Assembly: GCF_000331305.1 (NCBI RefSeq)
Contig: NZ_KB217478.1
Span: 2,570,151 to 2,634,150, forward strand
Direction: 5' to 3'
Source of the DNA: Calothrix sp. PCC 7103
GTDB lineage: Bacteria; Cyanobacteriota; Cyanobacteriia; Cyanobacteriales; Nostocaceae
DNA length: 64,000 nucleotides
Under the pieces are notes generated by a model. The model was given only the letters and a program-made list of their open reading frames with translations. It ran no database searches and was not told the origin of the DNA. The translations under genes and the position numbers were made by a program. Positions 1 to 64,000 of this stretch are shown one piece after another (the stretch's first letter is position 1; each line of letters starts with the position of its first letter).

Positions 1-913
1 CAGTGCGATTTACTGAAAGGATTCCTTTAGAGTCACACATCAATATAGTTTCGGCGCCTGCTTTTTTGAGTAAGCGCGCAATTGCTACACCTGCGGCGCC
101 TGCACCATTTATAACAATGCGGATTTTTTCCATCGGCTTTTGCACTAATTTTAAGGCATTAAATAGCGCAGCTAAAGTTACAATTGCTGTACCGTGCTGG
201 TCATCGTGAAAAACCGGAATATCTAATTCTTCGCGCAATCTTTGCTCAATTTCAAAACAACGGGGAGCAGCAATATCCTCTAAATTTACACCTCCAAAAA
301 CTGGGGCTAAATTTTTAACTGTACGGACAATTTCATCGGTATCCTGTGTTGCCAAACATATGGGGAAAGCATCAATACCAGCAAATTCTTTAAATAGCAT
401 TGCTTTACCTTCCATTACAGGTAAAGATGCTTCTGCACCTAAATTACCTAACCCTAAAACGGCACTTCCATCTGTAACAATGGCAACAGTATTTCGTTTA
501 ATGGTAAAATTGTAAACATCATCGGGATTTTCAGCGATAGCGCGGCAAACTCTCCCAACTCCAGGAGTATAAGCCATTGCTAAATCGGATACGCTTTTGA
601 GCTGAATTCGGCTGGTAATGCTAATTTTGCCACCGCGATGCAAATTAAACGTGCGGTCATACACATCAATAACTTTAATGTCGGGCAAAGCTTTCACCGC
701 TTGTACTATCGTTTCTGCATGTTCAGTAGAAGCAGCATCAACGGTAATATCACGAGTCGTGACGCTGCGTGTTTGCTCGATTAAATCAATTTGCCCAAAA
801 TTACCACCGCTTGTAGCAATTGCTTTTGTAACGGTAGCAAGCATTCCCACGCGGTTGGGAATTTCTAGCCGAATCGTTAAACTAAAACTCGAATTAGGTG
901 TGAGGTCTGCCAT
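1..913 (-). CDS. NAD(P)-dependent malic enzyme with N-terminal ACT domain (3' part outside window)
   Basis: Malic enzyme decarboxylates malate to pyruvate with reduction of NAD(P), in the cytoplasm. The minus-strand frame is open from ATG 913 to the left edge (304 codons seen). Residues 1 to about 85 form an ACT-like regulatory domain (IPNRVGMLATVTKAIA). The malic enzyme N-domain follows, with MAYTPGVGRVC, VTDGSAVLGLGNLG, MEGKAMLFKEFAGIDAFPIC and PVFHDDQHGTAIV, and then the start of the Rossmann domain (INGAGAAGVAIARLL). The ACT fusion suggests amino-acid or metabolite control, which is inference. It is divergent from the kinase at 1101, with about 190 bp between them. The C-terminus is cut by the window. 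The family is certain; cofactor preference cannot be told. Confidence 0.93.
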   Translation of the reverse strand, partial: MADLTPNSSFSLTIRLEIPNRVGMLATVTKAIATSGGNFGQIDLIEQTRSVTTRDITVDAASTEHAETIVQAVKALPDIKVIDVYDRTFNLHRGGKISITSRIQLKSVSDLAMAYTPGVGRVCRAIAENPDDVYNFTIKRNTVAIVTDGSAVLGLGNLGAEASLPVMEGKAMLFKEFAGIDAFPICLATQDTDEIVRTVKNLAPVFGGVNLEDIAAPRCFEIEQRLREELDIPVFHDDQHGTAIVTLAALFNALKLVQKPMEKIRIVINGAGAAGVAIARLLKKAGAETILMCDSKGILSVNRT

Positions 914-1100
914 GCTCTCTGTTAGATTTTAATATTCAATATTAGAATGGTGAAGGTAACATTTTCTAGCAATGCTTCAAAAACATAAAGCTTAATGGTT
1001 CCGAAAAAACTTTCACTCGATAAAAATCTGTGTAACAATCGAAATCGAACGTAGGATTGACAACTGCGAGCAAAACGTCTCCGATGCAAGGGTTTATTCG

Positions 1101-2513
1101 ATGTTGGAAACAAAGCTCCGAGGACGCTACCAAATTATCCGGGACTTAGGTAAAGGAGGATTTAGCGAGACTTATCTGGCTCTTGATATGGATTTACCTG
1201 GGAATCCTCATTGTGTTGTCAAGCTGCTAAAGCCTATATTTACAGATTCTGAGTCTTTAGAAATTGCCGCGCGTTTGTTTGAGCGTGAAGCTCAAGTACT
1301 ATATAGAGTCGGTACTCACGACCAAATTCCACGACTTTTGGCGCATTTCGAGGAAAATCAAGAGTTTTACCTAGTTCAAGAGTATATTCCCGGAACTCTC
1401 CTCAGTAAAGAATTAGCCAAAGGGCAAAAATGGAGTGAGGAGCAAGCTATTAATTTTTTAAAAGATTTGTTACAGATATTGGAGTTTGTTCATACAGAGC
1501 AAGTTATTCACCGTGATGTTAAGCCAGCAAATCTAATTCGACGTGCCTCTGATAATAAAATTACTTTAATTGATTTCGGCGCCGTTAAAGAAATTACAGC
1601 GGTAATGGAAACAAGTCAGGGTATTACAGTAATTGGTACCCCTGGTTATACACCTGTGGAACAGCGTGATGGTAATCCTAAGTTTAATAGTGATATTTAT
1701 GCTGTGGGAATGACTTGTATTCAAGGACTAACGGGTATAAATCCTGATACGCTACAAAAAAAACCCGAAGTTGTCTGGAATAAGCAGGACGTTAACCCCC
1801 AATTAGCAACAATTATAGATAAAATGGTTTGCCGTGACCATCGGCGCCGATATCAGTCAGTTCCAGAAGTTTTACAAGCACTGTCAAAGCTCGAACAACC
1901 CACACTATTAGAGTCGCTATGGAACACTAAGAAAAAAGTCGTATCAGTATCTGTGATTACTATATTAATAATTTCAGTAGCTTTTTTACCAGTGACGCAT
2001 AAAATTATACAGCAGTTAATGACTGTGCCACAGTTATTGTTTCCTGTAAATTTTTCTGTTTACGAAAATTTAAATTACGCAATCAAAATCAAATATCCTC
2101 AAAATTGGGTCAAAAACGAAGTTGAAGATAAAACGACAGGTGAACTAGTTCGATTTTCCCCTTATGACAGAAATAATTCAGATACAGGCGCCGAGGTAAT
2201 ATTTGAAGTACAGCCTTTGAAGCGACCGCTTGTATTATCAGAATATACAAATTTAAAAGTCAACGAAATAATCCAGTTTTTCCCGGAAGCAAAAATACAC
2301 GAATCACGGTCTATCACGCTACCGAATATACTACTACCAACTCATGAAGTAGTTTATTCTGGCAAAGATAATAAACTAGGTATTAAAAGAAAAGCTGTTT
2401 GGACTGTTAAAGAGAATACTGCGTATATAGTCACTTATTCTGCTACTGAAAGCGAATACGATAAATATTTAAGTACTGCGACTACGATGATTAATTCTTT
2501 AGAATTATTGTAA
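1101..2513 (+). CDS. Membrane Ser/Thr protein kinase with C-terminal PsbP-like domain
   Basis: A Hanks-type protein kinase of 470 aa. The glycine-rich loop is LGKGGFSETYLA (about 16-27), the catalytic loop is HRDVKPANL (His137) and the metal-binding DFG is at 158. A single hydrophobic segment (about 285-303) probably crosses the membrane. The remaining 150 or so residues (YAIKIKYPQNW...) resemble PsbP/MOG1-like alpha-beta folds, placed here as an external sensor by inference. AAGGG lies 8 nt before ATG 1101 and supports this start. The 3' end overlaps the convergent response regulator by 9 bp. The substrate and signal are unknown. A fragment of a second kinase of this type lies near 16.5 kb. 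Confidence 0.9.
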   Translation: MLETKLRGRYQIIRDLGKGGFSETYLALDMDLPGNPHCVVKLLKPIFTDSESLEIAARLFEREAQVLYRVGTHDQIPRLLAHFEENQEFYLVQEYIPGTLLSKELAKGQKWSEEQAINFLKDLLQILEFVHTEQVIHRDVKPANLIRRASDNKITLIDFGAVKEITAVMETSQGITVIGTPGYTPVEQRDGNPKFNSDIYAVGMTCIQGLTGINPDTLQKKPEVVWNKQDVNPQLATIIDKMVCRDHRRRYQSVPEVLQALSKLEQPTLLESLWNTKKKVVSVSVITILIISVAFLPVTHKIIQQLMTVPQLLFPVNFSVYENLNYAIKIKYPQNWVKNEVEDKTTGELVRFSPYDRNNSDTGAEVIFEVQPLKRPLVLSEYTNLKVNEIIQFFPEAKIHESRSITLPNILLPTHEVVYSGKDNKLGIKRKAVWTVKENTAYIVTYSATESEYDKYLSTATTMINSLELL

Positions 2514-4391
2514 GCGACCCCTTTCGAGCCGATTTAGTATGCGAGTAATTAATTCTGGTTCTAGAATTGGCTTATTCAGGTAATCATCTGCACCTGCCAT
2601 AAATACCTGATTTATTGTTTGTGCATCTTTACGACCAGATAAAAATAGTATTGGTAAATGATTCCAATATGGGTCGTTTCGCACTACTTGGCATAAATCT
2701 ATACCACTAATGCCACTTAACGACATTTCCGTATCTAAGATTAGCAAGTTGGGATTAAAGGAATTCAATGTGTCCCAAAATTGTTGGGAGTTATTTAGCA
2801 AAGTTAGCTCAAATCCCCAAGTTGACAGTAAAGTGCGTAAAGTTTCTAACATTTGTGAGTCAGAGTCCACAACCATAATTTTGGCGCCAGTGACATTAGC
2901 ACGCTGTAGCACCTGAATAACTGCTGCCATGACTGAGGCAGGAATTACAGGTTTATGTAAAAAAAATTGTGCCCCTAAACGAGCTACTTTTAACCGATAA
3001 GTAAAATCTTCAACTTCCGTAAATACCAGCACGGGCAAAGCCAAATTATTACTCGTTAGTTCTGCTAATAGTTCTAAGGCACTTTCAACTGAGTTAGAAA
3101 AGTGTAAGTCAAGTAGTACTACATCTGGTAAATTTTGTGCGATTACGTCTTTAACATCAGTAAGTGGCGCCACAAAAGCTTCTATTCCAAACAATGCAGC
3201 TTCCTCTATCAACTGCTGACAAAGCAAAGTATCATTATCCATAATTAACAACCGGGGTTGTTGTTTCATATTAGCGAAACGCTGCCTTTGGAAGTGTTTC
3301 GCTACCGTAACTGGTGCGTCGAATACTGTTGCTCGTTCAAGTTCTTGCCGTAAGGCGACAACAAGTTGCGAGAGACGTTGAACTTGAGCAATACTTTGTT
3401 GTATTCCAGCCCGAAAAATTTTTTCAATCTCACGAGATAAACACGAAGCTTCAGTTAAACCAAAGCTAGCTAGAGACCCAATTAACATGTGTGCTTCTGC
3501 CTGTGATTGTTGTGCGACTTCTTCAGTTTGTGTACCAACAAGCAACGCCGTAATATTTTGTTCTAAACTTGTAACCTGTTCGCTGTACTTAGGCTTAAAT
3601 CGTTTCCAAATGTCGGGCAATGCTGAAGAAAGTTTTGGTTGATACTGATTTACTACAGTCCCGTCAATTTCTGTAGATTGGGAGTCAAACTCTTTCGCAG
3701 TTGGGAGTTTAAGTTGATCTAATCCTAATTTCAGCCGATACCCAAATCTGTGAACTGTCTCAATTAAATCATCCGCCCCAGCGAGCTTAAGTTTTCGCCG
3801 TAAAGCCTTGATATGCGCTCTGACAGTATTTACTAAAGGCATTTCTTCAGATGACCACAAATAATCGAGCAGCATTTCTTGAGTAAATATCCGCTTACTG
3901 TTACGCAAAAATAGTTCTAATAGAGCGTATTCCTTTGCAGTTAAATGCAAAAGTTGCCCGTTGCAGGTGACTTGACAGTTACTTGTATCAAGTTTGACAT
4001 TTCCTGCCTGAATTGTTGAAGAGCGAGTCGGAGTTTTGCGACGCATCAAAGCGCGTATCCGAGCGAACAACTCATTCGTGTCAAAAGGCTTAATAACATA
4101 ATCATCCGCTCCTGCATCTAACCCAATAACTTTGCTTGTACTACTGTCTAAAGCTGTTAATAGCAGAATGGAGGTATCATTTTTTTGAGCGCGTAGCTGT
4201 CTGCAAAACATTAAACCATCCAGCTTTGGCAACATAATATCTAATAACACTAAGTCATAAGCAAACATTTGGGCAAGCAAAAGTCCAGTCTCACCATCAG
4301 AAGCCAAATCGACTGTATAATGCTGATGTGTAAGAATATTTTTCAACACAAGAGCGGCGCCTTCATCGTCCTCTACTAATAGAATTTTCAT
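2505..4391 (-). CDS. Multidomain OmpR-family response regulator (REC-wHTH-HPt-REC-REC)
   Basis: 628 aa. Residues 1-118 are a receiver domain with phospho-acceptor Asp51 (LVLLDIMLPKLDG) and the KPF motif. Residues about 128-225 are an OmpR/PhoB winged helix (LTAKEYALLELFL, VHRFGYRL). Residues about 255-350 look like an HPt domain, with AEAHMLIGSLASFG supplying the candidate phospho-histidine. Two more receivers follow: about 377-490 (VVLLDLHF) and about 500-620 (LLILDTEMSLSGISG). Such chains can run an internal phosphorelay. A PhoB-like direct repeat sits 130 bp upstream of its start, in the divergent promoter region of the small coiled-coil gene at 4687, a plausible target (inference). The cognate kinase is unknown; the PAS kinase at 7879 is a neighbour candidate. 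Confidence 0.9.
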   Translation of the reverse strand: MKILLVEDDEGAALVLKNILTHQHYTVDLASDGETGLLLAQMFAYDLVLLDIMLPKLDGLMFCRQLRAQKNDTSILLLTALDSSTSKVIGLDAGADDYVIKPFDTNELFARIRALMRRKTPTRSSTIQAGNVKLDTSNCQVTCNGQLLHLTAKEYALLELFLRNSKRIFTQEMLLDYLWSSEEMPLVNTVRAHIKALRRKLKLAGADDLIETVHRFGYRLKLGLDQLKLPTAKEFDSQSTEIDGTVVNQYQPKLSSALPDIWKRFKPKYSEQVTSLEQNITALLVGTQTEEVAQQSQAEAHMLIGSLASFGLTEASCLSREIEKIFRAGIQQSIAQVQRLSQLVVALRQELERATVFDAPVTVAKHFQRQRFANMKQQPRLLIMDNDTLLCQQLIEEAALFGIEAFVAPLTDVKDVIAQNLPDVVLLDLHFSNSVESALELLAELTSNNLALPVLVFTEVEDFTYRLKVARLGAQFFLHKPVIPASVMAAVIQVLQRANVTGAKIMVVDSDSQMLETLRTLLSTWGFELTLLNNSQQFWDTLNSFNPNLLILDTEMSLSGISGIDLCQVVRNDPYWNHLPILFLSGRKDAQTINQVFMAGADDYLNKPILEPELITRILNRLERGRLQ

Positions 4392-4520
4392 ATTGCAAAA
4401 TATTAATTTGATTATTACATCTACCTACAGGAGTATCTATGAATTTTAATGAGTTAAAAAGCCTAATTTTTTGTTACTCACTATAATTAGCACAATCTTT
4501 TTAGATTATTTACTCATTAG

Positions 4521-4548
4521 TTCACAAAATATTCACTTAAGTATTTTA
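4521..4548 (+). promoter_or_regulatory. Promoter-proximal direct repeat (copy A), OmpR/PhoB-like
   Basis: TTCACAAAATA is followed directly by TTCACTTAAGT and ATTTTA. The TTCAC half-sites repeat with an 11-bp period, the spacing typical of OmpR/PhoB-family operators. The same 28 bp recurs with 2 mismatches at 7317-7344, in both cases upstream of the paralogous small coiled-coil genes. Function as an operator is inference. Confidence 0.55.
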
Positions 4549-4562
4549 AATTTACAATTATC

Positions 4563-4579
4563 CAGAAACCAGGTTTCTG
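4563..4579. repeat. Short palindrome CAGAAACC-A-GGTTTCTG
   Basis: A perfect 8-bp inverted repeat with a 1-nt centre, lying between the copy A motif and the small gene. The form (CCAGAAACC-GGTTTCTG) is a common dispersed cyanobacterial intergenic palindrome. It could form a short hairpin in the leader of the small gene. Confidence 0.5.
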
Positions 4580-4686
4580 TCTAAAGAGTATTATTTATGT
4601 ACTGAGTGTGTTAGTTTACTTTATTAATGCAATTTTATTAAAAGCATCGTTACAATTACAGACCAGCCAAACGGAGTAATTGAAAG

Positions 4687-4881
4687 ATGTTTAAGAAAAT
4701 GTCTTATAAAATACGTCGTTTAAAGAGTCAAATTAAAGTATGTACACGGGCTGAATATAATCAAAGCTGGCAACTCAAAGAGGAAGTAGATATGTTGAAG
4801 TCAGAAATAGAAAATTTCAACTTAGAATTTGAATGCAAAATTGACGAGATGCAACAGATAATATTATTAGCAAATTATTAA
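4687..4881 (+). CDS. Small basic/coiled-coil protein, paralogue of the protein at 7434
   Basis: 64 aa with no recognised family. The N-terminus (KMSYKIRRLKSQ) is very basic, and the rest is heptad-like and probably coiled-coil (LKEEVDMLKSEIENFNLEF). The protein at 7434 shares KMSYKIRR-KSQ and the coiled-coil pattern, and the upstream DNA is also conserved (28-bp motif plus GAGTAATT before the start). GGAG stands 10 nt before ATG 4687; an alternative start is the MSYK methionine at 4699. Conservation of both protein start and promoter supports a real gene. It ends about 400 bp before ftsH. Function unknown. Confidence 0.65.
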   Translation: MFKKMSYKIRRLKSQIKVCTRAEYNQSWQLKEEVDMLKSEIENFNLEFECKIDEMQQIILLANY

Positions 4882-5290
4882 ATAGTAAATGATTAAATGT
4901 TATTTATATTTTTCAGTATTCACCAAGGGATTTGGAATAGATTTTGAGAGTTAATAATCATAGACTTTTTAAAGCAAGTATTAATTTTTACTTCTCATTT
5001 AACCTCTTACTAAAGGATGATTTTATTGAAAATATTACTTAGGTTATTGAAAAACAATCCTCTTTTAGAAAGAAGGTTATTTAGTATTATTTTTGTAAAC
5101 TAGATACATATGCAAAAGGAATAATAGTTAAGCAAAATATTAACAAATTAATCTTAACTATCAAACGAACCGATTGCAATATAGAAGCGACACTTTTCAC
5201 CATAATTGATTTACAGCAGGCAACTATAAGTATTAAGCATGTTAGCTAACACAAATAAAACGTCTCGAATTATAATAATTGGTAATTGCG
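4882..5290. other. AT-rich intergenic region upstream of ftsH
   Basis: About 400 bp of AT-rich sequence without a convincing gene on either strand. It must hold the ftsH promoter. TATAATAAT at about 5271 is a possible -10 element close to the start. No copy of the 28-bp motif is present here. Confidence 0.5.
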
Positions 5291-7159
5291 ATGCCAATTA
5301 AAGAACAACGAACTCCCACGCCTTCGCGTATAATCGGTAACATTGTTCTGGCTGTATCAGCTTTGTTCCTGATTACAAATTTTATATTGCCTTTTGTCGT
5401 AGGTTCTCAAATTCCCGGTGTTCCCTATAGCCTGTTTATCCATCAAGTGGAGGCAGGGGAAGTTGAGCGGGTGCAAGTTGGTCAAAATCAGATTAAATTT
5501 CAATTGAAACCCGTCGATAACGAGTCTGGAACTGTGTTTTCGACTACACCCATCTTTGATTTGGGATTACCCAAGTTGTTAGAAGAGAAAGGTGTTGAAT
5601 TTGCCGCTGCTCCTCCACCTAAAAATGCATGGTTTACCAGTGTTTTGGGTTGGGTGATTCCACCTTTAATTTTTGTGGCTATCTGGCAGTTTTTTATCAG
5701 ACGAGGTGGTGGTGGCGGACCCCAAGGTGTTCTCTCGATTGGTAAGAGCAAAGCCAAAGTTTATGTAGAGGGAGAATCTGATAAAACGACCTTTGCCGAT
5801 GTGGCTGGGGTACAGGAAGCGAAGGATGAGTTGGTTGAGATTGTGGATTTTCTCAAAACTCCAGGACGCTACACCGAGATTGGTGCCCGGATTCCCAAGG
5901 GAGTACTGCTGGTAGGACCACCGGGAACTGGTAAAACGTTGTTGGCTAAAGCCGTGGCAGGAGAAGCAGGTGTGCCATTCTTTAGTATCTCTGGCTCTGA
6001 GTTTGTGGAACTTTTTGTTGGCGTAGGTTCTTCACGAGTTCGTGATCTGTTTGAGCAGGCAAAGAAACAAGCTCCCTGCATCGTGTTTATTGATGAATTG
6101 GACGCAATCGGCAAGTCTCGCAGCAGTGGTGGGTTTTACGGTGGCAATGATGAGCGCGAACAAACGCTCAATCAGTTGTTAGCAGAAATGGATGGATTTA
6201 GTGCAGAAGGTGCAACAGTAATTGTGCTGGCAGCCACAAATCGCCCTGAAGTGTTAGACCCCGCTCTCTTGCGTCCTGGTCGATTTGACCGTCAAGTGTT
6301 AGTAGACCGTCCAGATTTGTCGGGACGAGAAGCAATTCTCAAAATCCATGCTCGGAAAGTAAAACTCGGTGAGGACGTTAATCTGAAGGCGATTGCAACT
6401 CGCACCCCCGGTTTTGCTGGGGCAGACCTAGCAAACCTGGTAAATGAAGCGGCTTTATTAGCAGCCCGCAATCAACGTTCTAACGTTGCTCAAGAAGACT
6501 TTGCCGAAGCGATTGAACGGGTGGTAGCAGGTCTTGAAAAGAAAAGTCGTGTCCTCAACGACAAGGAAAAGAAAATTGTTGCTTACCACGAAGTCGGTCA
6601 TGCCCTGGTCGCTTCTTTAATGCCTGGAAGTGGTCGAGTTGAGAAAATTTCTATCGTGCCTAGAGGTATGGCAGCACTGGGTTATACGCTGCAACTGCCA
6701 ACTGAAGATAGGTTCCTTATGGACGAAGCAGAACTCCGAGGTCAAATTGCCACCTTACTTGGTGGACGTTCAGCCGAAGAGGTTGTGTTTAACAGTATTA
6801 CTACTGGTGCAACCAATGATTTGCAGCGAGCGACAGATTTGGCAGAGCGGATGGTGACTACCTACGGGATGAGCAAAGTCTTGGGACCGTTGGCTTACCA
6901 GCAGGGACAGCAGGCTATGTTTTTGGATAATGGGGCACCTAATCCCCGCCGAATAGGAAGTGAAGAAACGGCACAGGCAATTGATCGTGAGGTGAAAGAA
7001 ATTGTAGAAACGGCTCATCAGCAAGCTTTAGATACACTTAAGCTCAACCGAGACTTACTTGAAGAGATTACCACTCAACTTTTAGAGACAGAAGTTATTG
7101 AGGGTGAGAAACTGCAAAGTTTGCTTAAGCAGGTTCAGGCGATAATGCCACCACTCTAG
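5291..7159 (+). CDS. ftsH: ATP-dependent zinc metalloprotease FtsH
   Basis: FtsH is a hexameric membrane AAA+ protease that extracts and degrades membrane proteins; in cyanobacteria family members handle photodamaged photosystem II proteins. From ATG 5291 it is 622 aa, a normal length. Two membrane segments (about 16-38 and 110-130) flank a periplasmic/lumenal domain. Walker A is GPPGTGKT (209-216), Walker B is [12 protein letters not shown], the second region of homology is [20 protein letters not shown], and the zinc site is HEVGH (433-437). The frame opens with TTG at 5279, but ATG 5291 fits the family's usual start (MPIKEQ). A strong hairpin terminator follows. It is bracketed by the two small coiled-coil paralogues. 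Confidence 0.97.
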
Positions 7160-7201
7160 GTTAGTTTCATTTCACGTAAACCAACTCACGCAAATATTTT
7201 T

Positions 7202-7244
7202 ACGGCGCCTTTGATTCGATTAGCACATCCAGGCGCCGTTTTTT
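7202..7244 (+). terminator. Rho-independent terminator of ftsH
   Basis: ACGGCGCCT (7202-7210) and AGGCGCCGT (7231-7239) are perfect inverted arms around a 20-nt loop, followed by six T. Both arms contain the overrepresented GGCGCC hexamer. Confidence 0.8.
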
Positions 7245-7316
7245 CGTGTGGTCATAACTTCATCTTTACCCTTAGCCCGATATTTTTGTATTATTTTTCT
7301 CTAATTGACTAATTTA

Positions 7317-7344
7317 TTCACAAAATCTTCACTTAAATATTTTA
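7317..7344 (+). promoter_or_regulatory. Promoter-proximal direct repeat (copy B), OmpR/PhoB-like
   Basis: TTCACAAAATC followed by TTCACTTAAAT and ATTTTA, with the same 11-bp period as copy A at 4521 (26 of 28 bases identical). It lies 90 bp before the paralogous small gene. Conservation beyond the coding part suggests shared regulation. Confidence 0.55.
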
Positions 7345-7433
7345 CTTTAATAATTAGAGCGAATAATTTTTTAATAACACTTTTTTGGAGCTAAACTTGC
7401 GCCGGGTTTACTTAGCTACAGTTGAGTAATTAA

Positions 7434-7790
7434 ATGAGGTTTGATAAAATGTCTTACAAAATACGTCGTTCAAAGAGTCAGGTTCAAGAATTTAGAGGTA
7501 TTGAAACTAATCAAAGCGGACAACATCAAAATTTAGTAGAAATTTTGATGTCAGAAATTCAAAATTTAAATATAGAATTACGCTGCAAAACTCAACAACT
7601 AGAATATATCAAGTCTTCGAGAGATATAGAGCAAGAGGTATATTGTTTAGTTATATCAACATTGCTAAATAGTGATGATGAAGAGGAATTATCTAAAAGG
7701 TTGGGAGAGTTAGATAAGCTGCTCAATAATCTGATAAATGATTTATTAAATGTTTTTTATACCTCAGAGTATTCAGCAAGACAACAGTAG
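7434..7790 (+). CDS. Small coiled-coil protein, longer paralogue of the protein at 4687
   Basis: 118 aa, unknown family. The N-terminal motif KMSYKIRRSKSQ matches the 64-aa protein at 4687, as does the following heptad region (LVEILMSEIQNLNIELRCK). The C-terminal half is extra: an acidic stretch (NSDDEEELSKRLGELDKLLNNLINDLLN) with strong helical heptads. Start ATG 7434 is conserved with the paralogue; a second ATG at 7449 has AGG 9 nt before it. The gene lies after the ftsH terminator and before the PAS kinase at 7879, with a stem-loop between. A role as a small scaffold or regulator is inference only. Confidence 0.65.
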   Translation: MRFDKMSYKIRRSKSQVQEFRGIETNQSGQHQNLVEILMSEIQNLNIELRCKTQQLEYIKSSRDIEQEVYCLVISTLLNSDDEEELSKRLGELDKLLNNLINDLLNVFYTSEYSARQQ

Positions 7791-7798
7791 TACAAGTA

Positions 7799-7850
7799 GG
7801 GAAAAGGAAGAGGTAAAACGATAATTTATACTTCCTTTTACCCTTTTCCC
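7799..7850 (+). terminator. Imperfect stem-loop between small gene and PAS kinase
   Basis: GGGAAAAG...GGTAAAA pairs with TTTTACCCTTTTCCC across an AT-rich loop, with a small bulge. It may terminate or attenuate transcription ahead of the histidine kinase. No long T-run beyond the stem. Confidence 0.4.
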
Positions 7851-7878
7851 TTTTCCATTCAAAAGATAGAAGAAGACT

Positions 7879-9006
7879 ATGACTATTGACAACTATAAGT
7901 TTATTGAGTCGAATTCTAAATTTTTCTTACAAATAGAAGAATCGAATTTTGCTCAAGTCCTAATAAATCGGACTACAGAAGCTGCATTTTGTTTAGGAGC
8001 AAATGGGAAATTTATTTACGTCAATAATGCAATCTGTCTCAAGAGCGGATATTCCCGTGAGGAATTACTATCCATGACTGTAGATGAGATAGACATAGAT
8101 TTTTCACCACAACTTTGGTCAGAATTATGGCAAACATTGAAATTGCATTCCTTAAGCTATGAATCTCGCTACCGGGCAAAAACAGGTGAAATAGTAAAAG
8201 TAGAAGTTACTGTCAGTTATGTCGAAGATAAAGGTCAGGAATTTTGTTGTGCTTTTACTCGTGAAAAAAATGAACAAGTAGTGGAGCTTTGCCAAGCTTT
8301 AGAACAAGAAAAACAACTTGGTGAACAGAAAGAGCGTTTTGTTTCTATGCTTTGCCATCAATTTCGTACTCCATTAAATGTTGCGTCATTTTCTGCTGAT
8401 TTACTTAAACGTCATAGTCACCAATGGACTGAGGAAAAGAAATGCTCATATTTCGGTTTAATTCAACTTGGTATTAAACAAATTAGTGAATTGCTGGATG
8501 AAATTTTGTTGTTTGGTAAGGTAGAAGGTGCTTTATTAGAGTTTCAACCCAGAGAAATCGACTTAAATCTGTTTTGTCATGAGATTACTTTTCAGGTAGA
8601 GTTGGCACATAAGGAGCAAATATCAATCAATTTTATTAGTCAAAATAAGTCTATAACTGCGGATTTAGACCCGAAAATGCTACAGCTTATTTTAACAAAT
8701 TTGCTCTCAAATGCAATCAAGTATTCACCTGGAAATAATAGTGTCATATTGGAGCTATATAGTCAAGATAACAATATAATTTTTCAAATTAAAGATACAG
8801 GTATTGGTATTCCGTTAGAGGATAGAGAACGAATATTTGAGCCATTTTATCGCGGTAGCAATATTGATAGTATTCCCGGTACTGGTTTAGGGTTATCGAT
8901 TGTTAAAACCATTGTGGATTTACATGGTGGTGAAATTTTTCTAGAAAGTCAACTCGGTGTAGGTACGACCTTTACTGTCACATTCTCATCTGTAATTCAC
9001 AAGTAA
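7879..9006 (+). CDS. PAS-domain sensor histidine kinase
   Basis: 375 aa and soluble (no membrane segment). A PAS domain covers about 24-130. A short coiled coil (about 133-152) leads into HisKA with H-box CHQFRTPL (His160), N-box NLLSNAIKYSP, G1 DTGIGIP, F-box FEPFYRG and G2 GTGLGLSIV. It autophosphorylates on His and passes phosphate to a receiver. No receiver is fused, so the partner must be separate; the OmpR-type regulator at 2505 and the receivers at 9482 and 59206 are the ones in this window. Ligand of the PAS domain unknown. Confidence 0.9.
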   Translation: MTIDNYKFIESNSKFFLQIEESNFAQVLINRTTEAAFCLGANGKFIYVNNAICLKSGYSREELLSMTVDEIDIDFSPQLWSELWQTLKLHSLSYESRYRAKTGEIVKVEVTVSYVEDKGQEFCCAFTREKNEQVVELCQALEQEKQLGEQKERFVSMLCHQFRTPLNVASFSADLLKRHSHQWTEEKKCSYFGLIQLGIKQISELLDEILLFGKVEGALLEFQPREIDLNLFCHEITFQVELAHKEQISINFISQNKSITADLDPKMLQLILTNLLSNAIKYSPGNNSVILELYSQDNNIIFQIKDTGIGIPLEDRERIFEPFYRGSNIDSIPGTGLGLSIVKTIVDLHGGEIFLESQLGVGTTFTVTFSSVIHK

Positions 9007-9077
9007 TATTGAGCGTACAATACGCAAATAAATCAAAATATTCTAACCAATATTTACAGTAAAAACTGATTAAAATC

Positions 9078-9485
9078 ATGCAGAAAAATCACCTTGAAGT
9101 TTTAATTACAAATTTTTCATTATCTAGTATTGAAGATTTAAAGTTATTGCTATCTAATAGCGAAACTGAGGGAAATTGCTCCCCAACCAAATTATTCAAT
9201 GCTCTAAAAATTATCGAAAATATTTTATCAATTCTCGAAATAAGTTTTCATGAAATTAGTCGCAATGAACGGATGGTAGCTCAACTAGAAAATACGACAA
9301 AAAAAGATAACTTAGTTATAGAATCATTTGAGCTTAATGGTGCAAGACCAGAAATTGAAGATAGAGTAGAGCTTTTGCACGAGCAAATAGAAACTCTAAA
9401 GCAAATGCTGCATTATAAACAGTTAGAGTTACAAGAAGTAAGACAAGAATTGGATAATGCAAATGAGAGGTTGTACGGTACTTAA
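9078..9485 (+). CDS. Small protein with C-terminal coiled coil, unknown
   Basis: 135 aa, not recognised. Residues 1-70 look helical (SIEDLKLLLSN, LFNALKIIENILSILEISF). Residues about 92-132 are a clear coiled coil (LLHEQIETLKQMLHYKQLE, VRQELDNANERL). It follows the PAS kinase by about 70 bp on the same strand and may be co-transcribed with it. Its stop overlaps the stop of the convergent CheB-CheR hybrid by 4 bp. It does not share the MSYKIRR motif of the other two small coiled-coil genes. Confidence 0.6.
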   Translation: MQKNHLEVLITNFSLSSIEDLKLLLSNSETEGNCSPTKLFNALKIIENILSILEISFHEISRNERMVAQLENTTKKDNLVIESFELNGARPEIEDRVELLHEQIETLKQMLHYKQLELQEVRQELDNANERLYGT

Positions 9486-12400
9486 TTCTCCGCAATCCTT
9501 CTAGCTAAATTTGCAACTGCAAATGCTAATCGATCAGGAGGTACAGGTTTAGTCAAGTGCATTTGGAAACCTGCTTCAAGTGCAGCTGTAGTATCTTCGC
9601 TGCGGGCATTCGCTGTTAACGCTGCGGCAGGTATTTGTCCGTTAAATTCGGCGCCTAATTGTCGAACTCGGCGAATAAATGTATAACCATCTTCTCCTGG
9701 CATACTGATATCAGAGAGTAACACATCATACCCGTTGGGGTTGGCAATTAAGGATTCTATGGCATTCTCAGGTGTAGCAACTGTTGTAACGTCGGCGCCA
9801 TATCCTTCGAGTACCACTGTAAATAACTCACGCACATCTGGAGCATCATCCAAAATTAAGACTCGCACACCCGCTAAAGATGTAATATCTTCAACTGGCA
9901 TGGATATGTTAACGGCGCCTAATAATGGTGTCGCAGGCTTTGAAATTCGAGTTTGCAACGGCAGTCTAACAGTAAATGTCGCTCCCTGTCCTTCACCCAA
10001 ACTATTAGCGCTAACTGTACCACCATGAAGTTCAACTAAGTGACTAACAATTGCTAACCCAAGCCCAATTCCAGGATTGGAGCGACTTTGGGAACTATCC
10101 GCTTGGCGAAAGCGGTCGAAAACATAAGGCAAAAAGTCCGCGTTGATGCCTTGACCAGTGTCGCTGACTTGAATTTGTGCTATAGAGTCAACATATTCTA
10201 ATTTAATTTCCACTCGTCCACTTGGGGGAGTAAATTTAATCGCGTTAGTGAGTAAATTCCAGACGATTTGCTGTAAGCGAACTGGGTCGCCAAGTATTTG
10301 TTCAGGAGCAGCATCAAGCGTAGAGATAATTTGAATTTGTTTTGCATCTGCACTAACCCTAACTACCTCAATCGCTGCTTCTATTATTGGGGTAAGTTGA
10401 ATTGAACGGGCATCCAAACGCATTTTGCCAGAGCTAATGCGGGAAATGTCCAATAAATCCTCAATTAGTTGAGTTTGGATTTTAGCACTGTTTTCGATTG
10501 CCTCAAGCCCACGAGCAAGTTTGCTAGAATCAACTTTGTGCCTGCGGAGCAACTGCGCCCATCCTACTAGAGAATTAAGTGGGTTCCTCAGTTCGTGCGA
10601 GAGGATGGATAAAAACTCATCTTTACTGCGATTCGCTGCCTCTGCCGCTGCACGAGAGGACTGTTCAAGCTCCAAAAGTTGGCTGCGCTCACGCTGTAAC
10701 TGTTCTTGCTGCGTAATGTCATCAATTGCCAAAAGTATCATTTCCTGATGGTGTGGTTGAGACATTCTACGGGCATTTAGCATCATGATTTTATATCCAA
10801 TTTGCTCAAACTCATGCTCAACCACTAGGTTTTTAAACTCAAATAACTGGCTATTGCTGGGAACAATTTGTTCTAAAAGCTCACGCAAATGGGGAATATC
10901 CCATTGTCCATTCCCTAATTCAAAAATATGGCGCCCTTCAACTTGAGTTGCTGTAACCTCAAAAGTCTCATAAAAAGCCCGATTTGCGGTGATGACTTGT
11001 AAGTTGGCATCTAGTACCACCAAAGGTTCCCGCATTGTCTCTACAATCGCTTGAGCATAATTTCGCGATTCTGACAATTGCTCGGCGCTGCGTTTAAGCG
11101 CGTCAATATCCACCAACATCATTACTGCACCATCAATTTTATTGTCTATGGTTCGGTAGGGACGAATTCGCAAGTCATACCAATGCCCTTGTTGATCTTG
11201 CACCTCCTGCTCTTTAGCACTAAAGGTATTAATCACGGACAAAATTTGTTGCTCTAAGTCTGGGACATTGAGATTATGATTAATATCACCTAATGGGCGC
11301 CCAACATCGGTGGGAATCAAGTTGAGAATTTGTCGTGCTTGGGGTGTAAAGCGACGAATTCGGATGTCGGCGCCTAACATGACAATTGGAATATTAGTAC
11401 TACTAAGTAAATTTTCTAAATCGTTGCTGAGTTGGTTTAATTCATAATTGCGCCGACACAGTTCGTCGTTAACGGTGTTTAATTCTTCATTTGTGGCTTG
11501 AATTTCTTCTTTGGCGGTTTCGAGTTCCTCATTCGTACTTTGCAATTCTTCATTGCTGGAGAGAATTTCCTCGTTGGCAGCTCTTAAATCTTGATTAGAC
11601 GCTTCCTGTTCTTCTATAACCGATTGTAAATGCTCTTTGGTAGAACGAAGTTCTTGTTCGAGCCGAGCAATTTCTTTATCATTTGTTGGCTTTTTGCCAG
11701 TCTTACTACTAATTGCTGCTAACTTAGGCGCCGTTGGGGCATCCTCAAACAAAATCAAAAAGTAACGTTCTTCTAATGTGCGCGCTTTAAAAGGAATAAT
11801 ACTAACATTCACCAACCGCTCCTGCTGGTTTTCCCAGATTTGCAAACCTTGTTTTATAACTGGCACGTCTTGTTTTTTTGCCTGCCCAGCTGCGGTACGG
11901 ACTTCTAACCGCAAGTCTTCTCGAACCATTTTGAGCAGATTTAAACTAGCCCTTCCCGGAGCTGGTTCGAGATAGCGACTCGTCTGTCCGCGAAATTGCA
12001 AAATTTCTAAATCAAAGTTTGTGACTACGCCAGCTGGAGCATAGCGGTTCAAGATTATTCGATCTGCTTCTTTCTGCAAATCAAGGTCGGTAAAAGCCTC
12101 TTTGTTGATTTGGGAACTATATTCTACTAAGTTTAAAGGATAGTTGTTGGTAACTACATCTAGGGGTAGTCTCGATGGAATCAACTTGCGCGCGTAAATT
12201 TTGTACTTTTTGTCAACCAGCGAAAACAAGTCTAAGAATTCCCCCACGGTTTCCGAGGTTCCTAACATCAAAAATCCGCTTGCTTTTAAAGCATAGTGGA
12301 AAGTAGGCAAAATTTTCTTCTGCAAAGTTGCCCCAAAATAAATCATTACATTCCGACACGTAATCAAATCGAGCTTAGAAAATGGGGGGTCGGCGCATAA

Positions 12401-13747
12401 ATTTTGCTTGGCAAACACACAGAGTTCTCGCACAGGCTTACAAATTTGATAGCCATTGTCTTGTTCTACAAAAAACCGTCGCAGACGTTCTGGTGAAATA
12501 TCTGCCATCTGACTGTGTTTATAAACACCTAGCCTAGCTTTTTCAATAGCACTTTCACTGATATCGGTAGCATAAATCTGAATCGCAGGCGCCAGGGGTT
12601 GTGTTTCTAAAAATTCCAGTAAGCAAATTGCAATTGAATAAGCTTCTTCTCCAGTTGAACAACCCGCTACCCAGATGCGGATGGGTACCGAAGGCGATTT
12701 ATCTTTTGTAATGATGGGAAATACTTTAGTTTTCAAAGCTTCAAAAGCTTCAGAGTCACGCATAAAACTGGTGACATTAATCAAAACATCTTCGTACAGC
12801 GCTTGTACTTCTGCAGGATGGTTTTGGAGAAATATCACATAATCTCCCAACCGCTCGATTTGGTACAGCACCATACGCCTTAAAATTCGCCGCTTCAAGG
12901 TAGTGTGTTTGTAGTAGGTAAAATCAACTCCTGTAGCAATCCGCAGCAATGCAAAAATACTTTGTAAGGCATTTTTGCCTTCTACTAATTCCTCTGCATC
13001 CTCAGCGACATTTACCAATGCGGTATCGGCGACGTAGGGATGACAGCTGATTTTTTCTAACTCAGTAGCAATTTCATGCGGCGTTAAAATGAAATCTATA
13101 TGCCCGGTAGCAACGGCGGTATTAGGCATACTACTAACTTGTGCCGTATTTTCACACTGAGCAAAAGTAATTCCCCCAGCTGCCTTAATTGCCTTTGCTC
13201 CCAGTGCGCCATCACCATCACCCCCTGATAATACGATTGCGATGGCTTTGTTTCCGCGCTCCTTCGCTAGCGAAAAAAAGAAAGTATCAACGGTCATCGC
13301 CACTCCGCGAGTCTTCTCACGAGGCATCAGTTTTAATACCCCACCAGATATAACCATTTGCTTATTTGGGGGAATCACATAAAGCTGGTTCGGTTCTACG
13401 GTAGTATCATCAACCACTTCATGCACTCGCATCTGAGTTGCACGCGATAGAATCTCCCTTAACAAACTTTTATGATCTGGTGATAAGTGTTGCACCAGCA
13501 CGAATCCCATGCCAGTATCAGTTGGCAAATACTGTAACAGTTGTGTAAAAGCTTCTAATCCACCCGCAGACGCTCCAATGCCAACAATGGGAAATATATT
13601 CGAGTTTCCTTGCTGCTCTCCATTAGGCGCCGACTTTTCGGTACGCTGAGGTTGATATTTCTTCTTAGCAGGTCGCTTGTTCATTAATGAGGTAGCTCTC
13701 GAAAAAGGTAAAAAATGTAACCCTTGGTTTAGAGCTTTCGGTTTCAC
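9482..13747 (-). CDS. CheB-CheR-PAS hybrid histidine kinase with C-terminal receiver
   Basis: 1421 aa. CheB-like methylesterase domain (about 52-235): active-site Ser in GIGASAGGLEA, VQHLSPDH and VLSGGDGDGALG. CheR-like methyltransferase domain (about 255-510): WVAGCSTGEEAYS and DLITCRNVMIYF. A long Glu/Asn-rich coiled coil with repeated SNEELQSTNEELETA units (about 690-780) is typical of CheB/CheR-PAS proteins. PAS regions follow, then HisKA (FLSILSHELRNPL), HATPase (DTGQGINADFLPYVF, GIGLGLAIV) and a receiver (LLSDISMPGEDG). Start is GTG 13747 or ATG 13684 (MNKRPAKKK); the first 21 residues look non-conserved. No chemoreceptor genes are adjacent, so a non-chemotaxis signalling role is likely (inference). 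Confidence 0.93.
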   Translation of the reverse strand: MKPKALNQGLHFLPFSRATSLMNKRPAKKKYQPQRTEKSAPNGEQQGNSNIFPIVGIGASAGGLEAFTQLLQYLPTDTGMGFVLVQHLSPDHKSLLREILSRATQMRVHEVVDDTTVEPNQLYVIPPNKQMVISGGVLKLMPREKTRGVAMTVDTFFFSLAKERGNKAIAIVLSGGDGDGALGAKAIKAAGGITFAQCENTAQVSSMPNTAVATGHIDFILTPHEIATELEKISCHPYVADTALVNVAEDAEELVEGKNALQSIFALLRIATGVDFTYYKHTTLKRRILRRMVLYQIERLGDYVIFLQNHPAEVQALYEDVLINVTSFMRDSEAFEALKTKVFPIITKDKSPSVPIRIWVAGCSTGEEAYSIAICLLEFLETQPLAPAIQIYATDISESAIEKARLGVYKHSQMADISPERLRRFFVEQDNGYQICKPVRELCVFAKQNLCADPPFSKLDLITCRNVMIYFGATLQKKILPTFHYALKASGFLMLGTSETVGEFLDLFSLVDKKYKIYARKLIPSRLPLDVVTNNYPLNLVEYSSQINKEAFTDLDLQKEADRIILNRYAPAGVVTNFDLEILQFRGQTSRYLEPAPGRASLNLLKMVREDLRLEVRTAAGQAKKQDVPVIKQGLQIWENQQERLVNVSIIPFKARTLEERYFLILFEDAPTAPKLAAISSKTGKKPTNDKEIARLEQELRSTKEHLQSVIEEQEASNQDLRAANEEILSSNEELQSTNEELETAKEEIQATNEELNTVNDELCRRNYELNQLSNDLENLLSSTNIPIVMLGADIRIRRFTPQARQILNLIPTDVGRPLGDINHNLNVPDLEQQILSVINTFSAKEQEVQDQQGHWYDLRIRPYRTIDNKIDGAVMMLVDIDALKRSAEQLSESRNYAQAIVETMREPLVVLDANLQVITANRAFYETFEVTATQVEGRHIFELGNGQWDIPHLRELLEQIVPSNSQLFEFKNLVVEHEFEQIGYKIMMLNARRMSQPHHQEMILLAIDDITQQEQLQRERSQLLELEQSSRAAAEAANRSKDEFLSILSHELRNPLNSLVGWAQLLRRHKVDSSKLARGLEAIENSAKIQTQLIEDLLDISRISSGKMRLDARSIQLTPIIEAAIEVVRVSADAKQIQIISTLDAAPEQILGDPVRLQQIVWNLLTNAIKFTPPSGRVEIKLEYVDSIAQIQVSDTGQGINADFLPYVFDRFRQADSSQSRSNPGIGLGLAIVSHLVELHGGTVSANSLGEGQGATFTVRLPLQTRISKPATPLLGAVNISMPVEDITSLAGVRVLILDDAPDVRELFTVVLEGYGADVTTVATPENAIESLIANPNGYDVLLSDISMPGEDGYTFIRRVRQLGAEFNGQIPAAALTANARSEDTTAALEAGFQMHLTKPVPPDRLAFAVANLARRIAEN

Positions 13748-13889
13748 ATTAGTAAAAAATTAATCTATATTAATCTATAAAGGTGAAACATAATTACTTC
13801 TATATATCTATCTTAACTACTAATGTAACTTTTAGGTTAAAACAAGTTTTTATACTTATATACCTCGTATATTTAGATATATAATATAT

Positions 13890-14576
13890 TTAACGATTAC
13901 GCCAAACAGCATGGCTACGGGCAGTTAAAAAAGTATTGATAGGAATAGCAAACCTCAAAATTTCCAAACGCTTGCCTTGCTTTTCAATTTCTCTAGCAAT
14001 ACCGTTAATACCGATCAAATTTCCTTGCTCATCTAATACAGCACCCCCACTCATTCCGGGTAAGGCTCGATTATCGTACACTAGGGTATAACCCTTTTCA
14101 CCAGTTTCCAAGCGACTGCGAATATTACCTTGAGTAAATTGGTAATTACGTTCTTCTGTAACTCCAGGTATACTTGAAGCCCATCCAGCTACATAAACAG
14201 GCATTCCTTCGTATGCGTTATCAGAATTTCCAACACTAGCGACGTTATAATTTTTGACACTGCTAAATTCCAATATTGCTAAATCTAACCCTAATAATTC
14301 TCTAATACGCTTTACCGAATAACGGGCGCCGTCATATGTTTTAATTTCATAATTACCATCATCAGCAACTACATGCTGATTAGTCAAAACGTAGTAAGTA
14401 TTTCCTTTACGCTCAATAACCACTCCAGAACCGGCGCCATCTCCACCAACAACAACAGTAAACCCTTTAGCGATAGCATTAATTTGTAACGGTGACAACC
14501 CAAAAGCCACTTGCGGTTGAATTACAACAACCGCAGCACCGAACAGCAATGCTGGGAGATTATCTATAAATTTCAT
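13890..14576 (-). CDS. Exported trypsin-like serine protease
   Basis: 228 aa from ATG 14576 (a TTG at 14609 would add 11 residues). The N-terminus is a hydrophobic signal peptide ending near VAFG (26). The chymotrypsin-fold catalytic triad is complete: His68 (LTNQHVV), Asp98 (GLDLAILEF) and Ser176 (GMSGGAV). No PDZ domain follows, unlike Deg/HtrA. It is the last gene of a COP23-protease-protease operon; its reading frame follows the upstream protease stop closely. It probably cuts proteins in the periplasm or outside; the substrate is unknown. Confidence 0.85.
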   Translation of the reverse strand: MKFIDNLPALLFGAAVVVIQPQVAFGLSPLQINAIAKGFTVVVGGDGAGSGVVIERKGNTYYVLTNQHVVADDGNYEIKTYDGARYSVKRIRELLGLDLAILEFSSVKNYNVASVGNSDNAYEGMPVYVAGWASSIPGVTEERNYQFTQGNIRSRLETGEKGYTLVYDNRALPGMSGGAVLDEQGNLIGINGIAREIEKQGKRLEILRFAIPINTFLTARSHAVWRNR

Positions 14577-14610
14577 ACATAGCGCCGATTTTTGAAATCG
14601 GGAAGTCAAT

Positions 14611-15396
14611 TTATGGAAATAACAACTTGAGATAATTTTCTAATGGTATTCCCCAGCTATATTGTTGCATTTGTTTTTGCTCTAGCAGTGCTGGTTCAGT
14701 TCCATCTTGATATATATAAGGATTGCCCCAAAGAGGTTCAGCGTGCATACCGTTAATGGCAATAACCTCACCTGCATGATTTAATACAGGGCCACCACTC
14801 ATACCTTTTTGGATATCGTTAGTATAAGCAATTTGATATCCACCTTCTAACGCTTTATTTAAAACAAGAGAAACTCGACCGCTTTTGATTACAAATCCTT
14901 TATCTCTCGGAGCTTGTGTATCTCCTGGAAAACCTGCTGCATAAACTTCGTTGCCTTTCTTGAGCTTTGACGTCGAACCAAGCGCAGCTAATGGGTAACT
15001 TTGGTCAACGCTTTGAAATTGCAATAACGCTAAATCAGCTTTTTGTAGAGATGTTGAATGTGGAGATACTACATTTAACTTCTCTACTGGTGTTGCTGAA
15101 TATAATCGACCATTGTTAGTTTGAATTTGATAAGGTGGTTTACCTGCCCGAAGAACGTGGGCATTTGTTACCACTGTATAAACTTGTCCCTGATTTTTAA
15201 TTAATATCCCTGACCCCAAAAAATCACCTGCCAAGATTTTAACTGTGATTGACGAGGCAATGTGTTGAAGTTGCGGCTGTGATTTTATAGATGGTTGCTC
15301 AAGCGCAACCATATAATGCGGCACTTTGGGCACCGGCAATAATGATAAACCGCTCAAACTGGCAATAATGATAATAAAACTTTGGCGCCAATTCAT
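14611..15396 (-). CDS. Exported trypsin-like serine protease
   Basis: 261 aa. The hydrophobic N-terminus (about 6-20) is a signal peptide or anchor. Triad: His80 (VVTNAHVL), Asp121 (KADLALLQF) and Ser200 (KGMSGGPVL). No PDZ domain. A C-terminal extension follows the last strand. It is paralogous to the protease just downstream (35 bp between this stop and the ATG at 14576) and follows the COP23 gene by 23 bp, so the three are probably one transcript. A pair of divergent proteases in one operon suggests distinct specificity or sequential processing (inference). Confidence 0.85.
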   Translation of the reverse strand: MNWRQSFIIIIASLSGLSLLPVPKVPHYMVALEQPSIKSQPQLQHIASSITVKILAGDFLGSGILIKNQGQVYTVVTNAHVLRAGKPPYQIQTNNGRLYSATPVEKLNVVSPHSTSLQKADLALLQFQSVDQSYPLAALGSTSKLKKGNEVYAAGFPGDTQAPRDKGFVIKSGRVSLVLNKALEGGYQIAYTNDIQKGMSGGPVLNHAGEVIAINGMHAEPLWGNPYIYQDGTEPALLEQKQMQQYSWGIPLENYLKLLFP

Positions 15397-15419
15397 CGAT
15401 TATACTTAAAACTCATCAA

Positions 15420-15998
15420 CTACTCTTGATTCGTAACACTACCAACTTGCTCAGACTTACTCTTATAATCAATGATTTTCTGAATATCAAAATAATCAGC
15501 ATCATCGATAGTCAAATAATCTAAGCTCTTATTACCCTCATTAAGTAATATAGAGCCATCGCTGCTACTTCCAGCACGATTATCGAGTAGTTTTTGCATA
15601 ACTTGGCGAGGGTTTGCATTACTTTTAAGAGTTACTAACACCCCACTTGGTAAACAAGGGCCTCCCTTATAACTGGCAACACACAATACAGGTTGCCCAT
15701 TAAACTTGCCAGCACGTAAAAAGTTAAGCGTACCATTACTAAAAAACCTTTGGAAACGCGCGGATATATCCTCACAGCGTCGCACCGGAGTCCAAGGAGC
15801 AGGAAAAGCTGAGTCAACCCAGCGAATCATTGGTTTATTACCCCGTGGTGTGCGAACTAGCGTAGCTGGTACACCTCTACTAATCCCGCAATAAAACTTA
15901 TTAATTTGGGCATTACCCTTTTCGCTAAGGGTACTGGTTACAGTGAGCGTAATTGCTGTTACACTCAGAATTTGAAAACATGCGCCGAGCTTCATCAT
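15420..15998 (-). CDS. COP23-domain exported protein
   Basis: 192 aa. Signal peptide 1-30 (ILSVTAITLTVTSTL). The mature part carries the COP23 pattern: paired Cys (FYCGISRGVPATLVRTPRG), IRWVDSAFPAPWTPVRRCEDISARFQ, and PVLCVA with GGPC. COP23 was described as a circadian oscillating cyanobacterial protein; its biochemistry is unknown. First gene of an apparent operon with two trypsin-like proteases, so it may be their substrate, inhibitor or partner (inference). Start ATG 15998 or the next ATG. Confidence 0.8.
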   Translation of the reverse strand: MMKLGACFQILSVTAITLTVTSTLSEKGNAQINKFYCGISRGVPATLVRTPRGNKPMIRWVDSAFPAPWTPVRRCEDISARFQRFFSNGTLNFLRAGKFNGQPVLCVASYKGGPCLPSGVLVTLKSNANPRQVMQKLLDNRAGSSSDGSILLNEGNKSLDYLTIDDADYFDIQKIIDYKSKSEQVGSVTNQE

Positions 15999-16327
15999 AT
16001 CGAGTCAAGCCATTTACAAAATACAACCTCTCGGATTTTCTAGTTGCCTGCGTATAGGCGCCTATAATCCGAAAAGAATCACGATCACCTGATTTTTGCG
16101 TTCTTAAACGAATCGCTCCACAAAATACTCAATTCAACTTCAGTTTATCGGATTCTCCACAAATTACAATACGATTTTTAAATTAAAATTATGCAAAACT
16201 TGTAATAGTTAAGTAGCAATAAATTTTTTTTGGCGTAAATTACATTACAAAGTACAATCCAAAAGATAAAACTAACACCCTTAATTATGCTTGTATACAA
16301 TGTTTAATTTGTTACTCACTATCAAAC
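15999..16327. other. Intergenic region upstream of the COP23 operon
   Basis: About 330 AT-rich bases with no gene seen. It should hold the COP23 operon promoter. A GGCGCC lies at about 16057. Confidence 0.5.
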
Positions 16328-16514
16328 ATGATGAGAAAATATCAGTCTCAAGACAGAGAAGCAATAATAAAAATGATTGATTGCGTATATCGTGAGTATG
16401 GCGATAAAATTTACTTATAAGGCACCGCCAGTGATTTACTCGATATAAAAGCAAATTATTTACAAAATGGGGAATTTTGGGTAAAACAAGCCGAAACAGG
16501 AAAAATAATGTTAT
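16328..16514 (+). pseudogene. GNAT acetyltransferase remnant (nonsense-mutated, 3' truncated)
   Basis: From ATG 16328 the frame reads like the N-terminus of a GNAT acetyltransferase (RKYQSQDREAIIKMIDCVY, then REYGDKIYL). An in-frame TAA follows at about 16420, and after it the same frame resumes family-like sequence (DLLDIKANYLQNGEFWVKQA). The acetyl-CoA-binding part is missing: after about 16513 the DNA switches to kinase sequence in another frame. This is a dead fragment joined to the next one, probably by deletion. Confidence 0.6.
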
Positions 16515-16809
16515 TCACCGTGATATCAAACCCTCTAATATCCGAAGGCGAAAATCGGACAATAAGATTGTATTAATTGACTTTGGTGCTGTTAAGCAAA
16601 TTAGTAGCATGGAGGTGAATGAAGAGGGAGAAACAAAATTTACAGTTCCGATTGGTACTTATGGATATATGCCTAGCGAACAAGCAATTGGAAATCCCAA
16701 GTTAAGTAGTGATATTTATGCGGTTGGAATTATTGGCAAGGATGTCTACCCCACAATAATAAAATTTGCGTTGCATAAATGCGGGATGAATTTAGACTTG
16801 TCATGTTGA
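16510..16809 (+). pseudogene. Ser/Thr kinase fragment
   Basis: The frame starting at TTG 16477 encodes the middle of a Hanks kinase: VIHRDIKPSNIRRR, VLIDFGAVKQ, GTYGYMPSEQ and NPKLSSDIYAVGII. The glycine loop, catalytic Lys and everything after the F-helix are absent. The first 10 codons read GNAT-derived DNA out of frame, and the last 25 or so codons are unrelated. It resembles the kinase at 1101 but is clearly non-functional as a kinase. Confidence 0.7.
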
Positions 16810-16885
16810 ACGCAGCGGAGTGAAGCATCTACCGAGATTCTAGCCTGCGGCAAATGCTCCGCATTACGCTACCCTCAGAATGACA
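16799..16885. repeat. Imperfect 32-bp inverted repeat element
   Basis: Arms 16799-16830 (begins TGTCATGTTGAACGCAGCG) and 16854-16885 (its complement begins TGTCATTCTGAGGGTAGCG) pair with about 10 mismatches around a 23-nt centre. TGTCATTCTGAG-type inverted repeats are dispersed intergenic elements in many bacteria. It abuts the kinase fragment and the stop of the Uma2 gene. Confidence 0.6.
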
Positions 16886-16887
16886 AA

Positions 16888-17466
16888 TCATCCCCAAACA
16901 ACTTGTAAATCTAAAACAAAACCAGGTAAAACATTCTCACCCGATAAATCTGTAGGATTATTTAATAAGTCAACAGTCTTATCCAACCGATAAATCTCAA
17001 CAGCACGTGCTTTTGGGTTGATTAACCAGCCAAGTTTTACTTTATTGTCAATATATTCCTGCATTTTCGCCCGCGTTTCTTCCAAAGTATCGGTAGGTGA
17101 CATTAACTCTAAAACAAAGTCTGGTGCAATTGGAGGAAACTTTTCTTTCTGTTTAGGAGTAAGCGTATCCCATCTATCTTGTTTTACCCAGGATACATCA
17201 GGAGAACGGTTGGCACCATTAGGAAGTTTGAAGCAGGTAGAAGAGTCAAATACTTTACCTAACTTAGTTTTTCTATTCCAAATCACAAACTCTGCATTAG
17301 TCTCCGAGTTTCGGTTTCCTGTTTCTCCTCCTGTAGGTGGCATTACAATAATTTCTCCGTTAACATTGCGTTCAAATTTTATATCCGGGTTATGCCGACA
17401 AAGCTGGTAAAATTCGTCATCAGTAAGTTTGATGATGTGATTAAAGTTTATAGTAACAGCAGTCAT
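16888..17466 (-). CDS. Uma2-family putative PD-(D/E)XK endonuclease
   Basis: 192 aa, the usual length for Uma2 (DUF820) proteins, which are abundant in cyanobacteria. Motifs: LTDDEFYQLCRHNPDIKFER, IIVMPPTGGETGNRN, RSPDVSWV (active-site Asp), PPIAPDFVLELMSPTD (Asp/Glu) and KLGWLINP. The fold is restriction-endonuclease-like. The biological role is not settled, and many copies occur near mobile or degraded DNA, as here. Stand-alone gene; ATG 17466. Confidence 0.88.
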   Translation of the reverse strand: MTAVTINFNHIIKLTDDEFYQLCRHNPDIKFERNVNGEIIVMPPTGGETGNRNSETNAEFVIWNRKTKLGKVFDSSTCFKLPNGANRSPDVSWVKQDRWDTLTPKQKEKFPPIAPDFVLELMSPTDTLEETRAKMQEYIDNKVKLGWLINPKARAVEIYRLDKTVDLLNNPTDLSGENVLPGFVLDLQVVWG

Positions 17467-17746
17467 ATAGATTATAGGGTTTAGATTTAAGCTCTAATTT
17501 AACTTTAACCCGAAAGTTAACAAAAGGTGCTGCTGCTGTTGAAGGCTGGAAACCCAGCTATATAAATCTATTGAAGTTTTTTCAGAAACAGAAAGGTATT
17601 AATTTTGGAGGCAAGTAGTACAAAATATATTGTAAATTGTAGCATAGGCATCTTGCCTGTGCAGTCAGAGTATCCAGAGTTTAAAATTGGCGCCAAGTAT
17701 TGTATTTTATTAGTGGCTTAAGCTCTACTAATATAAATAAATACCT

Positions 17747-20167
17747 ATGACTGTAAGCTTTGATAAACCTACAGTTTTTGATTCACCTGCTTTTATTGAA
17801 CTTGATAGCAAAGGTCAACTTTTACGCTTGTATCTTGAAAAAGACCAGCATCAACTTGGAAGAGACCCAGAATGGGCAGATTTGAAAATACCCGTTGATT
17901 GGGGTTTGGTATCACGTCGTCAAGCAATATTTGTACGTGAAGGGAATTCATATCGTATTTTTGATGGAGATGGTACTAAGAGTAGTACCCACGGCATTTT
18001 TGTAAATGGAACGCGCATTTCGGCATCAAGTGGCTATCTTCTCACGAGTGGAGCGCAGTTAGAAATTGGTAAATCTAGCGACCACATTCTGTTAACTTAC
18101 TCAAACGCAGTAATATCGAAACCTCCTGAAAACATCGTTTTACCAAGTAATAGACGTTTGCTGTTAAAAGGAATAAAAGAATTCCCAATTAAACTTGGAC
18201 GCGCTCCAAATTCTGATGTTTACTCATCAATGCAACTTGATGCACCAACGGTTTCCCGTCTCCATGCAAAAATCTACACCAATGGAAATGGCGCCTATAC
18301 ACTGCATAACTTAAGTGCTAACGGTACTTTCGTTAACGGTAAACGAATTGATAAGCACGTGCAATTGCAAGAAAACGCCAAAATCAAGATTGGACCTTAC
18401 ACGCTGCTATTTACACAAGAAGCATTAGAAATACAAGATACTGGTAGTCAAATTCGTCTTGATGTCCATAACCTGCGACGCAAAGTCAAAGACAAACAAG
18501 GACAAGAAAAGTTCATTCTTGATGATGTTTCGCTAGTGATTGAACCAGGACAATTGGTAGCATTAGTTGGTGGTAGTGGTGCAGGTAAGTCTACCTTAAT
18601 GAAAGCGTTATTAGGCATTGAACCCGTTTCTGAAGGAGAAGTATTTATAAATGGCGACAACTTACGGCAAAATTGGGCAGTATACCGTTCGCATATAGGT
18701 TATGTACCTCAAGACGATATCGTACACCTAGACCTCACGGTGGAAGAAGTTTTGAGTTACGCATGTAAACTGCGCTTACCTGCTGACACAGATATTAAAC
18801 AAATCGTTAATAAAACCCTAGACCAAGTAAAACTTATTCACGTTCGTCATAATTTTATTCGTAACCTTAGTGGTGGACAGCGTAAACGAGTGAGTATTGG
18901 TGTCGAGTTGCTCGCAGACCCCAAATTATTTTTCCTCGACGAACCAACATCTGGACTCGACCCAGGTTTAGATAAAGAAATGATGCGACTACTGCGAGAA
19001 TTAGCAGACCAAGGACGAACCATAGTACTAGTTACCCATGCCACTGCGAATTTAGAGGTGTGTGACAGAATAGTGTTTATGGGCCGTGGTGGAAAACTTT
19101 GTTATTTTGGCCCTCCGCAAAATGCCTTAAATTTCTTTGAAATGCCATCAAATGATTTAAAGTATTTTTCAGATATCTATATTAAATTAGACCAAGGCGC
19201 CACACCTGCCGCAGTCAAAGAAACTGTAGACCATTGGTCACAGAAGTACCGCAAATCACCAGAGTTTAAAAAGTACGTAGAATCACAGTTATCGAAAGGT
19301 AAAAAAAATCCGAAGCGTGATGTTAGTATTCACACAGGTTCACCATTACGGCAGTTATGGTTACTTAGTCAGCGCTACTTTCAGCTAGTGAAGCGAGATA
19401 ATGCCAGTTTAATCTTCTCATGCGTATCGGGACCAGTTGCAATAGCCCTTACTGGCTGGATATTGAATAAAGATACACCCTTTCAACTTCTCAACCCACC
19501 AAAAATTACTCAAGCCCCCCTTGCTCTCAAAGTTCTGTTTATCTTTACTTGTATAGGAATTTGGATCGGACTTTCAAGTTCTGTTCGTGAAATAGTCAAA
19601 GAAGCTGCTATTTACGCACGTGAACGCTTAATAAATCTAGGTTTATTTCCATATATTGGTTCAAAAGTTCTAATTCGTGCTAGTTTAACTTTAATTCAAA
19701 CCGTACTTGTAGCCATAGCGATTCTTATCAGTTTTAAATCACCAACATCTAGCCTAATACCTTGGTATGTAGGTTTAGTAATTACTACATTTCTGACATT
19801 ATTTGCGAGTGTTAGCTTGAGTTTAATGCTATCAGCTTTTGTGAAAAATGAAAATCAAGCAAATAGCCTGCTTCCCTTAATAATGATTCCTCAAATCATT
19901 TTATCAGGGGTCTTATTTGAACTAAAAGGGGCGCCAGGAAAACTAGGATGGTTAACAATTAGTCGCTGGTCAATGGGCGCCTATGGTTCTTTAGTAGATG
20001 TCAACAAATTAATTCCTGCTAATACCCCAACCGAAATAATTAAAACATCTTCTGTGTATAGTGCCACTTGGAAAAATCTAGGCTTAAACTGGGGAGTTCT
20101 GATTATTCATATATCAATTTGTGTAGGTATCTCTTTGTGGCTGCAAAAACGTAAAGATATTGTTTAA
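17747..20167 (+). CDS. ABC transporter (ABCG half-transporter type) with two N-terminal FHA domains
   Basis: 806 aa. Two forkhead-associated phospho-threonine-binding domains (about 35-115, LGRDPEWADLKI; about 150-220, LGRAPNSDVYSS, PTVSRLHAKIY, NGTFVNGKRI). The ABC ATPase has Walker A GGSGAGKST (about 275), signature LSGGQRKR (about 374) and Walker B FLDEPTSGLDP. The C-terminal 220 residues are an ABC-2 permease with about six membrane segments. FHA domains imply recruitment or gating by Ser/Thr phosphorylation (inference); window kinases include the one at 1101. Substrate unknown. No partner subunit is adjacent, so it probably forms a homodimer. Confidence 0.92.
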   Translation: MTVSFDKPTVFDSPAFIELDSKGQLLRLYLEKDQHQLGRDPEWADLKIPVDWGLVSRRQAIFVREGNSYRIFDGDGTKSSTHGIFVNGTRISASSGYLLTSGAQLEIGKSSDHILLTYSNAVISKPPENIVLPSNRRLLLKGIKEFPIKLGRAPNSDVYSSMQLDAPTVSRLHAKIYTNGNGAYTLHNLSANGTFVNGKRIDKHVQLQENAKIKIGPYTLLFTQEALEIQDTGSQIRLDVHNLRRKVKDKQGQEKFILDDVSLVIEPGQLVALVGGSGAGKSTLMKALLGIEPVSEGEVFINGDNLRQNWAVYRSHIGYVPQDDIVHLDLTVEEVLSYACKLRLPADTDIKQIVNKTLDQVKLIHVRHNFIRNLSGGQRKRVSIGVELLADPKLFFLDEPTSGLDPGLDKEMMRLLRELADQGRTIVLVTHATANLEVCDRIVFMGRGGKLCYFGPPQNALNFFEMPSNDLKYFSDIYIKLDQGATPAAVKETVDHWSQKYRKSPEFKKYVESQLSKGKKNPKRDVSIHTGSPLRQLWLLSQRYFQLVKRDNASLIFSCVSGPVAIALTGWILNKDTPFQLLNPPKITQAPLALKVLFIFTCIGIWIGLSSSVREIVKEAAIYARERLINLGLFPYIGSKVLIRASLTLIQTVLVAIAILISFKSPTSSLIPWYVGLVITTFLTLFASVSLSLMLSAFVKNENQANSLLPLIMIPQIILSGVLFELKGAPGKLGWLTISRWSMGAYGSLVDVNKLIPANTPTEIIKTSSVYSATWKNLGLNWGVLIIHISICVGISLWLQKRKDIV

Positions 20168-20313
20168 AACATATATGTTAATGACTCCTTTGTTTGAATT
20201 TAAATTGCCACATATAGCAACTTATATAGAAGACCGTAAATGGTAACAGGCATAATATGTCATAAGCTTTATTTTTCTTAGCATAAAAATCTAATAGTTT
20301 GTAAAAGTTAGAT

Positions 20314-20593
20314 TTAGGCTTTGGTATATGTGGCAGAAACCTTGGATAGAAAATTAGTAATTTCAGCCATGATTGGATGCTGCCGTAATTGGCTTAAATC
20401 CTCAGCGTTCATATTCTCAAATATTGTTATGTTGTAAGCCTCGCTCATCATCTCCTTCTTCCAGAAAAATTATTTTACCTTCAGGTAGCTTGGTTATTCT
20501 TACAATCTTTTCAGGTGTATGTTTGATACCTAGTTGGGCTAGTTCTGCAATTAAAGCTGCTTTATTCGCTTCGTAATCTAGCTGTTGAGTCAC
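20314..20593 (-). other. Two short overlapping ORFs, probable remnants
   Basis: ORF1 runs from GTG 20593 to TGA 20417 (58 aa: starts VTQQLDYEANKAALIAELA, includes IKHTPEKIVRITKLPEGKI and FLEEGDDERGLQH). ORF2 runs from ATG 20451 to TAA 20314 (45 aa: includes NITIFENMNAEDLSQLRQH). ORF1 stops abruptly after GLQH, where I would expect continued sequence of a polymorphic-toxin-like nuclease domain (recollection, moderate). They may be one gene broken by a frameshift, or a tiny overlapping pair. No function assigned. Confidence 0.4.
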
Positions 20594-20619
20594 AAATTCA
20601 AGTTATTTTCTCCAATTGT

Positions 20620-20650
20620 TTTAAGGGCATCTAATAATGATGCCCTTAAA
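20620..20650. terminator. Hairpin downstream of chlB
   Basis: TTTAAGGGCAT and ATGCCCTTAAA are perfect 11-bp arms around a 9-nt loop, 32 bp past the chlB stop. The stem ends are A/T-rich, so it can act in either direction. Confidence 0.6.
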
Positions 20651-20681
20651 TTTATATGACTGTACAGGCGAGACGCCCGTG

Positions 20682-22208
20682 CTACGCTCCTACTGCTTCT
20701 TTCGCTGCGTATAGAACTTCTGCGTTAATGTTGCCAATACCGCGTTCGCGCGCGAATTTTTCTGTATTGCGTTTCACCTTACCACGTACAAAACCAGGTA
20801 TTTTGTTGAGTTCTGCTAAACCGTCTTTTGTCCAGCTTAAATCAGACTCAGCAGAAATACCTTTGGTAATAACTTCTTTAGTATCGTGTCCACCAAATAT
20901 TTCTAATAAGTGGTCTTCCATTCCTAAAGTAAACGAGTTATATACTAAGTCGGCTACTTGGTTTGTTCCTTCGTAACCCATGAATGGTTTGTAACCAATA
21001 GGGAAGTTTTGTATATGGATAGGCGCCGCTATTACACCGCAAGGAATATCTAACCGTTTACCAACGTGACGTTCCATTTGTGTACCGAATATAGCTGAAG
21101 GTTCAACACGCGCTATCGCATCTCCAATGGCGCCGTGGTCTTCGGTTATTATTACTTCGTCGCAATACTCACTAACTTGTTCACGGAACCAGTCAGCATC
21201 ATATTTACAATAAGTACCTGCCCAGACAACGTGAATTCCCATTTCGCGCGATAAAATCTTGGTCATTGCTGCTGCGTGGGTAGAGTCACCAAACACTACA
21301 GCTTTTTTACCAGTTAAGTTTTGGCAGTCAATGGAACGTGAGAACCATGCTGCTTGTGATACATACAATGTTTGATTATTAATAAACTCTTCATAATCAA
21401 CATCGGCGCCTTGAGCATTTATCACTTGCTGAATTTTTCGGATACAACGCGCTGTTTCTACTACACCCATCGGCGTAATATCTACACATGGTGTTCCAAA
21501 TTGTTCTTCGAGGTACTTCGCTGTTGCTAAACCGAGTTCGCGGTAAGGACACAAGTTAAACCATGCACGGGGTAAATTTTTTAACTCGTGAACTGAGGCG
21601 CCTTCTGGAATAACAGCATTAACTTCGAGACCCAAGTCAGCCATTAACCGCTTTAACTCGGTGCAGTCGTGCTGGTTATGAAACCCTAAAGTGGAAATAC
21701 CAATGATGTTAACTGAGGGTTTTTCGGTTTTACCTTCTGGTAGTTCGCCTTTTTTGCGTGCTTTCTCAATGTAAAACTGTACGATTTGTTGTAATGTTCG
21801 GTCTGCTGCTTGTAACTCGTTAACGCGGTAGTGGTTAACATCCGCTAGCATCACGTCACCTTTTGCATCAAGTTGCGCGCGTTCTACAAAGTTTTGTAAA
21901 TCTTCTTGCAAAATGCTCGAAGTACAGGTAGGAGTCAAAATAATTAAGTCGGGGTGTTCTTCTTGGTCTTTACGGGTGATGTTATCTACTACCTTTTCTT
22001 GTGAACCGCGTGCTAATACATGACGGTCTACAACACTCGCTGTAACTGGGGTAAAATTTCGCTCTCTCTCTAGCATCGAGCGCATTACGTTAAAATAATC
22101 ATCCCCTAAAGGAGCGTGCATTATGGCATGAACGTTTTTAAAAGAACTGGCTATTCGTAGCGTACCAATATGAGCAGGGCCTGCGTACATCCAATAAGCC
22201 AACTTCAT
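20682..22208 (-). CDS. chlB: Light-independent protochlorophyllide reductase subunit B
   Basis: ChlB forms the catalytic NB component with ChlN; with the ChlL ATPase it reduces protochlorophyllide to chlorophyllide in the dark. It is nitrogenase-like and oxygen-sensitive. 508 aa, standard length. Diagnostic stretches: [71 protein letters not shown] and [19 protein letters not shown]. The N-terminal Asp/Cys cluster-ligand region and the C-terminal ChlB extension are present. GGGAGA lies 6 nt before ATG 22208. chlL and chlN are not in the window, so the DPOR genes are not adjacent here. Confidence 0.97.
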
Positions 22209-22383
22209 ATATGTTCTCCCTTAGCGTTTCTTTTTTATTAACGTTTTTGATTGTCGCAAAACTTTTGGCGCCTTTATGCCTTAGAGAAATGAAAGTTATT
22301 ATTTGCAACAAATGTCCGAAATGCTTCTCCTTCTATGTGTAGCTTTTTATAGTTAACACACCTTATAAATACGTATACAAATT

Positions 22384-23058
22384 ATGTCTCTCAATTCTAA
22401 AATTGCTATCGCTACATTAAGTTTACTTCTTGGCTCAAGCATTTCAGAGTTTTCAGCCAATGCGACACGACCTCAGCAAAAACAGCGTGTTGTTACTGCC
22501 CAAGTCAATAAAGTAAAAAATCATACTGTTATCCCTGGTAAGCAGGTAGGTACCATTACTAGAAAAACGAAGCGTGCGGATTTGGTAAAGTTATTTGGCG
22601 CTTCTAAACTCAAGGATGAGACAACAAGATTTTTTGGTGGGGAAGCAGAGTTTCCCGGTACGGTAATAAATTTGGGTAAAGATAGAGGGTTAACTGTTCT
22701 TTGGAAAGATAAAACCCGTACCCAAGTTAGAGGTGTGATGGTATATGACCCACAGTGGAAGACTCCTGAAGGTATTGGAGTGGGAACAACTGTAAGTCAG
22801 TTGCAGCAAAAAATAGGCAAATTTAAAATGAGTGGCTTGGGTTGGGATTACGGTGGTATTCCACAGCTTGATGGAACTAAAATAGCGAATTATAAAGGCC
22901 AACTTGTTTTGCGGATGAGTGTAGATGAAAAGCTTGCTCAGAAGTATGAGAAAGAGTCGCTAGCAATTTCAGGTGACGGTGTTACATTGTCTTCGAGTAA
23001 TCCTAGTTTGAACCGTTTGGGTGTTAATGTTAGGCAAATGATTGTCTTTTTTGATTAA
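22384..23058 (+). CDS. Exported hypothetical protein
   Basis: 224 aa, not recognised. Residues 1-27 form a signal peptide (IAIATLSLLLGSSISEFSA). The mature protein has repeated turn-rich blocks (IPGKQVGTITRKTKRADLVK and VGTTVSQLQQKIGKFKMSG), which look like two copies of a helix-turn pattern seen in SmpA/OmlA-like or beta-barrel-assembly-associated folds (weak). It is convergent with the M50 protease, with a nest of palindromes between. Confidence 0.7.
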   Translation: MSLNSKIAIATLSLLLGSSISEFSANATRPQQKQRVVTAQVNKVKNHTVIPGKQVGTITRKTKRADLVKLFGASKLKDETTRFFGGEAEFPGTVINLGKDRGLTVLWKDKTRTQVRGVMVYDPQWKTPEGIGVGTTVSQLQQKIGKFKMSGLGWDYGGIPQLDGTKIANYKGQLVLRMSVDEKLAQKYEKESLAISGDGVTLSSSNPSLNRLGVNVRQMIVFFD

Positions 23059-23060
23059 TT

Positions 23061-23122
23061 CGTAATAATCACTCGTACTAATCACTTTAGTGATTATGGT
23101 AATCACTGAAGTGATTATTACG
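23061..23122. terminator. Nested palindromes, bidirectional terminator candidate
   Basis: CGTAATAATCACT (23061-23073) and AGTGATTATTACG (23110-23122) are perfect 13-bp arms. Inside are two further AATCACT...AGTGATT palindromes, giving alternative foldings. It sits between two convergent genes. Confidence 0.6.
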
Positions 23123-23135
23123 AGCGGGTTGGGCA

Positions 23136-23876
23136 TCATGTGCGGTAGGCAATACGCAGGCTTTGTATCAAAATAATTAACGATGCAACTGCCATTCCGG
23201 CGCCCCAAACCCAGTATGGTAAAAGTAATTGTTGTTGAATTTGGGCGGTATCAGATAGTCCTAATGGTCCGGCTGTATAACTAAATAAATAATTTAATTG
23301 GTGATAAGTACTTATACAGGCTTGGACTCCTAGAAATTGCACGGCAAAACCTTGTACCCAACGACTGGCTTTGAGTCCAACCGCAAGAATTGTTACACCA
23401 AGTAAGGGTATTAATACAAATCCAAAGGGTGAACGTACCCATATTAAGGTTGATATTAATAAACTTATTCCTAATATTTTTAAACTTAATGATGCTGTTT
23501 TAAAGCTGCGTGATGCGATAATTAAAGCGGCGCCTGCAATTGGTGGTCCCATTGGTCCTGCGGCAGCAACTAACGAGCGACGTATAGGGTCCCAAGATGA
23601 AGGAAATGCAAATGTAGCAACCCCAGAACCATTAGAGAATATTTGTAACTGCTCAAAATTTCCTCCGAGTAGCGCTGCTGTTAAACCATGCGCCATTTCG
23701 TGAAACCAAGTTGCCAAAATTGTAAACGGATAAAGAATATAGTCACCACCAGGAATTTGCCATAGCACTGCTGTTGCAATGGCTGCTGCTATCAACCATT
23801 TAAGCCCCATGCGGTCTATAACCGCTGGGGCCTCTTTTGCGAGCAAAGGTTCGTTATATTTCCACTGTTCGCTCAT
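23136..23876 (-). CDS. Membrane zinc metallopeptidase, M50B-like
   Basis: 246 aa with about six hydrophobic segments. The zinc motif HEMAHG sits at the end of a membrane helix (about residues 59-64: ILATWFHEMAHGLTAALLGG). AAGPMGPPIAGA resembles the conserved second region of M50B-like proteins. M50 enzymes cut membrane-embedded substrates, as in site-2 proteolysis. It is last in an apparent operon after two FHA genes (34 bp after the nearer stop), suggesting phosphorylation-dependent recruitment (inference). Substrate unknown. Confidence 0.85.
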   Translation of the reverse strand: MSEQWKYNEPLLAKEAPAVIDRMGLKWLIAAAIATAVLWQIPGGDYILYPFTILATWFHEMAHGLTAALLGGNFEQLQIFSNGSGVATFAFPSSWDPIRRSLVAAAGPMGPPIAGAALIIASRSFKTASLSLKILGISLLISTLIWVRSPFGFVLIPLLGVTILAVGLKASRWVQGFAVQFLGVQACISTYHQLNYLFSYTAGPLGLSDTAQIQQQLLLPYWVWGAGMAVASLIILIQSLRIAYRT

Positions 23877-23910
23877 ACTACGTCCACTTATACACTTGAC
23901 TCTATCGTAA

Positions 23911-24273
23911 CTAGACTGAACTGGGTTTGTGGGATGTTGCCCAAATATCTAGTTCGCTTGGCGCCAATGTATTTGTTTCCAAATGAATCTGAATTTGCGG
24001 ACCAGAGCGTGCTAAACGAAAAATAACTCCATCGCTGACTCCGGATTGCAAAATTTTCTCGCCATTTATATATGTTCCATTTGCTCCCAGACTTACGATT
24101 TCCCAACCGGGAGTTACACGTCGTACTTCTACGTGGTGGCGAGAAACCACGGCACTATAAAGAACAACATGATTATCGCTCGCTCGTCCGATGCGGATTA
24201 TAGATTCGCCCTCAAAAGTCCAACTTTGAGGTGGAAGAGATTCTAGTGGGTGTATGAGGCTAAGTGTTATCAC
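23911..24273 (-). CDS. FHA-domain protein
   Basis: 120 aa, a single FHA domain covering nearly the whole protein: IIRIGRASDNHVVLYSAVVS contains the GR and the Ser of the phospho-threonine pocket, then RHHVEVRR and LGANGTYINGEKI. FHA domains bind phospho-threonine on partners. Start is GTG 24273, 14 bp after the stop of the zinc-ribbon FHA gene, so co-transcription is likely. Together with the next gene downstream, an M50 protease, it forms a three-gene set. Confidence 0.85.
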   Translation of the reverse strand: MITLSLIHPLESLPPQSWTFEGESIIRIGRASDNHVVLYSAVVSRHHVEVRRVTPGWEIVSLGANGTYINGEKILQSGVSDGVIFRLARSGPQIQIHLETNTLAPSELDIWATSHKPSSV

Positions 24274-24287
24274 GCGCCGAAGCTGTA

Positions 24288-25226
24288 TTAAATTTCTACT
24301 GTTTGAAACAGAAATGTTACCAAATCACCCTTGCCTAAACCAATGCGGTCGCCTGGTCGAAGCCTGTGTCTATTGCCGGGTAGCAATGGTAAGTTGTTAA
24401 TGTAAGTGCCGTTTGAACTACCTACATCTTCTATATAGTATGCGTCAGCTTCGACGCGAATATCGGCGTGAATCCGCGAGACAATTTCCGAGTTCGAGAA
24501 ACCCGATACATCGATATCTGGCGGGATACGGTCATTCGGTTTACCAATATGAATTACCGGAATATTTTGCGGTAGTTCTATGGTTTGTTCCGACTGCACG
24601 TGAACAAGCCGTGAGGTTATTTGCTGTAGCTGGGTTCTAGCTGGCGATGGTGCAGGCGCCGATACTGGTTCCGCTTGCGTAACAGGTTCAGGAATAAATG
24701 CAACAGGCTCTGGTTCCGGTGGTGCAACAGGCTCTGGTTCCGGTGGTGCAACAGGCTCTGGTTCCGGCACTATAGTTGGGGGTGGTACAACAATTGGTGG
24801 CGAAGTTGCAATTGGCGGAGCTGTAACGGTAGGTGTAGGAAAATTTGCAGGAGTGGGTGTGTATTGTGGTCTTTCATTCACAACCACAGCTGTCGGTGGA
24901 AGAGGTTCTGGGTCTGGAACTAAAAGCGGAGCAGGAGGCGCCGTCACCACAATTGGTTGTGGTACTACTGTTTCAGGTGGTGGAACTTCTTGTGGCACTT
25001 CTACAGGTGTTTCAAAGGCAACTGTAGGTGGTGCTACCGTGGGATAAGGAGTACCAACAGCAGCAGCCCGCAAATTAAAGCCGCACTGACCGCAGAACGA
25101 TGCATCTGCCTGCACGGTTGCCCCACAGCTTGGACAGCTAACTGTAGCTGGTAATGGGGTGTAGCAAGCTTCACACTGGACGGCACCGTCTGGGTTGGGG
25201 TGATTACAGTTAGGGCAGACGATCAT
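24288..25226 (-). CDS. Zinc-ribbon / proline-rich / FHA protein
   Basis: 312 aa. Two zinc ribbons at the N-terminus (CPNCNHPNPDGAVQCEAC; CPSCGATVQADASFCGQC). A proline/glutamate/valine-rich linker (about 55-205) includes near-identical PPEPEPVA octads. A C-terminal FHA domain (about 215-312) has VIHIGKPNDRIPPDIDVSGF, VSRIHADI and VGSSNGTYINNLPL. The ribbon could bind nucleic acid or protein, and FHA binds phospho-threonine. First gene of the operon with the short FHA protein and the M50 protease. Confidence 0.87.
   Translation of the reverse strand: MIVCPNCNHPNPDGAVQCEACYTPLPATVSCPSCGATVQADASFCGQCGFNLRAAAVGTPYPTVAPPTVAFETPVEVPQEVPPPETVVPQPIVVTAPPAPLLVPDPEPLPPTAVVVNERPQYTPTPANFPTPTVTAPPIATSPPIVVPPPTIVPEPEPVAPPEPEPVAPPEPEPVAFIPEPVTQAEPVSAPAPSPARTQLQQITSRLVHVQSEQTIELPQNIPVIHIGKPNDRIPPDIDVSGFSNSEIVSRIHADIRVEADAYYIEDVGSSNGTYINNLPLLPGNRHRLRPGDRIGLGKGDLVTFLFQTVEI
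24700..24768. repeat. 24-bp in-frame tandem repeat in FHA protein linker
   Basis: About three copies of GCAACAGGCTCTGGTTCCGG plus TGGT, each coding for PPEPEPVA on the minus strand. Copies are nearly identical at DNA level, so copy number may vary between strains. Confidence 0.75.
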
Positions 25227-25404
25227 GGAGATAAGCCTTTGTTCTAGGTCATCTAATGGTTATTGTAAAAAGCAAAGAATTTGCTCTCACTTTTAATTAT
25301 TTACTTTGGCGCAAGACAAGTTAGTTGCTAGCAACACAAAAGAATAAGCATGTTTCAGTTTTGGGTTTTTAGATATACTGAAAGTATACCCATACCTTTA
25401 TCTG

Positions 25405-26136
25405 TTATACTTCCGCTGCTGCTAACTCGTCACCCGCAGCCGCATCTAATAGCCACAAAAGCTCTCCTTGCGGTTTAATCAAGCGAGATGGGTAAGTAAA
25501 GTTGTCAGCAGCAGGTGCGAACACTTGCGCTAAAGATGGTTTTTTATTAGCACCAGCCACTACAAACATAACGCACCGAGCCGCGTTAATAAATGGGTAT
25601 GTGAAAGTTATGCGCTGACTATCTCCTTTATTACCAACGGTAACAAGCTTATCAGTGACTTTTAACGCATCGGTATGAGGGAACAATGAAGCCGTATGAG
25701 CATCGTCACCCATACCAAGTAAAATCACATCCAATGCTGGGAATTCACCATTGTTAACTTTAAAGAATTCTTGGAGTTCTTTTTCGTGTTTAGCTGCTGA
25801 TACTGCTGGGTTGCCATCAAGAGTTGGCATCGCGTGAATATTTTGTGGGGGAATATTAACTTTGTTCAACCACGCTTGACGTGCCATCAGTTCATTACTA
25901 TCTGGATGGTTAGGTGGAACATAACGTTCATCACCCCAAAACACGTGTATTTTCTCCCAAGGTAGATTTTGGGCGGCAATCGCCTCATACAATGGTTTAG
26001 GTGTACTACCTCCTGATAAAGCAATTGTGAACTGACCGCGTGCTTCGATAGCTTCAGAGAGCTTCGACAAGATTATAGACAGCGAGCGTTCAATTAATGC
26101 AGGCAAATCAGGCAAAACTTCTACTTTCCGATTCAT
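25405..26136 (-). CDS. pgl: 6-phosphogluconolactonase
   Basis: Hydrolyses 6-phosphogluconolactone in the oxidative pentose phosphate pathway, which matters in the dark and in heterocysts. 243 aa from ATG 26136; a TTG at 26166 would extend it. Motifs: FTIALSGGSTPKPLYEAIA, IHVFWGDERYVPPNHPDSN, LLGMGDDAHTASLFPHT and RITFTYPFINAARCVMFVV. GGTGATG is just upstream of the ATG. Downstream of rph with about 75 bp between, same strand. zwf and opcA are not adjacent. Confidence 0.94.
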   Translation of the reverse strand: MNRKVEVLPDLPALIERSLSIILSKLSEAIEARGQFTIALSGGSTPKPLYEAIAAQNLPWEKIHVFWGDERYVPPNHPDSNELMARQAWLNKVNIPPQNIHAMPTLDGNPAVSAAKHEKELQEFFKVNNGEFPALDVILLGMGDDAHTASLFPHTDALKVTDKLVTVGNKGDSQRITFTYPFINAARCVMFVVAGANKKPSLAQVFAPAADNFTYPSRLIKPQGELLWLLDAAAGDELAAAEV

Positions 26137-26210
26137 GTCATCACCACGTTGCTGACTTATCAGCAATTACAATAGCGAAAATATTCGCTTTCCTTTGTGA
26201 TCACTTATAT

Positions 26211-26930
26211 TTAATTAACGAGAATTGTATCCCGCTGTGCTGTTAATAGCTGTGTAATGCCCTTTTCGGCAAAATCCATTAACTGATTTAGCTGATTTCG
26301 GCTAAAACTTCCTTCTTCAGCAGTTCCCTGAACTTCGATAATTCCAAGATTTTGATTCATCACCACATTAAAGTCTACTGTTGCTGCTACATCTTCAACG
26401 TAGTTCAAATCTAAAAAAGGATCGCCTTCTAACAATCCTACTGATACTGCCGCGACTTGTCCTACTAACGCAGAGCGTTGTAACACACCTTGTTCCAGTA
26501 ATTTATTTAAGGCGCCAGCGACAGCTATAAAACCACCAGTTATGGCTGTTGTTCGCGTTCCTGCATCAGCTTGTAAAACATCAGCATCAACAGTTATCGT
26601 CCGTTCGCCCAATGCCTCAAAATCAATTGTCGCTCGTAGCGAACGACCAATCAATCTTTGAATCTCTTGTGTCCGTCCCGATAACTTTAAAAATTCGCGT
26701 TCATGCCGCTGTTGCGTAGCCGATGGTAGCATTCGGTACTCAGCAGTCAGCCAGCCTTTACCTGTTCCTTCAAGAAACCTAGGAACACCATTACTTATAC
26801 TTGCCGTGCATAGAACCTTGGTTTCGCCGCAAGATGCAAGTACAGAACCAGCAGCATAGCGAGTAAAGTTTTGCTGAAAGCTGACTTTCCGCAGTTCATA
26901 GGGTTGCCGACCATCGGGACGCTGCCACAT
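26211..26930 (-). CDS. rph: Ribonuclease PH
   Basis: Phosphorolytic 3'-5' exoribonuclease trimming tRNA 3' ends; hexamer in the cytoplasm. 239 aa, normal length. Motifs: [11 protein letters not shown] at the N-terminus, [69 protein letters not shown] and [15 protein letters not shown]. The phosphate-binding arginines and the Asp pair are present. ATG 26930. Possibly co-transcribed with pgl downstream. Confidence 0.96.
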
Positions 26931-27026
26931 ATGTAAATTGCCTCAAATTTATAATAAAAGAGGATACTTCCCTTTATGCAATACTGTGAATTAATCTAAT
27001 TGATTTTATATAACTGAGGTAAGACA

Positions 27027-27575
27027 TCAACCGATAAGTGAAATTATATCTTCAAGGACTTTATTAGGTGGCTGGTCGCCATTAACCGTAATTAAACGGC
27101 GCCTGCGGTCATAGTACTCCAAAATTGGAATAGTCCGGTCATAGAACAACTCAACGCGACGTTGAACAATCTCTGGATGGTCGTCGGGTAAAGAACGTCC
27201 CAGAGAACGACTTACCATTACAGCTTCAGAAACTTGTAAGTATACAGCAAACGACAGCTTTTGTGCTAATTCATCGAGTAAAAAATCTAACTCCTCAGCT
27301 TGGAAAGCAGTACGAGGATAACCTTCTAATATCCACCCACGTTCGACATCTATATTTTTAAGACGTACACGAACAAACTCAATCATCAATTCGTCAGGGA
27401 CAAGCTCACCAAGCTTTATATAAGGCATTGCAAGACAACCTAACTTTGATGAACTTGCTACAGCTTCACGTAAAACCTCACCCGTCGAAATCAGAGAAAT
27501 ATCAAAGTGCGTACAAAGACTATGAGCTTGCGTACTCTTCCCTGAACCTGAACCTCCTAAAATCACTAGTCTCAC
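27027..27575 (-). CDS. adk: Adenylate kinase, short (LID-less) form
   Basis: Interconverts 2 ADP and AMP plus ATP. 182 aa. P-loop GGSGSGKST (8-16), NMP-binding HFDISLISTGEVLRE and LGELVPDELMIEF, GWILEGYPRTAFQAEEL, and GRSLPDDHPEIVQRRV replacing the long LID. Length matches the short cyanobacterial/eukaryotic type. GTG 27575 is the start, with AGGAG 9-10 nt upstream. Could phosphorylate other NMPs. Stands alone. Confidence 0.88.
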   Translation of the reverse strand: MRLVILGGSGSGKSTQAHSLCTHFDISLISTGEVLREAVASSSKLGCLAMPYIKLGELVPDELMIEFVRVRLKNIDVERGWILEGYPRTAFQAEELDFLLDELAQKLSFAVYLQVSEAVMVSRSLGRSLPDDHPEIVQRRVELFYDRTIPILEYYDRRRRLITVNGDQPPNKVLEDIISLIG

Positions 27576-27917
27576 GACAAAACACTCCTAATGTAGTCAA
27601 AAATAAAACTATCTAAATTTGTTGTGCCCAAACAAACGGCAAATGTAACATAGATAGACTACTCCCAAGGCTTTGATTTTTGAATTAATTCCTGTATCGT
27701 GAATGCTGGTTCTCATTTTTACTACATCCTATGTGAGTAAGCGTGTAAATATAAATTTTAATTCCACTTGACTTAAAGGCAAACCAAATGATTGACTAGG
27801 AATGCCACTTACTCGCCCACACTAAATAACAAAAATCCTGGGTATAGAGAAAAAAAATTTCAAATTCAACATCCGCAAATTCTCTCAAAGTCATTGTTCT
27901 TTTTTAAACATTAAATT
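27576..27917. other. Divergent intergenic region with small inverted repeat
   Basis: 342 bp between divergent genes, no gene seen. GAGTAAG (27735-27741) and CTTACTC (27808-27814) are inverted arms 66 nt apart; significance unclear. Confidence 0.4.
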
Positions 27918-28454
27918 ATGGTTGTTCAGTTAGAAACCCCAAGCACAAATCAGACTCTAAGATTACCATATACAGTTGAGGGTTTAATACAAGTTTTTAC
28001 TACATCGCATCGTAACTTTTTTACCACAGTTATGGCAGAAGCACTTAGACTAGCAGGTCAAGGAACTCCCGTACTAGTAGTGCAATTTCTTAAAGGTGGT
28101 ATTCATCAAGGGTGTGAAAAACCAGTAAAGCTAGGGCAAAAACTAGATTGGATTCGCTGCGATTTACCGCGATGTATTGATACACCCCATCTTGAAGACA
28201 GCGAAAACGAATCGCTACAAAAATTGTGGCAACATACACAAAAAGTAGTATTTTCTCTTAAGTATTCTCTCGTTGTACTAGATGAGTTAAGCTTGGCAAT
28301 AAATCTTGGCTTAATACCCGAAACTGATGTATTAAGCTTTTTAGCAAGGCGCCCTTCCAACATAGACATCATTCTCACAGGTCCAGAAATGCCCAAATCC
28401 ATTTTGGACATAGCAGACCAGATAACAGAAATTCGCCGTAGTCAAAGACCGTAG
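27918..28454 (+). CDS. CobA/CobO-like P-loop protein with degenerate Walker A
   Basis: 178 aa. It resembles corrinoid adenosyltransferases of the CobA/BtuR family: VLVVQFLKGG, SLVVLDELSLAINLGLI (Walker B-like), FLARRPSNIDIILTGPEMP and DIADQITEIR. The expected Walker A (family GxGKGKTT) is replaced by FTTSHRNFFTTV, which lacks the GK pair. So it has the family fold but perhaps not ATP-dependent adenosylation; a regulatory or structural role is inference. Ends at a GTTGGGC-ATC-GCCCAAC hairpin, 64 bp before dcd. Confidence 0.75.
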   Translation: MVVQLETPSTNQTLRLPYTVEGLIQVFTTSHRNFFTTVMAEALRLAGQGTPVLVVQFLKGGIHQGCEKPVKLGQKLDWIRCDLPRCIDTPHLEDSENESLQKLWQHTQKVVFSLKYSLVVLDELSLAINLGLIPETDVLSFLARRPSNIDIILTGPEMPKSILDIADQITEIRRSQRP

Positions 28455-28471
28455 GTTGGGCATCGCCCAAC
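28455..28471 (+). terminator. Perfect GTTGGGC/GCCCAAC hairpin
   Basis: Seven-bp arms with a 3-nt loop, directly after the stop codon. It belongs to the GTAGGTTGGG intergenic repeat type also seen at 52631 and 62432. No T-run follows. Confidence 0.5.
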
Positions 28472-28518
28472 AATCATATCTTCAAAATATTCTATAAATC
28501 CGCTTCCCCATTAACACC

Positions 28519-29118
28519 GTGATAAAAAACGACATTTGGATTCAACAAATGGCTCAACAGGGAATGATATCTCCCTTTGAACCAAGCTTAATTCGCCAGT
28601 TAAAAAACGATGATGCATCATCACCACGTCACGTTATTAGCTACGGACTATCTTCTTACGGTTACGATATCCGCTTATCTCCTGTAGAATTCCGCATTTT
28701 CCGTCATATTCCCGGTACCGTAATAGACCCCAAAAACTTTAACCCACAAAACTTAGAATCTACCCAACTTCATACAGATGAAACCGGAAGTTACTTTATA
28801 CTTCCTGCTCACTCATACGGTTTAGGTGTAGCCCTAGAAAAATTACAAGTTCCAGATTACATCACAGTAATTTGTATCGGTAAATCTACGTATGCACGCT
28901 GCGGAATTATCGCAAACTTAACACCAGCAGAAGCCGCTTGGCGTGGTCATCTAACTTTGGAATTTTCCAACTCTTCAAGCGCTGATTGTCGTATATACGC
29001 ATCCGAAGGAGTAGTACAGCTATTATTCCTAGAAGGAGAACCTTGTGCAATTAGTTACGACACCCGACAAGGTAAATACCAAGACCAAGCCGAAAAAGTA
29101 ACCTTAGCAAAAGTCTAA
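28519..29118 (+). CDS. dcd: dCTP deaminase
   Basis: Deaminates dCTP to dUTP for dTTP synthesis; trimer of the dUTPase-like fold. 199 aa. Motifs: YGLSSYGYDIRLSP, VIDPKNFN, PAHSYGLGVALE, VICIGKSTYARCGI, LTPAEAAWRGHLTLEFSN (catalytic Glu) and GVVQLLFLEGE. Start GTG 28519 gives IKNDIWIQQMAQ, the typical N-terminus. Convergent with thyX, the other dTTP-pathway gene here, across an STRR hairpin. Confidence 0.95.
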   Translation: MIKNDIWIQQMAQQGMISPFEPSLIRQLKNDDASSPRHVISYGLSSYGYDIRLSPVEFRIFRHIPGTVIDPKNFNPQNLESTQLHTDETGSYFILPAHSYGLGVALEKLQVPDYITVICIGKSTYARCGIIANLTPAEAAWRGHLTLEFSNSSSADCRIYASEGVVQLLFLEGEPCAISYDTRQGKYQDQAEKVTLAKV

Positions 29119-29120
29119 TT

Positions 29121-29192
29121 GAGTGCTGAGTGCTGAGTGCTGAGTAATAATTTATCACTCATAACTCTAATGTCCTACTCAGCACTCAGCAC
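29121..29192. repeat. STRR-type heptamer repeats forming a hairpin between dcd and thyX
   Basis: GAGTGCT repeated three times (29121-29141) plus GAGTAAT, then the complementary ACTCAGCACTCAGCAC at 29177-29192. Tandem heptamers are typical of heterocystous cyanobacteria. The inverted arrangement may also terminate the two convergent transcripts. Confidence 0.7.
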
Positions 29193-29211
29193 CTTTAACT
29201 CATAACTCTTC

Positions 29212-29934
29212 TTAAGGCGCCAATCTTCCTTTACCTAGTCGAGTAGACTTATACCATGTTGCAATTGCAGGCGCCCATTCTTCAAGATGAGGAAATATCA
29301 TTTCACACAACTTTTGAATTTCTAGCTGTGCGTCTTTTTTGTAACGCAAATCAAGAAAATGCAGAAGCGAGCGTAAATTGAAACTAACGACAAAATGCTG
29401 CCGATAATCAAACGGAACCTTTCCACGTGCGTGTTCCTCAGACATTCCAGATTCAAAATCAGCTTTATATCGCTTTGCCGCTTCTAAACACCACTGTAAA
29501 TCCGCTTCTCTTTTTTCAGGCGAGTAGTAATATTTTTTACCCTGACGGTCGCTATAATATCCAACTGGACGTAAGTAAAAAACATCCTCAACTTCTTTCT
29601 TACCATCGACTACATCGACCACTTGCCTACCCGTATATCTATAGGATTGAACATCAAATGATATACCGACTCTGTGAGTACGTGCCTGCTGCATAACACT
29701 GTGAGGAAAATAACCACAGTTAAAAACTATCTGTGGATGTTCCATTGGTCCAAAATGTCCTCTGTCACCAGCTAGCAAGCGTTTAATTATCAACTCTCCA
29801 CAAGCTTCTTCGCTAGGAAATGTATCACGCTCGTCGTACACGAACGCTTCTGTGTAGTCTTGGTGCATTGCAGCATAAATGACCTGTTGGGGATTTGGGG
29901 TTTTGGCTAATACCTCTACGCGGAATCGTTCCAT
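29212..29934 (-). CDS. thyX: Flavin-dependent thymidylate synthase
   Basis: Makes dTMP from dUMP using FAD, NADPH and methylene-tetrahydrofolate. 240 aa, normal length. The ThyX signature region is RTHRVGISFDVQSYR (85-99). GHFGPMEHPQIVF and FNLRSLLHFLDLRYKKDAQLE (substrate binding) are also present. Start ATG 29934 (MERFRVEVL). No thyA is seen in the window. Confidence 0.95.
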   Translation of the reverse strand: MERFRVEVLAKTPNPQQVIYAAMHQDYTEAFVYDERDTFPSEEACGELIIKRLLAGDRGHFGPMEHPQIVFNCGYFPHSVMQQARTHRVGISFDVQSYRYTGRQVVDVVDGKKEVEDVFYLRPVGYYSDRQGKKYYYSPEKREADLQWCLEAAKRYKADFESGMSEEHARGKVPFDYRQHFVVSFNLRSLLHFLDLRYKKDAQLEIQKLCEMIFPHLEEWAPAIATWYKSTRLGKGRLAP

Positions 29935-30061
29935 TTTGGGACTTACGGTTAGTTTCTACAACTTTGGGCTATGTAACCCAGAGAGTCATCATATAATGCA
30001 ACGCTCCAGGATACATATTTAACAAAATTGCTTAACACTCTTTACATAAATTAATATTGCG

Positions 30062-30079
30062 TTTACAATTGTTTACAAA
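30062..30079 (+). promoter_or_regulatory. HLR1 (RpaB-binding) element
   Basis: TTTACAAT-TG-TTTACAAA fits the published HLR1 consensus, (G/T)TTACAWW-NN-(G/T)TTACAWW, at every position. HLR1 is bound by RpaB and controls high-light genes. It lies 29-46 bp upstream of the HLIP start codon, so it is close to or overlaps the core promoter. Confidence 0.8.
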
Positions 30080-30107
30080 TCCAGCAATAAATTTTTAGGA
30101 AAATCCC

Positions 30108-30323
30108 ATGACATACAAAGGTGCTATCGTAGACGACCAGGGTAAAATGAATAATTTTGCTCTTGAGCCAAAGGTATATGTAGATGAACAAGGCGACCGC
30201 ACTGGTTTCACTCCTTATGCTGAGTTACTCAATGGTCGTTTAGCGATGATTGGTTTTATTTCGTTGATTGCGTTGGAAGTATTTACCGGACACGGTATTT
30301 TCGGTTTCTTGCAAAATCTCTAA
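30108..30323 (+). CDS. High-light-inducible protein (HLIP/SCP), one-helix CAB family
   Basis: 71 aa. The CAB-family motif ELLNGRLAMIGF (about 39-50) begins the single thylakoid-membrane helix, which continues ISLIALEVFTGHGIFGFL. Such proteins bind chlorophyll and carotenoid, dissipate energy and protect photosystem assembly intermediates. A soluble N-terminal part of about 35 residues precedes the helix. AGGA lies 9 nt before ATG 30108. A perfect HLR1 element upstream predicts induction by high light through RpaB. The gene ends at a strong hairpin terminator. Confidence 0.95.
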   Translation: MTYKGAIVDDQGKMNNFALEPKVYVDEQGDRTGFTPYAELLNGRLAMIGFISLIALEVFTGHGIFGFLQNL

Positions 30324-30382
30324 ATGTGAAAGTATTTAACTAAGTAAAAATAGTCGTAGTAATTGTGATTCGACGATATTTA

Positions 30383-30424
30383 ATAAACCCGCTCTTACAT
30401 GTTGATGTGTTGGGGCGGGTTTAT
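30383..30424 (+). terminator. Terminator of the HLIP gene
   Basis: ATAAACCCGC (30383-30392) and GCGGGTTTAT (30415-30424) are perfect 10-bp arms. The ATG at 30399, which would extend the next gene, falls inside this loop, arguing against that start. Confidence 0.7.
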
Positions 30425-30458
30425 CATGGTTTTAGGCACTACACAAAAAGGGTTATAT

Positions 30459-31037
30459 ATGGCTTTGACAGCATCTACGATGGTAAATCTCGGTACACAG
30501 GCGCCTGAATTTTCACTACCAGATGTAGTATCAGGAAAAACTATCTCACTATCTAATTATGAAGGGAAGCCGTTGCTGGTAATGTTTATATGTCAACATT
30601 GTCCATTTGTAAAGCATATCAAAGGCGAACTAGCTCTTTTAGGCAAAGATTATTTAAATACTGATTTGGGTATTGTAGCGATTAGCGCTAATGACGCAGA
30701 AAAATATCCTGATGATGCGCCTGAATCTTTAAAAGCAATGGCAATAGAATTAGATTTAAAATATTCTGTTTGTTACGATGAAAGTCAAGAAGTGGCAAAA
30801 GCTTACACTGCTGCGTGTACACCAGATTTCTTTTTATTTGATGTAGGACATAAATTAATTTACCGTGGACAATTAGACAACAGTCGTCCAAGTAATAATG
30901 AACCAGTGACAGGAAAAGATTTGCGCGCGGCAATAGAATCAGTGTTAACAGGCAAAGAAATCATCGGGGATCAAAAACCAAGCATAGGATGCAATATAAA
31001 ATGGAAACCAGGTAATGAGCCAAATTACGTTGGTTAA
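30459..31037 (+). CDS. Thioredoxin-fold protein (AhpC/TSA/redoxin-like)
   Basis: 192 aa from ATG 30459 (AAAAAGGG upstream). Starts MALTASTMVNLGTQAPEFSL, followed by a redoxin fold. The redox-active pair is in ICQHCPFVKH (CxxC). PDFFLFD carries the preceding cis-Pro-like region (TAACTPDFFLFD). The C-terminal GCNIKWKPGNEP is typical of a cyanobacterial thioredoxin-like family. Probably a thiol oxidoreductase or peroxiredoxin-like enzyme; the substrate is unknown. An upstream ATG (30399) lies inside the HLIP terminator and is unlikely. Confidence 0.85.
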   Translation: MALTASTMVNLGTQAPEFSLPDVVSGKTISLSNYEGKPLLVMFICQHCPFVKHIKGELALLGKDYLNTDLGIVAISANDAEKYPDDAPESLKAMAIELDLKYSVCYDESQEVAKAYTAACTPDFFLFDVGHKLIYRGQLDNSRPSNNEPVTGKDLRAAIESVLTGKEIIGDQKPSIGCNIKWKPGNEPNYVG

Positions 31038-31053
31038 TGGGAAGAACGGAATA

Positions 31054-31110
31054 GTTAGTAGTACATATACATTGATTAAATAATTCCTCACTCACAAAAA
31101 AACTACTAAC
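31054..31110. terminator. Inverted repeat between convergent genes
   Basis: AATAGTTAGTAGT (from 31050) pairs with ACTACTAACCATT (31102-31114) with one mismatch; the perfect core is GTTAGTAGT/ACTACTAAC. Bidirectional terminator candidate. Confidence 0.45.
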
Positions 31111-31162
31111 CATTACGCTGAAGACCTTATCCATTAGTACAAGCGTAATTAAACGCTTGACA

Positions 31163-31666
31163 TTAGTGCTTAATCTCCAAATTTAAAATATAAGTTCCTA
31201 ATTGAACTTTCCCCGACCATAATTCATACTCAACTCGTAAATGTTCAGGTAACGGATGTCCGTTAAGAATAAGACTACGAGTGTAATTACGGAGACGAAT
31301 TGGTTCATGAGGTTGAAATGATTCGCTGGGTAGCCAATACCTACTTACACCACACACACCCTGTTCCCAGAAGTGGCGGTAACTCAGCTGTGCATTTCCT
31401 TGCATTGTCATAGTGACGCGATAAGGCGATATTTCCAGCCATATAATTCTAGGACTACCAGGGGTAGGAATGTTACAGCTTGGATACATTTCCTCGTGCG
31501 TTCGGCGAACAGATTCACTATTTTTTTGGTGCGGCGCCGTCAAGAGTAGATGGAATCTATCGCTGTCTTTTTGATACAATGTTGCCGCAGTCTCGACGAC
31601 AGACCACACGGGAAGGTCTGTAGAAATGAGCGACAGGCATACGGGCTTGCGTTGGTGTGTCAGCAT
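31163..31666 (-). CDS. Conserved hypothetical protein
   Basis: 167 aa from ATG 31666 (MLTHQRKPVCLSLISTDLPV); the frame is open to a TTG at 31771, which would add 35 residues. No domain recognised. A mixed alpha/beta pattern with many aromatic residues, a central IIWLEISPYRVTMTMQGNAQ and C-terminal beta strands (LRVEYELWSGKVQLGTYILN). No signal peptide is obvious from the shorter start. Divergent from aroA, about 200 bp apart. Function unknown. Confidence 0.6.
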   Translation of the reverse strand: MLTHQRKPVCLSLISTDLPVWSVVETAATLYQKDSDRFHLLLTAPHQKNSESVRRTHEEMYPSCNIPTPGSPRIIWLEISPYRVTMTMQGNAQLSYRHFWEQGVCGVSRYWLPSESFQPHEPIRLRNYTRSLILNGHPLPEHLRVEYELWSGKVQLGTYILNLEIKH

Positions 31667-31874
31667 GGGAGCGATACCGGCAATTAAGTTCCAATTAAGA
31701 AAAAAAACAAAACACAGACTAGTGGTCAATTCCTGATAAGAGCGAGCATCCTGATAAAATGGGCAATGCAAAACAACCGTAAAACTAAAGCAAAAATAAA
31801 TTCAAGCGAGATAGAGCAGCCCGACCATAGAAAGCGGTAGGATAATGTTCGCAGTCACACGCCAGTTTATCCTA

Positions 31875-33227
31875 ATGTCGCCTTCTGTTATAACCGTAGA
31901 AACAAAAGAAGACGTTTCGCTTTCTTTAGTTATTAACCAGATAAGTTCTGGTATCTCCTTACAGGGTCGCATACTCGTACCAGGTGATAAGTCTATCTCT
32001 CATCGTGCCCTAATGTTGGGTGCTTTGGCACAAGGAGAAACGAAAATTCAAGGTTTACTTCTCGGAGAAGACCCTCGCAGCACTGCGAGTTGCTTTCAAG
32101 CGATGGGGGCAAAAATTTCTCCGCTTAATAGTGAGATGGTAACAGTAACAGGTATTGGGCTTGGTAACTTGCTTGAACCCATTGATATTCTCAATGCTGG
32201 TAACTCAGGTACGACGTTACGATTGATGCTGGGCATTCTAGCTTCGCACCCAGATAGATTTTTTACTGTTACTGGCGATAGCTCACTACGTTCACGTCCC
32301 ATGTCGCGCGTTGTTAAACCTTTGCAACAAATGGAGGCGCAAATTTGGGGACGAAAAGATAATTCGCTTGCTCCCTTAGCTATACAAGGAAAGGTACTCA
32401 AACCAATTCACTATCATTCGCCAATTGCATCAGCGCAAGTCAAATCCTGCATTTTATTAGCTGGATTAATGACAGATGGCAAAACAACTGTTACTGAACC
32501 CGCAATCTCGCGTGACCACAGCGAACGGATGTTACGTGCCTTCGGCGCCGACTTAGAAGTTGACCCTGATTCTAAAAGTGTAACTGTCACAGGCGGAAAA
32601 TCGCTACATGGTCAAAACGTAATTGTACCAGGTGATATTAGTTCAGCAGCTTTTTGGCTCGTCGCTGGAGCTATTGTTCCTAATTCCGAATTGGTAATTG
32701 AAAACGTCGGTGTGAATCCAACTCGTACAGGAGTATTAGAAGCATTAGAAATGATGGGCGCCGACATTGAGTTACAAAACCAACGCGAAGTAGCCGGGGA
32801 ACCAGTAGCCGATTTGCGCGTGCGTACTAGTAAATTAAAGAGTTGTACTATCTCAGGAGATATAATTCCTCGGTTGATTGACGAAATTCCAATTTTAGCA
32901 GTAGCAGCCGTATTTGCTGAAGGTACAACAATAATAAAAGACGCTGAAGAACTGCGAGTCAAAGAAAGCGACCGTATCGCTGTAATGGCAAAGCAATTAA
33001 CTAAAATGGGTGCCAAAGTTACAGAACTTCCCGACGGTATGGAAATAACTGGTGGAACACCATTAACAGGGTCAGATGTAGATAGTCATACAGACCACCG
33101 CATCGCCATGAGTTTAGCAATAGCTGCACTCAACGCTAAAGGAACTACAACAGTAAACCGCGCTGAAGCTGCAAGTATTTCCTACCCTGACTTTACGAAT
33201 ACTCTGCAAAAAATCATAGTCAGCTAA
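31875..33227 (+). CDS. aroA: 3-phosphoshikimate 1-carboxyvinyltransferase (EPSP synthase)
   Basis: Sixth step of the shikimate pathway: shikimate-3-phosphate plus PEP to EPSP, towards aromatic amino acids. About 450 aa from ATG 31875; an ATG at 31845 would add 10 residues. Motifs: [83 protein letters not shown] and [13 protein letters not shown]. The NAGNSGTT form rather than GNAGTAMRP indicates a class II-like enzyme. A 47-bp repeat begins just after the stop. Confidence 0.95.
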
Positions 33228-33231
33228 CTGA

Positions 33232-33278
33232 CAACGGATTATGAACGGATGTAACGGATAATTAACTTATCATTACAA
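33232..33278. repeat. 47-bp dispersed repeat, copy 1 (ACGGAT-rich)
   Basis: Begins CAACGGATTATGAACGGATG. 41 of 47 bases match copy 2 at 34933-34979 in the same orientation. ACGGAT recurs about every 12 bp within the unit. A partial relative lies at about 49183. Confidence 0.7.
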
Positions 33279-33305
33279 CTCGTTCTAACCCGTTTAGAGT
33301 ATAAC

Positions 33306-34946
33306 GTGACAAATACAGTGATAAAAATGTTACCAAAATTACATAATAATCCTGGTTTACGTTTAGCCAGTGGTGCAGCATTCACATTTTTCATAATTTG
33401 TTCAATATTAAACTTACACCGTTACTGGAGTTACTACGCTTCATTTGACCAAGGATTATTTAATCAATTATTTTGGAATAGCGTTCACGGTAATTTCTTT
33501 GAAAGTTCACTATCATCAACACTTTCAACCAACGTCGTTCATGCTCAAAAGGCGCCTGAAGTATTTTACAGTCATCTAGGACAACATTTTAATCCGATTT
33601 TTTTACTATGGATGCCAATTTATGCAGTATTTCCTTACAATGAAACATTAATTATTTTACAAGTTTTATTTGTAACATTTGCGGGCTTAGTATTATACGC
33701 ATTAGCGCGACATTACTTACAACCAATGCTCGCAGCAATGATAACAGTCAGCTTTTACTGTACAACCACTGTAAACGCTCCCACCTTAGCCAACTTTCAT
33801 GATATCAGCGCGGCGCCGTTATTACTATTTGCTGTCTTATTGGCAATGGAAAAGCAGAAATGGTGGTTATTTTTTCTATGTGCCATTTTACTACTCGCAG
33901 TTCGCCAAGATGTAGGGATATCTTTATTAAGTATTGGCTTTTATATGCTTGTGAGCAGACGCTTTCCCCGTATGGGTTTAGTAGTATGTTTTCTTAGTAT
34001 TGGTTATATACTGCTAGTAACCCAATATATCATGCCACAATTTTCTGCTGATGTTGCTCGAAGAATGACAATAGAAAGATTTGGGCAGTTTACCACAAAT
34101 CCAGAAGCATCTACAGTAGATATAATTTTGGCTATTTTAACTAATCCAATGCGATTATTAGGAGAACTTTTTCGTGGTTTTCCAAATAAATTGGGCTATA
34201 TCGTTGTTCATAGTTTAGCTTTAAGCATAATACCAGTTTTATCAAGTGCTACTTGGACAAGCGCAGGTTTTCCTTTACTTTACTTATTTTTGCAGCGAGC
34301 GAGTAACGCTTTAAAAATTTCCATTCGCTACGCCATGCCAATTGTACCAGGAATATTCTACGGAGCAATTATTTGGTGGTCAACAAGACAAAATTTATAT
34401 AAACAAGCTAAAATACGCCGTTTTTGGAAAACTTGCATTATTTTATCATTAATAGTATCAATATTAGGAAATCAAAACAGCGTTTTTTATTTTCTAATCC
34501 CAGATACAATCAGCCCATTAGTATACATATCAATTCCAGAACAATGGAATCACGTCTATCAATTTCAACCTTTAATTAAGCAAATACCCGCAAACGCTAG
34601 CGTATCAGCTACTACTGAACTTATCCCCAAACTATCCAACCGTCGAGAAATAGTCCGTTTATCACAATTACGATTAGTCAACGACGCACGACAAACCATT
34701 ACAGTAGAGTACATCATTGCTGACATTTGGAGGCGCCATAAAAACCAAATAGCGAAAAAACGCCCATTATTAGAAGATTTTTTCCAATTTATTGACGAAG
34801 TTACTAATAATCAACAATATGGAATAATTGGCTTTGCTGATGGAGTAATTCTACTTAAAAAATCCACTATATCGAATTCTCAAGCAACTAGCGCTTGGTT
34901 GAATTTTCGTAAGAAGTCAGAAGTAGCTAGTGGCAACGGATTATGA
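33306..34946 (+). CDS. DUF2079-family polytopic membrane protein
   Basis: 546 aa with about 10 or more hydrophobic segments. The N-terminal region LNLHRYWSYYASFDQGLFNQ, then LFWNSVHGNFF and SHLGQHFNPIFLLWMPIY, is diagnostic of DUF2079, a predicted GT-C-like membrane glycosyltransferase fold. The C-terminal soluble part (about 420-546) includes IPANASVSATTELIPKLSNR. Start GTG 33306; ATG 33327 is an alternative. The gene is bracketed by a 47-bp direct repeat, and the last codons (NGL-stop) lie inside the second copy. Substrate unknown. Confidence 0.82.
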   Translation: MTNTVIKMLPKLHNNPGLRLASGAAFTFFIICSILNLHRYWSYYASFDQGLFNQLFWNSVHGNFFESSLSSTLSTNVVHAQKAPEVFYSHLGQHFNPIFLLWMPIYAVFPYNETLIILQVLFVTFAGLVLYALARHYLQPMLAAMITVSFYCTTTVNAPTLANFHDISAAPLLLFAVLLAMEKQKWWLFFLCAILLLAVRQDVGISLLSIGFYMLVSRRFPRMGLVVCFLSIGYILLVTQYIMPQFSADVARRMTIERFGQFTTNPEASTVDIILAILTNPMRLLGELFRGFPNKLGYIVVHSLALSIIPVLSSATWTSAGFPLLYLFLQRASNALKISIRYAMPIVPGIFYGAIIWWSTRQNLYKQAKIRRFWKTCIILSLIVSILGNQNSVFYFLIPDTISPLVYISIPEQWNHVYQFQPLIKQIPANASVSATTELIPKLSNRREIVRLSQLRLVNDARQTITVEYIIADIWRRHKNQIAKKRPLLEDFFQFIDEVTNNQQYGIIGFADGVILLKKSTISNSQATSAWLNFRKKSEVASGNGL

Positions 34947-34979
34947 ATGGATGTAAAGGATAGTTAATTTATTGTTACA
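34933..34979. repeat. 47-bp dispersed repeat, copy 2
   Basis: Begins CAACGGATTATGAATGGATG; six mismatches to copy 1. It supplies the final codons and stop of the DUF2079 gene. Confidence 0.7.
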
Positions 34980-35072
34980 AAATATTTCATCTTTCAATGT
35001 GACGTGGCACCACCATAACCCACAATAACAAAAGCGATACAATATATATTATTTGAGATTATAGGAAAAATT

Positions 35073-35255
35073 ATGCAAGTCCGGCGCCTAAAAATTGAAT
35101 CTTTTCGAGGTATCGACGATTTGACGCTGGAATTTAGCGATAAAACTCCCACCGTGCTTATTGGAATCAATTGTGTAGGCAAATCAAGTATTTTAGAATG
35201 TTTTGCCATCCTTTTATCGCAGTTGATAGGCAATATTACACCAACTAGCTTGTAA
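35073..35255 (+). pseudogene. Truncated SMC/RecF-like AAA ATPase
   Basis: 60 codons matching the N-terminus of an AAA_23/OLD-type ATPase: VRRLKIESFRGIDDLTLEF, then VLIGINCVGKSSILECFAIL. The P-loop is GINCVGKSS, with Cys where Gly is usual. The frame stops at TAA 35253, and nothing resembling the coiled coil, signature or Walker B follows. A remnant rather than a functional small protein. Confidence 0.75.
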
Positions 35256-35320
35256 CTTGATAATCTGTATATGACAAGTTAGGCCATTTAATCTCTAACT
35301 CCGGTCGTCTGTACATTTGT

Positions 35321-35779
35321 TTAAACTAAGTATCCCTGATTTTTGCCCCACTCTAGCCAAGCTTCTGCCATCTGTTTAACTTTTCCTCTTTGTTCTGGCT
35401 TTATTGGGTTTACACCTGTAATTTCATTTAATGCAAATAACCAGTACAAAGGGTTCTTCTTAAGCTCTTGAAGTAGCAATGGTACGATTTTATTACCCAT
35501 CCTAATTATTTCTTTGTAAGCAGGATGTTCAGACACGGTAGCAGTAGAGGAAATTCCTTCTACCTCAGTTTCCCACTGATTGGCAAGTATATAAAACCTA
35601 TTTGATATCTCTAATGGAACTACAGATTTAACATCAGCTTTTAATGATATTTCTTGCTGGTTAAGTAAACCTTCGATACTAGTTTCAACTAGCTCTTCAA
35701 CCGATACATTGCAATTATTGGCTAGTTGTTGCAACTTTAGCCATTGTTCATCCGGAATTTTTATGACAATAGTATTCAT
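35321..35779 (-). CDS. Antitoxin-like ribbon-helix-helix protein with conserved C-terminal domain
   Basis: 152 aa. Residues 1-40 (MNTIVIKIPDEQWLKLQQLA, then NCNVSVEELVETSIEGLL) fit a ribbon-helix-helix DNA-binding domain. Residues about 75-152 (HPAYKEIIRMGNKIVPLLLQ, PLYWLFALNEITGVNPI, MAEAWLEWGKNQGYL) are a conserved helical region seen in other bacterial proteins of unknown role. No toxin gene is adjacent on this strand. It lies beside a broken ATPase, in debris-rich DNA. It may be an orphan antitoxin or regulator. Confidence 0.65.
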   Translation of the reverse strand: MNTIVIKIPDEQWLKLQQLANNCNVSVEELVETSIEGLLNQQEISLKADVKSVVPLEISNRFYILANQWETEVEGISSTATVSEHPAYKEIIRMGNKIVPLLLQELKKNPLYWLFALNEITGVNPIKPEQRGKVKQMAEAWLEWGKNQGYLV

Positions 35780-35863
35780 TTTACTTATGCTATGAGATAA
35801 TATGATGTTCAGTGTAGCATTTTCTAAAAAGTCGAGCCTTTTGCTGTAAAAAATAATAACATT

Positions 35864-36283
35864 ATGTTAATTAAAGTAGTTGAATCAAATGAGGTAAATC
35901 TTGTTTCGGTTCATTATCAAAAAGCTGGTTACAGTAAACAAGTAAACCCTGAAGATACTGTTATCGCAGCATTCCAAGGGAATGAAATTATTGGCGCCGT
36001 TAGATTGTGCCCACAAGACGATTATTTAGTATTGCGGGGGATGCAAGTAATCAAAGAATACCAGCGCCAAAAAATAGGTACTGCTTTGCTACATAAGTGT
36101 GCTGAAATTATTCAAAGTACAGCTTGTTATTGTTTACCATATAAACATCTAGTAAATTTTTATCAAAAAGCTCAATTTGACGAAATTGATTCTAAGTATG
36201 CTCCAATACACCTTCAAGAAAGATTAAATAATTATTCTTCCTTGAGATTAAATCTTACAATCATGTGTAGAAACGCAAGTTAA
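35864..36283 (+). CDS. GNAT-family N-acetyltransferase
   Basis: 139 aa. The acetyl-CoA-binding core is GMQVIKEYQRQKIGTALLHK (about 66-85; QRQKIG is the Q/R-x-x-G-x-G/A site). Strand beta-4 is IIGAVRLCPQ, and the C-terminal YKHLVNFYQKAQF is the usual last helix. Substrate unknown. Its stop overlaps that of the convergent GDYXXLXY gene by 4 bp. Confidence 0.85.
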   Translation: MLIKVVESNEVNLVSVHYQKAGYSKQVNPEDTVIAAFQGNEIIGAVRLCPQDDYLVLRGMQVIKEYQRQKIGTALLHKCAEIIQSTACYCLPYKHLVNFYQKAQFDEIDSKYAPIHLQERLNNYSSLRLNLTIMCRNAS

Positions 36284-36885
36284 AAGCGGTAATTACGATT
36301 TTTTACCCACAAGCTTAGTGGAATTGCGTTACCTTGGGCATCAACTTTTGCTTCTACTACAAATGGTTGTGGTTGTCCTGGTTTTACTTGTTGCGCTTGG
36401 GATATGTCTGTGTTGATTTTGTCTCGTTGGTCTTCGGGTAGGTAGTAGGTTTCTAGGTTGTAGTTGACCGAGTTGTATTGAGAAATACCTTTGATGGCTA
36501 CTTGGTTCGGCGCCACTGATGTGGGTTTCTCTATACTAATACGTACAGGTTTCCAAGGTGAAGGCGCCGCTTGTTGTGATGGTTTTTGCTCTTGCAATGT
36601 TACGTAAATAGTTGTGTTTTGGGCAATTGGAGCATATTTTTTGTCTTGACCAGGTGCTTTTTTAACTACTTCATCCCAACCTGGAAGTTTCTTTAAATTG
36701 TCTTGACGGGAAATATCGTAACTAAGGGTTTGTGAATAGCCGCGTAGTAGGTCATATGGGTCTACTGGTAAGGTTTGTAATACGACTGTTTTACCTGTTA
36801 TGTGGGTGTATACTGCTTGTGCTGGAATGGAGAGGATAAAGGCTGTTTGGATAAGAAGCGGTACTGCGAATCGCCAAGTTTTCAT
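36280..36885 (-). CDS. GDYXXLXY-domain protein
   Basis: 201 aa. An N-terminal membrane segment or signal (about 6-25) is followed by VVLQTLPVDPYDLLRGYSQT, matching the GDYxxLxY pattern (here PYDLLRGY), and TTIYVTLQEQKPSQ. It pairs with the DUF2157 membrane protein directly upstream (6 bp gap), an arrangement seen in many bacteria. The two are likely a membrane complex of unknown function. Confidence 0.8.
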   Translation of the reverse strand: MKTWRFAVPLLIQTAFILSIPAQAVYTHITGKTVVLQTLPVDPYDLLRGYSQTLSYDISRQDNLKKLPGWDEVVKKAPGQDKKYAPIAQNTTIYVTLQEQKPSQQAAPSPWKPVRISIEKPTSVAPNQVAIKGISQYNSVNYNLETYYLPEDQRDKINTDISQAQQVKPGQPQPFVVEAKVDAQGNAIPLSLWVKNRNYRF

Positions 36886-36891
36886 AATGTG

Positions 36892-38304
36892 TTACGGATT
36901 AGGATTTTGTGTAATATTGCCTGTGCGACGTTCAAACCAAATTCCGGCGCCAATTACTGCGACACCACATAAAATAAATACAAAAGATTTAAATAGTAAT
37001 TGGGTATCGTACTCTAACATGCGGCTGATAATTTGCAATGTTAGTAATATAATTCCACCCCAATAGGCGCCTCTTTTTCCTAATTCCAGTGCTTCCTTGA
37101 TTAAACAACAAGCTAATACAGCTAAAAGCAGATTGAAAGTAAAGATAGAAATTGCAGGAGCTATAACGCGGAAGTGATGTAAAACAATAACGGTACTACT
37201 TAAAAGAATGAAGCACCCAACAAAAATGTTAGTAGCTTCAATTCGAGTATTTTGTCTAGGACGTAATAAGTTCCACCACTGCCAAATTGCTATGAGCGTA
37301 AAAATAACTACATCGATTACAGGGAACCAAGCTTGTAAAGAGTTAGAGACATTAGCTTGATAATTGGACTCCCATTGCCAACGGAAGGAGTAGATATAGA
37401 AATTGATAGCAAAAAATACAAAAGTTAACGTGCGTGCGGTTGGTTGAAATCGTGGTGAGTTTGAATTTAAGAAAGAAAATGGAGAGTCGCTGTAACTCCA
37501 CAATAATGCAGGTGGTATGGCAAGTGCAGCCAATCCAGGCCAAAAAGGTATATTTGAATAGATTAGGTCAAATGAACGTAGATTAAATTGTAAGTTTATA
37601 ACTATTGCTATTGCACTTAATCTAAAAATCCATCGTGAACGGCATGAATAAGCCAAAGGTACGAATAGCATAGCTAAAATTAGGGGCATGTGTCTTATCA
37701 TTACATGTCCCCAACTTTGATATTTCTCCCAATAGTAGACTTCAGAAAGTCCTGTCCAGTAACCAATTTGTAATAGTATTAAGGCAAGTACGGCAAGCGT
37801 TGTGATATGTAAACTACACGCCATTAGTACAACGGCTAAACCCCAAGCTAAATAAAGCTCATATGGAGAACCACCAATGTGGAACATTTGCGCTAATAGT
37901 CCCATATTGGCACCTATCAGCAAGTTACCCAAAAGTATCAAACCTGTCCCGAATGTACGCTTGCGTCGTTGGGTTCTTCTTGCTGTAATAGAAGTGGGTA
38001 ACGGTTGGCGCCACAAGTAGAAACCAGAAATATTAGTAGCTAAAAATAAACTTAGTAATAGTACTAACTTAATTTCACGTGATAAAACTTGCCAATTGGC
38101 AGCTACAAACGTAATTAGACCCAAAGCCAGTAATACGGCGCCTAAACCAATTAGTATAAAAACGAAACTATCACGTCCTTCAGCTTCGAGATTATTAAAT
38201 TCATACCTAGTAGCAAGTTGTTCGTATAAATGCTCGTCAATCAAGCCTTCATCACGCCAAAGTTGCGCTTCGGTACACAACTTACGCTTAAAATTATCAC
38301 TCAT
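36892..38304 (-). CDS. DUF2157-family polytopic membrane protein
   Basis: 470 aa. The N-terminal soluble region (LCTEAQLWRDEGLIDEHLYE) matches DUF2157. About 12 hydrophobic segments follow, starting FVFILIGLGAVLLALGLITF and AANWQVLSREIKLVLLL. First gene of the DUF2157-GDYXXLXY pair. No enzymatic motif. ATG 38304. Confidence 0.85.
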   Translation of the reverse strand: MSDNFKRKLCTEAQLWRDEGLIDEHLYEQLATRYEFNNLEAEGRDSFVFILIGLGAVLLALGLITFVAANWQVLSREIKLVLLLSLFLATNISGFYLWRQPLPTSITARRTQRRKRTFGTGLILLGNLLIGANMGLLAQMFHIGGSPYELYLAWGLAVVLMACSLHITTLAVLALILLQIGYWTGLSEVYYWEKYQSWGHVMIRHMPLILAMLFVPLAYSCRSRWIFRLSAIAIVINLQFNLRSFDLIYSNIPFWPGLAALAIPPALLWSYSDSPFSFLNSNSPRFQPTARTLTFVFFAINFYIYSFRWQWESNYQANVSNSLQAWFPVIDVVIFTLIAIWQWWNLLRPRQNTRIEATNIFVGCFILLSSTVIVLHHFRVIAPAISIFTFNLLLAVLACCLIKEALELGKRGAYWGGIILLTLQIISRMLEYDTQLLFKSFVFILCGVAVIGAGIWFERRTGNITQNPNP

Positions 38305-38434
38305 GCTAGCTTCACTCCAACGCTGTTGAAAAGTTTAACAGCTTATATTTGCCAGTATGAAGCCTGCTAGATTTTTAACCAAGCTGTAATGTGACAGTTT
38401 AAATTGTTAGTTGAATTTCTAAATTAACTTTAAA

Positions 38435-40489
38435 TTAATTTGCTGCTGCTTCTTGATAGATAATTTCTTGGAATTGAATTACGTCTTTTTGTGGGTCAGA
38501 TAAGCTAACCTTAACAAGTAACTCTTCTCCCAACGTCACTGGACGCTTGAAGAACATTGGTAACTGTAGACCTAAATCTTCAATTAAAATCAGTGCTAAA
38601 CCGCTATCTTCGCGTAACCACATTAACACAGTAACTTCCCAAATTTCATCAGGGTTACGGCGTAAATACTCAAGTGCCCAGTAGCGATTAGTTTGCCGCT
38701 CGACCATTGTGACTTCTTGAGTAATTGTAGTCACCATTATCATTACTTCTCTAAGCTGGTCTGCGGTGAAAGGCAATACTTCCCCGCGTAAATGCGCTTT
38801 TAATTGGAAGTGGGTAAGTAAATCACTATAACGGCGAATTGGAGAAGTTGCTTGTGTGTAAGTATCTAAACCTAGACCTGCATGACGAACTGGGGTAATG
38901 CTCATTTCACTTTTAGGCATACACCGACGCATTGCACAAGCGCGCACAAATCCCGCAGGCAACAATATTAATTCTTCTTCTGGTGGTAACTCTGGCTGAG
39001 GCTGACCACGGAAAGGTAAAGGTATATTATTTTCTTTTCCATATCGAGCGGCTACTTCCCCGGCAACAATCATCATTTCGGCAACAAGCCGACGTGAGGG
39101 AGAATCATCTAATAAATCGATGCTAACTTCATCTCCTTTCACTTTAATCATCGCTTCGGGCATATTAATACTTATTGCCCCTTGAGCATAACGCCATGCT
39201 TTGCGTTTCTCTGCTGCATCAGCTATGTCTTTAATTTCCGGTTCTGCTTGAACGCCTAATTGTAACATTTCGTCAACATCTTCGTAGGTAAGACGATATG
39301 TTGGCTTAATCAAGCTAGCGTGAATACAGTAATCTACAACGGCGCCTGCTTCATCCAAAATAATCCCAAAACTCAAAGCGCAACATTCTCTACCTTGAAC
39401 CAAACTCATTGGTCCAGTGGCTAATAATTCGGGGAACATTGGCACCATTCCCGTAGGTAAATATACGGTACTGCCGCGCCTGCGTGCCTCTAAATCTAAC
39501 TCATCTTCTGGCATCAACCAGCGCGTTGGGTCAGCAATATGAACCCAAACACGTTCACGTCCGTCTGGTAATCGTTCCCAACTTAAACCATCATCAATCT
39601 CGGTGGTACTCTCATCATCGATAGTGTACACCTTGAGATGCGTTAAATTCAGACGGTCGATATCTTTATCTGGTGGGATAAAATCCAAACGCTGCTGCGC
39701 CACTTCTATTACCTTTGTAGGGAACTGGATTGGAATTGACGAACGACGCAAAAATAGGTTCTCATGGGGACTCCATAAACCTAGGTCGATAAGAAGTTGA
39801 AAAGCTGCTTGGGGTGTAGCAGGGCGCCCCAATAAATTCATCGTTTCTAGTACAGGCGCACTGGGAGGATAAGCGCGCGCGACAGTTTCATAAGTGACAC
39901 CCGCTTTAGTAGTGTCAGCAAGTAGGGCTGCGTATTTTTCTAAAGCTTCAATACGATGACGGTCATGTCGCTGCCACTCAACAGGTGTACCGTTAAGCGC
40001 TTTGTCAACTCGGTCTAAAAATTCTTGCTGTCCTCTAACTTTAAGAGCTTCTACTTCCAATTGATGCTTACGCTCTGCGACCTGTGTAGTAGTTCGAGGT
40101 TCGTAGGCATCTCCTTTCTGCTTAAAGTAAGTTTTGTCGTCAGACAATAACCAATAAGCAGCATAACATTGAGAAGGTAAAGATTCTGAAAACAGCAGTT
40201 CTGCCATTTGCTTCGGGGTAACAACTTCGCCGTCTTCAACGAGTAGTTCCCAAGCAACCTCAAGACTTGATGGGTCTAAGTAACCATTAACTTCTTGTAG
40301 AAACTTTGGTATCTGTGACGGTTGAAAACTTTCCCCAGTCACTGTATAAGTAATTTGCCGAGGGGCAAGGCTGTGGGGTTGACCTCGTTCGTCGATTACA
40401 AAAACACGGGTTTTACCATCTGGTCGGTCAACTACTCCCAGACGTCGTTCTGCTCCAACCCGAAATTCTACTAGCGTCCCCTTCTCCAC
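38435..40489 (-). CDS. rnb: RNase II/R-family 3'-5' exoribonuclease
   Basis: 684 aa. Degrades RNA 3' to 5', releasing nucleoside monophosphates. An N-terminal beta domain (VEFRVGAERRLGVVDRPDGK) leads to the RNB catalytic domain (about 245-600), with YTIDDESTTEIDDGLS holding the metal-binding Asp cluster, VWVHIADPTRWLMPE, STVYLPTGMVPMFPELLA and SPIRRYSDLLTHFQL. The C-terminal S1-like region is short. GTG 40489 preceded by AAGG. Last of rpmG-rpsR-rnb, a common cyanobacterial order, though a 240-bp repeat-bearing gap separates it from rpsR. Also annotated vacB/rnr in this phylum. Confidence 0.93.
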   Translation of the reverse strand: MEKGTLVEFRVGAERRLGVVDRPDGKTRVFVIDERGQPHSLAPRQITYTVTGESFQPSQIPKFLQEVNGYLDPSSLEVAWELLVEDGEVVTPKQMAELLFSESLPSQCYAAYWLLSDDKTYFKQKGDAYEPRTTTQVAERKHQLEVEALKVRGQQEFLDRVDKALNGTPVEWQRHDRHRIEALEKYAALLADTTKAGVTYETVARAYPPSAPVLETMNLLGRPATPQAAFQLLIDLGLWSPHENLFLRRSSIPIQFPTKVIEVAQQRLDFIPPDKDIDRLNLTHLKVYTIDDESTTEIDDGLSWERLPDGRERVWVHIADPTRWLMPEDELDLEARRRGSTVYLPTGMVPMFPELLATGPMSLVQGRECCALSFGIILDEAGAVVDYCIHASLIKPTYRLTYEDVDEMLQLGVQAEPEIKDIADAAEKRKAWRYAQGAISINMPEAMIKVKGDEVSIDLLDDSPSRRLVAEMMIVAGEVAARYGKENNIPLPFRGQPQPELPPEEELILLPAGFVRACAMRRCMPKSEMSITPVRHAGLGLDTYTQATSPIRRYSDLLTHFQLKAHLRGEVLPFTADQLREVMIMVTTITQEVTMVERQTNRYWALEYLRRNPDEIWEVTVLMWLREDSGLALILIEDLGLQLPMFFKRPVTLGEELLVKVSLSDPQKDVIQFQEIIYQEAAAN

Positions 40490-40511
40490 AAGCCTTTAAA
40501 TTATAGATTTG

Positions 40512-40725
40512 TCTTCGACAATGAATGGATTTTAAGATTTTAGATTTTAGCTTGGATTCCCGAATTATATAACTAGTATGTAATACAAAAATCCTATATC
40601 TTTTAGATTGTTAAACAAAGTTAAACAAATAAGATCCTAGATTTTGGGAAAATTGGATACTTTGGCAAATCCATTCATTGTCAAAGACTTGTCAAAGACA
40701 AATCCAAAATCCAAAATCCAAAATC
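40512..40725. repeat. Repeat element between rpsR and rnb
   Basis: GTCTTCGACAATGAATGGAT plus TT (40512-40533) is inverted at 40667-40688 with one mismatch over 22 bp. The element also carries tandem heptamers: GATTTTA-type near 40532-40552 and AATCCAA three times near 40702-40722. It looks like a small miniature element or STRR cluster inside the operon. Confidence 0.6.
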
Positions 40726-40728
40726 AGT

Positions 40729-40944
40729 TTAGCCTTCTGCGTTAATGAACGGCAATAAAGCCATAATTCGCGCGCGTTTGATTGATAACGTCAAATCACG
40801 CTGCTGCTTTGCAGTCAGTCCAGTTATACGACGTGGAAGGATTTTGCCACGCTCGGTAACAAACTTACGTAGCAAATCAACATCTTTATAATCGATTGGT
40901 TCACCGGGTTTAATCGGTGACAGACGGCGACGATAGTAACTCAT
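40729..40944 (-). CDS. rpsR: 30S ribosomal protein S18
   Basis: 71 aa. [20 protein letters not shown], then [20 protein letters not shown], then [20 protein letters not shown] are the S18 signature. S18 binds the 30S platform with S6. It lies 16 bp downstream of rpmG on the same strand, the usual cyanobacterial pair. Confidence 0.97.
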
Positions 40945-40960
40945 TCCTACAAAATGTCCT

Positions 40961-41155
40961 CTACTTAATCTCTTTGTGAGTCGTGTGCTTGTTACAGTGC
41001 GTACAGAACTTACTTAGTTCTAGACGGTTGGTTGTATTGCGACGATTTTTAGTCGTAGTATAACGCGATACACCAGGGGAACGTTTGTCAGAATTTGACC
41101 TACATTCAGTACATTCGAGTGTCACTACAATACGGACACCTTTGCTCTTAGCCAT
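40961..41155 (-). CDS. rpmG: 50S ribosomal protein L33
   Basis: 64 aa. [37 protein letters not shown] and [12 protein letters not shown] keep both CxxC pairs, so it is the zinc-binding (C+) form. First gene of rpmG-rpsR-rnb. Confidence 0.97.
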
Positions 41156-41203
41156 AATTGTTCAAACCAACGGTAAAGCTTGAAGAGAATTTAACACAAA
41201 CTC

Positions 41204-41764
41204 CTATAATCGCACATTGCGCCGCGTTTTTTCAACTAGTCGCTTTAATTTTAAGTCCAGCGAATAGCCGCGACGCGACGAGACAACCATAGTACTAGCA
41301 TAGCGGTCATGCAGTGCTTGTTGCCATTGAGTATCCGAAAACGCCGTACAGCAATCAATAGCCAGAGGAATTACTAGCAGTATAGCAGTCGGATTCCGAA
41401 TAATATTACCCAAAGCAATCGACACTAAAAGGGCGCCCAAACCAATAATAGCTTCGCGTTTAAATAAAGATAGTAAATCAGGAATAATGGGTTTTCCCAA
41501 TTCGAGTACCTTCAAGTCAAAGCAAAAGCGCCCTAAACTTTGACCTTTATTGTTGTAAACTACAACGACCCGTAAAATCAACCAAGCGAGAACAAAAACC
41601 AATATTTGAACAACTTGAACACCAACATCACCACTACCAAACACCGAACTAACCAGCCAAGCACCCAGAAAGTCAACGCTTAAAGCCATCGCACGTCTAG
41701 CATAGCCAGCTTTAGGGAAATATGGCTCGTCGTCATTAGGCTTGGAATACTTTGTAATGGTCAT
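41204..41764 (-). CDS. RDD-family membrane protein
   Basis: 186 aa. GYARRAMALSVDFLGAWLVS holds the Arg-Asp-type first helix, and GQSLGRFCFDLKVL is the conserved RDD second motif. Three or four membrane segments. Role unknown; some relatives affect ion or osmotic homeostasis. Separated from rpmG by about 50 bp, same strand, so it may lead that operon. Confidence 0.8.
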   Translation of the reverse strand: MTITKYSKPNDDEPYFPKAGYARRAMALSVDFLGAWLVSSVFGSGDVGVQVVQILVFVLAWLILRVVVVYNNKGQSLGRFCFDLKVLELGKPIIPDLLSLFKREAIIGLGALLVSIALGNIIRNPTAILLVIPLAIDCCTAFSDTQWQQALHDRYASTMVVSSRRGYSLDLKLKRLVEKTRRNVRL

Positions 41765-41851
41765 AATAAGGGGAAAGGGGATAGGGGATAGGTAAAAATA
41801 ATCAAATAGTTATAGTTAGCTTGTTTATTTTATTTAATTAAATTAATCGCC

Positions 41852-43099
41852 ATGCTGTCAGTCAACAAAGCCGAAGCAATTATATACAGCTTAGTGCAAC
41901 CTCTCGATAGTCAATTAGATACAGAAACTGTTGACTTACTTGGAGCAACTGGACGCATTCTAGCAAAACCTATCACCAGTCCGAACGATTTTCCCCACTG
42001 GGATAATTCAGCGATGGACGGTTACGCAGTACGCTACGAGGATGTTTCTAACTGTAATGCTGAAAACCCTGCCGTACTTTCCATTATCGAAGAAATACCT
42101 GCTGGCTATCAACCCAAATCAACACTACAACCAGGACAAGCCGCACGTATCTTTACAGGCGCCGTCATTCCAGCAGGCGCCGATACAATAGTTATGCAGG
42201 AAGTCACACAACGTAAAGACAACCAAGTTTTCATCTTTGCGGTGCCTAAACCTAAAGAATTCATTAGAAAAAAAGCATCATATTATCAAGCAGGGAATGA
42301 ATTATTACCCGCAGGAATTATACTCAATGCCCCAGAAATAGCTGTATTAGCTGCCGCACAATGCAACCAGCTATGTGTTTACCGTAAAGTCAAAGTAGCA
42401 ATATTATCAACAGGAGATGAATTAGTCACAGTCGATAAAACTTTACAACCAGGGCAAATAGTTGATTCCAACAACTACGCATTAATAGCTAACGTACAAC
42501 AACTAGGCGCCGAAGCAATATCATATGGCATCGTGCCCGATGATGAAGAAATATTAAAATCGACTATCGAAAAAGCTGTTAGTAAGAGTTCTGGGGGCGC
42601 CGATATTATCATCTCATCAGGCGGAGTATCAGTAGGCGAATACGACTATGTAGAAAAAATTTTAGAATCACTAGGTGGAAAACTTCACATTCGCAGCGTC
42701 GCAATGAAACCAGGTAAACCCCTAACAGTCGCAGCATTCCCTGACAATAAAATATACTTCGGTCTACCAGGAAACCCAGCATCAGCATTAGTAACATTTT
42801 GGCGATTTGTCCAACCAACCATCAAAAAACTATCCGGACTCTCAGAAAATTGGCAACCCGCAATCATAAAAGCAAAAGCATTAACTGAACTACATTCCGA
42901 CGGCAAACGCGAAACTTACATTTGGGGAAAATTGAAACTGATAAATGGAGAATACGAATTTGAAATAGCAGGAGGCAATCAAGTATCAGGAAACTTAATT
43001 AACCTAGCACAAACCAACGCCCTAGCAATTTTACCAGAAGAAACCAAATCGATTTTACCAGGACAACAAGTAAACGTGTTAATCGTAGGGGCGAGTTAA
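41852..43099 (+). CDS. moeA: Molybdopterin molybdotransferase
   Basis: Inserts molybdate into adenylated molybdopterin to make Mo-cofactor. 415 aa. Motifs: FPHWDNSAMDGYAVRYEDV, ARIFTGAVIPAGADTIVMQE, AILSTGDELV, GQIVDSNNYALIANVQQLGA, IISSGGVSVGEYDYV and YFGLPGNPASALVTFWRFV. The Mo-cofactor is needed by the sulfite-oxidase-like enzyme at 62.6 kb and by nitrate reductase. Stands alone; ATG 41852. Confidence 0.96.
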   Translation: MLSVNKAEAIIYSLVQPLDSQLDTETVDLLGATGRILAKPITSPNDFPHWDNSAMDGYAVRYEDVSNCNAENPAVLSIIEEIPAGYQPKSTLQPGQAARIFTGAVIPAGADTIVMQEVTQRKDNQVFIFAVPKPKEFIRKKASYYQAGNELLPAGIILNAPEIAVLAAAQCNQLCVYRKVKVAILSTGDELVTVDKTLQPGQIVDSNNYALIANVQQLGAEAISYGIVPDDEEILKSTIEKAVSKSSGGADIIISSGGVSVGEYDYVEKILESLGGKLHIRSVAMKPGKPLTVAAFPDNKIYFGLPGNPASALVTFWRFVQPTIKKLSGLSENWQPAIIKAKALTELHSDGKRETYIWGKLKLINGEYEFEIAGGNQVSGNLINLAQTNALAILPEETKSILPGQQVNVLIVGAS

Positions 43100-43202
43100 G
43101 CAATAATCATTAATCTTTATACTACAAAAGGTTAAAATGTGAACTTATCTCATGCGCTCGGATCTCCAAATATCATTGATGTTCGTTTCTATAGTTAGCT
43201 GA

Positions 43203-43508
43203 AACTGGTATCTACTAAAATACTCACATGGTAAAACAATAGAACAAGTTGGTAAGCGACTGCAAAACGACAGTCAAATCGAGCCGGAAGTCGGTCAAAG
43301 CATTGAAGCATCTGGAAAAACTATTCAGGAAAACGCCCAAGAATTTGTGGAAAAGTCGCAGGAATTAGCATCCGATGCCTCAACAGAGGTGTTTGTAGAA
43401 ACTGTACAGGCGCATATAAACGCTAATCAAAGCCACATTGCTGCTGTTAAAGAGTTTCAAAAAGGATTACAGGCGCCGTATAATGAGGCTAAGAAGTATT
43501 CCCAGTAA
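43203..43508 (+). pseudogene. Frame without start codon, helical repeat-like remnant
   Basis: An open frame of 101 codons ending at TAA 43506, with no ATG, GTG or TTG near its 5' end. It encodes KTIEQVGKRLQNDSQIEPEV, IEASGKTIQENAQEFVEKSQ and NQSHIAAVKEFQKGLQAPYN: hydrophilic, helical and alanine/glutamine-rich. It probably is the 3' part of a gene that lost its start, though a rare start codon cannot be excluded. A strong terminator follows it at 43547. Confidence 0.5.
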
Positions 43509-43546
43509 CATAGCAATCTTATTATTTAGTGAGAATAGTAAAGCTT

Positions 43547-43580
43547 AAAATCCCGGTAACTTCTACGAAACCGGGATTTT
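43547..43580 (+). terminator. Perfect 11-bp hairpin terminator
   Basis: AAAATCCCGGT (43547-43557) and ACCGGGATTTT (43570-43580) with a 12-nt loop and a closing T-run. It ends the remnant at 43203 and insulates the TetR gene. Confidence 0.8.
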
Positions 43581-43617
43581 AGATGATAGAAATCTTCTCT
43601 ATTTCATATTTATTGCT

Positions 43618-43641
43618 TATAATGCAAGCAAGTACTTGCAT
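43618..43641 (+). promoter_or_regulatory. Promoter and palindromic operator of the TetR gene
   Basis: TATAAT (43618-43623) is followed directly by GCAAGTACTTGC (43628-43639), a perfect 12-bp palindrome, with another GCAAG half-site just upstream (43624-43628). Position over the transcription start fits autorepression by the TetR protein. Inference. Confidence 0.5.
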
Positions 43642-43648
43642 GAATATC

Positions 43649-44272
43649 ATGGAGAATTTAGCTTCAAAGACATTACAAACTCGGATAAGGTTGATAAAAG
43701 CGGCAACCGAACTATTTGCTTCTTCAGGCTTGACAGGAGCGACAACCCGTGAGATAGCGCGCGTTGCTGGAGTGAATGAGGTAACTTTATTTCGTCACTT
43801 TTCAAGCAAAGAGCAACTACTAGCTGCTGTCATTCAGCAAGTTATAAGTTTACAAGCTGAAGCTTTAGCCCATCAAGATGAGTGGACTCAGGACTTGTAC
43901 ATTGACCTCAAACATTATGCAGAACTTTACAACCAGATGTTGGAACAGCATGAAGCACTGATTCGGACTTTTATTGGTGAGGCAAAGCGACATCCTGATG
44001 CTGCTCGTCAAATACTACATGATGCTTGTCAATCGCTAAACGAACAACTGGTGCGGTACTTAAAGAAAGGTCAAGAGAACGGTACAGTGTCTCCAGACTT
44101 CGAGCTTAAACCAGCAGTAGACATGTTTACAGGTATGCTGCTTTCCGGTATGTTGCGTCGTACCGCTACCCCAACTACGCTGGGTTATAGTAGCGAATGC
44201 TACATCGATAATTGTGTCAAGTTGTTTGTACGCGGTATTTCCACTTTAGCAATAAGTACAGTTAATAAATAA
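43649..44272 (+). CDS. TetR-family transcriptional regulator
   Basis: 207 aa from ATG 43649 (MENLASK); in-frame ATGs at 43583, 43622 and 43640 exist, but the first two lie before or within the promoter. The HTH is AATELFASSGLTGATTREIA, then RVAGVNEVTLFRHFSSKEQL. The C-terminal ligand domain is typical (TetR_C, with EALIRTFIGEAKRHPDA). It probably represses the MFP-RND genes that start 112 bp downstream, in the common TetR-efflux arrangement. Inducer unknown. Confidence 0.9.
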   Translation: MENLASKTLQTRIRLIKAATELFASSGLTGATTREIARVAGVNEVTLFRHFSSKEQLLAAVIQQVISLQAEALAHQDEWTQDLYIDLKHYAELYNQMLEQHEALIRTFIGEAKRHPDAARQILHDACQSLNEQLVRYLKKGQENGTVSPDFELKPAVDMFTGMLLSGMLRRTATPTTLGYSSECYIDNCVKLFVRGISTLAISTVNK

Positions 44273-44383
44273 ATTACATTTTTTATACTTAATTACTCAA
44301 AAAGGCTAAAAAATTTTAGGAATAACCAATTTTCAGCCTATAGCAGCCTTACCAAAATCTAACCAAAAGATAAGAGAACAAAG

Positions 44384-45994
44384 ATGTCTCATTCTGAGTT
44401 ACCTGAGTCTTCCGTTTCCGTTGAAACAGAACAGCCTGCTCTTACAGATCATAGTCAAGCCCAACAAGAATTACATGAGTCGCGAAGAGAGCAAGAGCAA
44501 CCGTTCAAGCCGCGTCAAAAACCACGTTGGCCTTTGATATTGTTCATTATTCTTTCCATTGGAGGTGCGGGTTTAAGTTGGCGTTGGTGGCAAGCTAGTC
44601 ATGCTAACAATACACCTAATGGTTCTTCTGGGGCAGCAGCCAAGTTACCAATGGCAACGAGTGTCAAACTAGCGGATGTAGAAACTGGAACCGTTCAAGA
44701 AACTTCAATATTTATTGGTACTTTAGAGGCGCCACGTTCCGTAACAATCAAGCCACAAGTTGAAGGGCGAGTTAGTCAAATTTTTTCTAAAGAAGGCGCG
44801 CGGGTTCAACAAGGGCAAGTAATAGTTAGTCTTCAAAGTGATGATGTCCAAGCCTTACTACTACAAAGGAAAGCAGCGTTAGAACAAGCTAGTGCAAATC
44901 TTGCTGAACTAAAAGCTGGTACTCGTCCTGAACAAATTGCCCAAGCCAAAGCTACATTAGCTCAAGCCCAAGCAAAGCTTACAGATGCCCAAGCTGGAGC
45001 GCAGCCACAAGAAATAGCGCAAGCGGTCGCTCAAATTGAGGCTGCTAAATCCAAATCGGATTTAGCAAAATCGCGAGCCAAGCGATACGAACAATTGAGC
45101 AAAGAGGGTGCAGTTTCCCAAGACCAGTTAGAAGGATATCTGAAGGAACAGCGCAGTTCTGAAGCAACCCTTGTGGTAGCACAAAAACGCTTAGAGCAAC
45201 TCCGTAAAGGTAGAGGCTCTGATATTAGTGCCTTATCTGCGACTGTAGAACAGCAAAGACAAAACTTAAAGCAGCAGGAAAATGGCCCACGCATAGAAGA
45301 AATTGCCCAAGCACGCGCGCAAGTTGCTCAGTCAGCGGCACAACTTCGGGCAGCACAAGTCCAACTGCAATATACAAAAGTCGTAGCTCCTTTTACTGGC
45401 GTTGTTGGTAGTATCCCAGTAAAGATAGGAGACTATGTAGGCAAAGGAGATCAACTCACTACACTGACCAAAAATGATTCTTTTGACTTGAATATATTCA
45501 TTCCGTTAAACCGAGCCAAACAGTTGCGCTTAGGATTACCAGTACAGTTGTTGGATAGTAAAGGCAAATCTATAGCAATGGGTAGAGTTAGTTTTATCTC
45601 TCCAAATGCTACTTCTGATTCGCAAACTGTTTTAGCAAAAGCTACTTTCACCAATTCTAATGGTCAACTTCTCAACCGCGAGTCAGTACAAGCCAAAGTT
45701 ATCTGGGATCAACGTCCGGGAATTTTAATTCCAGTTACGGCAGTATCTCGTCTAGGTGGGAAGACTTTTGTTTTTGTGGCTCAAACTGCTTCACCATCCA
45801 AACCCGGAATGCCTTCACTAATAGCTCAACAAAAGCCAGTAGAGTTGGGAGCTATTCAAGGGAATAATTATCAAGTTCTCCAAGGATTGAACAGTAGTGA
45901 AAAAATCGTTGTTTCTGGACTTCTTAATTTAACTAACGGCGCCCCTATTATGCAGGCGCCTGAAGAAACTGATAATAAACAGCCCCAATCTTAA
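44384..45994 (+). CDS. RND efflux periplasmic adaptor (membrane fusion protein)
   Basis: 536 aa. A cytoplasmic hydrophilic leader of about 45 residues precedes a membrane anchor (49-67, PLILFIILSIGGAGLSW). The lipoyl/barrel-sandwich halves are SVTIKPQVEGRVSQIFSKEG and YTKVVAPFTGVVGSIPVKIG. Between them is a long hairpin with ALEQASANLAELKAGTRPEQ and similar near-repeats. It links the RND pump to an outer-membrane channel, which is not encoded here. 9 bp before the RND gene, so co-transcribed. Confidence 0.93.
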   Translation: MSHSELPESSVSVETEQPALTDHSQAQQELHESRREQEQPFKPRQKPRWPLILFIILSIGGAGLSWRWWQASHANNTPNGSSGAAAKLPMATSVKLADVETGTVQETSIFIGTLEAPRSVTIKPQVEGRVSQIFSKEGARVQQGQVIVSLQSDDVQALLLQRKAALEQASANLAELKAGTRPEQIAQAKATLAQAQAKLTDAQAGAQPQEIAQAVAQIEAAKSKSDLAKSRAKRYEQLSKEGAVSQDQLEGYLKEQRSSEATLVVAQKRLEQLRKGRGSDISALSATVEQQRQNLKQQENGPRIEEIAQARAQVAQSAAQLRAAQVQLQYTKVVAPFTGVVGSIPVKIGDYVGKGDQLTTLTKNDSFDLNIFIPLNRAKQLRLGLPVQLLDSKGKSIAMGRVSFISPNATSDSQTVLAKATFTNSNGQLLNRESVQAKVIWDQRPGILIPVTAVSRLGGKTFVFVAQTASPSKPGMPSLIAQQKPVELGAIQGNNYQVLQGLNSSEKIVVSGLLNLTNGAPIMQAPEETDNKQPQS

Positions 45995-46003
45995 CCCTAG
46001 TTT

Positions 46004-49000
46004 ATGTTTGTTAATACGTTCATTAAACGTCCAGTTCTGACAACAGTCTGTACATTTATCATTTTGCTGTTGGGAAGTATCTGTATTCCAATTCTGCCTA
46101 TTTCTCAACTACCAGACCTTGCTCCGGTTCAAATAAATGTTACTTCTAATAATACTGGTGCGGATGCTCAAACAACGGAAAATACTGTTACTAATATTAT
46201 TGAACGACAAATTAATGGTGTTAAAGATGTATCTTATATATCATCTAATACGGGTAATGATGGTTCGAGCAATATAACAGTCTCCTTTCCAACTGGCGTA
46301 AATGGAGATATTGCCCAAGTTAACGTTCAAAATAAACAAGCCCTTGCTACACCTCAATTGCCAGATACTATTCAGCGAACAGGTGTCACTGTTGAAACGG
46401 CATCAAGCAGTCTTCTTCTGGTTTATGGCTTTTACTCAGATAATGCTGAATATGACAATATTTTTATTAGTAACTATATTGATTTATACGTTCTCGATCT
46501 AATCAAACGGGTTCCTGGTGTAGGAAGCGTCAGGATTTTTGGAGAACGTAAATACGCAATGCGTCTCTGGCTTGATCCAAATAAACTTGCCCAAAATCAA
46601 CTGACTGCCCAAGATGTAACAACTGCCCTTCAGGAACAAAATATTCAGGTGGGTGCAGGCGCCCTTGGTAAGGAACCGGCGCCAGATAATCAAAGCTTTG
46701 AATTTGCTTTGCGGGCAACTAGTCGGCTCAAAGACGTATCTGAATTTGAGAACTTGGTGCTGAAAGTTGGGACTGGAGGCACTTTGATCAAGCTTGCAGA
46801 CGTGGGTAGAGTTGAATTAGGGGCAGAAAACTATCTTTCCGATGCCAAATTCACTTTACAAGGAAGTAATCCCAAGTCAGCTGTAGGTTTAGGAGTATAC
46901 CAACTTCCAGGTAGTAATGCTCTGCAAGTTGCCCATGCTGTGGAATCACAGATCGAAGAGTTGGCAAAAAGTTTTCCACCAGGACTTAAGGCAGAAGTAT
47001 CATTTGACACAACTCCATTTGTGGAAATTTCCTTAGAAGAGGTGCTACATACCTTGGCAGAGGCGATTGTACTGGTAGTGTTGGTTATTTTTGTGTTTTT
47101 ACAAGACTGGCGCACTACAATTATCCCTACTGTTGCGATTCCCGTGTCTTTAATTGGGACATGTGCGGCTCTTTTAGTTTTGGGATTTCAGATTAATACA
47201 TTAACTTTGTTTGGATTTGTTTTAGCGATTGGTATAGTTGTCGATGATGCCATTATTGTAGTGGAGGCAGTTGCAGTTAAGCTCGACCAGGGTATGAAAC
47301 CCTTTGATGCAGCAGTCGAGGCAATGAAAGAGTTAACTGGCGCCATTATTGCCACTTCACTTGTTTTGATGGCAGTGTTTATTCCCGTCGCATTTATTCC
47401 GGGTACTACTGGTATTGTTTACAAACAATTTGCATTAACTATTGCTTGCTCGATTGCCATCTCAACCTTCAATGCTTTAACATTCTCTCCGAGTATGGCT
47501 GCTATCCTCATGCGTCCATCTGCACCTGCATGGGGTCCTTTTGGCTGGTTCTTTGGTTTGTTTAATCGGGGATTTGCCTGGTTTACACGTCGGTATGTTG
47601 GATTTGTTAGCTTCCTTACCCATGTTAAACCGATTGTAATTGGGGTATTTATAGCTGGGTTATTAGCAACTGGCTTCATGTATAAATTAGTACCTACTGG
47701 ATTTATTCCAGAGGAAGACCAGGGCTACTTTTTTGTAATTGCCCAAGCACCCGATGGGGTTTCTTTGAAGTATACAGAATCTATTATGGAGCGTGTTGCC
47801 AAGGAAACCTCAGCAATTCCAGAAACTAAAGCTACTTTTTTAATTAGCGGCTTTGGTTTTGATGGAAGTGCTTCTAATGTGGGACTTGGGTTTGTTAGTC
47901 TTAAATCTTGGAAAGAAAGAACTAAAGAATCTCAATCTGTCTACGGTTTACTTAAGAACCTTAACAAAAAGCTTTCTGCCATTACAGAAGCGAGAGTGCT
48001 TGCTGTAAATGCTCCCCCTGTTCGAGGTTTGAGTACTACGGGTGGTTTTGAGTTTCTAGTGCAAGACCGAACCGGGACGGCGCCAATTGAAACTTTGGTA
48101 GAAAATGCTCAAAAGGTAATTGCAGCGGCAAACAAAAAACCCGTTTTACAAAGAGTATTTACTCAGTTTACTGCAAATACTCCTCAATTTGATATTCAGG
48201 TAAACCGTAACCAAGCAAAAGCTCTGAACGTAGATGTTAACCAAATCTTTGGAGCGTTACAAACTTATTTAGGGTCACAATATGTAAATAACTTTGTTCA
48301 AGGGCAGAGACAGTACCGGGTATATGTCCAAGCAGATGGAATATTCCGCTCTAATCCTGACGATATTGGTAAGCTTTATGTTCGCTCTAGAAGTGGAGCA
48401 ATGATTCCTTTGAGCAATTTGGTTGAAGTTACTCCCTTTGTAGGACCGAAAACTATTTCCCATTACAATTTGTATAGATCAATTAAGATTCAAGGCAGTC
48501 CTGCTCCTGGCGCCAGTTCTGGACAGGCAATTCAAGCGATGGAGGAAGTTGCCAAAGAAGTCTTACCCCAAGGTTTTAGTTACGAATGGACGGGGACTTA
48601 TCTCCAAGAGAAATCATCTGGAGGAGCAACAGGGCTAATTTTCGTTTTAGCAATCGTTATTGTTTTTCTAGTGCTGTCGGCTCAGTATGAAAGCTACATT
48701 GACCCAATTATTATTTTGCTAACGGTTCCCCTGGCAATTTTAGGAGCAATGACAGCGATTTGGCTGCGCTCGAATATTTTTATGACAGATAGCCTGTTTC
48801 CAAAAGTAGTAGATGATATTTATTGTCAAGTAGGTTTGGTAACATTGATTGGTTTAGCCGCGAAGAATGCAATTTTAATTGTGGAATTTGCCAATCAGCT
48901 ACATGAGCAAGGTATGAGTTACACGCGCGCGGCAGTAAAAGCAGGGGAAGAACGTTTGCGACCAATCTTAATGACTTCCTTTGCAGCATTGTTAGGATTT

Positions 49001-49180
49001 TTACCCCTGGTTCTCTCAGAAGGCGCCGGAGCAAGTAGTCGTTGGTCTTTAGGGACAGCACTTTTTGGAGGACTGTTACTAGCTACATTCTTAAGTCTGT
49101 TTTTAGTGCCAATTCTTTATATCTTGGTGAAAAGTCTCGCTCAGTCTGTATTTAAAACATTGCACAAAAAGATGGGTTAA
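46004..49180 (+). CDS. RND-family multidrug efflux permease (HAE1 type)
   Basis: 1058 aa, 12 membrane helices with two large periplasmic loops. It starts MFVNTFIKRPVLTTVCTFII. Proton-relay Asp pair in TM4: FVLAIGIVVDDAIIVVEAVA (about 405-424). Lys in TM10: LIGLAAKNAILIVEFANQLH. PVAFIPGTTGIVYKQFALTI and LIFVLAIVIVFLVLSAQYES are also typical. It exports drugs or other amphiphiles using the proton gradient together with the adaptor upstream. Ligand unknown. Probably under the TetR gene at 43649. Confidence 0.95.
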   Translation: MFVNTFIKRPVLTTVCTFIILLLGSICIPILPISQLPDLAPVQINVTSNNTGADAQTTENTVTNIIERQINGVKDVSYISSNTGNDGSSNITVSFPTGVNGDIAQVNVQNKQALATPQLPDTIQRTGVTVETASSSLLLVYGFYSDNAEYDNIFISNYIDLYVLDLIKRVPGVGSVRIFGERKYAMRLWLDPNKLAQNQLTAQDVTTALQEQNIQVGAGALGKEPAPDNQSFEFALRATSRLKDVSEFENLVLKVGTGGTLIKLADVGRVELGAENYLSDAKFTLQGSNPKSAVGLGVYQLPGSNALQVAHAVESQIEELAKSFPPGLKAEVSFDTTPFVEISLEEVLHTLAEAIVLVVLVIFVFLQDWRTTIIPTVAIPVSLIGTCAALLVLGFQINTLTLFGFVLAIGIVVDDAIIVVEAVAVKLDQGMKPFDAAVEAMKELTGAIIATSLVLMAVFIPVAFIPGTTGIVYKQFALTIACSIAISTFNALTFSPSMAAILMRPSAPAWGPFGWFFGLFNRGFAWFTRRYVGFVSFLTHVKPIVIGVFIAGLLATGFMYKLVPTGFIPEEDQGYFFVIAQAPDGVSLKYTESIMERVAKETSAIPETKATFLISGFGFDGSASNVGLGFVSLKSWKERTKESQSVYGLLKNLNKKLSAITEARVLAVNAPPVRGLSTTGGFEFLVQDRTGTAPIETLVENAQKVIAAANKKPVLQRVFTQFTANTPQFDIQVNRNQAKALNVDVNQIFGALQTYLGSQYVNNFVQGQRQYRVYVQADGIFRSNPDDIGKLYVRSRSGAMIPLSNLVEVTPFVGPKTISHYNLYRSIKIQGSPAPGASSGQAIQAMEEVAKEVLPQGFSYEWTGTYLQEKSSGGATGLIFVLAIVIVFLVLSAQYESYIDPIIILLTVPLAILGAMTAIWLRSNIFMTDSLFPKVVDDIYCQVGLVTLIGLAAKNAILIVEFANQLHEQGMSYTRAAVKAGEERLRPILMTSFAALLGFLPLVLSEGAGASSRWSLGTALFGGLLLATFLSLFLVPILYILVKSLAQSVFKTLHKKMG

Positions 49181-49305
49181 TTTGCAACGGATACAACATA
49201 TATAACGGATGAGTGATGATAATTGGTGCATAAAAGATGACATCAAATTTTACAGAAAATTCTACATTAAATAATAGTCTTAGTCTCCATACATATAATC
49301 CTCAA

Positions 49306-50334
49306 TTATTTGATACCCACAGCCATTGAATCAGCACCAACCAAGTGTTCGACGTAAGTTTCTCGGAAACCCGCTTGACGCAACCAGGTGCAGCAATCTG
49401 CCCCAGTATAATCAAAACCTCCTGGTGTTTCAATAAGCATATTGAGGCTCATAAGTAACCCAAAAACATTTTGGCGCCGTTCATCATCAATCAGCGCTTC
49501 GTAAACAATTAGTACCCCGTTGGTTGGCAGTGCTTCATAAGCTTTGGCAATTATCATTTGCTTCTCATCAAGATTCCAGTCATGGAGAATGTGACCCATT
49601 ACTAGTACATCTACTGTTGGTAGTGTTTCTTGGAAAAAATTTCCTGCTTGAAAATGAAGCCGTTCGCTTAAATTGAATGATGCTACATACTCTTCAAACA
49701 CTGGTCGAACAGGCGCCAAGTCGTAGCCGATACCCTTCAAATGTTTGTGCTGTAGAGCAAGCTGTACGGGCAGTCCACCTTGAGCCGCACCGATATCAGC
49801 AAAAGTTGTATAATTTTGCCAAGGAAATTTTTGCCCTATTGCCTGTGCGGTTCCCAAACTAATACCCGTCATACTTCCCAGAAATAACCTTAGATTAGCT
49901 GGGTCACTGTAAATAGTTGAAAAAAAATCTCCCCCGTGTTTGATTTCATTCTGTGGTTGACCTGTACGTAATGCTTCGGTTAACGAACCCCAAAAATGAT
50001 AGAGCCGTGCATTAGCCATCTCCAAAACCCCACCAACGTAAGATGGCTTTGACTTGTCCAAAAATAAATCTGTTTCAGGTGTATTCGCGTATTGCTCACC
50101 GTGGCGCTCCAGTAGATTCATCGCAACAAGCGCATCTAAAAAATCACGCAAACTACGAGTGTGAAGTCCAAGACGTTGAGCTAGAGTATTTGCGTCTAAC
50201 TTAGTCGGCGCCAATTCTGTAAATAAGCCTAATTCGACAGCACTCAACAAAGTTTTAGAACTCCAAAATCCAAATCCTAATTCTAAAATTCTGTCAGGAG
50301 TAGGTTGTTTGTCATGTTGTAACATTTGTTTCAC
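49306..50334 (-). CDS. SAM-dependent O-methyltransferase
   Basis: 342 aa. An N-terminal winged-helix dimerisation domain ([40 protein letters not shown]) is followed by a class I methyltransferase domain with [18 protein letters not shown] (SAM motif I), [15 protein letters not shown] (catalytic His region) and [16 protein letters not shown]. It matches the plant-type O-methyltransferase/hydroxyneurosporene methyltransferase family. The acceptor is unknown. Start GTG 50334 or ATG 50325. Divergent from ureD. Confidence 0.88.
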
Positions 50335-50413
50335 TGTGATTAAAATTGACTAAATACAACATAATCTCTGTATTATAAAAACAAATCTATACGTAAAAAT
50401 TTTTAACAAATTA

Positions 50414-50427
50414 GTACCTTTAAGTAA
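50414..50427 (+). promoter_or_regulatory. Near-consensus NtcA site upstream of ureD
   Basis: GTA-N8-TAA (GTACCTTTAAGTAA), one base from the NtcA consensus GTAN8TAC. It lies about 95 bp before ureD. Nitrogen control of urease would make sense, but no well-placed TAN3T box follows at the canonical 22-nt spacing. Confidence 0.3.
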
Positions 50428-50522
50428 CGCAATATATATAAATAATCCTTTATTGCGCCTAATAGATTAATTTTTACAACAAAAAGTTATTTCACTCTCT
50501 TAATCAAGATTAAGTATAAAAA

Positions 50523-51386
50523 ATGGTAAAAAATCTATCAGCAATACTTACACCAAATAGCTGGCATGGAAAACTAGACTTGTTGTATGCAAATCGCCAA
50601 GGTATAACTCAATTAATTCACGCTCATCATCAAGCACCGTTAAAAGTGCAACGTCCGTTTTACCCAGAAGGGAAAGCCGTTTGCCACAGCGTGATTTTAC
50701 ATACTGCTGGGGGTGTTGTTGGTGGTGATAAATTATCTTGTAATTTCCAACTTCAGCCAGAATCACAAGTATTAATTACAACAGCCGCAGCAGGCAAAAT
50801 TTATCGTAGTAACGGGCGCCAAGCCACACAAAATATAAATATTGAAGTTAGCACAGGCGCCACATTAGAATGGCTACCACAAGAAACAATCGTATTTGAT
50901 GGCGCCATATATCGGCAAGACACACGTATAAATTTAGCTGAAAACGCGAACTTTATAGGCTGGGAAATTACGCGGTTTGGACGCAGCGCACGTGGTGAGA
51001 AGTTTTTACACGGTAATTGGAAAAGTAACACAGAAGTTTGGCAACAAGGTAAACCGTTGTGGGTAGACAGACAATGGTTGCCTGGTAGTGAAGAAATATT
51101 TTATAGTCCCCATGCATTAAACGGACAACCCGTTGTAGGTACTTTTATATATATAGGTTCAACAGTCTCACCAGAAATCATCGAAAAAGCTAGTTCCTAT
51201 ACTCAGCACTCAGTACTCAGCACTCAGTACTCATTCGGAGTTACTCGGTTAGAACATGGATTTTTGTGTAGATATCGTGGTAGTTCCACCTCAGAGGTGA
51301 GAAACTGGTTTACGGCAGCGTGGCAGTTATTACGGCAATCATTATTAGAACGTTCTGACTGCATACCGCGTGTTTGGCAAATATAA
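50523..51386 (+). CDS. ureD: Urease accessory protein UreD
   Basis: UreD scaffolds nickel insertion into urease with UreF and UreG. 287 aa. Motifs: GKLDLLYANRQGITQLIHAH, QRPFYPEGKAVCHSVILHTA, GGVVGGDKLS, ITTAAAGKIYRSNGRQATQN and TLEWLPQETIVFDGA. Near the C-terminus, residues about 227-238 (TQHSVLSTQYSF) come from a tandem heptamer DNA repeat inserted in frame, between conserved family blocks. It starts the ureDAB set, 11 bp before ureA. ureE, ureF and ureG are not in the window. Confidence 0.93.
   Translation: MVKNLSAILTPNSWHGKLDLLYANRQGITQLIHAHHQAPLKVQRPFYPEGKAVCHSVILHTAGGVVGGDKLSCNFQLQPESQVLITTAAAGKIYRSNGRQATQNINIEVSTGATLEWLPQETIVFDGAIYRQDTRINLAENANFIGWEITRFGRSARGEKFLHGNWKSNTEVWQQGKPLWVDRQWLPGSEEIFYSPHALNGQPVVGTFIYIGSTVSPEIIEKASSYTQHSVLSTQYSFGVTRLEHGFLCRYRGSSTSEVRNWFTAAWQLLRQSLLERSDCIPRVWQI
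51201..51235. repeat. STRR heptamer repeat inside ureD
   Basis: ACTCAGC, ACTCAGT, ACTCAGC, ACTCAGT, then ACTCATT. Three heptamers make 21 nt, so the frame is kept and translates as TQHSVLS-TQYSF. The same heptamer family is intergenic at 29121-29192 and 63225-63290. Confidence 0.85.
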
Positions 51387-51397
51387 AGGGGTAGTAA

Positions 51398-51700
51398 ATG
51401 CAGCTAACGCCGCAGGAAAAAGATAAATTACTAATTTTTACTGCTGCTTTATTGGCAGAAAGACGTAAAGACCGAGGTTTAAAGTTAAATTACCCGGAAG
51501 CAGTTGCTTTTATTACTGCTGCAATATTAGAAGGCGCCAGGGATGGACGTACAGTTGCCGAGTTAATGAGTTATGGTACAACCTTATTAAAACGTAACGA
51601 CGTAATGGAAGGTGTACCAGAAATGGTGCATGAAGTGCAAGTAGAAGCAACATTTCCAGATGGTACAAAACTTGTAACCGTACATAATCCTATTCAATAG
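51398..51700 (+). CDS. ureA: Urease subunit gamma
   Basis: 100 aa. [57 protein letters not shown] and [20 protein letters not shown] are the UreA signature. Forms the (alpha-beta-gamma)3 enzyme. 11 bp after ureD and 12 bp before ureB. Confidence 0.97.
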
Positions 51701-51712
51701 ATTTTAAATTTT

Positions 51713-52018
51713 ATGATTCCAGGTGAAATTATTACACCAGATGGCGAAATCGAATTAAATGCAGGGCGCCAAACAGTAAGACTACAGGTTGCCAATACAG
51801 GAGATAGACCAATTCAAGTAGGTTCGCACTTTCATTTTTTTGAAGTAAACACAGCATTACACTTTAATAGAGAACTAGCGCGCGGAATGCGTCTCGATAT
51901 TCCTGCTGGTACTGCTGTACGTTTTGAACCCGGAGATGAAAAAGAGATTGTTTTAGTACCGTTGATGGGTAGGCGCCAAGTATACGGTTTCAACGGATTG
52001 ATAAACGGCGCCTTGTAG
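51713..52018 (+). CDS. ureB: Urease subunit beta
   Basis: 101 aa. [60 protein letters not shown] and [18 protein letters not shown] are diagnostic. A perfect inverted repeat begins at the stop codon, so ureB seems to end its transcript, with ureC 2.8 kb away. Confidence 0.97.
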
Positions 52019-52073
52019 GGGCAGGTTAACCAATAATCTTCATCACCAACGCAAAATCTACTAAACCTGCCCC
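52018..52073 (+). terminator. Inverted repeat after ureB
   Basis: GGGGCAGGTT (52018-52027) and AACCTGCCCC (52064-52073) are perfect 10-bp arms, overlapping the ureB stop codon. It could terminate ureDAB. No T-run follows. Confidence 0.5.
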
Positions 52074-52135
52074 CTGAATAGATAGGACGGGCAAGGATGC
52101 CCATCCCACAAGAAGTTTAGCAAAACCGATTGAAA

Positions 52136-52615
52136 ATGAGCGAAAACCAAAAGCCACACCCATTAATACGCGCAGAAGCAATAAAACAGTTACAAGAACA
52201 CAGCTTCTCCCACCCTTGGAACAATAATTCCGAGATTAAAGGCGTATTCTTAGGTCAAGCCGTAGGTTTACAAAGAATAGGAATAAACCTAGTACATATA
52301 CCACCTGGTAAAGAATCCTTCATATACCACTCGCATCAATTGCAAGAAGAATTTATATATATACTTTCAGGACGAGGAATAGCAGAAATTAACGAAGAAG
52401 AATTTGAAGTAGGCGCCGGAGACTTCATGGGCTTTCCCACACCCTCAGTACCACACCATCTTCGCAACCCATTTAATGAAAACCTAGTATATATAGTTGG
52501 TGGAGAAAGGCGCCTTTTTGACATCGCTGATTTTCCACGCTTACAAAAACGAATGTTCCGCAACGGCGCCGAAGTACAAATAGCAGACTGGAACAATCTC
52601 AAACCAATGGAATAA
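52136..52615 (+). CDS. Cupin-domain protein
   Basis: 159 aa from ATG 52136 (MSENQKPHPLIRAEAI). Single cupin fold: VHIPPGKESFIYHSHQLQEE, then FIYILSGRGIAEI, gives the metal-binding His/Glu of motif 1. VGAGDFMGFPTPSVPHHLRN gives motif 2, with the third His. A likely metal-dependent enzyme or ligand-binding protein of unknown substrate. It lies inside the split urease locus but is not a known urease gene. Confidence 0.85.
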   Translation: MSENQKPHPLIRAEAIKQLQEHSFSHPWNNNSEIKGVFLGQAVGLQRIGINLVHIPPGKESFIYHSHQLQEEFIYILSGRGIAEINEEEFEVGAGDFMGFPTPSVPHHLRNPFNENLVYIVGGERRLFDIADFPRLQKRMFRNGAEVQIADWNNLKPME

Positions 52616-52630
52616 CATTTATTTAACAAC

Positions 52631-52665
52631 TGTAGGTTGGGTGGAGGCTTTGCAGAACCCAACAA
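52631..52665. repeat. GTAGGTTGGG-type intergenic repeat
   Basis: TGTAGGTTGGGTGGAG, then AACCCAACAAA. The first 16 bases are identical to the terminal repeat at 62432, and the whole belongs to the same hairpin family as 28455. Confidence 0.6.
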
Positions 52666-52856
52666 ATTTTGATAAGTATATTTATCTTGACTCTAATAGT
52701 AGCAAAACTTCATTTTTTATGCCATGTATAAAATTATATTTTTGGGATAAGAAAAAGGGCAAGGGGAGAAAGTAAAAGTATCTTCCCCCAAGTTAACACT
52801 GGTACAAATGAAGCAAGACGGCGCCGCTTTTATCCAGGCAAAAATAAATTATTGCC

Positions 52857-53081
52857 TTAAACTGCTTTATCGCGCGGTTCTGAGCTTTTACTCATTTGCT
52901 TAATAAATTCTGGATAATTTTCCAAATCTTCTGCGGACTCCAATGCTGGCATTTCTATCCAAGTAGCCTCTGCATGTAATTTATCTGCATAAGTATAAAA
53001 AGCTTCATCGTCTTCTCGATGGGTAATAACATAAGCATGTAACTCTTTAAGACTCATTGCTTTGAAGTTAGGCTTGCTCAT
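52857..53081 (-). CDS. DUF6887-like small protein
   Basis: 74 aa from ATG 53081 (MSKPNFKAMSLKELHAYVIT, then HREDDEAFYTYADKLH). The sequence pattern is that of a small cyanobacterial family (I believe DUF6887) usually found after a DUF6888-like gene, as here; they overlap by ATGA. The pair resembles a toxin-antitoxin or other two-component small-gene module, but activity is not established. Confidence 0.7.
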   Translation of the reverse strand: MSKPNFKAMSLKELHAYVITHREDDEAFYTYADKLHAEATWIEMPALESAEDLENYPEFIKQMSKSSEPRDKAV

Positions 53082-53263
53082 CCAACATACCTCCATCTAC
53101 CATTAGGATATATTTCTATGATATTCTCCTCACCCGCTAAGAAAAAAACATTACCTGTTCGTTCATCTAAACGAACTATGTTGACAGGCAAGTAGAGTTT
53201 GGTGAAACAAATACAGAGATTGAAACACTGTGATTTTTGTTCTGCTGTGGGAACTCTTGACAC
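53078..53263 (-). CDS. DUF6888-like small protein
   Basis: 61 aa from GTG 53263. NLCICFTKLYLPVNIVRLDE, then RTGNVFFLAGE and IIEIYPNGRWRYVG, fit the small cyanobacterial family I recall as DUF6888. Translationally coupled to the next gene by a 4-bp overlap. Function unknown. Confidence 0.7.
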   Translation of the reverse strand: MSRVPTAEQKSQCFNLCICFTKLYLPVNIVRLDERTGNVFFLAGEENIIEIYPNGRWRYVG

Positions 53264-53264
53264 A

Positions 53265-53443
53265 CTATACTTTCAACTCGTCAGTTGATAATTTTACCAC
53301 GCTCGTTAGAACAAAATTACACCCTTGTATAGTCTCGTCGAGTAAGAGCTTCATGGAGCATATTCCTCAAAACCTTCCAATGGCTCGTCAAAATCATCTA
53401 ACATTTTTAGTAATCCCTTGGCACGTTTAAATACGTGATAATA
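53265..53443 (-). pseudogene. Remnant of a DUF2281-antitoxin / PIN-toxin pair
   Basis: On the minus strand the frame after TAA 53444 reads KRAKGLLKMLDDFDEPLEGF, then EEYAP and a stop. This looks like the C-terminal tail of a DUF2281-type antitoxin (family tail near DDFDEPLEDFKEYM). ATG 53354 overlaps that stop and starts MKLLLDETIQGCNF, then KLSTDEL: the first residues of a PIN/VapC toxin (MKLLLDTHTFIW in family), stopping after 29 codons. Both are broken. Confidence 0.5.
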
Positions 53444-53677
53444 TTACCACTGAGTAGCAATTTCCTCGCTTTCTCTAGTTATATTCCAATCAATCGCTGC
53501 AACCCAAAGCTTTTCTTCCTCTGAATACTGCACAACTCCCCCTACTTGTAATTCTTCACTGTATAGGATAAGTAATTGACCTTCGTGTAACTTTATATTC
53601 TGGCGCCGCAAATGGTCATTAGTACCGACGCAGTTAAGACGCAACCAACCTGGAATATCAGCGTTGTGGAAGTCCAC
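53444..53677 (-). CDS. Small hypothetical protein, possibly start-damaged
   Basis: 77 aa from GTG 53677 (VDFHNADIPGWLRLNCVGTN, LHEGQLLILYSEELQVGGVV). The frame is open upstream for 12 more codons (NWRKVISDPRIF) that look part of the same protein but contain no start codon. So either GTG is the start or the original start is lost. Beta-rich. It follows the DUF5615 gene by 20 bp on the same strand. Function unknown. Confidence 0.5.
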   Translation of the reverse strand: MDFHNADIPGWLRLNCVGTNDHLRRQNIKLHEGQLLILYSEELQVGGVVQYSEEEKLWVAAIDWNITRESEEIATQW

Positions 53678-53697
53678 AAAAATCCGGGGATCACTTA

Positions 53698-54024
53698 TTA
53701 CTTTTCTCCAATTTCAATTACTTCACCTGGAGCAATTGCACTTAAAACGCTACGAACCTCTGGCATAAGTGGAATTAGATCAGGAAGACGATTGCTTGGT
53801 GCTACAAGAACAATAACAGCAACTCCTGCTTGCTGTAGATTTTGCTGGTATCGTAAATTTTGGTCTGTAGTCAATAAAATAGTGAAACTAGCTTCAGTCA
53901 TGAGTTTCAGAAGTTCACCGTTCTTTTTGCCCGACCATCCCATTTCAGCAACTGTCCGTATCTCATAATCTTTAAGCTCACGCCTTAGAGGTCGTGGAGC
54001 GCATTCATCAAGAAGGATTCGCAT
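53698..54024 (-). CDS. DUF5615 PIN-like toxin
   Basis: 108 aa. RILLDECAPRPLRRELKDYE, VAEMGWSGKKNGELL, TILLTTDQNLRYQQNLQQ and VIVLVAPSNRLPDLIPL match DUF5615 (PIN-like fold, acidic residues Asp6, Glu7 and later Asp). Such proteins are presumed RNases of toxin-antitoxin type. It overlaps the DUF433 gene upstream by 17 bp, the usual order of antitoxin then toxin. Confidence 0.85.
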   Translation of the reverse strand: MRILLDECAPRPLRRELKDYEIRTVAEMGWSGKKNGELLKLMTEASFTILLTTDQNLRYQQNLQQAGVAVIVLVAPSNRLPDLIPLMPEVRSVLSAIAPGEVIEIGEK

Positions 54025-54232
54025 AAGCAGTTAACATTTCTTTTGCCAATTCAAGCACTGCAATTGCTTGGTTACGATTAACACTAGGAAAATGATCTAA
54101 AAACTCATCTAGCGAATCACCAGCTTCAAGATAATCAAGCAACGTTTTTACAGGTACACGGGTGCCAACAAAAACAGGAGTTCCCCCTAAGATATCGGGG
54201 TCGCTATGAACAACACGAGACGTTAATTCCAT
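54008..54232 (-). CDS. DUF433 putative antitoxin
   Basis: 74 aa from ATG 54232 (MELTSRVVHSDPDILGGTPV). FVGTRVPVKTLLDYLEAGDS, then LDEFLDHFPSV and AIAVLEL, are the DUF433 winged-helix-like pattern. An in-frame start at 54268 would add 12 residues. It is coupled to the DUF5615 toxin by overlap. Together they form the only apparently intact toxin-antitoxin module in the window. Confidence 0.85.
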   Translation of the reverse strand: MELTSRVVHSDPDILGGTPVFVGTRVPVKTLLDYLEAGDSLDEFLDHFPSVNRNQAIAVLELAKEMLTAYANPS

Positions 54233-54268
54233 AACAAATAACTTAACAGATAGTGAGTATTTCCTCAA

Positions 54269-54813
54269 TCCTAACCTAGTATTAAATTCTAGTACTTAGC
54301 TTGCTGAAAACTTTTCTCTAATCTTTCCTAGTACAAATACTTTAAGTCAGGAAAATTAGATAATTCCGCGTCCCTCCCTGCGTTTTAAGTAGGCAGCTAA
54401 TTGAGCGGGTGATTTTAACTTAACAACTTGCTGACAGAGAGTCTTTTCGTGAAGTAACGCTACTGCAAACAGTGTGTTGCCTTGGATTCAGAGAATTTGT
54501 ATAACTTAATGCGCGTATCGCATTGAGATATAGACATACCTCCATACAATGCAGGCTACACCTACTCTTTTAGGTTGCCCATATAAGTATTTCAATCTAA
54601 ACTGTATTTATACGTAAATTTTATACATCAAATTTACAAATATCACTTATCCATACTTCCTATTTATTTTTAACTCTATTAACATTTGTATATTTAGATT
54701 TTCAGACCTGGCTAATTTATAAATTTGTAGGGAAGATTTATTTTTACCTTACTAAATTTGCCTAAGAATATTTAAATCAATACAATATAACACCATCTTC
54801 AGGAGTGCTAATA
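54269..54813. other. Long leader/promoter region of ureC with gene debris
   Basis: 545 bp upstream of ureC. It holds a short coding remnant at 54356-54487 and then about 320 AT-rich bases that must contain the ureC promoter. The region 54560-54800 is very AT-rich. No clear NtcA site was found. Confidence 0.45.
54356..54487 (-). pseudogene. Short C-terminal coding remnant
   Basis: 43 codons with coding-like composition (GNTLFAVALLHEKTLCQQVV, KSPAQLAAYLKRREGRGII), ending TAA, preceded by an in-frame TGA and no start codon. Origin unknown; consistent with debris beside the toxin-antitoxin genes. Confidence 0.35.
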
Positions 54814-56529
54814 ATGAGTTACAGAATGTCGCGCCGCGCGTATGCGGAAACTTTTGGTCCTACAGTTGGCGATAAAGTCCGTCTTGCTGACACAGAGTTA
54901 TTTATCGAGGTTGAACGAGATTTAACTATATATGGCGATGAAGTAAAGTTTGGTGGTGGTAAAGTTATTCGCGATGGTATGGGACAGGCGCCTATATCGA
55001 ACCAAGACGGCGCCGTGGATGCTGTAATTACCAATGCTTTAATTCTTGATTGGTGGGGTATTGTTAAAGCTGATATTGGAATTAAAGATGGGAAGATATA
55101 CAAAATAGGTAAAGCTGGAAATCCTTATATTCAAGATAATGTAGATATTATTATTGGGCCAGGAACGGAAGCTATAGCAGGTGAGGGAATGATTCTCACT
55201 GCTGGTGGTATTGATACTCACATACATTTTATTTGTCCGCAGCAAATAGAAGTCGCTATAGCATCGGGTATTACAACGATGATAGGTGGTGGAACTGGGC
55301 CTGCTACGGGTACAAATGCTACTACTTGTACGCCGGGACCTTGGAATATTTACCGGATGCTACAAGCTGCTGATGCGTTTCCAATGAATTTAGGATTTAT
55401 GGGGAAGGGTAATGCTAGTCAACCTCAAGGACTTGTTGAACAAATTGAAGCGGGTGCTATGGGGTTGAAGTTACACGAAGATTGGGGTACTACACCTGCT
55501 GCTATCGATACTTGTTTAAGCGTTGCGGATGAATATGATGTGCAGGTGGCAATACATACTGATACTCTCAACGAAGCTGGTTTTGTTGAAGATACTATTG
55601 CTGCTTTCAAGAACCGCGTTATTCATACTTACCATACCGAAGGCGCCGGAGGGGGACATGCACCCGACATTATTAAAGTGTGTGGTGAAGCGAATGTTCT
55701 GCCATCTTCGACTAACCCAACTCGTCCCTACACTGTAAATACGCTTGATGAACACCTCGATATGTTAATGGTCTGTCATCACCTTGATGCGGATATTCCC
55801 GAAGATGTGGCTTTTGCTGAGTCGCGTATTCGTCGTGAAACTATTGCCGCTGAGGATATATTGCACGATTTAGGCGCCTTTAGTATGATTTCCTCTGACT
55901 CGCAGGCAATGGGACGAGTGGGTGAGGTAATAATTCGTACTTGGCAGACGGGACATAAAATGAAAGTGCAGCGTGGTGGTAACGGATTACCAACGGATGT
56001 AGCGGATAATGATAACTTTAGGGCGAAGCGGTATGTAGCTAAGTATACGATTAATCCAGCTATTACGCATGGGATAGCTCAGTATGTTGGTTCTGTGGAA
56101 GAAGGTAAAATTGCTGATTTGTGTTTGTGGCGCCCTGCCTTTTTTGGTGTAAAGCCAGAGATGGTAATTAAAGGAGGAATGATTGCTTGGGCACAGATGG
56201 GTGATGCTAATGCTAGTATTCCTACACCTCAACCTGTGCATATGCGTCCGATGTTTGGCAGTTTTGGCGGCGCCTGTCATGCTACTTCATTAACTTTTGT
56301 TTCGCAAGAAGCTTTAAAACGAGATATACCCAACCAATTGAAACTACGAAAAAATGCCGTTGCTGTTTCAGGTATTCGCAATTTAAGCAAGCGAGATATG
56401 AAATTAAACGACGCTATGCCACATATCGAAGTTGACCCAGAAACATACGAAGTACGTGCGGATGGTGAGTTACTTACATGTGAACCCGCAACAATTTTAC
56501 CTATGGCACAACGATATTTCTTGTTTTAA
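54814..56529 (+). CDS. ureC: Urease subunit alpha
   Basis: Catalytic subunit hydrolysing urea to ammonia and carbamate at a dinickel site. 571 aa from ATG 54814, with AGGAG 8 nt before it (a GTG at 54805 overlaps this site and is unlikely). [20 protein letters not shown] starts the protein. Nickel ligands: [10 protein letters not shown], Lys219 in [14 protein letters not shown] (the carbamylated Lys), [11 protein letters not shown] and [14 protein letters not shown]. Flap catalytic His in MVCHHLD (322-323) and SSDSQAMGR. All active-site residues are present, so the enzyme looks intact despite separation from ureDAB. Confidence 0.97.
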
Positions 56530-56637
56530 GGCGCCGTACAAATAGCAAAAAAAAAACTCCTATCTCTTAGCCCCCCAAATCATCGCGGGTTAGGGGATCA
56601 ACTCCCTTCTGCTTCTAAATATTCAAAGTTCGGATAT

Positions 56638-56928
56638 TCAAAAATAACGCTGCTCCCTCCTAAACAGGTCTAAAAACTCATCAACAATCTCGTCAGGATT
56701 ATCAAGGCACTCTTTTGCACTGAAACGGGTGGTTATTACAAGACCCTCTCTGTCGAACATATGGTCGCGCTTGTAATCTTTAGCTCGGTCTTGATGGTAC
56801 TTTCTACCGTCAATTTTAAGAATAGGGGCACTGCCTTGGTAAAACACCATAAAAATCAACTTCTTTGGTTTCAGTTTGGTTTGAGCGGTTGCGAATACGA
56901 AACCTAGCGGGATTTTATTATGGTTATG
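56638..56928 (-). pseudogene. C-terminal fragment of a DUF559-like endonuclease
   Basis: 97 codons open from an upstream TAG to 56638: PLGFVFATAQTKLKPKKLIF, MVFYQGSAPILKIDGRKYHQ, DYKRDHMFDREGLVITTRF and NPDEIVDEFLDLFRRE. It resembles the PD-(D/E)XK core of DUF559/VSR-like proteins (ILKIDGRKYHQ), but the N-terminal half and start are missing. An internal ATG (56859) could still give 73 aa; activity is doubtful. Confidence 0.6.
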
Positions 56929-57272
56929 CTAGCGGACATAATATTACACAGAGCCAATCAAGCGGCAGGAGATTCTTCGCGTTGCCAGTGCTGTAGCCAA
57001 AACTTCATTTAAATTACTTTGCTAATACGTCTTATTACTTATTTTAAATTTGTCTATTAGTAACAAATAATACCTGATAACTAGGAAATGATTATAACTG
57101 CATCGTTTTTTTGTTTGCAAATAAAGTTTATTGAATTTTGTACACTGGTATCAAAATATCTATTGCGCCTATGAGATTTTTGAATTATCACTGAGATATA
57201 GAGGCAAAATGCTTACCAAGCAGATGCCTTTAGCTTAATCGGGCAATTTTTATATAGAAGGAAGATAAGAGC
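56929..57272. other. Intergenic region upstream of the PEP-CTERM gene
   Basis: 344 AT-rich bases with no gene. GAAGGAAGA (57259-57267) lies just before the GTG start and is the ribosome-binding site. No other element recognised. Confidence 0.5.
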
Positions 57273-57944
57273 GTGAAACTACTTGGCAAATTGGTTGTTG
57301 CTGCTGCGGCTGGTGCTGCTTTGGGCTTTAGCGGAATGCAATCTGCGAACGCTGCATCCATGCAAATGGTAACTAATGGCGAGTTTGAGCAAACAGATTT
57401 TAGCAGCGACTGGGCTAGAACCACTAATGTCACTGGCTGGCAAACAACTGGTAATGGTCAATTTGAATTGTGGAATCAGGGAAAAATTGGCTCTCCTGCA
57501 ATTGGCAGCGATGGTCTGGGAACTGGTAAACACTTGGAAACAAACTTAGACAGAAACGAAGTAGTTTTCCAGACTTTTAAACTTTTAGACAATATTCAAA
57601 CCTCTGCGGTGTTTTCTTTTGACGCATGGAGCCGCGAAGGTGGTACTGGTAAAGTTTCTGTTGTTGGGTCAAAATCTGGCAACCTCTTGAATCAAGAAAT
57701 CGCCATAAATGGACAAAATTGGACTAAGAATTTATTTAATTTGAGCGTTATAGGGGGTGAAGATATCACCGTAGCATTCCAAGGAAATCAAAATGATAGT
57801 GTCAAATCACCACACATAGACCAAGTTTCGTTCTTGGTAAATTCTAAATCAGTCCCTGAACCCGCTTCTATGTTAGGATTACTTGCTGTTGGTGCATTTG
57901 GTGCAGCCCCGACTCTCAAGAAAAAATTAAAACTAGAGCCATAA
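57273..57944 (+). CDS. PEP-CTERM-sorted exported protein
   Basis: 223 aa. GTG 57273 with a GAAGGAAGA ribosome-binding site. Signal peptide 1-28 (LLGKLVVAAAAGAALGFSG). The mature domain (about 29-190) is a beta-sandwich typical of a carbohydrate-binding-like module (NGEFEQTDFSSDW, VVFQTFKLLDNIQTSAVFSF). The C-terminal PEP-CTERM signal is VPEPASMLGLLAVGAFGAAP followed by KKKLK. Such proteins are processed by exosortase and linked to exopolysaccharide. Exosortase is not here. Confidence 0.9.
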   Translation: MKLLGKLVVAAAAGAALGFSGMQSANAASMQMVTNGEFEQTDFSSDWARTTNVTGWQTTGNGQFELWNQGKIGSPAIGSDGLGTGKHLETNLDRNEVVFQTFKLLDNIQTSAVFSFDAWSREGGTGKVSVVGSKSGNLLNQEIAINGQNWTKNLFNLSVIGGEDITVAFQGNQNDSVKSPHIDQVSFLVNSKSVPEPASMLGLLAVGAFGAAPTLKKKLKLEP

Positions 57945-58357
57945 CTCACAGCGAAAACGCTAATTTAATTCTACGACCGCATTAAAGAAGACGGTAATCA
58001 CATCAGAGTTTTTGGCGATGTGCAATCGATAAAAATCGTGCGGTGTCTTCTCTCATAATTCAAGTTTATCAGTATCAGAAACGTAAATCCAAAATCCTGC
58101 CTATTCGTTCTTGTGCTTTACCACCATTAACAGGTGGACAAATACAACACTGCCAGTTAATCCAACCCCAACCGTAGCACCGGAAGGCAACTGCCGTATG
58201 GATGATCAAACTAGTACAGGGGGCGCAGAAATCGAAACTACCATTTAAAATAGCTAGAAAAATATAAAAATAGGCTTTCTTTGCCTTTTTACTTTTGCCT
58301 TTTTGTACTAGCATTTCTGGCTTTTCTGTTACAACTTCTAACTTTTGATATTTTGAG

Positions 58358-58386
58358 AGCCTCGTAGTTTTTCTTGCGAGGCTTTT
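58358..58386 (+). terminator. Terminator-like hairpin
   Basis: AGCCTCG (58358-58364) and CGAGGCT (58377-58383) with a T-rich loop and TTTT tail. About 410 bp past the PEP-CTERM stop, so its gene is uncertain. Confidence 0.45.
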
Positions 58387-58475
58387 CTCTATATGGGGTT
58401 TAAGTAGCAGGTGAACCGAAAACCAGGATAAGCTTGAAAGCCCTCATTATGTCGGTATACTCATGCGGATTGCCG

Positions 58476-58621
58476 TTTGGCGGGCTTATACTTCCTATTT
58501 TCCTCAGCAATGTTATGCTTTTAATACCTGTAATGCTTGTTAGAACTTGATTACAGGCTACTGAGTATCTTGTTACACAGTAATTTTGATGATTCATGTA
58601 TTGTAGTTTTGGCGGGCTTAT
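58476..58621. repeat. 14-bp direct repeat TTTGGCGGGCTTAT
   Basis: Exact copies at 58476-58489 and 58608-58621, 132 bp apart start to start. Significance unknown. Confidence 0.4.
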
Positions 58622-58632
58622 GGCAACCTACG

Positions 58633-59017
58633 TTACGCTTGTTCTTCAGGTTGTGAGGGTTGTGGGGGTAGTAATTTGTTTGCGTCCGGCGCCAAGTTCC
58701 AGGTTATTTTTACTTTTAACGACGCTTGTCCAGTAGACTCGACGACGTAAACGGAACCTTTGGCTGTAAAGTTTATTCCAAACTCAAATAAAAGCAAATG
58801 CAGGTTGTGATTCTTTTTGCAAAGCTTTAAATGCCTGCGTAATTGGACGACATCCACGTATAATCAAGTCTCGAACGGTGTCAAAACTCCGGTCTACTTT
58901 TTCTATAGCTACATCACCTGGTGCAGCAACACGTCCTACTAACACTTCTGGTACTTCTACTGCTACTAGGATAGTTTCACCATTGCCTGTATCTAGTTAG
59001 ATGATTTTACGTGCCAT
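58633..59017 (-). pseudogene. Broken trypsin-co-occurring-domain (Trypco1/CU044_2847-like) gene
   Basis: From ATG 59017 the minus strand reads MARKII, then a TAA at codon 7, then ETILVAVEVPEVLVGRVAAP and VDRSFDTVRDLIIRGCRPIT, and stops near 58805. A second frame, shifted by one base, continues with LLFEFGINFTAKGSVYVVES and ASLKVKITWNLAP to 58633. Joined, they make one protein of about 128 aa whose end (EFG-NFTA...VKITW) fits the Trypco1 family, often encoded beside trypsin-like proteases. A nonsense mutation plus a frameshift make it a pseudogene. Confidence 0.6.
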
Positions 59018-59205
59018 GATTTTATTGATAAGTAATTATGTTGAATAAACTAGGCGCCAAATAGTATATACAGTAACTTGATAACTGCTTTCTGAAAAAC
59101 AATCATTCTTAGGCATGAGGCAAAATCCAACAACTATACCAAAATAGAGATATAAATAAAACTTATTTCTATCTTTTGGTTGTTAACTTCATAATTCCTT
59201 AATAT

Positions 59206-60300
59206 ATGACTTATTCTGCTGTTCGTTCAGACAAAATTCTTATTGTTGATGATTCTCCTGATAATGTATTTCTGATTGGAACCATTTTAGAAGAAGATGG
59301 GTATACCGTTAGTACGGCTGAAAATGGTTCTACTGCACTAGCAAAAATCGAGGAATCTAGTTTTGATTTAGTTTTGCTTGATTTAATGATGCCCGGTATG
59401 GATGGTTACGAAGTTACACGTCGTATCCGTGCAAATAAGGAACTACGGTTTATGCCGATTCTGTTAATTACGGCACATGATTCTCCAAATGTGGCTCAGG
59501 GTCTTGATTTGGGAGCAGATGATTTTATTCGTAAGCCCGTAACCGTTGATGAGCTTCTTGCTCGCGTGCGTTCTTTATTACGTCTTAAGCACAGTATTGA
59601 TGAACGTGATGAAATTGCACGGCAAAGAGAAGATTTTGTCTCGCGTCTCACCCATGACTTACGAACACCGTTGGTTGCTGCTGAACGGATGCTTGAATTA
59701 TTGTTGCAGGGCGCCGTGGGTGAATTATCACCACAAATGAACGAAATTATCACCATTATGGGACGTAGCAATACTAATCTACTAGAGATGGTGAATACTT
59801 TACTTGAAGTTTATCGGTTTGAAGCAGGACGTAAAGCGCTGGCTTTTTTTCCAGTTGATATAAATAAGTTACTTCAAGAAATAGTCGGTGAGTTGGGGCC
59901 TATTGCACAACCGAAAGGATTAACTATAAATTTAGAGACAAAATTAAATCAAGTTACTGTCATGGGTGACCGCTTGGAACTTCATCGACTTTTTACCAAT
60001 TTAGTAGGTAACGCGATTAAGTTTACCGATAAAGGTGGAGTTACTATTCGTTTGACAAAAGCAAGCGATATGGATGAGGGCATTATGGTGGAAATTGTTG
60101 ATACTGGTATGGGTATTCCATCAGAAGAACAAGTAACTTTATTTGAAAGGTTTCGCCAAGGTAGTCACAAGCGTTCGGGTAGCGGTTTGGGTTTATATCT
60201 TTCACGTCGCATTGTTGAGGCACATCAAGGAACTATTCAGGTTAGTTCTCTTGTTGGTAATGGCAGTGTATTTACCGTTTGTTTACCAATGAAACAGTAA
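59206..60300 (+). CDS. Receiver-histidine kinase (REC-HisKA-HATPase)
   Basis: 364 aa. N-terminal receiver (1-125) with phospho-acceptor Asp59 (LVLLDLMMPGMDG) and KPV. HisKA has His150 (VSRLTHDLRTPL), and HATPase has NLVGNAIKFTD, DTGMGIPSEEQ and GSGLGLYLSRR. No transmembrane segment. An input receiver means it is controlled by an upstream kinase, a phosphorelay role. ATG 59206. Just after the stop is a short GAGTGCTGAG (heptamer-repeat-like) sequence leading into the aldehyde dehydrogenase gene. Confidence 0.92.
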   Translation: MTYSAVRSDKILIVDDSPDNVFLIGTILEEDGYTVSTAENGSTALAKIEESSFDLVLLDLMMPGMDGYEVTRRIRANKELRFMPILLITAHDSPNVAQGLDLGADDFIRKPVTVDELLARVRSLLRLKHSIDERDEIARQREDFVSRLTHDLRTPLVAAERMLELLLQGAVGELSPQMNEIITIMGRSNTNLLEMVNTLLEVYRFEAGRKALAFFPVDINKLLQEIVGELGPIAQPKGLTINLETKLNQVTVMGDRLELHRLFTNLVGNAIKFTDKGGVTIRLTKASDMDEGIMVEIVDTGMGIPSEEQVTLFERFRQGSHKRSGSGLGLYLSRRIVEAHQGTIQVSSLVGNGSVFTVCLPMKQ

Positions 60301-60347
60301 TGAGTGCTGAGTATAGTAAAATTGGGATGCTGTTTGGGAATAGTTTG

Positions 60348-61733
60348 ATGACAGTTCAATTATCGTCAATGTCAATAAATATGCTTGTCAGCAAACAACG
60401 TCAATACTTTTTAAGTAATACGACTAAAAGTATTGATTTTCGACTGACTCAACTTAAAAAACTAAAGCAAGCAATAATTGAAAGTGAATCTGCTATTTAT
60501 GAAGCATTAAAAGCAGATTTAAGCAAACCTATAGTTGAAGCTTATACTTCGGAATTTGCCATTATCATCCAAGAAATTAACCTTGCTCTTAAAAATATTA
60601 GAGCATGGGCAAAGCCAAAAGCAAAATCGGTTTCTTGGCAACTTTTACCTGCATCCGCAAAAATATACCCCGAACCGCTAGGTGTTGTTTTTATTATCGG
60701 CGCCTGGAATTATCCCTTTCAACTTACTATTTTACCGTTAATAGGCGCCATATCAGCAGGAAATTGTGCTGTTATTAAACCTTCCGAACTGGCACCGCAT
60801 TCTTCACAACTAATTTCTGAAATCATTTCTAAAAAGTTCAACAGTGAATATATTATTGTAGTCGAAGGTGATGCTGAGACTAGTAAACACTTACTTCAGG
60901 AAAGATTTGACCATATCTTTTTTACGGGAAGTACTGCCATTGGTAAGATTATTATGGCAGAAGCTGCGAAACACTTGACACCTGTAACTTTAGAGTTAGG
61001 TGGTAAAAGTCCTTGTATTGTTGATGCAAACGTAAATATAGAAGTTGCCGCACGTCGTATTACTTGGGGTAAGTTTTTAAATGCTGGACAAAGTTGTGTG
61101 GCGCCAGATTATTTAATAGTTCACAAAGATATCAAAGAACAATTTTTAAAGGCGATTAAAAAGTGTCTGCACGAATTTTATGGTGAGAATCCGATAAATT
61201 CTCCTGACTACGCGCGTATAATTAATCAAAAACAATATTTAAGGCTAGTTAATTTATTACAGGGTAATATTATTATTGGAGGTGAGACAGATTTAGAAAC
61301 TCGCTATATAGCTCCAACTGTGATTGATAATGTACAGTGGACTGATGAAATTATGCAAGAGGAGATTTTTGGTTCAATTTTACCTGTAATTGAATACGAG
61401 AATATTGATAATATATTAAATCATCTAAACTCACAAGAAAAACCTTTATCTATTTATATATTCTCTAACAATTCAAATTTACATCGCCGAGTTTTACAAG
61501 AAACTTCATCTGGTGCAGTTGTATTTAATGATGTAATGAAACATTTGTTTGCATCTTCTTTACCGTTTGGTGGCGTGGGTTATAGCGGAATTGGTAGTTA
61601 TCATGGTAAAGTCAGTTTTGAGACTTTTTCACATTATAAAAGTGTATTAAATAGACCTGTATTTTTTGATTTAAAGCTATTGTATGCTCCTTACGCAGGA
61701 AAGCTGAGTTGGTTGAAAAAATTATTAGGTTAA
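60348..61733 (+). CDS. Aldehyde dehydrogenase (class 3-like / fatty aldehyde type)
   Basis: 461 aa from ATG 60348 (GGGA 8 nt upstream); ATGs at 60300, 60372 and 60381 are alternatives. The family N-terminus begins near SKQRQYFLSNTTKSIDFRLT. Motifs: PLGVVFIIGAWNYPFQLTIL, VIKPSELAPHSSQLISEI, FTGSTAIGKIIMAEAAKHLT, TLELGGKSP (catalytic Glu) and NAGQSCVAPDY (catalytic Cys). The membrane-prone tail (FFDLKLLYAPYAGKLSWLKK) resembles class 3 enzymes acting on long-chain aldehydes. 3 bp before the next gene, so co-transcribed. Confidence 0.93.
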   Translation: MTVQLSSMSINMLVSKQRQYFLSNTTKSIDFRLTQLKKLKQAIIESESAIYEALKADLSKPIVEAYTSEFAIIIQEINLALKNIRAWAKPKAKSVSWQLLPASAKIYPEPLGVVFIIGAWNYPFQLTILPLIGAISAGNCAVIKPSELAPHSSQLISEIISKKFNSEYIIVVEGDAETSKHLLQERFDHIFFTGSTAIGKIIMAEAAKHLTPVTLELGGKSPCIVDANVNIEVAARRITWGKFLNAGQSCVAPDYLIVHKDIKEQFLKAIKKCLHEFYGENPINSPDYARIINQKQYLRLVNLLQGNIIIGGETDLETRYIAPTVIDNVQWTDEIMQEEIFGSILPVIEYENIDNILNHLNSQEKPLSIYIFSNNSNLHRRVLQETSSGAVVFNDVMKHLFASSLPFGGVGYSGIGSYHGKVSFETFSHYKSVLNRPVFFDLKLLYAPYAGKLSWLKKLLG

Positions 61734-61736
61734 TTT

Positions 61737-62426
61737 ATGAATGATTATACTATACAGCAACGAAAACTTATACAGCATATCAAAGATAATATGCAGCAAG
61801 CTCAAACAAAAATGAGCATATTTGAAATGAAAAGTGATTATGAAAACGATAATGCCATTAGTTTAACTTCGGTGACGTTAATTTCAAAAGCAATTACAAA
61901 TATAATAGTAGAAAAAATTATACAGCCATTACAACTAATAGAGCCTTATCATTATTATTATGCAACTGATTTAATGCACATCACTATAAAAAATGTCCGA
62001 AAAATGCATAAACCTCCGAACTTCACTGAAGATGATGCTCAAAAAGTCAATAACTTATTCAAAGAAATCATTCCTCACTGTCCATCATTCAAATTCAAGT
62101 TTGAAGGTTTAGTACTATTCCCTACAAGTTTTTCATTAATTGGTTACTGTGACGAAACGCTAAGAGAACTAGTTCATGCTTTAGATAAAGGACTTAAAGA
62201 AATTGGTTTATCTGACGATAAAAAATATATTTCTGATACAGTATTTTTTGGAAACATGACGCTATGTAGATTTACACAGGCGCCTAGCTTATTATTACAA
62301 GATAAAATCCGAGAGTTAGAAAGTATTTATATAGGGGAAATGAACGTCTCTGAAATTAACTTAGTGACATGTAACGTAGTTTGCCACCCTAAAAGCCGAA
62401 GAATTATAGGCGCCTATACATTGTAG
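61737..62426 (+). CDS. 2H-phosphoesterase-like protein with degenerate second motif
   Basis: 229 aa. YYATDLMHITIKNV contains one HxT motif (His81-Thr83) placed as in the 2H phosphoesterase / 2'-5' RNA ligase fold. The matching second motif appears as GNMTLCRF (Asn173-Met-Thr175), so one catalytic His is replaced by Asn. The order of strands (FEGLVLFPTSFSLIGYC, then NMTLCRF) fits the fold. It may bind rather than cleave a phosphoester. Tightly coupled to the aldehyde dehydrogenase. Family assignment moderate. Confidence 0.6.
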   Translation: MNDYTIQQRKLIQHIKDNMQQAQTKMSIFEMKSDYENDNAISLTSVTLISKAITNIIVEKIIQPLQLIEPYHYYYATDLMHITIKNVRKMHKPPNFTEDDAQKVNNLFKEIIPHCPSFKFKFEGLVLFPTSFSLIGYCDETLRELVHALDKGLKEIGLSDDKKYISDTVFFGNMTLCRFTQAPSLLLQDKIRELESIYIGEMNVSEINLVTCNVVCHPKSRRIIGAYTL

Positions 62427-62431
62427 CAAAT

Positions 62432-62597
62432 TGTAGGTTGGGTGGAGCGCAAGCGCAACCCAACAAAAAAACTAGCAACAAACTATAATATTTACCTTCA
62501 AAATTCGTGGTTTATGTTGGGTTGTGCCTACCCTACGGGAAAACTCCGTTTACGGATAACGGCATACTACGTAAACGTAAACTCCACCCAACCTACA
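62432..62597. repeat. MITE-like element with 16-bp terminal inverted repeats
   Basis: TGTAGGTTGGGTGGAG (62432-62447) and its exact complement (62582-62597) bracket 166 bp. Within are GCGCAAGCGC and further GTTGGG. The same 16-mer occurs at 52631. No coding capacity. It separates two convergent genes. Confidence 0.65.
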
Positions 62598-62609
62598 GTG
62601 ATACGAGTA

Positions 62610-63200
62610 TTAATAACTATAACGTTCTTCAGCAAAGGGTTCGCCACGTTGGTGATAACCATTACGTTCCCAAAAACCCAAGTCTTCTTTTTCAAGAAAT
62701 TCTAAACCGTTTATCCACTTAGCGCTTTTCCAGGCATAAAGGTGAGGTACCACTAACCTCATAGGTCCACCATGTTCTGCTGGTAACGGTTCATCAAATA
62801 ATTTAAACGCAAAGAAATTTTCTTCACGTACAAAGTCTTCCATTGAAATGTTGGTTGTATAACCACCATAACAATGTTCCATTATATGCTTGGCTTTTGG
62901 CTCTACTTCGATCACCTTCATAAAGTCGGTGACTTTAATACCAGTCCATTTCACATCTAGTTTCGACCAACGAGTAACACAATGAAAATCAGCAGTAAAT
63001 TCACTTTGAGGTAACTCCATAAAGTCATCCCAAGTCAAAATTTTAGGCTCCACAGCACCCGATATACGAAATTCCCAAGTATTCATATCGACTTGAGGAG
63101 TCGAGCCATAAGTTAATACGGGGAAACCGTTCGTTAAATATTGACCTGGGGGTACTCGGTCGTTTGGTTCGGTTGGTTTTTGAAAAAATTTCCCTGGCAT
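62610..63200 (-). CDS. Sulfite-oxidase-like molybdenum oxidoreductase (MsrP/YedY-like)
   Basis: 196 aa from ATG 63200 (MPGKFFQKP; TTG 63206 possible). SUOX fold: WEFRISGAVEPKILTWDDFM, TADFHCVTRWSKLDVKWTGI (Cys Mo-ligand), HIMEHCYGGYTTNISMEDFV, LPAEHGGPMRLVVPHLYAWK and SAKWINGLEFL. There is no Tat signal and no adjacent heme partner, so it looks like a soluble cytoplasmic variant of MsrP/sulfite oxidase. Mo-cofactor comes via moeA products. Substrate unknown. Confidence 0.88.
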   Translation of the reverse strand: MPGKFFQKPTEPNDRVPPGQYLTNGFPVLTYGSTPQVDMNTWEFRISGAVEPKILTWDDFMELPQSEFTADFHCVTRWSKLDVKWTGIKVTDFMKVIEVEPKAKHIMEHCYGGYTTNISMEDFVREENFFAFKLFDEPLPAEHGGPMRLVVPHLYAWKSAKWINGLEFLEKEDLGFWERNGYHQRGEPFAEERYSY

Positions 63201-63224
63201 TGGCAAAAAGAGTTAGGAGGAACG

Positions 63225-63290
63225 GAGTTATGAGTTATGAGTTATGAGGCGCGGAGTTATTAGCTACTCAGCACGACTCACTCAGCACTC
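63225..63290. repeat. STRR heptamer repeats upstream of the molybdoenzyme
   Basis: GAGTTAT three times (63225-63245), then CTCAGCAC-type inverted heptamers (about 63267-63290). A hairpin between two minus-strand genes, same family as 29121 and 51201. Confidence 0.65.
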
Positions 63291-63301
63291 ATAACTCATT
63301 A

Positions 63302-63478
63302 TTACTCTTCGTCTTCGCTTTCTTCTTCATCTGTTGGATAGACGAAGGTTGAACGTCCACTCAATATTGATTTACCGAGGGAAATTGCTTTTTGTGCTTG
63401 GACTTCAGCTTTACGTCTCCAGGTTGCACGTCGTGAGTCACGCTTAGATTTTGAGGTTTTCTTCTTTGGAACAGCCAT
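63302..63478 (-). CDS. rpmF: 50S ribosomal protein L32
   Basis: 58 aa from ATG 63478: [20 protein letters not shown], then [20 protein letters not shown]. The acidic tail DEEESEDEE is typical of cyanobacterial and plastid L32. Zinc Cys are absent, as usual in this lineage. In-frame upstream ATG 63505 is unlikely. Confidence 0.95.
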
Positions 63479-63566
63479 GTTAGCGGATATCGCAATTTTT
63501 GACAACCTTTTTATTCTATGCCATTTACGAGAATTGGGAATAAACCAATTCAGAAGAGTGCATTGT

Positions 63567-64000
63567 TCATTGGTTCGGATTTCTTGGACTTGCTGGTGCT
63601 GGTGCTGGTTCTGGCTGAGGAACTGGTTGTTGTTGACTTACTGAGGAGTCAAATTGTAATAAACTGCGTGCAGTCTTGAAATACTTTGCCCAAACTTTTG
63701 GGTCAGGACGGTTACGCCATTGTTGACGACTAACTCGTAATTCTAGTATTGGTGCAATTGCGCCATAATTTTGCCCAGATACTATAACCGATACTTCTGT
63801 AATTAAAATATCTTGGTCGAAAGTTCGCTGTGCGGCCGCACGTGCTGCTGCTTCTGCTCTAGTTAGCATGTTTTGGTAAGTTTCTTCAAACAAGCGGTCA
63901 ATGACAATATCACCTGTTGCAGTATAAGCTCGCACTAATTGTGGTGCTATTCCTTCCGTAGCAACCCATACAGGTACGGCTATACCTAACATTAATATGG
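63567..64000 (-). CDS. Conserved cyanobacterial hypothetical protein (5' end may lie outside)
   Basis: At least 141 aa. The frame is open through the right edge, so ATG 63992 may not be the true start. The hydrophobic beginning ([10 protein letters not shown]) may be a signal or membrane segment. A helical alanine-rich part ([20 protein letters not shown]), a beta region and a Pro/Gln-rich tail ([17 protein letters not shown]) follow. About 90 bp upstream of rpmF on the same strand. Function unknown. Confidence 0.7.

Follow-up and report, generated by a model that had tools for sequence, protein, structure and literature searches.

Why should two small open reading frames (ORFs), one on either side of ftsH in Calothrix sp. 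PCC 7103, be preceded by almost the same DNA? We addressed this question in a 64,000-nucleotide stretch of the genome (hereafter, the window), for which a first-pass annotation had proposed an OmpR/PhoB-type operator and a regulon of small paralogous proteins that may scaffold or tune FtsH or the nearby kinases. The features concerned are as follows.

2505–4391, reverse strand: RcaC-like regulator with the domain order REC-wHTH-Hpt-REC-REC (Pfam), presumed to bind the operator.
4521–4548, forward strand: predicted operator copy 1, with a TTCAC-N6-TTCAC core, 129 bp from the start of the divergent regulator gene.
4687–4881, forward strand: 64-aa ORF, truncated and probably a decaying coiled-coil copy, judged by sequence comparison and its counterparts in congeners.
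5291–7159 (ORF called from 5279), forward strand: ftsH (Pfam), an ordinary neighbour, possibly downstream of operator copy 1.
7317–7344, forward strand: predicted operator copy 2, past ftsH and 117 bp ahead of the 118-aa ORF.
7434–7790, forward strand: intact 118-aa member of the coiled-coil family, identified from its relatives, a profile search and a structure model.

The upstream likeness reported at both ORFs was confirmed, with 26 of 28 positions identical between the two sites and TTCAC present twice in each at an 11-bp period. Searched as a degenerate 28-mer, allowing 3 mismatches at most, the site matched just these two places in the 64 kb (mean of 100 shuffles, 0.00). Tandem direct repeats at a spacing of about 11 bp on one strand are the arrangement of OmpR/PhoB-class operators, and a third, weaker half-site (TTACT/CTACT type) lies 11 bp upstream in most copies of the site. 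Copy 1 occupies the gap between the regulator gene and the rightward genes, and this neighbour does carry an OmpR-type wHTH, as annotated. The regulator is a 628-aa protein that also contains three receivers and an Hpt domain (Pfam); its Asp51 and Hpt His301, which from knowledge of the domain families we take to be the phosphate-bearing residues, are invariant in 10/10 aligned rows.

The specificity of the repeat depended on the stringency of the search. In 11 of 217 family genomes the 19-base core TTCACAAAATNTTCACTTA was present, at 19 sites in total (reversed control, 0), and a shorter core gave 27 sites in 17 of the 217 genomes versus 4 for the control. Counting against the operator model, the loose pattern TTCAC-N6-TTCAC was unspecific in the genome (17 matches vs 23 in the control). 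Little was gained over the control with a 20-mer allowing 3 mismatches (9 vs 7), and a consensus promoter scan was uninformative (13 observed vs 9.4 expected). A scan of named genomes returned 36 matching stretches, 16 of them cyanobacterial (Calothrix, Dulcicalothrix, Hassallia, Tolypothrix, Scytonema, Chlorogloea and Gloeocapsa) and 20 scattered elsewhere; by a rough estimate the latter are at about the chance level and look like background. The 24 bases upstream matched the Calothrix consensus at 13–19 positions in the seven sites from other cyanobacterial genera, compared with 2–12 positions in the 20 non-cyanobacterial sites, ranges that almost meet. In a limited literature search, neither 16-base core was found in any paper.

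Next to the site, the regulator recurs. All 11 genomes with the 19-mer hold a close relative of the regulator (67–100% identity; some truncated, and one, in G024, split), and the next relatives, among the matches listed, share at most 55% identity (strict E-value; best five candidates scored per genome). In two further genomes (G117 and G208), the 19-mer differs by one base and adjoins a truncated relative of 63% identity. In Gloeocapsa, an exact site adjoins another 63% relative, which has a GGDEF-like tail as read by eye. In the 13 loci examined, each with regulator and site on one stretch, the regulator was divergent from the site (13/13), with its start 122–738 bp away. In G024 (L066:10634–13812), a 540-aa ORF interrupts the regulator, and the operator, coiled-coil and receiver genes are kept. 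The co-occurrence of site and regulator is in part physical linkage, as few sites lie away from the regulator (one in the window genome, G000). Site-bearing stretches that are free of the regulator comprise the second sites of the Calothrix loci, G000 contig 12, G006 contig 13, two further G003 loci (one with one mismatch), two in Chlorogloea, G209 and G217, the last resembling background. In Chlorogloea CCALA 695, the two extended-site copies (L112:3504 and L132:1822) have no regulator within the 8 kb examined; among the genes that follow are an unannotated 98-aa ORF, with an NYN-domain gene behind it, and a short-chain dehydrogenase.

More distant paralogues of the regulator were informative about its DNA preference. 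Of 22 such paralogues (47–55% identity), six carry an exact TTCAC-N6-TTCAC no more than 400 bp away on the divergent side, a number reached in 0/2000 first-order resamplings (mean 0.0145). When the motif was not fixed beforehand and spacers of 3–15 bp were allowed, TTCAC/TCACA/CACAA at the same spacing was the commonest exact 5-mer direct repeat, at six loci. Extending the upstream region to 1500 bp gave an exact repeat in 8/22 paralogues, and in 0/22 on the other strand. The repeat is absent from 14/22, which counts against the operator model, and 5 of the 8 repeat-bearing paralogues belong to a single group located next to KaiC- and KaiB-like genes and are therefore not independent. The Kai-linked genes were Pfam-checked in G225 and are alike by sequence in G152, G227, G013 and partly G226. 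In four loci (L099:6488–11565, L100, L101 and L102), a paralogous regulator stands with a KaiC-like gene, a pair of KaiB-like genes and a receiver-only gene in divergent orientation, and the gap contains TTCACAACTAnTTCACAA; this arrangement is possibly a Kai-linked relay. When the 400-bp limit was applied to eight orthologues of the regulator, the two without a match were G006, with 72 bp of upstream sequence, and G027, with its site at the edge of the limit.

On a tree of 34 regulators, the motif bearers required 2 changes compared with a shuffled mean of 10.6 (0/500 as low), a count that near-copies favour; three rows within the clade are without an exact site. Motif bearers here include G200, G024b and G027 (sites 870, 469 and 397 bp upstream), G117 and G208 with their one-base variant, and G006, in which regulator and site are on different contig ends; the broken regulator of G017, the split one of G024 and a G000 paralogue (L108, no start found) were omitted. 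By computation, the site is conserved and specific, and it is linked to and co-occurs with the regulator. Based on the linkage, the co-occurrence, the repeats upstream of paralogues and the clustering on the regulator tree, the adjacent regulator very probably uses the site as its operator. The annotated reading is supported to this extent: the repeat behaves as an OmpR/PhoB-class operator of the adjacent regulator would. The first-pass annotation had staked its proposal on further homologues and motif copies in related genomes; a genome search found more copies of both, tied to the regulator in other genera, and on this count the proposal was not refuted.

OmpR-class regulators are numerous in these genomes, and the site might instead belong to another of them, for example a global regulator of the RpaB or RppA type, with adjacency to the present regulator as a by-product. 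Indeed, regulator residues 1–221 score 283.8 bits against the RppA model NF041734 (cut-off 250), so its DNA-binding type is not unique, and the Gloeocapsa site precedes a second OmpR-type regulator gene. RppA itself is a simple REC-wHTH protein of ∼229 aa, whereas our regulator has 628 aa, an Hpt domain and two more receivers. Since the 19-mer occurs solely where the genome also has relatives of this regulator, and since paralogues in other loci retain the repeat upstream, we consider ownership by another regulator unlikely.

We then asked which genes follow the site. After the 19 exact sites, the first gene was an intact coiled-coil gene in 10 cases, a coiled-coil remnant in 2 (4687 in G000, and G005) and a position from which the coiled-coil gene has been lost in 1 (G006). 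The others were CheR in 2 (G002 and G004), a PAS-CRP regulator in 2 (G027 and G113), a receiver-only gene in 1 (G000 contig 12) and, in 1, the G006 counterpart of that site without the receiver gene. In G113, a coiled-coil gene and a scytonemin-class kinase come after the PAS-CRP gene. These genes bear on whether the repeat is an operator at all, because the window has two copies before two related ORFs, a pair that could stem from one duplication: the repeated DNA might be a duplicated promoter block or a mobile element that travels with the small genes. However, unrelated genes (CheR, PAS-CRP and receivers) also follow the site, and across genera the core is kept while the flanks diverge, making such a passive origin very unlikely.

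Other genes near single sites were also noted. The receiver-only protein under the unlinked operator copy on G000 contig 12 (L067:8873–9376) looks, by eye, altered at the usual Lys position and may therefore be a pseudo-receiver. In G006, an orange carotenoid protein gene lies 282 bp downstream of the contig-13 site. We considered a link to this protein and set it aside: the corresponding site on G000 contig 12 has a receiver gene, the stretch with this gene is missing from G006, and the carotenoid neighbourhood is therefore probably secondary. In G003 (L057:9912–15534), the operator and coiled-coil gene are followed by a gene for a 1648-aa protein that has nSTAND1 and WD40 repeats and, as read by eye, a caspase-like start.

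The two small proteins share the N-terminal start MSYKIRR.KSQ, as annotated, and align with 49% identity over residues 3–59 of the longer one (E 4.7e-10). They were not borne out as two working paralogues: 4687 is a remnant and 7434 the intact member. The 4687 counterpart is broken or missing in 4/4 congeners with this ftsH locus: the G005 copy has a frameshift and stops, those of G002 and G004 are remnants containing stops, and G006 has none. Relatives of the 118-aa protein beside the motif are 27–87% identical to it. A family profile search, which the annotation had suggested, found members in 26/217 genomes, many of them longer proteins. The family occurs in 12/13 family genomes with motif and regulator; the profile search of the 217 genomes found no member in the exception, G027. 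It also extends to genomes without the motif; this and the G027 exception count against the operator model. The structure model of the 118-aa protein consists of a long helix and a second, shorter one (pLDDT 82.7, pTM 0.42). Its best Pfam match was below the cut-off (E 0.01; 16.4 vs 29.1 bits), and NCBIfam gave no match at 0.1.

Do these proteins act on FtsH? As adaptors or scaffolds of this protease they would have a ready partner, since ftsH sits between the two copies in G000, G002, G004, G005 and G006, site 1 lies 699–816 bp before ftsH in G006, G000 and G005, and the lone G209 site is 4.6 kb from a 92% identical FtsH. Yet ftsH was not seen in the stretches read for G003, G027, G113, G120, G011 and G024, all of which retain the regulator and motif, and five of these six (not G027) keep a coiled-coil gene. 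Relatives elsewhere adjoin CheB or receivers. The annotated role in scaffolding or tuning FtsH was therefore not borne out, and as the main role we rejected it, with ftsH unseen beside the locus in G003 and in the other genera read. The ftsH neighbourhood is probably incidental, and FtsH adaptors are a highly improbable identity for the family.

The other partner proposed for the small proteins, the nearby kinases, is compatible with the gene neighbourhood. Three further genes of the window are relevant here.

7879–9006, forward strand: short PAS histidine kinase, a paralogue of the scytonemin-class sensor kinase (comparison with NF045595).
9078–9485, forward strand: 135-aa coiled-coil protein with a weak relation to the family (profile match, E 6.2e-5).
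9482–13747, reverse strand: CheB-CheR-PAS hybrid histidine kinase with a C-terminal receiver (NCBIfam), the presumed phosphate donor.

The CheB-CheR hybrid kinase adjoins the regulator in 9/10 regulator loci, the exception being an 11-kb Hassallia contig, and also in Gloeocapsa. At the far side of the regulator, window positions 1101–2513 encode a Ser/Thr kinase fused to a PsbP-like domain. The short kinase at 7879–9006, flanked by coiled-coil and CheB-CheR genes, scored 477.9 bits against NF045595, under the cut-off of 865, and matches by its C-terminal half. Full-length forms pass this cut-off in PCC 7102 (910.5 bits) and in Hassallia (960.8 bits). As other full-length copies are found elsewhere in G000, G004 and G113, the window kinase is best read as a paralogue. 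One of these other copies, in Hassallia, adjoins a 276-aa receiver protein and an acetolactate-synthase-like gene (scyA-like, by eye). We considered scytonemin control for the locus, given the class of this kinase, and rejected it in view of those full-length copies. The scytonemin two-component system NpF1277/NpF1278 of Nostoc punctiforme represents the same class as the kinase at 7879–9006, but the window copy is short. The published description of NpF1278 refers to AraC/XylS regulators (PMC2726228).

Taken together, we favour, with a probability of about 0.65, a circuit in which the site is the operator of the adjacent regulator, phosphate arrives by a relay from the hybrid kinase, the output feeds back, and the coiled-coil proteins serve as adaptors. 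Regulator subunits would sit next to each other, one per TTCAC half-site at the 11-bp spacing, and would control signalling genes close by. The regulator's own gene may be among these targets, given that copy 1 is situated in its divergent promoter region. Phosphate would most likely pass from the His of the CheB-CheR hybrid kinase to its receiver, then to the Hpt domain of the regulator and on to the first receiver of the regulator, whose phosphorylation would switch DNA binding. The genes controlled would mostly be signalling parts (coiled-coil proteins, receiver-only proteins, CheR and PAS-CRP regulators), and so the circuit would feed back on itself. The coiled-coil proteins would probably be small adaptors of kinases, a guess drawn from their fold and neighbours. 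On the feeding kinase, the signal, and activation versus repression by the site, we can only infer.

A bolder variant gives the coiled-coil family a chemotaxis-style role, as small soluble and perhaps methyl-accepting partners of CheB and CheR. The regulator would then raise its coiled-coil partner (in two genomes CheR too) and retune the CheB-CheR hybrid kinase, and the circuit would be a receptor-free adaptation system wired to a promoter. Hints in this direction are the CheR genes after the motif in G002 and G004, the hybrid kinase at 9/10 loci, and a lone CheB beside family relatives in 3/13 further loci (Pfam check of one; 13 of 29 loci, L145–L173, read). We regard this variant as quite unlikely.

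RcaC, which has the layout REC-wHTH-Hpt-REC, binds the L box, a pair of direct repeats (TTGCACA-N4-TTGCACA) spaced at 11 bp, and controls light-harvesting genes; rcaE and rcaF adjoin rcaC. The window regulator includes this layout. It differs by one more receiver, by having CheB-CheR hybrid kinase and coiled-coil genes as neighbours, and by its putative operator TTCACAAAATATTCACTTA. Among seven window proteins scanned (Pfam), no RcaE-type (phytochrome-type) photoreceptor kinase was recognised, and a limited literature search found no paper pairing RcaC with a CheB-CheR kinase. RcaC of Fremyella diplosiphon chromatic acclimation is described as a multi-domain OmpR-class regulator that ends a phosphorelay and binds the L-box at the promoters it controls (PMC8256508). 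CdgK/CdgS of Anabaena PCC 7120 is a worked-out His-Asp-His-Asp relay via Hpt in a filamentous cyanobacterium (PMC9927289). Its Hpt is on the kinase and its output is c-di-GMP synthesis, whereas in the window it is the DNA-binding regulator that carries the Hpt. The proposed transfer from hybrid kinase through Hpt to receiver fits the locus, and CdgK/CdgS provides a precedent for such chemistry.

Filamentous cyanobacteria have many multi-receiver regulators without assigned DNA targets. Our genome comparison gives one clade of these regulators a specific candidate operator and a short list of targets, and draws attention to an unannotated protein family associated with CheB/CheR-type kinases. 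A repeat of this type is also found next to paralogues in KaiC/KaiB-linked loci, which suggests that the result is not limited to one genus.
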